Assembly (NCBI GenBank): GCA_009692615.1 | Contig: SHYW01000047.1 | Location: 1-34,726 of the forward strand | Origin: Deltaproteobacteria bacterium | GTDB taxonomy: Bacteria; Desulfobacterota; Binatia; UBA9968 | DNA length: 34,726 nt | Reading direction: 5' to 3' | Part shown: positions 1-34,726 of the stretch, piece by piece | Layout of the letters: each line of letters opens with the position of its first letter | How positions within the stretch are numbered: the first letter of the stretch is position 1 | Position numbers and translations under genes: made by a program | Notes under the pieces: model-generated | Databases searched by the model: none | What the model was told of the DNA's origin: nothing | The model's input: the letters and a program-made list of their open reading frames with translations, nothing else

Positions 1-1
1 T

Positions 2-337
2 GGCGCGCTGCTGCAAATCCATCGAGAGCTGGAAGAATCGGCGAGTGTTGCCGGCGACAACTGGTTCGGCATATTTAGGCGGATTCTTGTGCCATTGCTC
101 TCGCCCGCCTTTCTCGCTGTAGGGGTAATCATTTTTCTCACCGCGATGAAGGAGATCAGCGTCATCATCATTTTGTATTCAACCGATACCAGGGTATTGT
201 CCTTACTCATGTTTGAGCATTACATCGGGCATTCGCCTGAGAAGGCCATGGTGGTCGGCACGATCATTACAGCGCTCGTCACCGTAACGGCGCTGGCGGC
301 GAGACGTCTTGGTTTGAGGATTGGCGCGCGAGAATAG
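2..337 (+). CDS. ABC transporter permease, Fe(III)/2-aminoethylphosphonate type (3' end)
   Basis: This is the C-terminal part (about 111 residues) of an inner-membrane permease of the binding-protein-dependent family; the 5' end lies outside the window. The visible protein starts with the cytoplasmic EAA loop, which docks the ATPase: the segment LEESASVAGDNWFGIFRRI followed by LVP has the expected E-A...G...I..P spacing. Two hydrophobic helices follow (about residues 30-50 and 85-105), and the protein ends in a short basic tail. FbpB/ThiP-like permeases have two fused permease units, so this may be the second unit; the substrate cannot be read from the fragment. No other transporter subunit follows. 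The gene ends with TAG at 335. Confidence 0.8.
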   Translation, partial: GALLQIHRELEESASVAGDNWFGIFRRILVPLLSPAFLAVGVIIFLTAMKEISVIIILYSTDTRVLSLLMFEHYIGHSPEKAMVVGTIITALVTVTALAARRLGLRIGARE

Positions 338-605
338 CTCAACGGTGAATCAATGTAGCTTTACTTGTCGAGCTATTCTGCAGTGCGCTCCATGGCGGAC
401 TGGAAAGCATGTGAAAAGTACAGTAAGCAGTAGGCATTACCGCGGCGAGGAACCGAGATGGCAATTTTGTCTCTGTCGATAGCGTTGTCCCATTACGACC
501 GGCATATACCGTTATTCGACGGCTCGGTGACGGCTGAGGGTGTCAATGGCGGAGAGAAAATGTGCCAGATAGCGGCGCAATAGTGTACCAGTCGGGTACA
601 TTAGA

Positions 606-649
606 GGCGGTAGGATTGAATTGAATTCATTCAGTTCAATCCTACCGCC
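606..649. repeat. Perfect 15-bp inverted repeat (hairpin)
   Basis: The arms GGCGGTAGGATTGAA (606-620) and TTCAATCCTACCGCC (635-649) are perfect reverse complements, and pairing can continue for about five more bases after one mismatch. No T-tract follows on either strand, so it is not a standard intrinsic terminator. It could be a miniature element end, a protein-binding palindrome or a processing site. Confidence 0.6.
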
Positions 650-814
650 AAATCTTGCGATTTTCAGAGGTAAAATTAGGATTTAGGGCCATCGTTTAGC
701 GCGTTTTTTTGAAACACGACATTTGGGTCAGATTTTTGCTTGCTTATGGTTTTCTCAAACGATTCGATCCTGGGGCTTTTCTTACTGTCCGCCTTTTGTC
801 CGTGTACGTGAAAC

Positions 815-863
815 AACAAGCCCCAAGAGCTACCACCTACGGCAGCGCTCGGGGCTTGTTTTT
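815..863 (+). terminator. Intrinsic-terminator-like hairpin, possibly ending a small RNA
   Basis: The arms AACAAGCCCC (815-824) and GGGGCTTGTT (851-860) pair over 10 bp. A further GAGC/GCTC pairing lies inside after a two-base bulge, and the T-run continues to 863. This is a textbook Rho-independent terminator on the plus strand. It is about 480 bp past the permease stop and no protein gene precedes it closely, so it may end a small RNA transcribed from the 650-815 region; I could not identify a secure promoter for one. Confidence 0.55.
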
Positions 864-1138
864 GTTGGGCTGTGTAGGCTCGTCTAGGTTCTAGTCACGA
901 TTGATCTTCGAATGGCGTTCAAAAAAAAGAATGCCAGCCTTCTAAAATTCTGAAAAAAATCTGGAGAAATTTTGTTTGTGAGGTTCTGGCCATGACTATG
1001 GACCACTGAAAACCAATATTTAAATGCCACCCCCTTCAACCGCGACGCATCCGATCCGCGCGACAATGGCCGCCGAAAGATTCCACACGATCGCCGCGGG
1101 CCGGCTCTTTATCTTCGCAACGGAACGTTGATTCGTGG

Positions 1139-1157
1139 AACCGGAACCGTTCCGGTT
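1139..1157. repeat. Palindrome upstream of higBA
   Basis: AACCGGAAC (1139-1147) and GTTCCGGTT (1149-1157) are perfect 9-bp arms around a single C, followed by three more T. It lies about 40 bp upstream of the higBA promoter. It could be a weak terminator insulating the operon or a second regulator site. Confidence 0.45.
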
Positions 1158-1196
1158 TTTGTGGGAATTGACGGGTAAAACGCGGGACTTTCGTGA

Positions 1197-1225
1197 TTGA
1201 CAAGCATAGCTTGTCAGCCTAAGAT
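1197..1225 (+). promoter_or_regulatory. higBA promoter with overlapping palindromic operator
   Basis: A consensus -35 TTGACA (1197-1202), a 17-bp spacer and a -10 TAAGAT (1220-1225) form a strong sigma-70-type promoter. An inverted repeat TGACAAGC-ATA-GCTTGTCA (1198-1216) covers most of the -35 and the spacer. In HigBA systems the antitoxin binds such a palindrome to repress its own operon, so this is the likely HigA operator. The predicted transcription start is near 1232, almost at the higB ATG. Confidence 0.75.
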
Positions 1226-1233
1226 ATTTCTCA

Positions 1234-1512
1234 ATGATCGCGTCGTTTAAGCACCGGGGTCTTAGGATGCTTTTTGAAGACGATGACCCGCGCCGGCTAT
1301 CGGCGGCCCAGGTGGACAAGATCAAACGCATCCTCGCCCGGTTGGATGAATCGACAGAAATAAAGCATATGGCCTTACCCGCCTTCGGGCTCCATCCGCT
1401 CAAGGGCGATCTCAAAGGCTTCTGGGCGGTCTCGGTGTCGGGCAACTGGCGCATCATCTTTCGCTTTAACAATAGCAACGCGTACGATGTCGATCTCGTC
1501 GATTATCACTAG
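1234..1512 (+). CDS. higB: Toxin HigB, RelE/ParE superfamily
   Basis: This 92-residue protein is a full-length HigB-type mRNA interferase. HigB toxins cut mRNA on the ribosome and are held inactive by HigA. The sequence shows the family signature: an N-terminal IASFKHRGL segment, a central IKRILARLD helix, the LHPLKGDLKGFWAVSVSGNWRI-type strand region (about 58-77) and a C-terminal DVDLVDYH end. The toxin precedes the antitoxin by 11 bp, the typical hig order. No Shine-Dalgarno sequence precedes the ATG, and the promoter sits so close that the message may be leaderless. The pair lies just left of a tRNA fragment, fitting cargo of an integrated element. Confidence 0.93.
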   Translation: MIASFKHRGLRMLFEDDDPRRLSAAQVDKIKRILARLDESTEIKHMALPAFGLHPLKGDLKGFWAVSVSGNWRIIFRFNNSNAYDVDLVDYH

Positions 1513-1523
1513 GAGAAAAAACC

Positions 1524-1805
1524 ATGGCCATGAAAAACCCGCCCCATCCCGGACTGTCGGTGCGCTACGATTGCCTTGAAGCGCTCAACATCTCGGTAAC
1601 CCAAGGCGCGAAAATCCTCGGCGTCACGCGCCAGGCGCTCAACAACCTGGTGAACTGCAAAGCGGCGATCTCCCCTGTAATGGCGATCCGGCTCGACAAA
1701 GCCTTCGGCGGCGGCGCCGAAACCTGGCTTCGACTCCAGGCCACCTACGACCTCGCCCAGGCGGCAAAGTACGCCGACAAAATCAAAGTCCGGCGCGTCG
1801 CCTAA
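1524..1805 (+). CDS. higA: Antitoxin HigA, XRE-family HTH
   Basis: This 93-residue antitoxin neutralises HigB and represses the operon. The helix-turn-helix is visible at about residues 25-48 (SVTQGAKILGVTRQALNNLV), followed by the family's typical ISPVMAIRLDKAFGG and AETWLRLQATYDLAQA segments. A good ribosome site, AGGAG (1512-1516), overlaps the higB stop region and serves the ATG at 1524, although an in-frame ATG six bases downstream is also possible. Unlike higB, this gene has its own strong ribosome site, which would favour antitoxin synthesis. The length is normal for the family. Confidence 0.93.
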   Translation: MAMKNPPHPGLSVRYDCLEALNISVTQGAKILGVTRQALNNLVNCKAAISPVMAIRLDKAFGGGAETWLRLQATYDLAQAAKYADKIKVRRVA

Positions 1806-1901
1806 GCCCCTAAAATCAATTTTACTCCAGCGAACTGTCTCCATCCCCTGTCTCCAACAATATTTCCGTTAGCAAATCCAACAAGTTGGAATCACTGTCC
1901 A

Positions 1902-1951
1902 CGCGGCTCATATCCGCGGCGTCGCAAGTTCGACTCTTGCCACCGCCACCA
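1902..1951 (+). tRNA. 3' half of tRNA-Met(CAU): probable integration-site remnant
   Basis: The 3' half of a tRNA can be folded exactly. The anticodon stem is CGCGG/CCGCG (1902-1906, 1914-1918) with loop CTCATAT carrying anticodon CAT. A five-base variable loop follows, then the T-stem GCAAG/CTTGC around TTCGACT (1924-1940), the acceptor strand CACCGCC (1941-1947), discriminator A and encoded CCA (1949-1951). The matching 5' acceptor strand GGCGGTG and a D-arm are absent from the preceding 150 bp, so this is a fragment and not a functional gene. Tyrosine-recombinase elements often integrate in tRNA 3' halves and leave this kind of duplicate. The orientation places the element to the left, containing higBA. 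Confidence 0.72.
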
Positions 1952-1960
1952 ACTTTCTCC

Positions 1961-2680
1961 CTAGAATTTATTCGTCCAGTCCGAACGCCCATACTTCTGT
2001 CGCGTCAATTCATCCGTGCGCTGCCACCGCAGCACGCCAACTTCACTATCGGCCTGCCAAATATCTCGCAGCCCCCGGACCAAGTGGTCGGCGCTGAGTT
2101 CCAGATTGGCGACGAATTCTAAATGGCGCCGATTATCGCGATACTCGGGCTGCTTCGGCGGTAATAACAAACAGCGCTCGATCACCGCGAGATCGAACTT
2201 AACCAGAAACGTGCCGTGCACCAGCACGTAGCGCGCTTTGCGATATTGGGAATTGCCGGAGAATTTGCGTCCGCCAATCGTCAGATCGCTCACCCCGCTA
2301 ACGGCGATTTCGCGTCCGGTTGAGCTTTCGATCAATTGGCGGTGGCGTTGCAGAACAAAGTCAAAAGCTCCGGCAATATTTTTTATTTCGTGAAATTGAG
2401 CATCCAAGATCAACGAGTAATTGAGACAGCCGGGCCCGAGCACCACGGCGCCGCCGCCGCTCACCCGGCGCAGGATGGGAATCTGCGCCGCACCGCACGC
2501 CGTGACATTGGCTTCCGCGGCCAAGCGATTCGAATGACCGAGCACGACAAAATAATTTTTCGGCTGCCAAACTCTCAACAGGCCGCCGTCCATGAAGTCA
2601 TTTTCACACGATTCAAGCAGCGCTTCGTCACAAGCGAGATTGCGCGCCGGTTCGGCAAATGTGAGATCGAGATATTTCAC
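1961..2680 (-). CDS. lplA: Lipoate-protein ligase A family protein
   Basis: This protein (239 residues) belongs to the BPL/LplA family, which attaches lipoate or octanoate to lipoyl domains. Visible motifs are RRVSGGGAVVLGPGCLNYSL (about 91-110), equivalent to the RR.SGGGAV..D.GN..YS motif with Asp replaced by Gly-Pro, and GGRKFSGNSQYRK (about 158-170), whose Lys is the conserved lipoyl-adenylate-binding lysine. HGTFLV follows as usual. It starts with GTG at 2680 and has no strong ribosome site. It lacks the C-terminal accessory domain of E. coli LplA, as many short family members do. It is divergent from aceE across 61 bp, so it probably lipoylates the adjacent E2. Octanoyltransferase activity (LipM-like) cannot be excluded. 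Confidence 0.85.
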   Translation of the reverse strand: MKYLDLTFAEPARNLACDEALLESCENDFMDGGLLRVWQPKNYFVVLGHSNRLAAEANVTACGAAQIPILRRVSGGGAVVLGPGCLNYSLILDAQFHEIKNIAGAFDFVLQRHRQLIESSTGREIAVSGVSDLTIGGRKFSGNSQYRKARYVLVHGTFLVKFDLAVIERCLLLPPKQPEYRDNRRHLEFVANLELSADHLVRGLRDIWQADSEVGVLRWQRTDELTRQKYGRSDWTNKF

Positions 2681-2741
2681 GAAATTCAGTTGATTTTGGT
2701 TTCGATTTGTTGTCTGTTAAATCATCGAGGAATGGTCGCGA

Positions 2742-5462
2742 ATGGCAATCGAAGATAAATCCAACAGCAGCGAAACTGCGGCCGATGGCGCTTACGGCAA
2801 CGGCAAAACTGTCAAACACAACCCTCATCAATCCATCGCTTCCCTCGAATATATCCTTGAGTATATTTTAAAGAGCGAGGAATCGGAACAGGCCTCGATG
2901 TTGCTCGAAGAGCTCGCCGACCGCCTGCGCGAATCGGGCGTGAAGATTCCGCACATGGTGAGCACGCCTTATCGCAACACGATTCCGCCCGAGAAAGAGC
3001 CGCCCTATCCAGGCAACCGCGAGATCGAGCGGCGCATCAAAAGCTACGTGCGCTGGAACGCCATGGCGATGGTGGTCAAAGCCAACCGGCTCCACGCCGA
3101 CATCGGCGGCCATATCTCGACCTACGCTTCATCGGCAACACTGTACGAGGTCGGCCAAAACCATTTTTTCCGCGGCAGCGACGGGACGAATTACGCCGAC
3201 ATGGTTTACTTCCAGGGCCACGCTTCACCCGGCGCTTATTCCCGTGCCTATGTCGAATGGCGCATCAACGCGCCCAAGCTGCATCACTTCCGCCAAGAAC
3301 TTTCATCGGTCGGCGGCTTGTCCTCCTATCCGCATCCATATCTAATGCCCGACTTTTGGCAGTTCCCGTCGGTTTCCATGGGACTGGCGCCGATCATGTC
3401 GATTTATCAGGCACGCTTCGTGCGCTATTTGAAAAGCCGCGGCATGCTCACCGCCGAAGAGCCGCGCATCTGGTGTTTCGTCGGCGACGGCGAAATGGAC
3501 GAACCGGAATCCTCCGGCGCGCTTTCTCTCGCCTCGCGCGAGAATCTCGACAATCTCGTTTGGGTGGTCAATTGCAACTTGCAACGGCTCGACGGTCCGG
3601 TGCGCGGCAATGGCAAGATCATCCAAGAACTCGAAGCTCTGTTTCGCGGCGCCGGTTGGAATGTCATCAAAGTCATCTGGGGTTCCGATTGGGATCCGTT
3701 ATTAGAAAAAGACACCAAAGGTCTACTGTTGAAGCGCATGGAAGAAGCCGTGGACGGCGAATATCAAAAATATTCGGTGGAACCCGGCAGCTACACGCGC
3801 AAACATTTTTTCGGCAAATATCCCGAGCTGGCCGAGATGGTCAATCACCTGTCCGACGAACAGATCCATGGTTTGCTCCGCGGCGGCCATGACCCGATGA
3901 AAGTTTATTCCGCGTATAAGGCCGCCGTCGAACATAAAAGCGGGCCGACGGTTATTTTAGCTAAGACCGTCAAAGGCTACGGCATGGGCGAAGCCGGCGA
4001 GGGGCGCAACATCACGCATCAGCAGAAAAAGCTCAACGAGCGCGAGCTGCGCGAGTTTCGTAGCCGCTTCGAAATTCCCATCCCCGACGAAGAAGTGGTC
4101 GAGACGCCTTTCTATCGAGCGCCGCTCGACAGCGCGGAGACTCAGTATCTACTCGAACGGCGCAAAAAACTCGGCGGCTTTCTGCCCGAGCGCAAAGTAC
4201 GCGCCAAACCGCTCGCGGTTCCCGGCGCGGAATATTATCAAGAGTTTCTCAAGGGCAGCGGCGAGCATTCGATTTCGACCACCATGGCGGCGGTGCGGCT
4301 GATGACCAAACTCTTGACCCACGAGAGTATCGGCAAAAATATCGTGCCTATCATACCGGACGAAGCGCGCACTTTCGGCATGGACTCGCTGTTTCGTCAG
4401 ATCGGCATTTACGCTTCCAAAGGCCAGCTCTACGAACCGGTGGACAGCGAAACGCTGCTTTACTATAACGAGACCAAAGACGGACAAATTCTCGAAGAAG
4501 GCATCACCGAAGCCGGCGCCATGTCGTCCTTCGTCGCCGCCGGCACCGCCTACGCCAATCTCGCGGTCAACTTGATCCCCTTCTATTTTTATTACTCGAT
4601 GTTCGGCTTTCAAAGAATCGGCGACTTCATTTGGGCCGCCGCCGACAGCAAAGCCAAAGGTTTTCTCTTCGGCGCCACCGCCGGCCGCACGACGCTCAAC
4701 GGCGAAGGACTCCAGCATCAAGACGGCCACAGCCATTTATTGGCGAGCACGATTCCAACTTTGTTTACCTACGACGCCGCCTACGCCTACGAAGTTGCGA
4801 TCGTCATCAAAGACGGCCTGCGCCGGCTCTACGCCGAAGGCGAGGAACATTTCTACTATCTAACGACTTACAACGAGAGCTATCCCATGCCGGCCATGCC
4901 CGAGGGCGCCGAAGAAGGCATCTTGAAAGGCATGTACAAGCTCAAGCCGGCGACCAAACGCAAAAAATACAAAGCTCACCTGTTCGGCAGCGGGCCGATC
5001 TTGCGCGAAGCTTTGCGCGCCCAGGAAATTCTCGCCGAGCAATTCGACGTCGCCGCCGATGTTTGGAGCGTGACCAGTTATAAATTGCTACGCGGCGACG
5101 CGCTCCGAGCCCAGCGCTGGAACCGGCTCCATCCCACCGCCACGCCGAAACAATCCTATCTCGAAACCCTGTTGCGCGATGAAGAAGGCGTGTTCGTCGC
5201 GGTCTCCGATTATATGAAGATGGTTCCCGATCAAATCGCCCCATGGGTTCCCGGCGGCCTCACCACCTTGGGCACCGACGGCTTCGGCCGCAGCGACACC
5301 CGCGCCAACTTGCGCCGCTTTTTCGAGATCGATGGCGAGTCGACCGCCATCGCCACGCTTTACGCGCTGCATCAAAAAGAAGCCTTCCCGGCGCAGGTCG
5401 TCCAAGACGCGATTCGCAAACTCGGCGTCGACCCGGAAAAGCCATTTCCATTTTACGTTTAA
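2742..5462 (+). CDS. aceE: Pyruvate dehydrogenase E1 component, homodimeric type
   Basis: The 906-residue E1 decarboxylates pyruvate with thiamine diphosphate and reductively acetylates the lipoyl group of E2. Length and motifs match the E. coli-type homodimeric AceE. These are GHISTYASSATLYEVGQNHF (about 124), YFQGHASPGAYSRAY (about 156), the TPP motif GDGEMDEPES (about 248) ending in NCNLQRLDGPVRGN, VKGYGMGEAGEGRNITHQQK (about 414), and PDEARTFGMDSLFRQIGIY in the second half. GAGG at 2727-2730 supports the ATG at 2742. It is the first gene of an aceE-aceF-lpdA operon with gaps of only 30 and 15 bp. It looks intact with no missing catalytic segment. Confidence 0.97.
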   Translation: MAIEDKSNSSETAADGAYGNGKTVKHNPHQSIASLEYILEYILKSEESEQASMLLEELADRLRESGVKIPHMVSTPYRNTIPPEKEPPYPGNREIERRIKSYVRWNAMAMVVKANRLHADIGGHISTYASSATLYEVGQNHFFRGSDGTNYADMVYFQGHASPGAYSRAYVEWRINAPKLHHFRQELSSVGGLSSYPHPYLMPDFWQFPSVSMGLAPIMSIYQARFVRYLKSRGMLTAEEPRIWCFVGDGEMDEPESSGALSLASRENLDNLVWVVNCNLQRLDGPVRGNGKIIQELEALFRGAGWNVIKVIWGSDWDPLLEKDTKGLLLKRMEEAVDGEYQKYSVEPGSYTRKHFFGKYPELAEMVNHLSDEQIHGLLRGGHDPMKVYSAYKAAVEHKSGPTVILAKTVKGYGMGEAGEGRNITHQQKKLNERELREFRSRFEIPIPDEEVVETPFYRAPLDSAETQYLLERRKKLGGFLPERKVRAKPLAVPGAEYYQEFLKGSGEHSISTTMAAVRLMTKLLTHESIGKNIVPIIPDEARTFGMDSLFRQIGIYASKGQLYEPVDSETLLYYNETKDGQILEEGITEAGAMSSFVAAGTAYANLAVNLIPFYFYYSMFGFQRIGDFIWAAADSKAKGFLFGATAGRTTLNGEGLQHQDGHSHLLASTIPTLFTYDAAYAYEVAIVIKDGLRRLYAEGEEHFYYLTTYNESYPMPAMPEGAEEGILKGMYKLKPATKRKKYKAHLFGSGPILREALRAQEILAEQFDVAADVWSVTSYKLLRGDALRAQRWNRLHPTATPKQSYLETLLRDEEGVFVAVSDYMKMVPDQIAPWVPGGLTTLGTDGFGRSDTRANLRRFFEIDGESTAIATLYALHQKEAFPAQVVQDAIRKLGVDPEKPFPFYV

Positions 5463-5492
5463 CTCCTCAGATAATTGCCGCGAATATTTTCC

Positions 5493-6800
5493 ATGGATGT
5501 AAAACTTCCCCAGCTTGCTGAAGGTGTCGAGGGCGGCACCGTCGTGACGATCTTAGTCAGCGAAGGCCAAGAAATAAAAAAAGACCAACCGTTCATGGAA
5601 CTCGAAACCCAGAAAGCGGTGGGCTCTATCCCCGCGCCGCAATCGGGCCGGGTGACGAAAATCTACGTTAAGCAAGGCGCGGAAGTTTCCGTCGGCCAAG
5701 CGCTGATCGCCATCGAAACTGGCGCCGCTGCAAGTGTTGCGGTGGCCGCGACGAAAGCAAATGACAGCGCACCCGCAGCGCCGTCCAGTGCAGCCGTAAC
5801 CCATCCGCCGGCGCAAACAGCGCCAAGCACTTCGAGCGAATATCGTTACGAATCGAAGAGCAGCATGGCGCCGCCGGCCGCGCCGTCGATCAGAAAAATC
5901 GCCCGCGAACTCGACATCGATTTAACCCGCGTCAAAGGCAGCGAGGCCGGCGGCAGAATCGTTCTCGCCGATCTGCGCGCCTACATTCAAAATTTGCAGC
6001 AGCTGGCATTGCACGGCGCTCCGGTCGCTCAAGCAATACCGAGCGCAGCACCATCCGCGCCGGCTAGCGCGGAAGCCATCGACTTCGCCAAGTGGGGAAC
6101 GATCCGGCGGGAAAAAATGTCGCCGCTGCGGCGCACCGTCAGCCGGCGCATGGTCGAGTCTTGGACGACGATTCCCAAGATCAATCAATTCGCCGACGCC
6201 GACATCACCGCGCTTTTGGCGCTGCGCAAAAAACATCTGGCCGCCTACGAGAAGCAAGGCGCGCATTTGACGCTGACGGGTTTCTTACTCGCGGTGCTCG
6301 GACGGGCGTTGAAAACATTCCCCCGCGCCAACGCCAGCATCGATGACAGCGCTTTGGAAATCGTCTTCAAAGACTATTGCCACATCGGCGTGGCGGTGGA
6401 CACCGAAGGCGGGCTGATCGTGCCGGTGCTGCGCGACGTCGACCAGAAAAATCTTTTGCAGTTATCCAAAGAACTGCACGCGCTGACGGAAAAAACCCGC
6501 CAGCGCAAGATCGCCATCGAAGAACTGCAAGGCGGCAGTTTTACGATTTCCAATCAAGGCAGCATCGGCGGCAGCCACTTCACGCCGATCATCTACGCGC
6601 CGCAAGTCGCGATCCTGGGCGTCGGCAAAGGCAACCCGACCCCGGTGGCGCGCGACGGTAAAATCGCCATCCGCACCATGCTGCCGCTGTGCCTCGCCTA
6701 CGATCATCGCGTCCTCGACGGCGCCGACGCCGTGCGCTTTTTAATGGCAGTCGTCGCCGGCTTGGAAAACTTCGACGAAGCTCTGGTCAAACTGAAATAG
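5493..6800 (+). CDS. aceF: Pyruvate dehydrogenase E2, dihydrolipoyl acetyltransferase
   Basis: E2 forms the core of the complex and moves acetyl groups from lipoate to CoA. In the 435-residue reading (ATG at 5493) the lipoyl domain spans residues 1-75 with the lipoylation site Lys41 in ETQKAVGS. An Ala/Pro/Ser-rich linker (about 75-125), a peripheral-subunit-binding domain (about 129-165, PSIRKIARELDIDLTRVKGS) and the catalytic domain (about 200-435) follow. The active-site motif DHRVLDG has His405 and Asp409. There is one lipoyl domain, unlike the three of E. coli. An upstream in-frame TTG at 5475 would add six residues, but the lipoyl domain begins right at the ATG. No clear ribosome site precedes either, so translational coupling to aceE is likely. 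Confidence 0.96.
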   Translation: MDVKLPQLAEGVEGGTVVTILVSEGQEIKKDQPFMELETQKAVGSIPAPQSGRVTKIYVKQGAEVSVGQALIAIETGAAASVAVAATKANDSAPAAPSSAAVTHPPAQTAPSTSSEYRYESKSSMAPPAAPSIRKIARELDIDLTRVKGSEAGGRIVLADLRAYIQNLQQLALHGAPVAQAIPSAAPSAPASAEAIDFAKWGTIRREKMSPLRRTVSRRMVESWTTIPKINQFADADITALLALRKKHLAAYEKQGAHLTLTGFLLAVLGRALKTFPRANASIDDSALEIVFKDYCHIGVAVDTEGGLIVPVLRDVDQKNLLQLSKELHALTEKTRQRKIAIEELQGGSFTISNQGSIGGSHFTPIIYAPQVAILGVGKGNPTPVARDGKIAIRTMLPLCLAYDHRVLDGADAVRFLMAVVAGLENFDEALVKLK

Positions 6801-6815
6801 ATTTTATTTTTAAAT

Positions 6816-8231
6816 ATGGAACCGATCAGCACTGAAATCCTCGTTCTGGGCGCCGGCCCCGGCGGCTATTCCGCGGCATTTTACGCCGCCGACAAAGGCA
6901 AGAAAGTTATTCTGGTCGAACAAAGTCTCCGGCTCGGCGGCATCTGTTTGAACGTCGGCTGCATTCCATCGAAAGCCTTGCTCCACGCCACCGAACTGTT
7001 ACGCGAACGGGAAGAATCGGCGGGCCGCGGCATCGCCTTCGCCGCGCCAAAAATCGACCTCGACAAATTGCGCCGCTGGAAGGAATCGATCCTCGACAAG
7101 CTCGGCCAGGGCATCAAAACCTTGGCGCAGCATCGCAACGTCCAGGTGATTCATGGCCGTGGTCACTTCGAAGACTCACAAACCCTGCGGGTCGAAACCG
7201 CCGACGGGCAAAAATTTATCCGCTATGACAAAGCGATCGTCGCCGTCGGCTCCAAGCCGGCCATGCCCCACGCCTTCGACTTGGGCAACCCGCGCATCAT
7301 GACCTCCACCGAAGCCTTAGAGCTGCCCGACATTCCGGGGAGCCTATTAGTCGTCGGCGGCGGCTACATTGGAATGGAGCTCGGCACGGTGTACGCAGCG
7401 CTGGGCAGCAGCGTCGTCGTGCTTGAAGCGCTGCCGTCGATCCTCGCCGGTGTCGACGCCGATCTGGCACGTCCCGTGGCGCGGGCGGCGCAGAAACTCT
7501 TCAAAGAGATTCGCCTCAACACCAAGGTGCTAAAGATGTCCACCGTGGGCAAGCAAATCAAAGTCACCACGGAAATCGACAAGCAGCCGCGCGAAGAACT
7601 TTACGATCGCGTCCTGGTCAGCGTCGGCCGCTCGGCCAATCTCGTCGATCTGGGCTTGGAAAACACCAAGGTCGGCAAAGACGACAAAGGCTTTATCGCC
7701 TGTAATGCCCAACAACAAACCGACGATCCGAATATATATGCCATCGGTGATATTTCCGGCGGCTTGCTGTTGGCCCATCGCGCCTCGCGCCAGGCGAAGA
7801 TCGCCGTCGAAGCGCTGCTCGGCGAAGCTAGCACGTTTGAGAACATCGTCGTGCCGGCGGTGGTCTATACCGATCCTGAAGTCGCTTGGTGTGGCTTGAC
7901 CGAAAGCGAAGCCAAGCAAAAAAATATCGAAATCAAAGTCGCGAAATTTCTCTGGGGCGCATCGGGCCGCGCCTTGACGTTAGACCGACCCGATGGCTTG
8001 ACGAAACTAATCATCGAACCCGAAACTGAAAGAATATTAGGCGTCGGCATCGGCGGCGTCGGCGCCGGTGAGCTGATCAGCGAAGGCGTGCTCGCCGTCG
8101 AAATGGGCGCCACGGCGCGCGATCTTGCCGATTCGATTCATCCCCATCCGACGCTCTCGGAAACTTTGATGGAAGCCGCCGAATCTTTTTACGGCACTGC
8201 GACCCACACGCTTAAGCGGCGCGAGTCGTAA
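6816..8231 (+). CDS. lpdA: Dihydrolipoyl dehydrogenase (E3)
   Basis: The flavoprotein E3 reoxidises dihydrolipoyl groups with NAD+. The 471-residue protein has the FAD-binding motif LGAGPGGYSAA near residue 10 and the redox-active disulfide Cys44/Cys49 in GGICLNVGCIPSK. It also has a central NAD-binding GGGYIGMELG segment, the second FAD motif YAIGDISGG, and a C-terminal His444-Glu449 catalytic pair in HPHPTLSE. The usual sequence is HAHPT, so the Ala-to-Pro change between the two histidines is a minor variation. It follows aceF by 15 bp in the same operon and completes the complex. It could also serve other 2-oxoacid dehydrogenases or glycine cleavage, but none is visible here. Confidence 0.97.
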   Translation: MEPISTEILVLGAGPGGYSAAFYAADKGKKVILVEQSLRLGGICLNVGCIPSKALLHATELLREREESAGRGIAFAAPKIDLDKLRRWKESILDKLGQGIKTLAQHRNVQVIHGRGHFEDSQTLRVETADGQKFIRYDKAIVAVGSKPAMPHAFDLGNPRIMTSTEALELPDIPGSLLVVGGGYIGMELGTVYAALGSSVVVLEALPSILAGVDADLARPVARAAQKLFKEIRLNTKVLKMSTVGKQIKVTTEIDKQPREELYDRVLVSVGRSANLVDLGLENTKVGKDDKGFIACNAQQQTDDPNIYAIGDISGGLLLAHRASRQAKIAVEALLGEASTFENIVVPAVVYTDPEVAWCGLTESEAKQKNIEIKVAKFLWGASGRALTLDRPDGLTKLIIEPETERILGVGIGGVGAGELISEGVLAVEMGATARDLADSIHPHPTLSETLMEAAESFYGTATHTLKRRES

Positions 8232-8239
8232 TTTTTACC

Positions 8240-9124
8240 GTGGCTGAATTAATTCCTCGCCTGTTCCTCATCGATGGCAGCTCGTATATTTTTCGTGCGT
8301 TCTTCGCGATCCCGCTTTTGACCAATGCAGCGGGCCTGCCGACCAACGCGATCTTCGGCTTCACCAACATCCTGCTGAAATTTTTGAAGCAGTATAAACC
8401 CGAGTACGTCGCCGTCGCTCTGGACGCGGGCCGAGTCACTTTTAGAAATGAAATGTTCGCCGCCTATAAAGGCAATCGTCCCGAAGCCCCGGCCGATTTA
8501 ATCCCCCAGTTCCCCTATTTCCGCAAAGTTCTCGACGCGCTCAATTTACCCTTGCTCGAAATACCCGGTTACGAAGCCGACGACATCATCGCGACACTGT
8601 GCGATCGGCTGAACGGTCAAGGCTGCGAACTGGTAGTGGTATCGAGCGATAAAGATTTAATGCAGCTGGTGACCAACGGTGTGAAATTGCTCGACAGCGC
8701 CAAGGACCGCTGGATCGGCAGGGACGAAGTCAAAGACAAATTCGGCGTCGCGCCCGAACAAGTCATCGACGTCATGGGACTGATGGGCGACCAGGTAGAC
8801 AATATTCCCGGCGTGAAAGGCATCGGCGAGAAAACCGCCGGCGCCTTGATCCAACAGTTTCACAACTTGGAAAATCTCTACGACCATCTCGATGACATGG
8901 AGCAGATGAAACTGCGCGGCGCCGCGCGCATCCGGCAAATCCTCGAAGCCGGCAAAGAGCAAGCCTTCCTAAGCCGCGCCCTAGCCACGGTCAAACGCGA
9001 CGTGCCGCTCGACACCGGACTCGCCGAATTAGAATTTACCGGCTTCAATCTGGAGAAGACTCGCGCACTGTTCACCGAACTGGAATTTACCAACCTCATC
9101 AAGCTGATCGAAAACGGCGGCTGA
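8240..9124 (+). CDS. Stand-alone 5'-3' exonuclease (Pol I N-terminal domain-like)
   Basis: The 294-residue protein matches the 5'-nuclease domain of DNA polymerase I but has no polymerase part. Metal-binding acidic residues are visible: Asp12 (LFLIDGSSYIFRAFFA), Asp62, Glu112/Asp114/Asp115 (GYEADDII), Asp137/Asp139 (VSSDKDL) and Asp184/Asp187 (GDQVDNIPGVKGIGEKTA). The last motif begins the helix-hairpin-helix DNA-binding region. Conserved AYKGNRP marks the substrate-threading arch. Such enzymes (YpcP/ExoR type) remove RNA primers and flaps. It starts with GTG at 8240, only 8 bp after lpdA, so it is probably cotranscribed with the PDH operon although functionally unrelated. A full-length polA elsewhere in the genome cannot be judged from here. 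Confidence 0.92.
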   Translation: MAELIPRLFLIDGSSYIFRAFFAIPLLTNAAGLPTNAIFGFTNILLKFLKQYKPEYVAVALDAGRVTFRNEMFAAYKGNRPEAPADLIPQFPYFRKVLDALNLPLLEIPGYEADDIIATLCDRLNGQGCELVVVSSDKDLMQLVTNGVKLLDSAKDRWIGRDEVKDKFGVAPEQVIDVMGLMGDQVDNIPGVKGIGEKTAGALIQQFHNLENLYDHLDDMEQMKLRGAARIRQILEAGKEQAFLSRALATVKRDVPLDTGLAELEFTGFNLEKTRALFTELEFTNLIKLIENGG

Positions 9125-9223
9125 TTGCCGCCTGTTGAAATAGCTTTAGCGCTTGGAATTCGCCGCCGAACTGTGGCAGATTGACCGTGCCGGCAACCAG
9201 TTCATAGCGCGGCGCAATTCGAG

Positions 9224-10384
9224 GTGAGTGCGGTGATCGATCACGAACGGATAAGAAACTTTCTTATCGAGCTGATTAAAATCGACAGCCTGTCGCGCCA
9301 GGAGTTGAACGTCGCTCTGCGCCTCAAGCGCGAGGTCGAAGAGCTGGGCGGCAGCGTTTTTATCGACGACGCCGGCGAAAAAGTCGGCGGCAACGTCGGC
9401 AACCTGATCGCTAAGTTTCCCGGCAACAACGCCCAAGCTCAACCGCTGTTGCTCTCGGCCCACATGGACACCGTCGTGCCGGGCGAAGGCATCGTGCCGA
9501 TCCTCGACGGCGATATTTTGAAGACCAACGGCAAAACCGTTCTCGGCGGCGACGACAAGAGCGGCGTGGCGATCATCTGCGAAGTGCTGCGCGTAATTAG
9601 AGACAATAATTTACCCTGCGGCCCCATTGATGTCGTGTTCACCATCTGCGAAGAAGCCGGATTGATCGGCGCCAAGTGTCTCGACATCTCCCAACTGCGC
9701 GCGCGCACCGGTCTGGTGCTCGACAGCGATTCGGTCGGATTCCTATTCACGCGAGCGCCTGCCGCCAATCGCATGGAGTTTCGTGTTTATGGTCTCGAAG
9801 CTCACGCCGGCGTCTGTCCGGAAAAAGGCATCAACGCCATCCAAGTCGCCGCCGAAGGCATCGCGCAAATGCGCTTGGGCCGCATCGACGATGAAACCAC
9901 CGCCAACATCGGCGTCGTCGAAGGCGGCATGGCGGTCAACATCGTGCCCAATCTAGTGATACTCAAAGGGGAAGCGCGCAGCCATAGCAGCGAGAAATTA
10001 GCAGCCCAGACTGAACACATGCAGCGCTGCCTCGAAGACGCCGCGGCGCGGCACTCCCTAGAACTCAACGGCAAGCGCCATCAAGCAAGAGTCGAAGCCA
10101 AAATCGAGCGCGACTACGATCGCATGGATGTCCCCGAAAGCGCACCCATCGTGCAGCTGGTCCATGCCGCGGCGAAAAATTTGAACCTTGATGTCAAAAC
10201 CCGCGCCACCGGCGGTGGCTGCGATGCCAACGTGCTTAATCAAAAAGGTCTGGTGGTAGCTAACCTCGGCACCGGCATGCGCGATATCCATACGGTCAAC
10301 GAGTGGCTCGATTTGAAGGATCTCTACCTTTCGGCGCAAATGGTTCTCGAAATCGTCAAGCTCAATGCGACGGGAAATAAGTAA
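9224..10384 (+). CDS. M20 family metallopeptidase, peptidase T-like
   Basis: The 386-residue protein is a dinuclear zinc M20 peptidase, most like the PepT/PepT2 tripeptidase branch. Visible zinc and catalytic positions are His80 and Asp82 (LLSAHMDTVVPG), Asp110 (LGGDDKSG), the Glu143-Glu144 pair (TICEEAGLIGAK), Asp167 or Asp169 (VLDSDS) and a late His (RDIHTVNEWL). The lid domain in the middle carries EAHAGVCPEKGINAI and the family GEARSH segment. GTG at 9224 or 9233 could be the start; GAGGTGAG at 9221-9228 favours the second. No signal peptide is present, so it is cytoplasmic and probably degrades small peptides. It stands alone after the 5'-nuclease gene. Confidence 0.88.
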   Translation: MSAVIDHERIRNFLIELIKIDSLSRQELNVALRLKREVEELGGSVFIDDAGEKVGGNVGNLIAKFPGNNAQAQPLLLSAHMDTVVPGEGIVPILDGDILKTNGKTVLGGDDKSGVAIICEVLRVIRDNNLPCGPIDVVFTICEEAGLIGAKCLDISQLRARTGLVLDSDSVGFLFTRAPAANRMEFRVYGLEAHAGVCPEKGINAIQVAAEGIAQMRLGRIDDETTANIGVVEGGMAVNIVPNLVILKGEARSHSSEKLAAQTEHMQRCLEDAAARHSLELNGKRHQARVEAKIERDYDRMDVPESAPIVQLVHAAAKNLNLDVKTRATGGGCDANVLNQKGLVVANLGTGMRDIHTVNEWLDLKDLYLSAQMVLEIVKLNATGNK

Positions 10385-10455
10385 GGAGTAAAGAGTTAGG
10401 AGTAAGGAGTTTCGGATCGGAGGTTCTTGCTCCTGACTCCTTACTATTTACTCCT
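10384..10455. repeat. Long imperfect inverted repeat in an AGGAGTAA-type tract
   Basis: The short intergenic space carries repeated AGGAGTAA-like units that fold back on their complements. AGTAAGGAGT (10401-10410) pairs with ACTCCTTACT (10436-10445), and outer AGGAGTAAA/TTTACTCCT (10447-10455) extends the stem. It lies directly between the M20 gene stop and the next start. Such purine-rich fold-back tracts are common dispersed repeats in environmental genomes; it may attenuate read-through. Confidence 0.55.
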
Positions 10456-10470
10456 CACTGCTCTAAAGAA

Positions 10471-11925
10471 ATGCAAGCAGAAGAAATCGGCACGCTGCTC
10501 AAACAGGAACATGGCCAGTTCCTCGAATTTGTTAGCGCCTACGAGTATCGCCGCGGCGCGGCGCAGAAGAAGCCCGAGGAAGAACTGGCGCGCGACATCG
10601 CCCGCGTGATCTCCGCCATGGCCAATGCCGACGGCGGCACGCTGCTGGTCGGCGTCGAACCGGACAAGAGCGTCACCGGTATTCCCTACGAGCACGACGA
10701 GCTGCAAGCGCTCATCCACGCGCCGCAAAACTTACTGCGGCCCCAGCTCGGACCCACTTGCGAGAAAATTCGCCTCGGCAATTTAGTCGTGCTCAAGTTC
10801 GAAGTCAGTTCGGGCCTGGAGATTTATCGCATTGCCGGCGGCCGGTCATTCTATCGCGTCGCGGCGGAAACCGTGGTGCTGCCGGCGGAACAGATCCAAG
10901 CATTGAAGGAAGCCAAGAAAAGCGTCTTTTACGAGCGCCAACAAGCGCTCAACGCCACATGGTACGATCTCGACGCCGAACTAGCGCAATCGTTCGTTGA
11001 CAAAATCTATCCTGACTCAAATGGCAATGACGCGCAAAAAATCTTGAGCCAGACTTATCACTTGCTCGACACTTCGCGCGCCATCCCCTGCCCCAACATG
11101 GCGGCGCTCCTGTTGTTCGCCAAGGATCCAAGCCGCTGGCATCCGCGCGCCGGCATCGACTTCGTCAAATACGAAGGCGAGGAACGGCAACACGGCGCCG
11201 CGCTCAACGTGGTCAAAAGAATTCACTTCGAAGCGCCGTTGGTTCGGCTGATCGACGAAGCGGTAGGCCGCATTAAAGAACACATCCGCGAGCGGACGAT
11301 TCTCCACGATCTGTTCTTTCGCGAGAAATTGGAATATCCCACCTTTGCCTGGCAAGAAGCCTTGGTCAACGCCGTGGCGCACCGCGACTACGCGCTCAGC
11401 GGCGCGTCCATCGAAGTTTGGATGTTCGACGATCACATCACCGTGCGCAGCCCCGGCCCGCCGCCGGCGCCGGTGACTTTAGAACAGTTGCGCCTGCAGA
11501 AAAGCATTCACTTCTCGCGTAATCCTTTGATCGTCCGCGCCCTCGCCGACATAGGTTATCTCCGCGAGATGGGCGAAGGCGTGCCGCGCATGTATCAGGA
11601 GATGGAAACCTACGGTCTCCATCCGCCGGAACTTTCCATCGACGGTTTCATCTTCACCGTCACGCTGCGCAACGCGCCGGTTTATGACGAGGCCACGCTG
11701 CGTTGGCTCAATCAATTCAAGGCCGCCCAGATCAATATGCGCCAGCGCCGCCTGCTCGCCTACGCCTATTGCCACGGCAAAATATTTTCCACGACGGAGT
11801 ACGAACGGATCTCTGAAGTCGACCGCGACACCGCCTATCGCGACATCCGCCTGCTGGTGAAAAACAATATCGTCGCGCCGCTCAAACCGAAGAGCCGGAG
11901 CTATCGGATCATCGAAAAACTCTGA
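10471..11925 (+). CDS. AlbA_2 (Schlafen-like) and HATPase_c_4 domain putative regulator
   Basis: This 484-residue protein has the layout of the putative transcriptional regulators once annotated as RecG-like. The N-terminal AlbA_2/Schlafen-like domain covers about residues 10-140, with IARVISAMANADGGTLLVGVEPD. A long middle segment leads to an HATPase_c_4 region (about 285-410) with FAWQEALVNAVAHRDYALSG and LREMGEGVPRMYQEM. The C-terminal 75 residues resemble a winged helix (TTEYERISEVDRDTAYRDIR). Such proteins occur in stress-response and mobile or defence-associated contexts, and their ligand is unknown. The ATG at 10471 has only a weak ribosome site. It is flanked by repeats on both sides and stands alone, so nearby genes give no clue to its target. 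Confidence 0.82.
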   Translation: MQAEEIGTLLKQEHGQFLEFVSAYEYRRGAAQKKPEEELARDIARVISAMANADGGTLLVGVEPDKSVTGIPYEHDELQALIHAPQNLLRPQLGPTCEKIRLGNLVVLKFEVSSGLEIYRIAGGRSFYRVAAETVVLPAEQIQALKEAKKSVFYERQQALNATWYDLDAELAQSFVDKIYPDSNGNDAQKILSQTYHLLDTSRAIPCPNMAALLLFAKDPSRWHPRAGIDFVKYEGEERQHGAALNVVKRIHFEAPLVRLIDEAVGRIKEHIRERTILHDLFFREKLEYPTFAWQEALVNAVAHRDYALSGASIEVWMFDDHITVRSPGPPPAPVTLEQLRLQKSIHFSRNPLIVRALADIGYLREMGEGVPRMYQEMETYGLHPPELSIDGFIFTVTLRNAPVYDEATLRWLNQFKAAQINMRQRRLLAYAYCHGKIFSTTEYERISEVDRDTAYRDIRLLVKNNIVAPLKPKSRSYRIIEKL

Positions 11926-11951
11926 CGGGTTACTAACAAAAGCTGGAATAT

Positions 11952-12029
11952 GCTTCGACAAGCTCAACAGGAACGGAAAATTCTCAGTGATATCAAAACC
12001 CATCCGTTCGTCCTGAGCGCCGTCGAAGG
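11952..12029. repeat. REP-like inverted repeat (CTTCGAC...GAACGG type)
   Basis: Two imperfectly complementary arms, beginning CTTCGACAAGCTCAACAGGA (from 11953) and ending CTGAGCGCCGTCGAAG (to 12028), flank about 27 bases. The core CTTCGAC..GCTCAGGACGAACGG is a widely dispersed intergenic palindrome in proteobacterial and metagenomic genomes. It lies between two plus-strand genes. Confidence 0.65.
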
Positions 12030-12114
12030 ACTCCGATAGAAGACTTCAGCAACCTACTAGCCGGGAAAATGGCCGAGCGCTGTCATCGCGTCACGACGGT
12101 CGGCAATCGTTGAG

Positions 12115-13104
12115 ATGAACTTCTCCCAACTCATGGGCCTCGCCAGCGGCCACGTCGAAGCGCGCATCGTTCAGAGCGCTGTTCAATTGAAAATCTTCGA
12201 CTCTCTCGAGGCTGCGCCGCGCAGCGCCGAGGCGGTGGCGGCCGCGCTACAACTCGACCGCCCAGCCACCGAGCTACTGCTCAATGCTTTGGTTGCTCTG
12301 GGCTTAATGCAGAAGAATGCCGAAACTTATGCGCTCGCGGAAATATCGCGCGAACATCTGCTGCGCAGTTCGCCGCGATACGTCGGCGCCATGATCCTTT
12401 TCGACGCGGCGCTTTGGTCGTGTTGGGAAAAACTGCCTGACGCGCTGCGCAGCGGCAAAGCGGTGCGGCCTGCCAACATGTATCAAGAGGATCGCGCTGA
12501 AACCGAAACGTTCATCGACGGCATGGACGCTCTGGTCAAGGCGCGCGGCGATGCGGAATACCTCGCCGACGCCCTCGACTGGAGCAAAGTGAATAGCGTG
12601 CTCGACGTCGGCTCCGGGCCGGCGACCTATCCGATCGCCTTGTGCCGGCGCTTTGCGCATTTGCACGCCACCGTCTTCGATCTGCCGGCAACGTTAGAAA
12701 TCACCAAGCGCAACGTGGGCAGCGTTGGCATGGACGAGCGCATTGAGTTGGTCGCCGGCGACTATCGCAGCGACGACATTCCCGGACGCTACGACGTGAT
12801 CTTCTTGTCGAACATTATCCACGGTGAAAATTATCAGAAAAACCAAGCCCTCATCGCCAAGTTGGCGCGCTGTCTCAATCCTTCGGGCCGCATCGTCATC
12901 AAAGACCACATTCTCGCCGACAATCGAACCGAGCCGCCGGTAGGCGCGATCTTCAGCTTGCTCATGCTCCTCACCACCGACGGCGGGCGATGTTATAGCT
13001 TCACGGAGATTGCCGCGTGGATGAACAACGCGGGATTACCCCAAGTGCACCGGATCGACTTTCCTGCGCCGCTCACTTCGTCGCTGGTCGTCGGCGCGCA
13101 TTAG
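12115..13104 (+). CDS. SAM-dependent O-methyltransferase, class I (Methyltransf_2 type)
   Basis: The 329-residue protein has the two-domain plan of small-molecule O-methyltransferases such as hydroxyneurosporene or acetylserotonin methyltransferase-like enzymes. A winged-helix dimerisation domain (about 1-95) shows IVQSAVQLKIFDSLE and LLLNALVALGLMQ. The Rossmann SAM-binding domain has motif I VLDVGSGPATYPIAL (about 162), an acidic VFDLPATLE end of strand 2, and the family's YDVIFLSNIIHGENYQKN and GRIVIKDHIL segments. No obvious ribosome site precedes the ATG. It is a single gene, and the substrate cannot be predicted from the sequence. Many relatives act on quinones, pigments or secondary metabolites. 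Confidence 0.85.
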   Translation: MNFSQLMGLASGHVEARIVQSAVQLKIFDSLEAAPRSAEAVAAALQLDRPATELLLNALVALGLMQKNAETYALAEISREHLLRSSPRYVGAMILFDAALWSCWEKLPDALRSGKAVRPANMYQEDRAETETFIDGMDALVKARGDAEYLADALDWSKVNSVLDVGSGPATYPIALCRRFAHLHATVFDLPATLEITKRNVGSVGMDERIELVAGDYRSDDIPGRYDVIFLSNIIHGENYQKNQALIAKLARCLNPSGRIVIKDHILADNRTEPPVGAIFSLLMLLTTDGGRCYSFTEIAAWMNNAGLPQVHRIDFPAPLTSSLVVGAH

Positions 13105-13106
13105 CT

Positions 13107-13133
13107 TTGACAAAAATTGTGTTAGAGTAAAAA
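13107..13133 (+). promoter_or_regulatory. Candidate sigma-70 promoter for the [2Fe-2S] protein
   Basis: A perfect -35 TTGACA (13107-13112) overlaps the end of the methyltransferase region. A TAAAAA -10-like box (13128-13133) follows after 15 bp, a short spacer. A start near 13140 would give a leader of about 25 bases before the unusual ATC start at 13165. Confidence 0.4.
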
Positions 13134-13164
13134 GCAAATCGTAGTAAAGGCTAGGTAACACGCC

Positions 13165-13464
13165 ATCGATCCAACGGAACAAGAAGCCAAGAATCAAGCG
13201 GTCATCGATAATTTCAAACCGGCTTGTCTATGCAATAAAATCCGCAAAGGCGCTGTGGTGAAAGCGATCCAAGCCGGCGCCAAAACTTTCGAGCAGGTCA
13301 GCAAACGCACCGGCGTGGGCACCGGTCCTTGCGGCGGCCGGCGCTGCGGCTCGCTGGTGCGCGGCATGCTCGGCGAAGCGGTGATCCCGTGCAGCGAATG
13401 CGCCTGGCCGACCATCCCCGGCTCCCCCTGCCCGCGCTGCGAATATGCCAAAGGGGAAGGCTAG
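13165..13464 (+). CDS. BFD-like [2Fe-2S]-binding protein with extra CxxC pairs, non-canonical start
   Basis: The frame encodes a BFD-type [2Fe-2S] domain. In the numbering from ATC 13165, Cys21-x-Cys23 (CLCNKIRKG) and Cys56-x4-Cys61 (GTGPCGGRRCG) have the spacing of bacterioferritin-associated ferredoxin and NirB/NasB-type domains. Two further pairs, Cys76/Cys79 and Cys89/Cys92, form a zinc-ribbon- or rubredoxin-like tail. There is no ATG, GTG or TTG between the stop at 13156 and a GTG at 13255. Starting at that GTG would delete the first two cluster ligands. The likely start is therefore the ATC at 13165, preceded by AAAGG/AGG. BFD-like domains pass electrons or deliver clusters; the partner is unknown. 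A sequencing error is the main alternative. Confidence 0.7.
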   Translation: MDPTEQEAKNQAVIDNFKPACLCNKIRKGAVVKAIQAGAKTFEQVSKRTGVGTGPCGGRRCGSLVRGMLGEAVIPCSECAWPTIPGSPCPRCEYAKGEG

Positions 13465-13492
13465 TAAGGGCGGTAGAAGACGACTAACGATC

Positions 13493-13912
13493 TCACTTCA
13501 ATCCTTCGCCAGCCCGACGCGCAAAAGAAAAATCAAAGACTCGCTCCGCCGTCACCGTTTGTTTCGGTTTAACCCGATCGCTGGCGATGGCGATCATCTC
13601 GCGCTGGAGGTTGTCGTCCACCGCCGACAATGGCGTTGATCGCCGCGCCGGTGGCGGTGCCGAAATCGATGCTGCCGCCGGCCATCGCTTGCAGAGTTAG
13701 GTTGGAGCGCATCAGGACGATTTCCGCGTCCAATCCTTCATCGCGAAAAATGCCGCGCCCCGAGCCACCCAAAACGGCAAGTCCAAAGTACTCTTCGAGA
13801 CAATGCCGATACGCACCGGCTGAGACTTTAGAGTTTTTTCAGCCGCCGACAAAAGCGGGGTTAAATACCAGGCGCAGAACAACACCGACGAAATAATTTT
13901 TGCCAATCTCAT
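13493..13912 (-). pseudogene. Remnant of an NMT1/THI5-like ABC substrate-binding protein
   Basis: The minus strand holds pieces of a binding protein in three frames. The N-terminal piece starts at 13912 with a signal-peptide-like MRLAKIISSVLFCAWYLTPL and continues RIGIVSKSTLDLPFWVARGA. After a shift near 13757 the frame continues GIFRDEGLDAEIVLMRSNLT and SIDFGTATGAAINAI. It then jumps near 13615 into a typical C-terminus (LQREMIAIASDRV, RVFDFSFARRA) ending at 13493. Related full proteins have roughly 330 residues; about 200 in the middle are missing. The gene is therefore broken by at least one frameshift and one internal deletion and cannot make a functional protein. It resembles intact binding proteins elsewhere in the window. 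Confidence 0.75.
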
Positions 13913-14003
13913 GGCAGTCTCTTATTGTACGGCGCGATCCAGGTCAACGCGCAAGTTCCCTCGACGGTTGGAATCGAGGTAGAAAAACAGCTAGGTTGTC
14001 GCC

Positions 14004-14372
14004 ATGGCGATACGTTATGCAACTATTGTTTTGACGGCAGCGGGATCACTCGCGCTGGTTTTAGGTTTACTCTTGTGGGGCGGCCTGGGGATGAACTTGA
14101 TATCGCTGCACATGCTGCTCGGATTCCTGGCGGTGGGCGCGTTGTGGATCGTCGCGGTAGGCCAAGCCCTGGGCAAGAATGGCAACTGGCCCATCGCGAT
14201 TGCAGCGTTGCTACTGGGTGGCCTGACGATCTGGTTGGGGACGACTCAAACGACGCTGATGAGCGGCGACCGGCACTGGATCGTCCAAGTGATCCATTTG
14301 CTTCTCGGCGTGGCGCTGATCGGGCTGGGCCACGTCGGCGCCGCGCGCCAACGCCGAGCCTCGGTGTTATAA
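14004..14372 (+). CDS. Small four-helix membrane protein, function unknown
   Basis: The 122-residue protein has four clear hydrophobic segments: about 6-26, 32-55, 62-80 and 90-110. The first loop is short and the tail is basic (AARQRRASVL). The helix-2 and helix-4 histidines (LHMLLGFL and VIHLLLGVALIGLGHV) suggest a possible heme- or quinone-binding four-helix bundle, but this is only a guess from the arrangement. No family was recognised. The ATG at 14004 follows a weak ribosome site. It is divergent from the broken binding-protein gene and converges with the next gene. Confidence 0.6.
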   Translation: MAIRYATIVLTAAGSLALVLGLLLWGGLGMNLISLHMLLGFLAVGALWIVAVGQALGKNGNWPIAIAALLLGGLTIWLGTTQTTLMSGDRHWIVQVIHLLLGVALIGLGHVGAARQRRASVL

Positions 14373-14423
14373 CTCTCGGTTTGCAGATCTCGATCGACGC
14401 GGCGCCGTTGCCGGTGGCCTTCT

Positions 14424-14867
14424 TTACTTCTTGCTATCGGCGGCCAGTTTTTTAACGAAGCGCTTGCGCTGATGGACACAGGATGTCGCTTTGTCGTTCG
14501 CCGCTTCCTCAGATTGACAGCCCAGACAGCTCGGACAAATCCAACCGCCGCAAGTACAACGACCGGCTGCCTTACCGGCTAGGCCGGGCTTGCTGTGGAA
14601 AAATTTGAGACAGCGCACGCAGTGAACCTCCGCGGCGGCGTCGAGAACTTCCAAATCATCGCTGGGAGCGATGTAGCGCAGGGTCTGCCCGGTTACGACG
14701 ACTCGATATTGAAAAGCCTCTTTGCTCGTCGGCGGTTCCATCAAAGCGCCGTTTCGGGTGAAGCAAGATTTGATCGCCGTGGTCCCCTCGATCTTGCCTT
14801 CGTAACCTTTTTTCTTATGGCGTACCAAGGTGCCGTCGCGTAAACTGGTATCGATAGTCTCAATCAT
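14424..14867 (-). CDS. Cysteine-rich hypothetical protein, probable zinc-binding
   Basis: The best start is the ATG at 14867 (147 residues, MIETIDTSLRDGTLV...), because a GGAGGG ribosome site lies just upstream; a longer frame would begin at 14909. The N-terminal 45 residues look like a small beta-barrel of KOW or SH3 type (GTLVRHKKKGYEGKIEG). The second half has HCVRC followed by CTCGGWICPSCLGC, seven closely spaced cysteines that probably hold one or two zinc ions. The C-terminus is lysine-rich. This suggests a nucleic-acid- or protein-binding zinc-ribbon protein, but no known family was recognised. The next minus-strand gene upstream of it is 174 bp away. Confidence 0.6.
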   Translation of the reverse strand: MIETIDTSLRDGTLVRHKKKGYEGKIEGTTAIKSCFTRNGALMEPPTSKEAFQYRVVVTGQTLRYIAPSDDLEVLDAAAEVHCVRCLKFFHSKPGLAGKAAGRCTCGGWICPSCLGCQSEEAANDKATSCVHQRKRFVKKLAADSKK

Positions 14868-15040
14868 AAGCCCTGTCTCCCTCCGAAAATAAAAGAACCT
14901 CAGGCTCATCCAAAGCTTGGCGGTTTCATCAAAACGTCAAATAAGCTCTAAAGCATGATTCAAAGTATCACGCGGAGATGTAGATAGCTAAGCCCTCGGC
15001 GGAGCACGGTCAACGCGTGCGCGGCGCCGATTCGAGATAC

Positions 15041-15331
15041 TCAACAGGCGTAAATATGCACGTCCCGCTCGTCGATATTGCGGCCCCGGGCGATCAGTTT
15101 GACGATACTGCAAATATTGCGGCTGGCGTCGGTCATTCCCGCCGCCGAGAACCCGTCTTTAATATAGCGGCCGACAAACTGCTCTTCGCCCATGCTGACG
15201 ATCTGGAGATAATCCTTGTCGCCGTTGCCATCGAAATAGTGCTTGGTCCCCGGCGCGGCGCCGTCCAACTCCAATTGCAGCGCCTCGGAAATTTTAATGC
15301 CGACGAACAAGCGCTTGGCCAAATCAACCAT
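15041..15331 (-). CDS. Hypothetical protein, 96 residues
   Basis: This small soluble protein starts with MVDLAKRLFVGIKISEALQ and ends in VHIYAC. A ribosome-like GGAG precedes the ATG at 15331 by about 9 bases. The sequence is balanced and protein-like (mixed charges, aliphatic spacing), and its codons match its neighbours. The KRLFVGIKIS opening superficially recalls LigT/RNA 2',3'-cyclic phosphodiesterases, but neither HxT motif is present and the length is half, so that is not proposed. No transmembrane helix or signal peptide is visible. It is in tandem with the membrane protein gene at 15466-16011. Confidence 0.55.
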   Translation of the reverse strand: MVDLAKRLFVGIKISEALQLELDGAAPGTKHYFDGNGDKDYLQIVSMGEEQFVGRYIKDGFSAAGMTDASRNICSIVKLIARGRNIDERDVHIYAC

Positions 15332-15465
15332 CGACGATGCTCCTATGCTCTCCCACGAAAATCTAAGAGCGGTGAATTAAGGAAACGAGCAAACACGCCG
15401 CGGCGTGAATGCATGCCATGAACACGCACCCAACCCGCGGCGAGTTAGTAACTCGGAGTAGTTAC

Positions 15466-16011
15466 TCAGTTGGTGATCTTGAGGGCGATGCCCAGAGGCA
15501 GAGCGATTTCGCCGATACTCATGGCCGTGCCGAGCTTTTCGATTTCCCACGACGACACGGTTTCTTTCGACACTGCCTCTTTAGGCGCGGCGTCCTTGGC
15601 GGCAACTTCAGGCTTGGGCATTTTGATCAAGTACTTTACGTTGTTGCCGTCGCTCAAGGTCACCGACAACACCAGCTCTTTCCCCTCCTGGGAACCGAGG
15701 GTTTGTAACGAAGCGATGCGATTCGAAAGAACGGTTTTGTCCACCGTAATATTGTAAAACCAAATGAACGCGCCCGCGGTGACGATTAGCAGCAATATCG
15801 CATATCGGCCGACGCGTTTCTGGCGCTGGATCGCGGAGGTGCGCTGGCGATCGAAGAATCGGCGGAAGGTTTCGGTTTCAATCGCTAAGCGCTTCGCCGG
15901 ATCTTGCTCCGGCGAACTCGGCGGCTGGTCGAAGGAGAGCCCCCAACTGTTCATAACCATTCCAACGCAAATCAAAACCAATGGAACTAAGACGATGAAT
16001 ATAGGATGCAT
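15466..16011 (-). CDS. Two-helix membrane protein, function unknown
   Basis: The best start is the ATG at 16011 (181 residues, MHPIFIVLVPLVLICVGMVM), supported by an AAGGGA ribosome site seven bases upstream. Helix one spans about residues 3-20 and helix two about 82-102 (YAILLLIVTAGAFIWFYN). The segment between them is charged and probably cytoplasmic, with EQDPAKRLAIETETFRRFFDRQR. The C-terminal 75 residues probably face the periplasm and are Ala/Lys/Glu-rich around PEVAAKDAAPKEAVSKE. The open frame continues upstream to about 16187 without an obvious start. No family was recognised. It is oriented away from the sigma-factor gene. Confidence 0.55.
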   Translation of the reverse strand: MHPIFIVLVPLVLICVGMVMNSWGLSFDQPPSSPEQDPAKRLAIETETFRRFFDRQRTSAIQRQKRVGRYAILLLIVTAGAFIWFYNITVDKTVLSNRIASLQTLGSQEGKELVLSVTLSDGNNVKYLIKMPKPEVAAKDAAPKEAVSKETVSSWEIEKLGTAMSIGEIALPLGIALKITN

Positions 16012-16631
16012 AAATATCCCTTCCGATACAGACTCGTACGAGCCTGCGGTTTTAGGAAGAGGGAGGGTAGGCAAGACTGGGAAATTCGACGGCGTAGCAA
16101 CTACGCCGCTGTTCATGCCGGTGAGGATTTCGCGAGCCCAGTCTTCGACCTCTTGCGCGCCAGTAGCATCAAGGCATGATCGAGATCAATTGTACAGGAA
16201 CATAGTATTAGTAGCAAACAAGCATTTCAAAACGATCATGCTCCGAGCTAATCGAATAAACGCGAATGCGCCGAAGGAAGTACTCGGATTGCGCCGTCAA
16301 TCGCGATAGTCGCGAGCCAGCCGATCGGCCGGCGCTTAGCCTGCAGAGAATATTCATATCCGCTGCGATTGCATAGTAAGCGAAACCCCTGTAAGTCTAG
16401 TGCTCCATTCCTTTTATTAACCAGGGCCACGGCCCACGCCAGCTTACAAGATCGTTGAAGATTCCCATGCGTCTATTGGGGCGACCGCGGCCCATAGGCC
16501 GCAACTGATAAAAACTGGCCGCATAACCTGAACGGAATCGCCGCATCTAACGTCTAATAGCCTACCCAGCCCGAGGGCTGCGCAGGTCAAGGAGCTCGCG
16601 ACGGCGGCGAACCGTTTTGCAAGGAGACGAT
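16012..16631. other. Intergenic region upstream of the sigma factor
   Basis: About 620 bp lies between two divergent genes. No complete gene is recognised. Notable items are a perfect 8-bp-arm hairpin CGGCGTAG-CAA-CTACGCCG (16090-16108) and an open minus-strand stretch (16012-16187) in frame with the membrane protein gene. AAGGAG (16621-16626) serves the sigma factor. No clear promoter for either gene was identified. Confidence 0.4.
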
Positions 16632-18167
16632 ATGTTGCAACCTGATATGGGAAACCTCATGGAAGAAGACAACAAAAATGATTTCACAAGTTTAGAGATC
16701 GGCGCTGCGGAAGATGCCGGTTTTGCTGACGAAGCCCACGGCAACAGCGAAAACGAGGAAGAGACCGAACCCAAGGAGTCGGTGTTCGCCCTCACCTCGG
16801 TGCAGCAATATCTGCGCGATATCGGCGCCATCACGCTGCTGACCCGGGAGCGCGAAATCGAGCTCGCTAAGCGGATCGAAACCGGCCGCAAGCAAATCCT
16901 GCGCGCGCTATTTTCCGCGCCACTGTCGTGCCGCTATGTCCTCCAACTCGGTCAATCCATCGCCACTGGCAATTTGGAAATCAGCGAAGTAGTGGAAAAA
17001 CCCGAGCGCGACAACGAAGAGCAAGCGATCGCCTTCGACAGCAAACCGTTTTTGCTGACGGTGGCAAAGCTGCGCCGTCTGAGCCAGAACCAAGAAGAGT
17101 TGCGCCGCGAATTGTCGCACAAACGGATTTCCCAAACCCGCCTGCGAACATTGCGCGACAAAGAAGCCGCCGTTACCGACAAGATTTGCGACCTAACGCA
17201 ACAGCTTCATCTGGCGTCCGGCCAAACCGATGAGTTGGTGCGACGTCTCAATCAAGCCGCCAGCCGCGTCGAAGACCGCGTCGCCCAGTGCGCTACGGCG
17301 AGCAAAGCTAAACGGCTGGAGCTCAAAGCGCAAATCGACGCCATCGAGAAGTCCATCGGTCTACCGGCGCAGAAGATCCAGGAGATTGCGCGCCTCATCA
17401 TCGACGGCCAAAACATGGTCAGCGCGGCGCGCAAGGATTTCACCGAAGCCAATCTGCGCTTGGTGGTCAGCATCGCCAAAAAATATATCAACCGCGGCCT
17501 GTCGCTCCTCGATCTGATCCAAGAAGGCAATCTCGGCCTCATGCGCGCGGTGGAGAAATTCGACTACCGGCTCGGCTTTCGCTTCTCGACCTACGCGACT
17601 TGGTGGATTCGCCAGGGCATCACGCGCGGGCTGATCGATACCGGCCATACCATTCGCGTGCCGGTGCACCGCGTCGAATCGCGCAACAAAATTTTGCACA
17701 ACGCGCGGGAACTACAGCGCCGTCTCGGCCGCGACCCCAAGCCCGAAGAGTTGGCCATCGAGCTCGGCATGCCGGTTACCGAACTGTTGAACCAGATGCA
17801 GACCCACGGCGAACCGATCTCGCTGCAAACGCCGATCTGGGAAGACGGCGACGAGCTCGGCGATTTCGTCGAAGACCGCATCCGCGCGCAACCGGAAACC
17901 GAAATGATGGATGCCGCCGTCTGTCTGAAAGTCCGCCAAGCGCTAGCGGTTTTAACACCGCGCCAGGAAACTATTTTACGCAAGCGCTTCGGCATCGCCG
18001 AAAGCCGCGACTATACGTTGGAAGAGTTGGGCGAAATGTTCGCTGTGACTAGAGAGCGCATTCGCCAGATCGAGCAAAAGTCGCTGCACATCCTGCGCAA
18101 CCCCAAGCTCCGCAAACCCCACGCGGCGACGGTTGCAGCGGTGCCATTCGATCCGTTGTTGAACTAA
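16632..18167 (+). CDS. rpoD: RNA polymerase sigma factor, sigma-70 primary type
   Basis: The protein (511 residues from ATG 16632, with AAGGAG five bases upstream) directs RNA polymerase to promoters. It has a short acidic N-terminus instead of a full region 1.1, then region 1.2 (about 50-85, [20 protein letters not shown]). A non-conserved insert of about 170 residues follows. Region 2 (about 270-340) has [37 protein letters not shown] and [13 protein letters not shown]. Regions 3 and 4 (about 443-490) include [14 protein letters not shown] and the helix-turn-helix [20 protein letters not shown]. The IRVPVHRVE segment and the short C-terminal end differ somewhat from typical RpoD, so it may be a second, primary-like sigma. 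The dnaG-rpsU neighbours common for rpoD are absent. Confidence 0.9.
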
Positions 18168-18181
18168 GATTCGAATAGGAA

Positions 18182-18256
18182 TTAACCACGAAAGGCACGA
18201 AACACACGAAAATAAGATCCCGACATTGTCCGACCTTTCGTGTTTTTCGTGGTTAA
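18182..18256. terminator. Bidirectional terminator-like inverted repeat (ACCACGAAA type)
   Basis: Perfect outer arms TTAACCACGAAA (18182-18193) and TTTCGTGGTTAA (18245-18256) flank inner CACGAAA/TTTCGTG units. It sits between the convergent sigma factor and tenA genes, with T-rich DNA on both sides, so it can end both transcripts. The same ACCACGAAA..TTTCGTGGTTA sequence is a dispersed intergenic repeat in many environmental genomes. Confidence 0.6.
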
Positions 18257-18274
18257 ATTTCTTCTTCCCAAGAT

Positions 18275-18946
18275 CTACACCGGCCAATTTTCCATCTCAT
18301 AAGCCTGCTGCCAAAACAAAAACTCGTAACGGCTGCTGAGCACAAATAGCTCCGCCATGCGCTTCTTCTCGTTCGCGCTGGCAATCTGACCGAGACGATC
18401 TAGCAAAGCAATTTGCCCACGCACCGGCTGCCAAAACGATTCCGCGGCGTAGGTCTCGATCCACGAGCGATAGATCTTCGGTTTGCTCGGCCGCTTCTTA
18501 TAAAACCGCCGCCCCACTTCGCCGTAGATCCAGTAACATGGCAGAACCGCAGCGACCAATTCGCCGAGCGTGCCGCCGCGCGCCACCGATTGCAGATGAT
18601 CGATGTAGGCTTGCGTCTTCGGCCCCTTCTTCACCGCATCCAATTGTTCCCGCGATAAACCGAGCGACTTGCCAAAGCTCGCATGAAAACCGCGCTCGAC
18701 TTCAACCGCGCCAATCGCATGGCGGCAAAACAGTTCGAGGGTTTCCAAATCCGGCGCCATCGCCCCGCCCCGGCACAGCACCTGCGCGAAGTCGAGCAAG
18801 TAAACGTAATCCTGCAAAATAAAGTAAGTAAACTTCTCCATCGGCAAAGTTCCCGCTTCCAGCTCCAGCAAGAACGGATGATTGTCTATGGCACCCCATA
18901 TTCGCTCGGAGCGCCGCCTTAGTTGTCCGCTAAATTTTTCCGCCAT
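18275..18946 (-). CDS. tenA: TenA family protein (aminopyrimidine aminohydrolase/thiaminase II)
   Basis: The 223-residue all-helical enzyme belongs to the TenA family, which hydrolyses aminopyrimidine breakdown products of thiamine for salvage. The catalytic set of B. subtilis TenA is conserved with an offset of two or three: Asp46 (ILQDYVYLLDFAQ), Cys137 (AAVLPCYWIYGEVG) and Glu208 (SSRYEFLFWQQAY). YRSWIETYAAESFW is also typical. The retained Cys places it in the TenA_C class and not the Cys-less TenA_E class. It is the first gene of the long minus-strand region. Thiamine diphosphate-dependent enzymes occur twice in this window, but no thi biosynthesis gene or TPP riboswitch was seen next to it. 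Confidence 0.9.
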   Translation of the reverse strand: MAEKFSGQLRRRSERIWGAIDNHPFLLELEAGTLPMEKFTYFILQDYVYLLDFAQVLCRGGAMAPDLETLELFCRHAIGAVEVERGFHASFGKSLGLSREQLDAVKKGPKTQAYIDHLQSVARGGTLGELVAAVLPCYWIYGEVGRRFYKKRPSKPKIYRSWIETYAAESFWQPVRGQIALLDRLGQIASANEKKRMAELFVLSSRYEFLFWQQAYEMENWPV

Positions 18947-19045
18947 GGTTTAGAAGTATCGAAAATGTGTTGGCAAGGAAAGCTTGAGGAATAATTAAAC
19001 GTTGGCAGGACTTTCGTTTCTACGAATGACACGAGCTATGCATAG

Positions 19046-19948
19046 CTATCGCTTCCGCACCTCAAACCCCGCCGCTTCCTCCTGCAAACGAAACAGCGAA
19101 GCCGTACTTTGCTCAGACCAACCTCGGTTGATGGCGTGAATCATCGTTTGCTCGACCAATGCCGCGATCGGCATCGGCACGTTGTGTTGGCGGCCCAACT
19201 CGGTTGCCAGGCCAACGTCTTTGCGTGACAGGCCGATGCCGAAACTTGCTCGGCCTTCGTAATTTCCTTTGAACGCGGTCTCGGCAAAGTTCTTTAGCAA
19301 GTTCTGCAATTGCACATCCAAACCCCAGCACATGCACTTCCACAACATTTCAGGATCGGCGCCGGCTTTGGCGCCCAAGACCAAACCTTCGCCGATCGCC
19401 AGACCGATGCTGCGCCGCACTAAGTTGTGTGCCAACTTGATCACGGTGCCGGTTCCCAACTCGCCGGCGTAGACCACCGTGTCGCTAAAAGCATCGAAGA
19501 GATGCTTTACATCGTTGAATGTCGCGTGCCCGCCGGAAGCCAACACCTGCACGCTGCGCTTGGCGATGCCGTCTTTACCGACAATCAACGGCGCATCCAT
19601 CACCTGCGCGCCGCGCGGCGCGAACTCGGCGCCGATGCGGCAAATCAGATCGGCGCTGCTGCTGGAAAGATCGACGTAGATGCTGCCGGCGTGAAGGCCA
19701 TGCACGAGACCATTGGGCCCGAGCGCCACTTGCTCAACTTCCGGCGGTCCGGGAAGCGAGGTAAAAACGATGTCGCATTCGCGCGCAACTTCCGCCGCCG
19801 TTGCCGCGTAGTGGGCGGCGCCGTCGAGCAAAGGTTTGACCGCGGCCAAGCGAACGTCGTGGACGACCATGGCGTAGCCCGCCTTCTGAATATTTCTGGC
19901 GACGACACCGCCGATGGTTCCTAAACCGACAAAACCGATAGTTTGCAT
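19046..19948 (-). CDS. NAD(P)-dependent oxidoreductase, 3-hydroxyisobutyrate dehydrogenase family
   Basis: The 300-residue reading starts at ATG 19948, with GAGGTG just upstream. The N-terminal Rossmann motif GFVGLGTIGG and the VFTSLPGPPEVEQV segment bind the cofactor. The catalytic Lys lies in GTGTVIKLAHNLV (about 173). The usual substrate-binding signature DAPVSGG..GA..G is altered here to DAPLIVGKDGIAKRSVQV, so the small 3-hydroxy-acid substrate may differ from hydroxyisobutyrate or tartronate semialdehyde. The C-terminal helical domain with RKDVGLATELGRQHNVPMP is complete. It is about 97 bp upstream of tenA on the same strand and downstream of a binding-protein gene, so it may belong to an organic-acid catabolic cluster. 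Confidence 0.88.
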   Translation of the reverse strand: MQTIGFVGLGTIGGVVARNIQKAGYAMVVHDVRLAAVKPLLDGAAHYAATAAEVARECDIVFTSLPGPPEVEQVALGPNGLVHGLHAGSIYVDLSSSSADLICRIGAEFAPRGAQVMDAPLIVGKDGIAKRSVQVLASGGHATFNDVKHLFDAFSDTVVYAGELGTGTVIKLAHNLVRRSIGLAIGEGLVLGAKAGADPEMLWKCMCWGLDVQLQNLLKNFAETAFKGNYEGRASFGIGLSRKDVGLATELGRQHNVPMPIAALVEQTMIHAINRGWSEQSTASLFRLQEEAAGFEVRKR

Positions 19949-20061
19949 TTTTACACCTCGTAGCAATTAGATTGCCTATCCTTAGCAATCTTTGACTTTC
20001 CCTTTTGTATGGGGGATAAAAACTGGCAATGGTTCAGTTTCATTTTAACGTCGCATCTCAA

Positions 20062-20122
20062 TGTAGGGGCCGACCTGTGTGTCGGCCCTCCGGACGGGCG
20101 GACACATAGGTCCGCCCCTACA
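20062..20122. repeat. GTAGGGGC-type dispersed inverted repeat
   Basis: Terminal arms TGTAGGGGC (20062-20070) and GCCCCTACA (20114-20122) enclose further complementary GGCCGACC/GGGCGGAC-like segments. This GTAGGGGC..GCCCCTAC hairpin is a known kind of dispersed intergenic repeat (often around 60 bp). It lies between the oxidoreductase gene and the upstream binding-protein gene. Confidence 0.65.
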
Positions 20123-20180
20123 AGAATTGGCGAAACTGAATCCCTACCTAAAAACTCCCAGTCCAGATCTTCAACGCCAG

Positions 20181-21197
20181 CTATTTCAAACCGTAATTCG
20201 CCGCCATTTTGTCGATAAAGCCATTCTCATCGAGTTTGCGAATCAAGCGGCTATCGATCAGCTCTTCGACTTTCACGCTGGCGATTTTCGGATTAAGCGT
20301 GGCCAACAGCCGGCGAATGTTGCGCATGCCGTCCACCACGGGAATCAGCCGGCGCTCGACGCCGCTCAAATAATCTTGATAGCCTTCCTCCGCCACCGCC
20401 GGATCGTTGATCTGAAAGCGCCGCATCATGGTCTTGATCACCACCGCCTTGTTCGCCGGCGCCATGCTGTAGGCCAGACTCTCAATCAACGTCATCAGCA
20501 ATTTCTCGGCAATGTCCGCGCGCTTTTGTAAAAACTCCGGCGAGACCACGATCGCTTGGCTGAGCAACGGTATCTTCGCCAGCTGCAACTCCGCGATGAT
20601 AGTGAAGCCTTTACTGCGCAGCCGGCGCACCAACGCGCCATCGAGCACCGCCGCGTCAACTCTGCCGGCTTCCAGCGCTTGGCCAATCAACACAGAATCG
20701 CCGATGGGCAGTAAATTAATATTGTCCCGCTTGTAATCTAAGCCGACATGCTCCAACGCCAAGATGGTGTTGATCCAAGTGGTGCCGCCGGGGTTCTGAA
20801 TACCAAAGCGCTTGCCGCGCAATTCTTCGGCGCGCTTGAAGCTCGGATGGGCGACCAAAGTGTGCGTCAGCGTGCTGGATATCGACGAGAGAATTTTCAG
20901 ATAAGAACCCTGCCCCGCCGCGCCCAACACGGAAGTGCCGCCGGTGTAGCCGACGTCCATTTCGCCGGACACCAAAAGCGCCACCAGCGACGCCGCCGCG
21001 CGCACGAGAATGACCTTTGGATCGAGACCATACTTGGCGAACAGACCTTGTTCTTGAGCAAGATAGAGCGGTGTCGTGCGCGGACTCACGGCGGCGTAGC
21101 CGATGGTGATCTTGGTTTGCGCAGAAGCGACGGTGAACTGAGCAACCATCGCATACAGAAATAAAAGCCAGATAGAAACCGTACGAAAGTGACGCAA
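20181..21197 (-). CDS. ABC transporter substrate-binding protein, NMT1/THI5-like
   Basis: The 338-residue secreted binding protein starts at TTG 21197, with a near-perfect AAAGGAGG six bases before it. It opens with a signal peptide (RTVSIWLLFLYAMVAQFTVASAQ, residues about 5-26). The mature part has the periplasmic-binding fold of the NitT/TauT/NMT1 family: SPRTTPLYLAQEQGLFAKYG, LLVSGEMDVGYTGG, ELRGKRFGIQNPGGTTW and ALEAGRVDAAVLDG. Such proteins capture sulfonates, pyrimidines, phthalate-like acids or other anions. No permease or ATPase gene accompanies it, so it either pairs with a distant transporter or acts as a sensor. The gene lies 97 bp upstream of the oxidoreductase ORF region's repeat and downstream of a crotonase gene. 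Confidence 0.87.
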   Translation of the reverse strand: MRHFRTVSIWLLFLYAMVAQFTVASAQTKITIGYAAVSPRTTPLYLAQEQGLFAKYGLDPKVILVRAAASLVALLVSGEMDVGYTGGTSVLGAAGQGSYLKILSSISSTLTHTLVAHPSFKRAEELRGKRFGIQNPGGTTWINTILALEHVGLDYKRDNINLLPIGDSVLIGQALEAGRVDAAVLDGALVRRLRSKGFTIIAELQLAKIPLLSQAIVVSPEFLQKRADIAEKLLMTLIESLAYSMAPANKAVVIKTMMRRFQINDPAVAEEGYQDYLSGVERRLIPVVDGMRNIRRLLATLNPKIASVKVEELIDSRLIRKLDENGFIDKMAANYGLK

Positions 21198-21203
21198 GGT
21201 CTG

Positions 21204-21211
21204 CCTCCTTT
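21204..21211 (-). promoter_or_regulatory. Strong ribosome binding site deciding a TTG start
   Basis: On the minus strand the sequence AAAGGAGG is separated by six bases from TTG at 21197. A longer in-frame start exists about 39 bases upstream but would place this ribosome site inside the coding region and bury the signal peptide. The TTG start is therefore preferred. Confidence 0.7.
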
Positions 21212-21237
21212 GGTTTCGCTCGACAATGACACTCACC

Positions 21238-21303
21238 GTAGGGGCGGTTCGCGACCCGCCCGTCCCCGCTGCCCCTGGATTCCGGCCTGCGCCGGAATGA
21301 CGG
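21238..21303. repeat. Degenerate GTAGGGGC repeat fused to a CCGGAATGAC repeat
   Basis: The stretch begins with a partial GTAGGGGCGG..GACCCGCCC unit like that at 20062-20122. It continues into a perfect hairpin ATTCCGGC-CTGC-GCCGGAAT (21279-21298) followed by GACGG. The second part is the common GGATTCCGGC..GCCGGAATGAC REP-like sequence. Two repeat families have become nested here, between the crotonase stop and the binding-protein start. Confidence 0.6.
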
Positions 21304-21343
21304 AATTAAGAGACGTTGCCCAAGTCGATGAACAACAGCCGAC

Positions 21344-22186
21344 TTATTTCTCCCCCGCCGGCCGCTTTACCGGCTCCAAGCCGGGGCGATATTTTTTCTC
21401 GTCGAGAAACTCGCGCATGCCGCGCTCGCGGGTGCGCTCGGGGTCTGCGGCGCGCAGCGCCATGCTCTTGGCGCCGAGATATTCGTAGGCTTGGTCCATG
21501 TCCATGCCGCGCACGGCCTTGATCGCTTGCTTGGTGTAAGCCAGTACCATGGGGCTCTTGGCGATCAGTTCTTGGGCAATTGTAATCGTCTCGGCTCGCA
21601 ATTTTTCCGCCGGCACCGACATCGTCGCAATGCCCAGCTCCACCGCCTTGCGGCCATCGATCGTGCGCCCGGTCATGGCATAGAACAGAGCGTTGCGATA
21701 GGACACCATGTCGCCGAACACTTTGCTGACGTTGCCGCCGGGAATGATGCCCCAGTTGACCTCGGACAAACCGAAGGTGGCATCGTCCGACGCGATCACG
21801 ATATCGCAAGCGGCGAGCGACACGAACGCGCCGCCGTAGCAGTAGCCGTTGACCATGGCGATGCTCGGCTTGCGCGACCAGTTGAGCAGCTCCGTCGCCC
21901 AGCGCCGGTGCGCCGTCGCGGCGCGGAATCTCGCCACCGGATCGTTGTCGGTCTCGCGAAAGTATTGTTTCAAATCCATCCCCGCGCTCCAGCTATTACC
22001 CGCGCCGGTGAGCACGACCACTTTGGTATCTTTGTCGGTTTCGAGACCGTAGAGAATTTCTTCCATCTCGACATGCAACGTCGGGCTCATGGCGTTGCGC
22101 TTCTCCGGGCGATTGAAGGTAATCCAGGTAATCCCTTCCGCGTCGGTTTCAACCAGCACGCAGCTGTATTCTTTTTTGTTAGCCAT
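21344..22186 (-). CDS. Crotonase-fold enzyme, p-hydroxycinnamoyl-CoA hydratase/lyase-like
   Basis: The 280-residue protein (ATG 22186, AAGGAG upstream) is strongly similar to hydroxycinnamoyl-CoA hydratase/lyase (feruloyl-CoA to vanillin plus acetyl-CoA). Shared segments are FNRPEKRNAMSPTL, LTGAGNSWSAGMDLKQYFRE, IAMVNGYCYGG, ATFGLSEVNWG and REFLDEKKYRPGL. Tyr75 and Glu142 correspond to active-site Tyr75 and Glu143 of the Pseudomonas enzyme as I recall it. The positions of its Ser123 and Tyr239 appear as Val122 and Gly238 here, so substrate or lyase activity may differ. A generic enoyl-CoA hydratase is the alternative. No feruloyl-CoA synthetase or vanillin dehydrogenase gene is nearby. Confidence 0.82.
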   Translation of the reverse strand: MANKKEYSCVLVETDAEGITWITFNRPEKRNAMSPTLHVEMEEILYGLETDKDTKVVVLTGAGNSWSAGMDLKQYFRETDNDPVARFRAATAHRRWATELLNWSRKPSIAMVNGYCYGGAFVSLAACDIVIASDDATFGLSEVNWGIIPGGNVSKVFGDMVSYRNALFYAMTGRTIDGRKAVELGIATMSVPAEKLRAETITIAQELIAKSPMVLAYTKQAIKAVRGMDMDQAYEYLGAKSMALRAADPERTRERGMREFLDEKKYRPGLEPVKRPAGEK

Positions 22187-22249
22187 GCTTTTCTCCTTCA
22201 ATTGAATTTCTCCAAGTACTTCCGGATATCAAGGCGCCGCCAGCGCCAG

Positions 22250-22798
22250 CTAAATTCCCGAACCGAAGCTGAAATATTTTGGGGGGACATTTTTCACCGC
22301 GGGATCCTCGAGGGAATAAACATTCATGCGCACCAGGGGTGGCACGTAGACATGCACCGAAATCGCCCGCCCATTGGCCGCCTGGAGATTGGAGATTTGA
22401 TGAATCAAAGATGTCTCCTCGACGCGAATTGCGCCGATTTTGTAATCTATCGAATTAACCGACTTGATCATGCCATTGGGCGCTTTTTCAAAAAGCGACT
22501 CGGTCAGCACGCCTTGCAGTATCTTCAACCCACCCAGGGATCCGGCATGGTCATGGATCGACGAGCGCTGCCCGGCGTTCCAACACATGATCATGATTTC
22601 GAATTGCTCGGTTTTATGCACCAGATTGCGCGCATACCTGCGCTCTGAGAAGTGGGCATGGGCGTCCATCTCTTCTGCACCGATAACCAGCCGCTCAAGG
22701 ATATCCTGCATCCGCCCCGGCCCTATCGCCAAAGCCTCCGCTTCCAACAACTTTGCCAACTGATTTAACGAAAGTGGGTTCACGGCCATGTCAGTCAT
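22250..22798 (-). CDS. Cysteine dioxygenase family protein (thiol dioxygenase cupin)
   Basis: The 182-residue cupin oxidises cysteine, or a related thiol, to the sulfinate using Fe(II) and O2. Iron ligands are His82 and His84 (SSIHDHAGSLGG) and His133 (TSLIHQISN). Arg57 in YARNLVHK matches the carboxylate-binding Arg of cysteine dioxygenase; mercaptopropionate dioxygenases have Gln there. The mammalian crosslink Cys position is Gly, as in most bacterial enzymes. GGGAG supports the ATG at 22798. It follows the amidohydrolase gene by 28 bp, so the two are probably cotranscribed. Downstream of it is the crotonase gene after 63 bp. Confidence 0.88.
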   Translation of the reverse strand: MTDMAVNPLSLNQLAKLLEAEALAIGPGRMQDILERLVIGAEEMDAHAHFSERRYARNLVHKTEQFEIMIMCWNAGQRSSIHDHAGSLGGLKILQGVLTESLFEKAPNGMIKSVNSIDYKIGAIRVEETSLIHQISNLQAANGRAISVHVYVPPLVRMNVYSLEDPAVKNVPPKYFSFGSGI

Positions 22799-22826
22799 CG
22801 GAACTCCCGTTTTCTCTCAAGGTCTT

Positions 22827-24077
22827 TTACTCGAACTTCTTGCCGCCGAGATAGATGGTCAGTATAGAGCGCATGTTGGCGATATTGTCGAGGGGATTTT
22901 TCTCCAACACCAGCAGGTCGGCGGCCTTGCCTTTGGCCAGTGTGCCAAATTCCTTGGCGATGGCCAAACTCTCCGACGCCCCCTTCGAGAAAGATTGGAT
23001 CACCTGCATGGGCGTCAGCCCCGCCTGCACCATGAGCTCCATCTCGCGGTGCTCGGAGAATCCTTGAACGAAGAAGCGGTCGGCGCCGCCGCCGCTATCG
23101 GTGCCCAAGGCGATGCGCACCCCGGCGTCGGAGAGCTTCTTCAAATTGATCTTGTTCATCTCGAAGCCGGCTTTGAACAAGGCGCGCTGCGGGTGTTTCG
23201 CCTGCTCGTCGCGGATCTTGGTTTTCAGCACCGCCATACGCTCCGGCGGCACGAACCTCTGGAAGAACGGATCCTCGATCCAGGCCGGCGCGTCGCCGTA
23301 GGCGAACAGGAACTCGTCGCGGATCAATGTCGGAATCAGCGTCACGTTGCGCTGCTTGAGCAGCAGGGTGAAGTCGCCATCGACCTCGCGGTCGCGGATA
23401 CTGTGGCCAAGGATATTTAAACCGCGCTCCACCAGCATCCGCGCGTCGGCGAGTTCGTAGGCGTGACCGACGGTGAGCTTGCCATGCTTGCGCGCCTGTT
23501 CGAGGACTGCGGCGCAAAACTCGGGGCTGAGCTTGGCCCTGGTGCCGAACCCACTGTCGACCCACACCTTGATGTAATCGGCGCCGGCGGCGACGATCTG
23601 GTCGACCTTGGCGCGCGCCTGCTCGGGTGTCACGACCTCGGCGTCGGGCACGAAGCGGTACTTGACGGTGGAGACCCTGGCACCGCGCAACTCGCCCTTC
23701 TTCTGCGCTTCGCGCACTTCAATGACTTCGTCCGGATCGGTCTGCATGCTGGTCGCGGTAGTCACGCCGTAAAGCGCGTACTGGCGCAACTGCGGCAGGG
23801 TTTTCGCGCCAACGTGGCCGTGCGCGTTGATGATGCCGGGCACGATGAACTTGCCGGTGAGATCGAGCAAGGTGGCGCCAGCAGGAATGGAAATCTTCGG
23901 CCCAGGCCCCATGTCACGGATGCGGCCGTTCTCCATGACGATGGCGATGTCCTTCTGTGGCGGCGCGCCGCTGCCGTCGATCACCGTGGCACGGCTGAGC
24001 ACGGTGACTTGCGCCGGAGCGCTCGCCGGGAGCAGCAGCGCGGTGGCTAGAAGAAATAAGGCGCGGCAATTCCTCAT
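22827..24077 (-). CDS. Secreted amidohydrolase family protein (imidazolonepropionase-like)
   Basis: The 416-residue metal-dependent hydrolase has a signal peptide (RALFLLATALLLPASAPAQ, about 5-23). It has the amidohydrolase TIM-barrel signature: the metal-binding INAHGHVG (about 85-92), a Lys in ADYIKVWVDSG, His in VGHAYEL and ILGHSI, and the final Asp in ALGTDSGG. The end GKAADLLVLEKNPLDNIANM is typical of the family. Substrates of this group include hydantoin- or peptide-like amides and cannot be assigned. GAGGAGGA precedes the ATG. The ATG overlaps the upstream gene's stop as ATGA, showing translational coupling to the binding-protein-like gene. Confidence 0.87.
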   Translation of the reverse strand: MRNCRALFLLATALLLPASAPAQVTVLSRATVIDGSGAPPQKDIAIVMENGRIRDMGPGPKISIPAGATLLDLTGKFIVPGIINAHGHVGAKTLPQLRQYALYGVTTATSMQTDPDEVIEVREAQKKGELRGARVSTVKYRFVPDAEVVTPEQARAKVDQIVAAGADYIKVWVDSGFGTRAKLSPEFCAAVLEQARKHGKLTVGHAYELADARMLVERGLNILGHSIRDREVDGDFTLLLKQRNVTLIPTLIRDEFLFAYGDAPAWIEDPFFQRFVPPERMAVLKTKIRDEQAKHPQRALFKAGFEMNKINLKKLSDAGVRIALGTDSGGGADRFFVQGFSEHREMELMVQAGLTPMQVIQSFSKGASESLAIAKEFGTLAKGKAADLLVLEKNPLDNIANMRSILTIYLGGKKFE

Positions 24078-24955
24078 CGGTCCTCCTCAAGCAAGTTCTC
24101 GACTAAATTCGACGGCGGCAATGCTTTCGCTCGGGCATCCTGCACCGCAACTTCGTCCAAGACCGCGCTCAGCGATTTAAGCGAAGGCAGCAAAGTCGTT
24201 TCGAAGAGTGCGGCGAATACCCGGTAACACTTTTCGAGAACCCGCGGTTTGCTCTTGAGCGCTGGGAGATGGCTGCCAATCGCTTGGAGCGTTAAGTGCG
24301 CGTCGTTTTTAAATAACTCAATGCTGTCCCGGTAAACCGCCGCAACTTTCGTCGCTAGCGGGCGGTGCTCGGCGAGAAATCGCCGCGTGGTCGCCAGCGG
24401 CACCCAGTGGCAGTCGAGGTCGAGCGTGTCGGCGATAATCCGCAGCCCTTCCGCCTCGGCCAGAAACGCCTTCTCCGGCGGTAACAACGCGACATCGAGA
24501 TCACCGCTGCGCAGCGCTTCGAAGCTCCGGTCATTGAGGCCGAGATCGACCAGTTCGAGATCCCTGACGCTATCGAGTTGCCATCTTCTTAACAACGCGA
24601 GCATCATCATGCCCGCCATGCGGCGCGGCTGATTGATGCCGACTTTCTTTCCTTTGAGATCGCCGGTGGAGGCAATCTGGTCATTGGCCACCAAGTAGAA
24701 CGCCGGACGGTTCAATAAACCGCCGATGATCACGAGATCGTTGCCGTTGAGCCGTGAGAAAATCAGCGACGGCGCATTGGGCGTGCCGATGGGCGTCACC
24801 TGATTGACGATGTCTTCAACAACTTTCTCTTCATCCAACCGATTGACGATTTCAACGGCAATATTCGCCTTGTCAAAAAGCCCGGCGTCGAGGCCGACGT
24901 AGGGCAAGAACCGGCCGATGCTCGAAGTGCCGATACCGATTTTGATTTTGTCCAT
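24074..24955 (-). CDS. NMT1/THI5-like substrate-binding domain protein without signal peptide
   Basis: The 293-residue protein resembles the SsuA/NMT1 binding-protein fold: GIGTSSIGRFLPYVGLDAGL, DLKGKKVGINQPRRMAG, LRSGDLDVALLPPEKAFL and the late ATKVAAVYRDSIELF helix. Its N-terminus begins directly with MDKIKIGIG and has no signal peptide, so it should be cytoplasmic. That is unusual for a transport receptor and fits an enzyme- or sensor-like role. GAGGGGAT supports ATG 24955 over the in-frame TTG at 24967. It starts 8 bp after the VOC gene stop and overlaps the amidohydrolase start by four bases, so the three form a tight operon. No permease or ATPase is nearby. Confidence 0.8.
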   Translation of the reverse strand: MDKIKIGIGTSSIGRFLPYVGLDAGLFDKANIAVEIVNRLDEEKVVEDIVNQVTPIGTPNAPSLIFSRLNGNDLVIIGGLLNRPAFYLVANDQIASTGDLKGKKVGINQPRRMAGMMMLALLRRWQLDSVRDLELVDLGLNDRSFEALRSGDLDVALLPPEKAFLAEAEGLRIIADTLDLDCHWVPLATTRRFLAEHRPLATKVAAVYRDSIELFKNDAHLTLQAIGSHLPALKSKPRVLEKCYRVFAALFETTLLPSLKSLSAVLDEVAVQDARAKALPPSNLVENLLEEDR

Positions 24956-24963
24956 GGATCCCC

Positions 24964-25491
24964 TCAATCCAACTGCAACGATGCCGGCTCATTGGCCATG
25001 CGTGCGCCCATTGCCACATGACGCAACCGTTCCCAGAGCGCATCGACCTCGGCCATCACCTGGTCGTCGGGCCGGTGAATGTCAATCGCATGGGCGATCG
25101 GCACCCAGCAAGCACGGCCGGTGACCCAGAAGACTTCCGAACGATTCCCTTCGGGATCCAAATAATAGCAGCCCAGCGCGCTGACATGATTCACCAGCGC
25201 ATCGATGCGCAAACCCGCGGCGACCAATCTCTGGTGCATGACGCGCAGCTCTTGCAGAGTCCCCACTTGCAAAGAAATTTGATTGATCAGCCGCGAATCG
25301 GCAGCCTCGGGCCGGCCACGGAAAAGCGCGATCTCATGATCGGCCTTTTTCGCATCGGCGCTGAAAAAAACAATTCCCGCGCGCCAATTCTGCTTGGTGA
25401 TTTGCATGCCGAGCGTGTCGCGATAAAACCCCACCATCAGCTCCAAGTCGCGGACGTAAATCCCCACGTGGCCGAGTCCTATCACCGCCAT
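24964..25491 (-). CDS. VOC family protein (glyoxalase/extradiol dioxygenase-like)
   Basis: The 175-residue protein has a vicinal oxygen chelate domain in its first 125 residues: GLGHVGIYVRDLELMVGFYR, ADHEIALF, and CYYLDPEGNRSEVFW with the metal-ligand Glu. His8 and the DHEIAL His are the other probable ligands. The C-terminal extension (about 126-175) with PIAHAIDIHRPDDQV is longer than a minimal VOC unit. Extradiol dioxygenases, glyoxalases and epimerases share the fold, so the reaction is not assigned. It is the first gene of the three-gene operon with the binding-like protein and amidohydrolase, and may process the same compound. Confidence 0.85.
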   Translation of the reverse strand: MAVIGLGHVGIYVRDLELMVGFYRDTLGMQITKQNWRAGIVFFSADAKKADHEIALFRGRPEAADSRLINQISLQVGTLQELRVMHQRLVAAGLRIDALVNHVSALGCYYLDPEGNRSEVFWVTGRACWVPIAHAIDIHRPDDQVMAEVDALWERLRHVAMGARMANEPASLQLD

Positions 25492-25697
25492 TTATACCTC
25501 CGTCGTTGGCATTCGATAACTGCTTCTTTCAGGTTCACCGCGGCAATCTCTGGCGCCACGAAGAACACGAAGTTGGCAACCTTAATCATCCGAACCCTAC
25601 GGATCGGCGCTAATAAGATCACAACTCGGGCGCAAACAAAACTGTAAATTTGGCTCGGACAAAGCGTCCAAAAAGATCGGTCAATTGTTCGGCGAGC

Positions 25698-25739
25698 AAA
25701 AAAGCCAACGGCGGTTGGAGCCGAAGCGCCAACCGCCGT
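25698..25739 (-). terminator. Rho-independent terminator, minus strand
   Basis: Arms ACGGCGGTTGG (25708-25718) and CCAACCGCCGT (25729-25739) form an 11-bp stem with a 10-base loop. On the minus strand the stem is followed by TGGC and six T (25698-25703). It lies about 60 bp beyond the stop of the small secreted protein gene and ends that transcript before the VOC operon. The remaining sequence of 25492-25697 holds no gene. Confidence 0.75.
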
Positions 25740-25798
25740 CAATCAGCGCCGGATTCCTCCGGCGATGCCGCGAACTATTTCAAAAAATCGTCTGGGAG

Positions 25799-26119
25799 TC
25801 ATTTGGCTTTCTGCTTGTCATGGCGCTGGCGAGCGATGCGCTTGCTTTGCACGTCCTGGGCGTGTTCGATGCGGACCTTTTCCTTGGTGGTCATTTTGCC
25901 GTCTTGCATCGCCTTGTCTTCCAATTTCTGGACATGTTGCTGGCCTTTCTCCAGGCGCGCAGCTTCTTTCTGATTGAGTTGGCCGGTTGCCACACCCTTC
26001 TCAATGCGCTGGTCCTGGTAGTCCTGGCGCTTGTCAATTCGCTTCGTCGACTGGGCCAGGACAACCCCAGGCAAAGCCAAGGCGGCGACCACCGCTACGG
26101 TAATTATCGCTTTAAACAT
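25799..26119 (-). CDS. Small secreted Lys/Gln-rich helical protein
   Basis: The 106-residue protein starts at ATG 26119, with AAGGAG six bases upstream. Its signal peptide is MFKAIITVAVVAALALPGVV followed by LAQ. The mature part is very hydrophilic, about 40 percent Lys, Arg, Gln and Glu, with two related helix pairs: RIEKGVATGQLNQKEAARLE and QDGKMTTKEKVRIEHAQ. Each has a short G-x-L/M-T/N-x-KE turn like EF-hand- or DUF-type helical repeats. Homologues seem common in soil and delta-type bacteria, but function is unknown. It is a monocistronic gene with its own terminator; the next gene upstream stops 112 bp away. Confidence 0.72.
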   Translation of the reverse strand: MFKAIITVAVVAALALPGVVLAQSTKRIDKRQDYQDQRIEKGVATGQLNQKEAARLEKGQQHVQKLEDKAMQDGKMTTKEKVRIEHAQDVQSKRIARQRHDKQKAK

Positions 26120-26231
26120 TCGCTTTCTCCTTATGAACAAATTGCCATCGAGGAACAGTTTAATTTCACCAGGGCGATCCATCAAGCGAAATATGCCGCC
26201 AGCTCCATCCCTGAAACGGGAGCTGGACAAA

Positions 26232-28079
26232 TCACTTCTTTTTCACCAGACTGGCGCGCTGATCCGGTCCGCTATCGGCGTAGCCGGGTTCGACTAGCGA
26301 ATCGATAAAATAGCGCCCGCCGTTGGCGACAACCTCAGCGCCTCGTTTGAGCGCCGCTGCCAATTCATCGCTGGTCGACACCGGCGCCTCGCTGTCGAAT
26401 CCTTGGGCTCGCGCCATTGCGACTAAGTCAATACGCGGATCGTCGATGCGTTGGCCGATCCAACGATTCTGCGGCGGCCGGTCACGCATGAAGGCTACGC
26501 GCTCTTGATGCAATTCGTCATTGAAGTAGGAACGGTTGTCGGCGACGACGATCATCGCCGGAATATTGAAATGCGAAGCGCTCCACAGCGCGCTGACGCC
26601 CATGAGATAATCGCCGTCGCCGAGCACGCCGATGACCAGACGTTCCGAATCTTTCAGCGCCAAGGCGGCGCCGACGGTATGTCCCGGTCCGGTGCCGACG
26701 GCGCCGCCGCCGTCATTGCCCATAAAAGACAACGGCTCGTCGAACTCATAGGCTTCCCCCGGCCAACCGATCGGCAAGCGCGCGAAGGTCACCGGCTTAT
26801 CTTTGGCGAACTCACGTATGGTCATCGCCATGTTCCACATGGTCATCGGGGCGCCGCGTTGAGCAGACGGAACCGTCAGCGGCGTCTTGTTCCAGTGCGA
26901 CAATGGCTTCATCGCCGCGCGCTTTTTCAATTGCCCGTTCTTTTTCACCCGCAGTTCGCCGAGCATCTGGGCGATGAACTGATCGGGCTCGGCGAGGATC
27001 GGAATATCGACGGCGGCCAAAGCCTGGTGATCCATGCTCCAACCGTTGGTGCGATAGTTGTCCACCGAACAACTAACGATGGTTTTGTTGGCCGGCTTTT
27101 GGGTTTGCGCATCTCCCAAGGCCAAACGCAACACGCCGGCGAGATCCAACCAGTCCATGCTGATGATCAGATCGGCCTTCTCGATCAGCGCCACTGCCGC
27201 TTTGTTCGGCCGCACGCAGGGCGGCGCGAAATGCAACGGATGGGTCGTCGGAAAAGCGGTCGGATCGTTGCTGCTGCTTAGCACCGCCGCGCCGATCGCT
27301 TCAGCGAAACGGATGCGGCGCTGCCAATCCTCCTGCTTGCGCGAAACTCGGCCCATCAGGATCAACGGGAATTTCGCCTTGTCGATCGCCTTGGCGACTT
27401 TGACCAATGAGTCCCGTGCCACCGCCACCGCCGGCGCCGGTGCAAAGCGCGCCGCATCGGGAATCGAAACTTCCTCTGTCAGCGGCGCCTCCTGCAAACC
27501 GGCGTCGAGGCAAATATAAACCGGACCGTAGGGCGGCGTGCGGGTAATTTGATTCGCCCGCAGCACCGACTCCACCGCCGCCTGCGGCGACGCCGGTTGA
27601 TCGTCCCATTTGGTGTAATTGCGAATCATCGACGCCTGATCCTTGGCGGTGTGAATCCAGTCGATCCACGGCCGGCGCCGGTGCGCGTCCACCGGGCCGT
27701 TGGCGCCGAAGATGATCATCGGCGTGCGGTCGCACCAGGCGTTGAAGATCGGCATGGTGGCGTGCATCAGTCCGACATTGGCGTGCAGCGCCACCGCCAT
27801 CGGCGTCTCGGTCACCTTACCGTAGCCGTCGGCGATCGACACCGCATGCTCTTCATGCAGACAGATCACCATCTGCGGATTGTCGTTGCCGAGATAGTTG
27901 ACGATGCTGTCGTGAAAACCGCGATAGCTCGCACCGGGCACCAGGGCGATATATTTCAAATCGAGCCGGCGCGTCACCTCGGCGAACACGTCGCTGCCCC
28001 ACTTCATCTGCGGCTTGCCCAATTTTTTTGGCCGATCGATTTGCGGATTTATTATTTTCTTCTTGTCTGCACTTTTCAC
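26232..28079 (-). CDS. Thiamine diphosphate-dependent enzyme (acetolactate synthase/benzoylformate decarboxylase-like)
   Basis: The 615-residue protein has the three-domain TPP enzyme plan. The N-terminal pyrimidine-binding domain carries the activating Glu76 in CLHEEHAVSIADGYG. The central domain follows, and the C-terminal domain binds the diphosphate with GDGDYLMGVSALWSASHFNI (about 487) ending in ADNRSYFND. The start is GTG at 28079, with GGGAGG upstream. A lysine-rich N-terminal extension of about 25 residues is unusual. The closest named families are acetolactate synthase large subunit and benzoylformate/phenylglyoxylate decarboxylase; the absence of a clear FAD-binding stretch or an ilvN partner argues against acetolactate synthase. 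Its neighbours suggest an aromatic or 2-oxoacid substrate. Confidence 0.85.
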   Translation of the reverse strand: MKSADKKKIINPQIDRPKKLGKPQMKWGSDVFAEVTRRLDLKYIALVPGASYRGFHDSIVNYLGNDNPQMVICLHEEHAVSIADGYGKVTETPMAVALHANVGLMHATMPIFNAWCDRTPMIIFGANGPVDAHRRRPWIDWIHTAKDQASMIRNYTKWDDQPASPQAAVESVLRANQITRTPPYGPVYICLDAGLQEAPLTEEVSIPDAARFAPAPAVAVARDSLVKVAKAIDKAKFPLILMGRVSRKQEDWQRRIRFAEAIGAAVLSSSNDPTAFPTTHPLHFAPPCVRPNKAAVALIEKADLIISMDWLDLAGVLRLALGDAQTQKPANKTIVSCSVDNYRTNGWSMDHQALAAVDIPILAEPDQFIAQMLGELRVKKNGQLKKRAAMKPLSHWNKTPLTVPSAQRGAPMTMWNMAMTIREFAKDKPVTFARLPIGWPGEAYEFDEPLSFMGNDGGGAVGTGPGHTVGAALALKDSERLVIGVLGDGDYLMGVSALWSASHFNIPAMIVVADNRSYFNDELHQERVAFMRDRPPQNRWIGQRIDDPRIDLVAMARAQGFDSEAPVSTSDELAAALKRGAEVVANGGRYFIDSLVEPGYADSGPDQRASLVKKK

Positions 28080-28122
28080 CGGTTAGTTCCTCCCATTATT
28101 GCCCAATTAAATTTACTTTAAT

Positions 28123-28158
28123 CACAGCCAGCGCAATTGAACAATTGTTCCGGCTGTG
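28123..28158. promoter_or_regulatory. Nested palindrome upstream of the TPP-enzyme gene
   Basis: A perfect palindrome GAACAATTGTTC (28139-28150) is nested inside outer arms CACAGCC (28123-28129) and GGCTGTG (28152-28158). No T-tract follows, so it is not a typical terminator. Its place, 44 bp before the GTG start of the TPP gene, suits an operator for a dimeric repressor or activator. No regulator gene is adjacent. Confidence 0.45.
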
Positions 28159-28232
28159 AAATCTTTGCGGAATGCTATTGGGAATTCGGCCGGATGATGG
28201 GACGAAAAATTATTGCCTATTCGCGCGTGAGG

Positions 28233-29264
28233 TTACCGCGCCGTTTGCAGCGCAACCTTTTTCCTCGCCTCCGCTAGGTAGCCGTTTTCTTCGAGCGCTT
28301 TCATGATGCTCAAGTTGATCGATTCATTGACATCGAGCTGGCCGGCTCTCGGGTTGACCCGGGCAATGAATCTTTGCACGTTCTTCCATGCCGCCGGGTC
28401 CGGCGCGATGTCGAGGCTGGTGATCGAGCGCAGCGAATGGTACGAGGTCTCGGCATCTTCGTCGCTGCTTAGGCGCAGATGTTTTTTCATGATCTCGGCG
28501 ACGTCCCGTCTGTTGCGCGCATCGAGAATGTAGACGATGGCGTCGATCATGCCTTTGGCAAGGCGCATCATAAGATCCGGCGCGGCGGCGAAGCGTTCGC
28601 TGCGACCGCAGATGCCGACGGTTTGCAGCGCAATACGCATTTCCGTCGAGTTGACCAAAGAGCGCATGCCGCCCCGTTTCGCCACGGCCGCGGAGGGCAA
28701 GGTGAAAACCGAGGCGTCGATATTCCCTGCAAGCAGAGCTTGAACGATGGTCGGCTCCTCGCCGATGACGCGCATTTTCATGCCGATCTTGTCCGGGTCC
28801 ACGCCGACGCCGTCCAACACCATCATGGTCTGCAACCAGAATCCGCCGCCGATACTTTGCACGCCGATGGTTTTGCCGCGCAGCGCCGCGAGCGAGTCAA
28901 TGTCTTTGCGCACCACCAGCTCACGCGAAATCCCCTTGATTGGAAAAGCGCCGCAGCCGATCTTCGCCCCCGCCGACACGCCGCTAAGCACGTTGGCAAC
29001 CGAAGGCAAAAAGATCGGCACTTCACCCGACACCAGAGCCGCTAAACTGATCTGCGCATTGCGCACCTGCAGCAAGCGCGCGTCAATGCCGTGTTTCTGA
29101 TAAATCCCTTTATCGATCGCCACCCAATAGGGCCCGATGGTTTCGTTGTGACCGCCATAGGCCATGAGAACGGTATCTTCCGCGTAACTTTGCGCGCGAT
29201 TGAGCGTAAAGAGGATCAGTGCAACGGCAAACCAAAGTTTCCCACATCGAAAACCAAGACCCAT
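28233..29264 (-). CDS. ABC transporter substrate-binding protein, NMT1/THI5-like
   Basis: The 343-residue protein has a signal peptide (LWFAVALILFTLNRAQSYA, about 10-28) and the NitT/TauT-type binding fold: TIGPYWVAIDKGIYQKHGID, SLAALVSGEVPIFLPSVANV, LAALRGKTIGVQSIGGGFWL and ALLAGNIDASVF. The ATG at 29264 is preceded by GAGGTGATGC. The final 60 residues (DVNESINLSIMKALEENGYL) match the layout of the binding protein at 20181-21197, so the two belong to one subfamily. It lies 153 bp upstream of the TPP-enzyme gene on the same strand. No membrane or ATPase component is nearby. Confidence 0.87.
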   Translation of the reverse strand: MGLGFRCGKLWFAVALILFTLNRAQSYAEDTVLMAYGGHNETIGPYWVAIDKGIYQKHGIDARLLQVRNAQISLAALVSGEVPIFLPSVANVLSGVSAGAKIGCGAFPIKGISRELVVRKDIDSLAALRGKTIGVQSIGGGFWLQTMMVLDGVGVDPDKIGMKMRVIGEEPTIVQALLAGNIDASVFTLPSAAVAKRGGMRSLVNSTEMRIALQTVGICGRSERFAAAPDLMMRLAKGMIDAIVYILDARNRRDVAEIMKKHLRLSSDEDAETSYHSLRSITSLDIAPDPAAWKNVQRFIARVNPRAGQLDVNESINLSIMKALEENGYLAEARKKVALQTAR

Positions 29265-29378
29265 GCATCACCTCACGCGATCCGGAGAAACGCTAGGCCA
29301 AACTGAGTCAATGCGAATGTCAGACATCAATGCCTAACGGTGGCAATCTTTTAGACGTCACGAGCATGATCAGGTTAT

Positions 29379-30313
29379 TTAAATGTAAACCTTGGCGTAC
29401 TTGCCGGTGAGCTGGGCGGTGAAACCTTCCAAGCCTTTTTCCTGCCGTTGCAAGCGCGTCTCCCGCGCCCAGGTGCGTTTGAGATCCTCGCGAATCTTGA
29501 TATGCAGGCGGCCCATCGGCTCGCATTCCAATTCGATCGAATCGCCGTCTTGAAACGGATTGAGACCGCGATGATTGGTGCCGCAGGCCAACACGTCGCC
29601 CGGCTCGAGGGGATGGATCGAACTGACCCACTCGATGCAGCGTGGGATTTTATGCGCCATATCACTGGTGTGATAGTTCTGCATCAAGACGCCGTTGTTC
29701 CATAGTTGCACGGCAGATTTTGCGGGTCTGTGATTTCGTCCGCGGTTACTAAATACGGCCCCATGGGACCGAATGTAGCGCGGGACTTCATCTGGTAGAA
29801 AGTATTGCCCGCCGGCGGCAGACCGCGCGCCGAGCCGTCGATAAAGTTGACGTTGCCAAATACGTAATCCATCGCCTTGGCTGCCGAAACGTTGTCGGCG
29901 TATTTGCCGATCACAACCGCTAACTCCGCCTCGCCTTCGAAGATCGGCGCCGGCACATCGGGTAATATCATCGTATCGCCGTCGCCGATTACGCTGTTGG
30001 GCGACTTGTGAAATGCATTGATCGGCGCCGGCTCCTTGCGCGTGCCGTCTTCCATGTAATTGACGGCCATGCAGTCAATGTTCACCGGCTTGGGCACCGG
30101 CGCGCGCAGCCGCACGCTCTTCAGCGCCACGCCGCTGCCGCCTGCCACGGCCTTTTCCAACGCAACGCGATAATCGGCGAAGCGCTCGATCAAACCGCTC
30201 ATCAAGTTGCCCGGCCCGGTATGAGGAATGTCTTTCACCAGTGCCGACACATCCACCACCGCATCGCCCTTGACCACGCCGAGTTTAAAATCATCGAAGA
30301 AAACTAATTTCAT
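29379..30313 (-). pseudogene. Fumarylacetoacetate hydrolase family gene with one frameshift
   Basis: The gene encodes a FAH-family C-C bond hydrolase, normally acting on ring-cleavage products or 2-oxo diacids. The N-terminal frame (ATG 30313, GGGAGG upstream) covers KLVFFDDFKLGVVKGD, FEGEAELAVVIGKYADNV with metal-ligand Glu residues, FIDGSARGLPPAGNTF and TADEITDPQNL. Near 29710 the reading frame changes, and the natural continuation (VQLWNNGVLMQNYHTSDMAH) is found in the next frame to the stop at 29379. Inserting a single base after the DPQNL codons would restore about 311 residues with all motifs. Everything else is intact, so this is either a very recent mutation or a sequencing error. It would be listed as an active enzyme if corrected. 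Confidence 0.8.
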
Positions 30314-30372
30314 CCAAACCTCCCGTAAGCTTCGTTAGGATATAGCGGAGATCGGGTTCACACTTCAATGAG

Positions 30373-30404
30373 AAAAAACAAAAAAGGCGGGTTACCAACC
30401 CGCC
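30373..30404 (-). terminator. Rho-independent terminator, minus strand
   Basis: GGCGGGTT (30386-30393) and AACCCGCC (30397-30404) form an 8-bp GC-rich stem with a three-base loop. Reading on the minus strand, the stem runs into TTTTTTGTTTTTT (30373-30385). It ends transcription from the ferritin-like/VOC genes before the FAH-family gene. Confidence 0.85.
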
Positions 30405-30520
30405 ACACGAATCCCGATAAATTGTTTTGTGTTCTTTTTGGCAATTTGTCCGAATCCGACCTCTGTGATCTCTGTGTCCTCTGTGGTGAAATCTCTCTCC
30501 CCTTCGATCGACGAAGAATT

Positions 30521-31168
30521 CTACCAGCGATCCTTGCCCATCGCCCAGCGGTCTAAGCTTGCCAGGTATTCGCGGAACAAGACCATGCGCATGGCCACCG
30601 CGCGGCGGACTTTGTCTTGGCCTTCATCGGTTGTGGCGTACTGTTTGATAAAGCTCTGCGGCACGCTGCCGTGGCCTTCTTCGTCTTCGGTGATTTTTCG
30701 ATATGGCTGTTTGATCCACTCGGGCACAGCGGAAGAATGCAGACACATCTGAATAAGATAGTTGGCGACGGTTTCGCCGGCCAGTGAGAATCCCGCGATG
30801 CGCTCGCAAGTTTCGCTCAGTCCTTCCATGGCATTGAACATGGCGATCTGCGCCGGCAACGGTTTGTAGTCGAACGGCTCGGCGCCGAGATCGCGGATGC
30901 GCTGGGACAGCAATTGCGCGTGAACCATCTCTTCATGGGCCGACTCAGCCAAAGTCGCTTTGACATCGAACTCCGGCGTGCTCTTCAACCACGTCCCAAA
31001 CAAATCCGCCGCCCGCAGTTCATTAAACAACCGGCTCTGCATGACGCGAATCCGCTCTGCGTCTGTCTTCAACGGCACGTAAGAGTAAGCCGGCGGATTG
31101 GCGTCGAGACTTCGACAAAATTCCTGCACCGGTGAAAGAATTTCCTGCAAAAATTCTTCACCATTCAT
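30521..31168 (-). CDS. Ferritin-like diiron protein
   Basis: The 215-residue helical protein starts at ATG 31168, with GGAAGGCGG upstream. Its ligand pattern fits a ferritin-like diiron carboxylate site: Glu50 (LFNELRAADLFGTW), Glu80-x2-His83 (SAHEEMVHAQLL), Glu132 (SLAGETVANYL) and Glu163-x2-His166 (TEDEEGHGSVP). This E, ExxH, E, ExxH arrangement occurs in rubrerythrin-like and oxygenase-like helical diiron proteins. It could store iron, scavenge peroxide or hydroxylate a substrate; the adjacent catabolic genes make an oxygenase role plausible but unproven. It lies 44 bp downstream of the two-domain VOC gene and is followed by a strong terminator, so the two form a short operon. Confidence 0.78.
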   Translation of the reverse strand: MNGEEFLQEILSPVQEFCRSLDANPPAYSYVPLKTDAERIRVMQSRLFNELRAADLFGTWLKSTPEFDVKATLAESAHEEMVHAQLLSQRIRDLGAEPFDYKPLPAQIAMFNAMEGLSETCERIAGFSLAGETVANYLIQMCLHSSAVPEWIKQPYRKITEDEEGHGSVPQSFIKQYATTDEGQDKVRRAVAMRMVLFREYLASLDRWAMGKDRW

Positions 31169-31212
31169 AAAGCACCGCCTTCCGAGCACGAACACGATCC
31201 ACGATCACGATT

Positions 31213-31926
31213 CTAAACCCGCCAGTCCTTCTGCGAGATATCGATGCCATTGCCCGCCGGATCGTGCACCCGATACTCCGCGAAGGGAATCCGCTCGGGC
31301 CGCTTGGTGCCGCGCTTCACGCCGGCCTTTTCGGCGCGCGCCTGCATCTCTTCGTTGCTCTGCACATGAAAACCGAAGTGATTGATGCCAATGGGCTCCT
31401 CGGTTCTTTGATACAACAGCGCCAGATTGAAATAGCCGTCGGACACGAAAATCGACGAGCGGTCGGTGCGCTCGACCTCTTTCATGTCGAGCACGGTGCA
31501 GTAAAAATCGCGAAGCCGCTGGGGATCGGGCGTGTAAAGGGCGATATGGCGGATTGGCACTAGCCGCTGGCGGTAAGCGACATCGAAGGCGCGCCGGGTG
31601 ATGCTGATGAGATTGCCATCCGGGTCGCGCAGCTCATGGTCGATACCGGCAATAGAACGGATCTCACGTAGATCGGTCTCGGCCATGCCGACATGGGTTA
31701 GCTTTTTTCGGATCGTCTCCACCCGCGCAGTGTCGAAACCGATGTGGCGAAAGCCGCACTTGCGCGGGTCCGGCTCAGGCAGCACCGCCAAACTAAAAGT
31801 TCCGTCGGAAAGAAAACACGCCCCTTGATTCACTTCGATCTGTTCAAGATCGAAAACCTCTTGGTAAAATTTAGCCAACTTTTCCGGCGTTTCAGCGGCG
31901 ATCACCAACTGACGTAACTGCGGCAT
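31213..31926 (-). CDS. Two-domain VOC family protein (extradiol dioxygenase-like)
   Basis: The 237-residue protein (preferred ATG 31926, MPQLRQLVIAAETPEKLAKF) contains two VOC modules. The first (about 1-115) ends with ELRDPDGNLISITRR, and the second (about 124-235) starts IRHIALYTPDPQRLRDFY and ends YRVHDPAGNGIDISQ. The second module keeps a likely His ligand (IRHIALY) and GINHFGFH, whereas the usual terminal Glu is Asp (GIDIS). Two-module VOC proteins include type I extradiol dioxygenases and hydroxyphenylpyruvate-like enzymes, but at about 300 residues those are longer. It precedes the ferritin-like gene by 44 bp. AAAGGA lies about 11 bases upstream of the start. Confidence 0.82.
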   Translation of the reverse strand: MPQLRQLVIAAETPEKLAKFYQEVFDLEQIEVNQGACFLSDGTFSLAVLPEPDPRKCGFRHIGFDTARVETIRKKLTHVGMAETDLREIRSIAGIDHELRDPDGNLISITRRAFDVAYRQRLVPIRHIALYTPDPQRLRDFYCTVLDMKEVERTDRSSIFVSDGYFNLALLYQRTEEPIGINHFGFHVQSNEEMQARAEKAGVKRGTKRPERIPFAEYRVHDPAGNGIDISQKDWRV

Positions 31927-31983
31927 AATGACGGTGGTCCTTTCGCGAACTGGCTCCCAAGCTACCATGCCAGCACGGACAAA

Positions 31984-34500
31984 TCATTGCAGCACAGCGT
32001 TCATCGAAGCCGCCGGCTCGTTGGCGCGCAGCGCTGCGCTCTTGATCGGCAAGCGCAAGCTAAACACACTGCCGACCCCAACTTCGCTGGAGAGACGAAT
32101 CTCACCGCCCAACGCCGCGGCGAGTTTTTTACAAAGACCGAGCCCGACGCCGGTGCCGCCATATTGGCGCGTCGACGAACCGTCCAGCTGGCGGAAGTCT
32201 TCGAAGATCACTTCCTGATCCTCGCGCCGAATACCGATGCCGGTGTCGGCGATGGCGATCTCCAAAAACTCACCGACCGCGTCCTGATGGCGGCGCAGGT
32301 ACAATTCGATCTTGCCCTTCTCGGTGAACTTCAATGCGTTGGTGATCAATTCGAGCAAGATCTGCTGCAGCTTCTGGCCGTCGCTCTCGACGGTCTCGAT
32401 GGCCGGTTCCATGTAGACGTCGAATTGAATCGGCCGCTGGCGGATCAAACGCTGGGTCATCATCTCCAGGCCGCCGAGAATCTCCTTCAACTTGACGATT
32501 TCGCGCTGCGCCGCTGAACCGTCCGCCTCCATGCGCGAGTAATTCATCAAGTTGTCCATCAGGCGGGCCAGCTCCTGGCCGTTGTTCACCAGCTTGTCGA
32601 GGATCGGCCGGCCATCGCCATTGGCGCCGATCTCGCGCAGCACTTCGCTAAAGCCGATGATGGTGCTCACCGGCGGGCGGATCTCGTGGCAAATGTTGGC
32701 GACGAAATCTTTCTTGATACGGTCCATCTCGATCAATTTCTGGTTGGTCGCCTCGACTCTTTGACGCGCCTCCACCGACTCTTGATAGAGCCGGCCATTT
32801 TCCAAGGATAAGGCCAATTGCTCGGTCAACGTGCGCAGCAAACGAAACTCCTCGGCGCCATACTCGCCGCCGGAACGTTTGGCGCCGAAGCAAACGAAGC
32901 CGCGCACCGCCCGCTCATAGATCAACGGCAAGAGCAACTCGGCATGCCAAGCTTCGAAGCACTCTAACAGCGCCCCACGCTTATCGGCGAAGCGCGGATG
33001 GTTGGAAATCTCGCTGCGGGTCAAAACCCGCGCATCGGCGCTATCTAACAGACCGACAACGCGCCCACTGTCCTCTGCCAAGGTCGATGAATTCTGGAGC
33101 GAACCCTTGGCAAACGCCGTCACCAACTCGGAAGAATTTTTCGGCCGGTAAGCGAGCACCCCACTATCGACCTGCAGTGGCTTGCAAAGACGCTCGACAA
33201 ACCCTTGCGCCAGCGCCGGCGCATTGTCGAGACTACGGAGAAACAAACTGGTGTCGTCCTGAACCTGCGCCGGGTCGTAGTCCTGACGGTAAACGAAGCG
33301 ATCGACCACATGCTCGAGCCAGCGCAGCAGCGGATTGAAAATCGCCACCACGAGAATCGAAAAGAGTATTGGAATCAACGGCTCCTCGGCGTACTGGCCG
33401 GCCCAAGGAGCGAGCAGCAACGCGACCACGGCGTAGACGCCGATTAACATACCCATCAGGGCGATGCGGCTGACCGTGACACGCAGGGCATTGCCGAGAT
33501 CGAACAAACTATATTTCAGTAACGCGTAGGCGATGGAAATCGGGAAGAAAACCGTCGGCACCAAAGATAGGTTGTAGGGAATCGCCAGGTGAAATGAGCT
33601 GGCCAACACCGTGGTCACACCGGGCACGAGAAATCCCAATAGCGCGCCGACAAACATCACCCTTAAACGCGAACGTTCGAGATCCAAGTGACTACGGCGC
33701 AGAGCACGGCCGGTGATCCAGAGAAAGCTCAACGCGCCGATGCAAATATAAACGTAGCCAATGCGAAAGTGCTGCGACCAGATATCCATGGGGCCGAAGA
33801 ACGTCAAACTATTCATCGCACCCAAAGCGATGCCGATGCCATATAGAATCGCCACAAAGCGCGGCCGGAGCGCCTCCCGCCCCTCGGCGCGGCTCAACAG
33901 CAGCGCCAAATGAATCGCCGCGCTGGGCGTCAAGGTGAGGGCAAAGATGCGCAGCTCCTTGGGCAGCATCGATTCGGTCATGAAATCGAAGGTGGTTTGA
34001 AACCAGACAAAAACCGTCAGCACCATGAAACAGAGCGGCAACGCCACCGGGGTTCGGGCGCGCAAAAAGTAGGGCGCAACGCCCATCACCAGGAACGCGA
34101 CGCCGATGACGACATAAACGCCGAAGCTAAGCAGCCAATCGCGCAGGCCGAAGGTCATGGTCGGCACCAGGAAGTCGAGGGCCTCGCCGGCGCGCAGAAT
34201 TCGATAGCGCAGCACCGTGCCGAGGGGTACGCCACGGGCTAATGTGTAAAGTTCGCTGCGCTGGTGCAACGGGCGGTCATTGACCGCGACCACTTGGTCC
34301 AGGGACTCCAATTGCGCCGCCGCGCCCGACCAGCCGGGCAATGAATAGGGCCCCACCGTCAAATTTTCGTGAACGAAGAAACCCGGAAACGGCGCATTGA
34401 TCCACCGCCCCGAAGAAAGAAAAGTCTGACCGATGAGCAACAGACCCAAGAGGCCTGCCGCAAGAAGAGACAACCGGTATCGCCAGCTCTGCCGCCCCAT
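31984..34500 (-). CDS. Membrane sensor histidine kinase with PDZ-like and GAF domains
   Basis: The 838-residue kinase starts best at ATG 34500, where GGGAGG lies six bases upstream. An N-terminal helix (about 8-28) is followed by a periplasmic PDZ-like domain (LESLDQVVAVNDRPLHQRSE, about 60-130). Seven or so membrane helices come next (about 135-360), then a GAF domain (about 400-560). A HisKA domain has phosphoacceptor His605 in NICHEIRPPVSTIIGF, and the HATPase_c domain shows ITNALKFTE, DTGIGI and GGTGVGLGLCKKLAAALGG. The H-box reads HEIRPP in place of HELRTP. No response-regulator gene is adjacent, so it is an orphan kinase here. An insertion sequence lies within 100 bp upstream and may have replaced its promoter. 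Confidence 0.9.
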   Translation of the reverse strand: MGRQSWRYRLSLLAAGLLGLLLIGQTFLSSGRWINAPFPGFFVHENLTVGPYSLPGWSGAAAQLESLDQVVAVNDRPLHQRSELYTLARGVPLGTVLRYRILRAGEALDFLVPTMTFGLRDWLLSFGVYVVIGVAFLVMGVAPYFLRARTPVALPLCFMVLTVFVWFQTTFDFMTESMLPKELRIFALTLTPSAAIHLALLLSRAEGREALRPRFVAILYGIGIALGAMNSLTFFGPMDIWSQHFRIGYVYICIGALSFLWITGRALRRSHLDLERSRLRVMFVGALLGFLVPGVTTVLASSFHLAIPYNLSLVPTVFFPISIAYALLKYSLFDLGNALRVTVSRIALMGMLIGVYAVVALLLAPWAGQYAEEPLIPILFSILVVAIFNPLLRWLEHVVDRFVYRQDYDPAQVQDDTSLFLRSLDNAPALAQGFVERLCKPLQVDSGVLAYRPKNSSELVTAFAKGSLQNSSTLAEDSGRVVGLLDSADARVLTRSEISNHPRFADKRGALLECFEAWHAELLLPLIYERAVRGFVCFGAKRSGGEYGAEEFRLLRTLTEQLALSLENGRLYQESVEARQRVEATNQKLIEMDRIKKDFVANICHEIRPPVSTIIGFSEVLREIGANGDGRPILDKLVNNGQELARLMDNLMNYSRMEADGSAAQREIVKLKEILGGLEMMTQRLIRQRPIQFDVYMEPAIETVESDGQKLQQILLELITNALKFTEKGKIELYLRRHQDAVGEFLEIAIADTGIGIRREDQEVIFEDFRQLDGSSTRQYGGTGVGLGLCKKLAAALGGEIRLSSEVGVGSVFSLRLPIKSAALRANEPAASMNAVLQ

Positions 34501-34594
34501 AAAGACCTCCCCAAGCGTGATCAATCTCATCCGCCATTTATCAAGGTCAGCCAAAGGCTGTCAAGAAAAGATCGCGAAGCTGTTGTAGCAAAGT

Positions 34595-34726
34595 GATTAT
34601 GTCAGGGGTTAACGGCAACGTAATTATGTCAGGGTGGAAGGATGACAACCCTGACAATGAAAGACGAGAAACGACTAGACGTAATTCAACGAGTATATCG
34701 CAGCGAGATCACCGTGGTTGAGGCCG
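34595..34726 (+). mobile_element. Left end of an insertion sequence (ISNCY-like)
   Basis: The sequence ATTATGTCAGGG occurs twice, at 34596-34607 and 34623-34634, directly before the start of a transposase-like reading frame. Repeated TTATGTCAGGG units are typical of the ends of some ISNCY/IS481-like elements. The outer boundary is near 34592-34595. The element continues past the window. Confidence 0.6.
34642..34726 (+). CDS. Transposase N-terminus (partial), helix-turn-helix type
   Basis: Only 28 residues are visible (MTTLTMKDEKRLDVIQRVYR then SEITVVEA), cut by the window end. The KDEKRLDVIQRVYRGE-type opening followed by TVVEAA is that of ISNCY-family transposases, whose helix-turn-helix binds the element ends. 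GGAAGG (34636-34641) abuts the ATG at 34642; the second ATG at 34657 is the other possible start. An inverted repeat TGTCAGGGT/ACCCTGACA (34627-34635 and 34648-34656) encloses the ribosome site and first ATG. Confidence 0.65.
   Translation, partial: MTTLTMKDEKRLDVIQRVYRSEITVVEA

What the first reader, a model, noticed from the sequence alone, without database searches (positions are those of the whole stretch)
1902..1951. Half tRNA-Met(CAU) as the scar of an integrated element
Anticodon arm, T-arm, 3' acceptor strand and CCA fold exactly, but the 5' half is missing. Integrases that use tRNA genes leave such 3' duplicates at the far end of the element. The orientation implies the inserted DNA lies to the left, so higBA and the gene-poor stretch would be its right end and lplA-aceEF the old chromosome.
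Basis: partly seen in the sequence, partly recalled or inferred. Interest (0 to 1): 0.6.

Follow-up and report, generated by a model that had tools for sequence, protein, structure and literature searches.

The report
Half tRNA scar of genomic island
A broken half of a methionine tRNA gene marks the end of a mobile DNA element that inserted itself into that gene in a bacterium; this is a well-known kind of scar, supported here by a close relative that shows both ends of a related element at the same place.

Summary
Window 1902-1951 is the 3' half (anticodon arm to CCA) of a tRNA-Met gene. In relatives an intact tRNA-Met stands here, between a phosphatase gene and lplA. A same-genus genome, G002, shows both ends of a related element: phosphatase, intact tRNA-Met, tyrosine-integrase 3' end, N run, end of higA, degraded half tRNA, lplA. 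The inserted DNA lies to the left. The left junction is not in this assembly: no intact copy of this tRNA, no 5' half, no phosphatase and no kinase was found, and the contig starts at window base 1.

New: four tRNA-Met element ends share a twin motif, spaced 13 nt, starting 65-67 nt before the anticodon stem. Searching 25 family genomes with it returned these four and one unknown close match, which precedes a half tRNA-Val(CAC); the window's own genome holds the matching unoccupied tRNA-Val locus. This element lineage probably uses two tRNA genes with nearly the same anticodon arm. It is a new member of a known kind.

The parts
1902..1951 (+). 3' half of tRNA-Met(CAU), elongator type: anticodon arm 1902-1918, variable loop 1919-1923, T arm 1924-1940, 3' acceptor strand 1941-1947, A 1948, CCA 1949-1951; the displaced chromosomal half of the target gene (attR scar)
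   Evidence: sequence; 46/50 with G004 tRNA-Met; relatives' intact genes at the same place
1902..1918 (+). probable core of the attachment site: CGCGG CTCATAT CCGCG; crossover inferred in or beside the anticodon loop
   Evidence: likeness to an intact tRNA begins at the anticodon stem in four of the five scars seen, and three bases further in (GGCTCATATCC) in G017 C305; the tRNA-Val scar has CGCGC CTCACAT GCGCG
1835..1859 (+). twin direct repeat CTGTCTCCA / CTGTCTCCA spaced 13 nt; candidate integrase arm-type binding sites at the element's end
   Evidence: same spacing and nearly the same distance (-67 or -65) in five scars; binding itself inferred
1234..1512 (+). higB, RelE-like toxin gene (PF05015), at the element's right end
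1524..1805 (+). higA, antitoxin gene (HTH_3, PF01381); its 3' end and the following bases recur at the right end of the G002 element
2..337 (+). 3' end of an ABC-transporter permease gene (PF00528), cut by the contig start; presumed cargo
   Evidence: that it belongs to the element is inferred from position
338..1233 (.). gene-poor stretch (48% G+C) with hairpins 606-649 and 812-863; pieces recur elsewhere in the family, two of them near G017's C417 scar
1961..2680 (-). lplA-type lipoate ligase, the old chromosomal flank
   Evidence: PF21948; beside tRNA-Met in relatives

Best explanation
The half tRNA is the attR scar of an integrative element (genomic island) whose tyrosine integrase recombines at the anticodon arm of the tRNA-Met gene that stands between a phosphatase gene and lplA. 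Integration split the resident gene. Its 5' half was joined to a 3' half brought by the element (intact tRNA plus integrase gene at the far left end), and the displaced resident 3' half stayed next to lplA. The element's right end carries twin repeats (1835-1859), probably integrase arm sites, and higBA, which plausibly acts as an addiction module that keeps the element. Shown: the half gene, the intact gene at this place in relatives, and a related element with both ends in G002. Inferred: that the integrase acts on these sites, that higBA stabilises the element, and that an intact copy of this tRNA exists beyond the assembly gap.
For: Intact tRNA-Met beside lplA in 8 of 30 lplA loci and beside the phosphatase in the 9 tRNA-Met loci that I read for it (8 of 8 by tblastn; L089, the query's source, by position). 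G002 has both element ends at this locus. G010 has an intact tRNA-Met followed at once by a frame with the integrase-like signature LMRHTNLTTTTKYL, cut by its contig end. G017 has two further tRNA-Met halves broken within three bases of the same place. The twin motif lies at -67 or -65 in all five scars, and it led to a new half tRNA-Val scar in G002, whose right flank matches the flank of the window genome's intact tRNA-Val, 78% over 604 bp.
Against: The left end, integrase and intact tRNA of this very element are not in the assembly; none of the 12 integrase matches found is close to G002's (best 25-33%). The G002 element has an N run of unknown true length, a truncated higA and a degraded scar. 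The G010 piece gets no integrase match in Pfam. G017's right ends are not alignable with those of G000 and G002 beyond the twin motif and core. The tRNA-lplA neighbourhood is not universal: 22 of the 30 lplA loci show no intact tRNA-Met within the bases fetched, and in G006, G007, G009, G012 and G019 of the same family the two lie on different contigs.
Confidence: 0.93

Rival explanations
1. Decay or deletion: the 5' half of a resident tRNA-Met was lost by an ordinary deletion or rearrangement with a breakpoint in the gene, with no integrase involved.
For: No integrase match and no intact tRNA lie on this contig.
Against: Nearly the same breakpoint recurs in G002 and in two G017 scars, and an equivalent one in a tRNA-Val half; the twin motif lies at -67 or -65 in all five; G002 has the integrase end and the intact tRNA at the other side.
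Confidence: 0.04
2. Misassembly: contig 47 is a chimera joined at the tRNA-Met repeat.
For: The genome is in 186 contigs, the contig starts 1901 bp from the scar, and the expected left neighbours are missing.
Against: The assembly of G002, another genome, has the same succession of higA 3' end, twin motif, half tRNA and lplA.
Confidence: 0.02
3. The half is part of a working split, permuted or trans-spliced tRNA, and the organism has no ordinary gene for this tRNA.
For: No intact copy was found in the 98.7% complete assembly.
Against: No matching 5' half exists in the assembly at up to 3 mismatches. Two neighbouring genes are missing too, which points to an assembly gap. All 20 other family genomes with a hit have an intact copy.
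Confidence: 0.01

Closest known systems
tDNA-integrated genomic islands as catalogued by Islander (PMC4383910; passages seen)
   Same: Regenerated tRNA on one side, displaced tRNA fragment in the same orientation on the other, tyrosine integrase inside. 3' fragments (3760 of 3919 islands there) and anticodon-centred crossovers (2083) are both common; tandem arrays are described.
   Different: Here the far end is unassembled in the window's own genome and is read from a relative. I did not match the element lineage or its twin end motif to a named element.
Integrases whose gene runs across attP (Mx8 and SSV, named in a passage of PMC4383910)
   Same: The G002 integrase frame, open from 533 after the N run to 980, runs on into the tRNA at 940-1016.
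   Different: Only a 3' piece of the G002 gene is readable; whether the overlap is translated is unknown.
Toxin-antitoxin-stabilised integrative elements, e.g. mosAT of SXT (PMC2654960; abstract and outline seen)
   Same: A toxin-antitoxin pair on an integrated element.
   Different: Here the pair is HigB-like with an HTH antitoxin; its role in keeping this element is not tested.

Membership tests
tRNA-targeting genomic island (tyrosine integrase) | Displaced tRNA fragment at one end in correct orientation | tested here: met
   1902-1951, + strand, 3' half
tRNA-targeting genomic island (tyrosine integrase) | Regenerated intact tRNA at the other end | tested here: inconclusive
   Not in this assembly; present in G002 at the same locus
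tRNA-targeting genomic island (tyrosine integrase) | Tyrosine integrase gene inside, near attL | tested here: inconclusive
   No integrase match in the 1901 bp available; in G002 PF00589 at E 6e-7, 29.8 bits over cut-off 27.1
tRNA-targeting genomic island (tyrosine integrase) | Unoccupied site in relatives | tested here: met
   8 loci with intact tRNA-Met 20-748 bp from lplA
Integrative and conjugative element | Relaxase and conjugation genes | not testable with these tools
   Only 1901 bp of the element are on the contig
type II toxin-antitoxin higBA | HigB-like toxin gene followed by an HTH antitoxin gene | tested here: met
   PF05015 E 1.4e-16; PF01381 E 2.8e-7

The most novel reading that the evidence does not exclude
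A lineage of integrative elements in this bacterial family uses a conserved twin-repeat end to insert into two different tRNA genes, Met(CAU) and Val(CAC), because their anticodon arms are nearly the same (CGCGS CTCAYAT SCGCG). It also piles up in tandem at tRNA-Met in some genomes (G017), so that one anticodon-arm shape is a recurrent docking site.
Probability: 0.55. Interest if true: 0.4.

Novelty: new member of a known kind. Interest (0 to 1): 0.28.

Why it matters
It gives a precisely mapped island boundary, an occupied and an unoccupied form of the same site, and a short end motif that found a further scar by search. It also warns that an apparently missing essential tRNA in a draft genome can be an assembly gap at an island. 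In general terms the phenomenon is well known.

Tried and rejected
Rfam and ARAGORN on the whole window, and Rfam on 1700-2200, found nothing for the half gene. One pattern of mine was one base too long and missed even the window's own copy, so one search is uninformative. An exact search for this genome's own 3' half gave no match in genome contigs or viral contigs; a looser pattern gave none in viral contigs. Both collections may leave out the window's own or very near genomes. The looser pattern in genome contigs gave 47 stretches, some from other phyla; by script every tRNA copy in them is preceded by a 5' half. The twin motif has 2 exact matches in viral contigs, inside reading frames and with no half tRNA after them; set aside as chance. 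The G002 integrase piece had no relative in viral contigs or plasmids. My integrase profile contained the G002 row, so its hit there is by construction; the Pfam match is the independent test. Many short matches to the G010 piece are only the tRNA read in antisense and were dropped. G001 has 5.3 kb between tRNA-Met and lplA but no second tRNA half (next best 28/50): not counted as an island. In one search, 59 of 148 class genomes match window 1-1901, mostly in higBA or in short repeats; only the G002:C225 place was read as an element end. Of the 9 twin-motif hits, four with 2 mismatches have no half tRNA behind them; four of the other five served to make the motif, so only the tRNA-Val site is an independent prediction.

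Paper searches (listings): one paper held Binatota, integrase and tRNA together, none held Candidatus Binatia with genomic island, none held the myxophage Mx8 terms. This speaks for that library only. Two papers were opened: passages of one, abstract and outline of the other.

Full report
Observation. Window 1902-1951 has an anticodon arm with CAT, a five-base variable loop, a T arm, the 3' acceptor strand, A and CCA, in canonical register. It matches the 3' half of G004's intact tRNA-Met at 46 of 50 bases; the next best place in the window reaches 28, and 3 shuffles reach 25-28. ARAGORN and Rfam at default settings miss it, as does a permissive Rfam search of 1700-2200. Cut at 1902, a truncated match to the tRNA/tmRNA clan appears at E 5.7e-5, below the gathering score.

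Where the gene belongs. The window's genome has 5,048,122 bases in 186 contigs and is 98.7% complete. It is unnamed. A family relative, G020, has a contig of the same length (17,795) as a record titled Candidatus Binatia, and G002's contig C225 (25,287) has the length of one titled Deltaproteobacteria bacterium MAG; the taxon is inferred from that. In 25 family genomes a tRNA-Met pattern gave 24 places in 21 genomes: 21 intact genes and 3 halves. The halves are this one and two in G017, which also has two intact copies. The four genomes without a match are 71-87% complete. Of 30 lplA loci fetched (of 32 matches in 31 genomes), 8 have an intact tRNA-Met convergent with lplA, 20-86 bp away in seven and 748 bp in one. 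In the other 22 there is none within the bases fetched. These include this genome and G017 (halves), G002 (contig end) and G001 (tRNA 5.3 kb away); in G006, G007, G009, G012 and G019 tRNA-Met and lplA lie on different contigs, so the neighbourhood is not universal. The gene upstream of the tRNA is a calcineurin-like phosphatase in the 9 tRNA-Met loci that I read for it: 8 of 8 by tblastn, plus L089, the query's source. The unoccupied order is therefore phosphatase, tRNA-Met, lplA, aceE. In the window, higBA and a gene-poor stretch stand where the tRNA 5' half and the phosphatase should be.

A relative with both ends. A DNA search of 148 class genomes with window 1-1901 hit G002:C225 at 189-420, 84% identical to window 1656-1887. 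There the order is phosphatase, intact tRNA-Met (1016-940, minus strand), an integrase 3' end pointing at the tRNA (PF00589, E 6e-7), a run of 21 N, the end of higA, the twin motif, a degraded half tRNA, and the end of lplA. The contig's start overlaps the end of the lplA contig C385 by 99 identical bases. G010 has an intact tRNA-Met followed directly by a frame with an integrase-like C-terminal signature before its contig ends, though Pfam does not call it. In G017 the half tRNA on C305 is followed by a piece 64% identical to that G010 sequence over 56 residues, about 15 of which are the tRNA read in antisense. That would fit an inner junction of a tandem array; this is inference.

Missing left end. 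In the window's own genome no other copy of this 3' half (up to 3 mismatches), no 5' half, no phosphatase and no upstream kinase was found. Of 37 tRNA matches, 30 came with loci that I read with ARAGORN; they hold two other CAU tRNAs, one of initiator type and one that I take, from recall, for the Ile2 type. Of the 7 without loci, four appear in other loci; three were not read, and their spans of 83-86 bases are longer than tRNA-Met. As a control, the phosphatase and kinase queries match relatives at 56-65% (8 of 8 loci) and 77-82% (6 of 8 loci) by tblastn in a script, which is not the same tool. With the contig starting at window base 1, this points to an unassembled stretch, not to loss of an essential tRNA.

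The element's end. Four tRNA-Met scars (G000, G002, two in G017) carry two 8-base repeats of the form YTGYCYCC spaced 13 nt, starting 67 or 65 nt before the anticodon stem; one repeat in G017 C417 has a mismatch. The G000 and G002 ends are homologous (67 of 90 identical, 0 of 5000 shuffles), and so are the two G017 ends (71 of 90, 0 of 5000). Between the two groups the rest is not alignable (26-30 of 90, reached by 439-1419 of 5000 shuffles). A 25-base consensus, up to 2 mismatches, gave 9 places in 7 of 25 genomes, with none for the backward control pattern. Four are the scars it was made from. The fifth close match, G002:C75:1307, was new: 67 nt after its start begins the 3' half of tRNA-Val(CAC), 49 of 50 identical to the window genome's own tRNA-Val, over the Rfam tRNA cut-off as a truncated gene. 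Its right flank matches the flank of the window genome's intact tRNA-Val, 78% over 604 bp; the match begins 78 bp after the tRNA here but 805 bp after the scar in G002, so about 730 bp there are unexplained. The other four hits, all with 2 mismatches, have no half tRNA. The Met and Val arms, CGCGG CTCATAT CCGCG and CGCGC CTCACAT GCGCG, differ at three positions, which suggests why one lineage can use both.

Mechanism. The best reading is site-specific integration by a tyrosine integrase with crossover in the anticodon arm. The element supplies a new 3' half, so the tRNA is whole again at the left end, and the old 3' half remains at the right end. That the twin repeats are integrase arm sites and that higBA helps to keep the element are inferences.

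Verdict. The finding is correct and ordinary in kind: Islander (PMC4383910, passages seen) lists 3919 such islands. The added value is the comparison of occupied and unoccupied sites and an end motif that predicted a scar in a second tRNA gene.

Noticed in passing
window genome, contigs C72, C50, C98, C156, C183, C124, C82, C14 (loci L099, L100, L102, L103, L105, L106, L107, L101): 8 of the 12 integrase matches in this genome lie near a tRNA (7) or the tmRNA (1) gene, so many tRNA genes seem occupied by elements. Contigs C98, C183, C124 and C82 begin within about 550 bases of the integrase match.
   Followed up: partly
L099, L106, L107; L095 533-980: Integrase reading frames run into the 3' part of the neighbouring tRNA gene, as described for integrases that extend across attP.
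   Followed up: no
window 1139-1191: A palindrome-bearing sequence (ACCGGAACCGTTCCGGTT...) recurs in other family genomes, at 89% near G017's C417 scar and on both strands in G005:C863; a dispersed repeat or shared operator.
   Followed up: no
window 606-649 and 953-1155: A hairpin with 21-nt arms, and a 200-bp stretch repeated at 83% in the same genome on contig C114.
   Followed up: no
L093 6531-7703 (G017:C174): Two intact tRNA-Met genes about 1.1 kb apart, the second preceded by part of the first one's upstream sequence.
   Followed up: partly
L094 (G001:C38): About 5.3 kb between tRNA-Met and lplA without a recognisable second tRNA half.
   Followed up: partly
L178 (G002:C75), 1424 onward: About 730 bp between the half tRNA-Val and the conserved chromosomal flank have no counterpart beside the window genome's tRNA-Val.
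   Followed up: no
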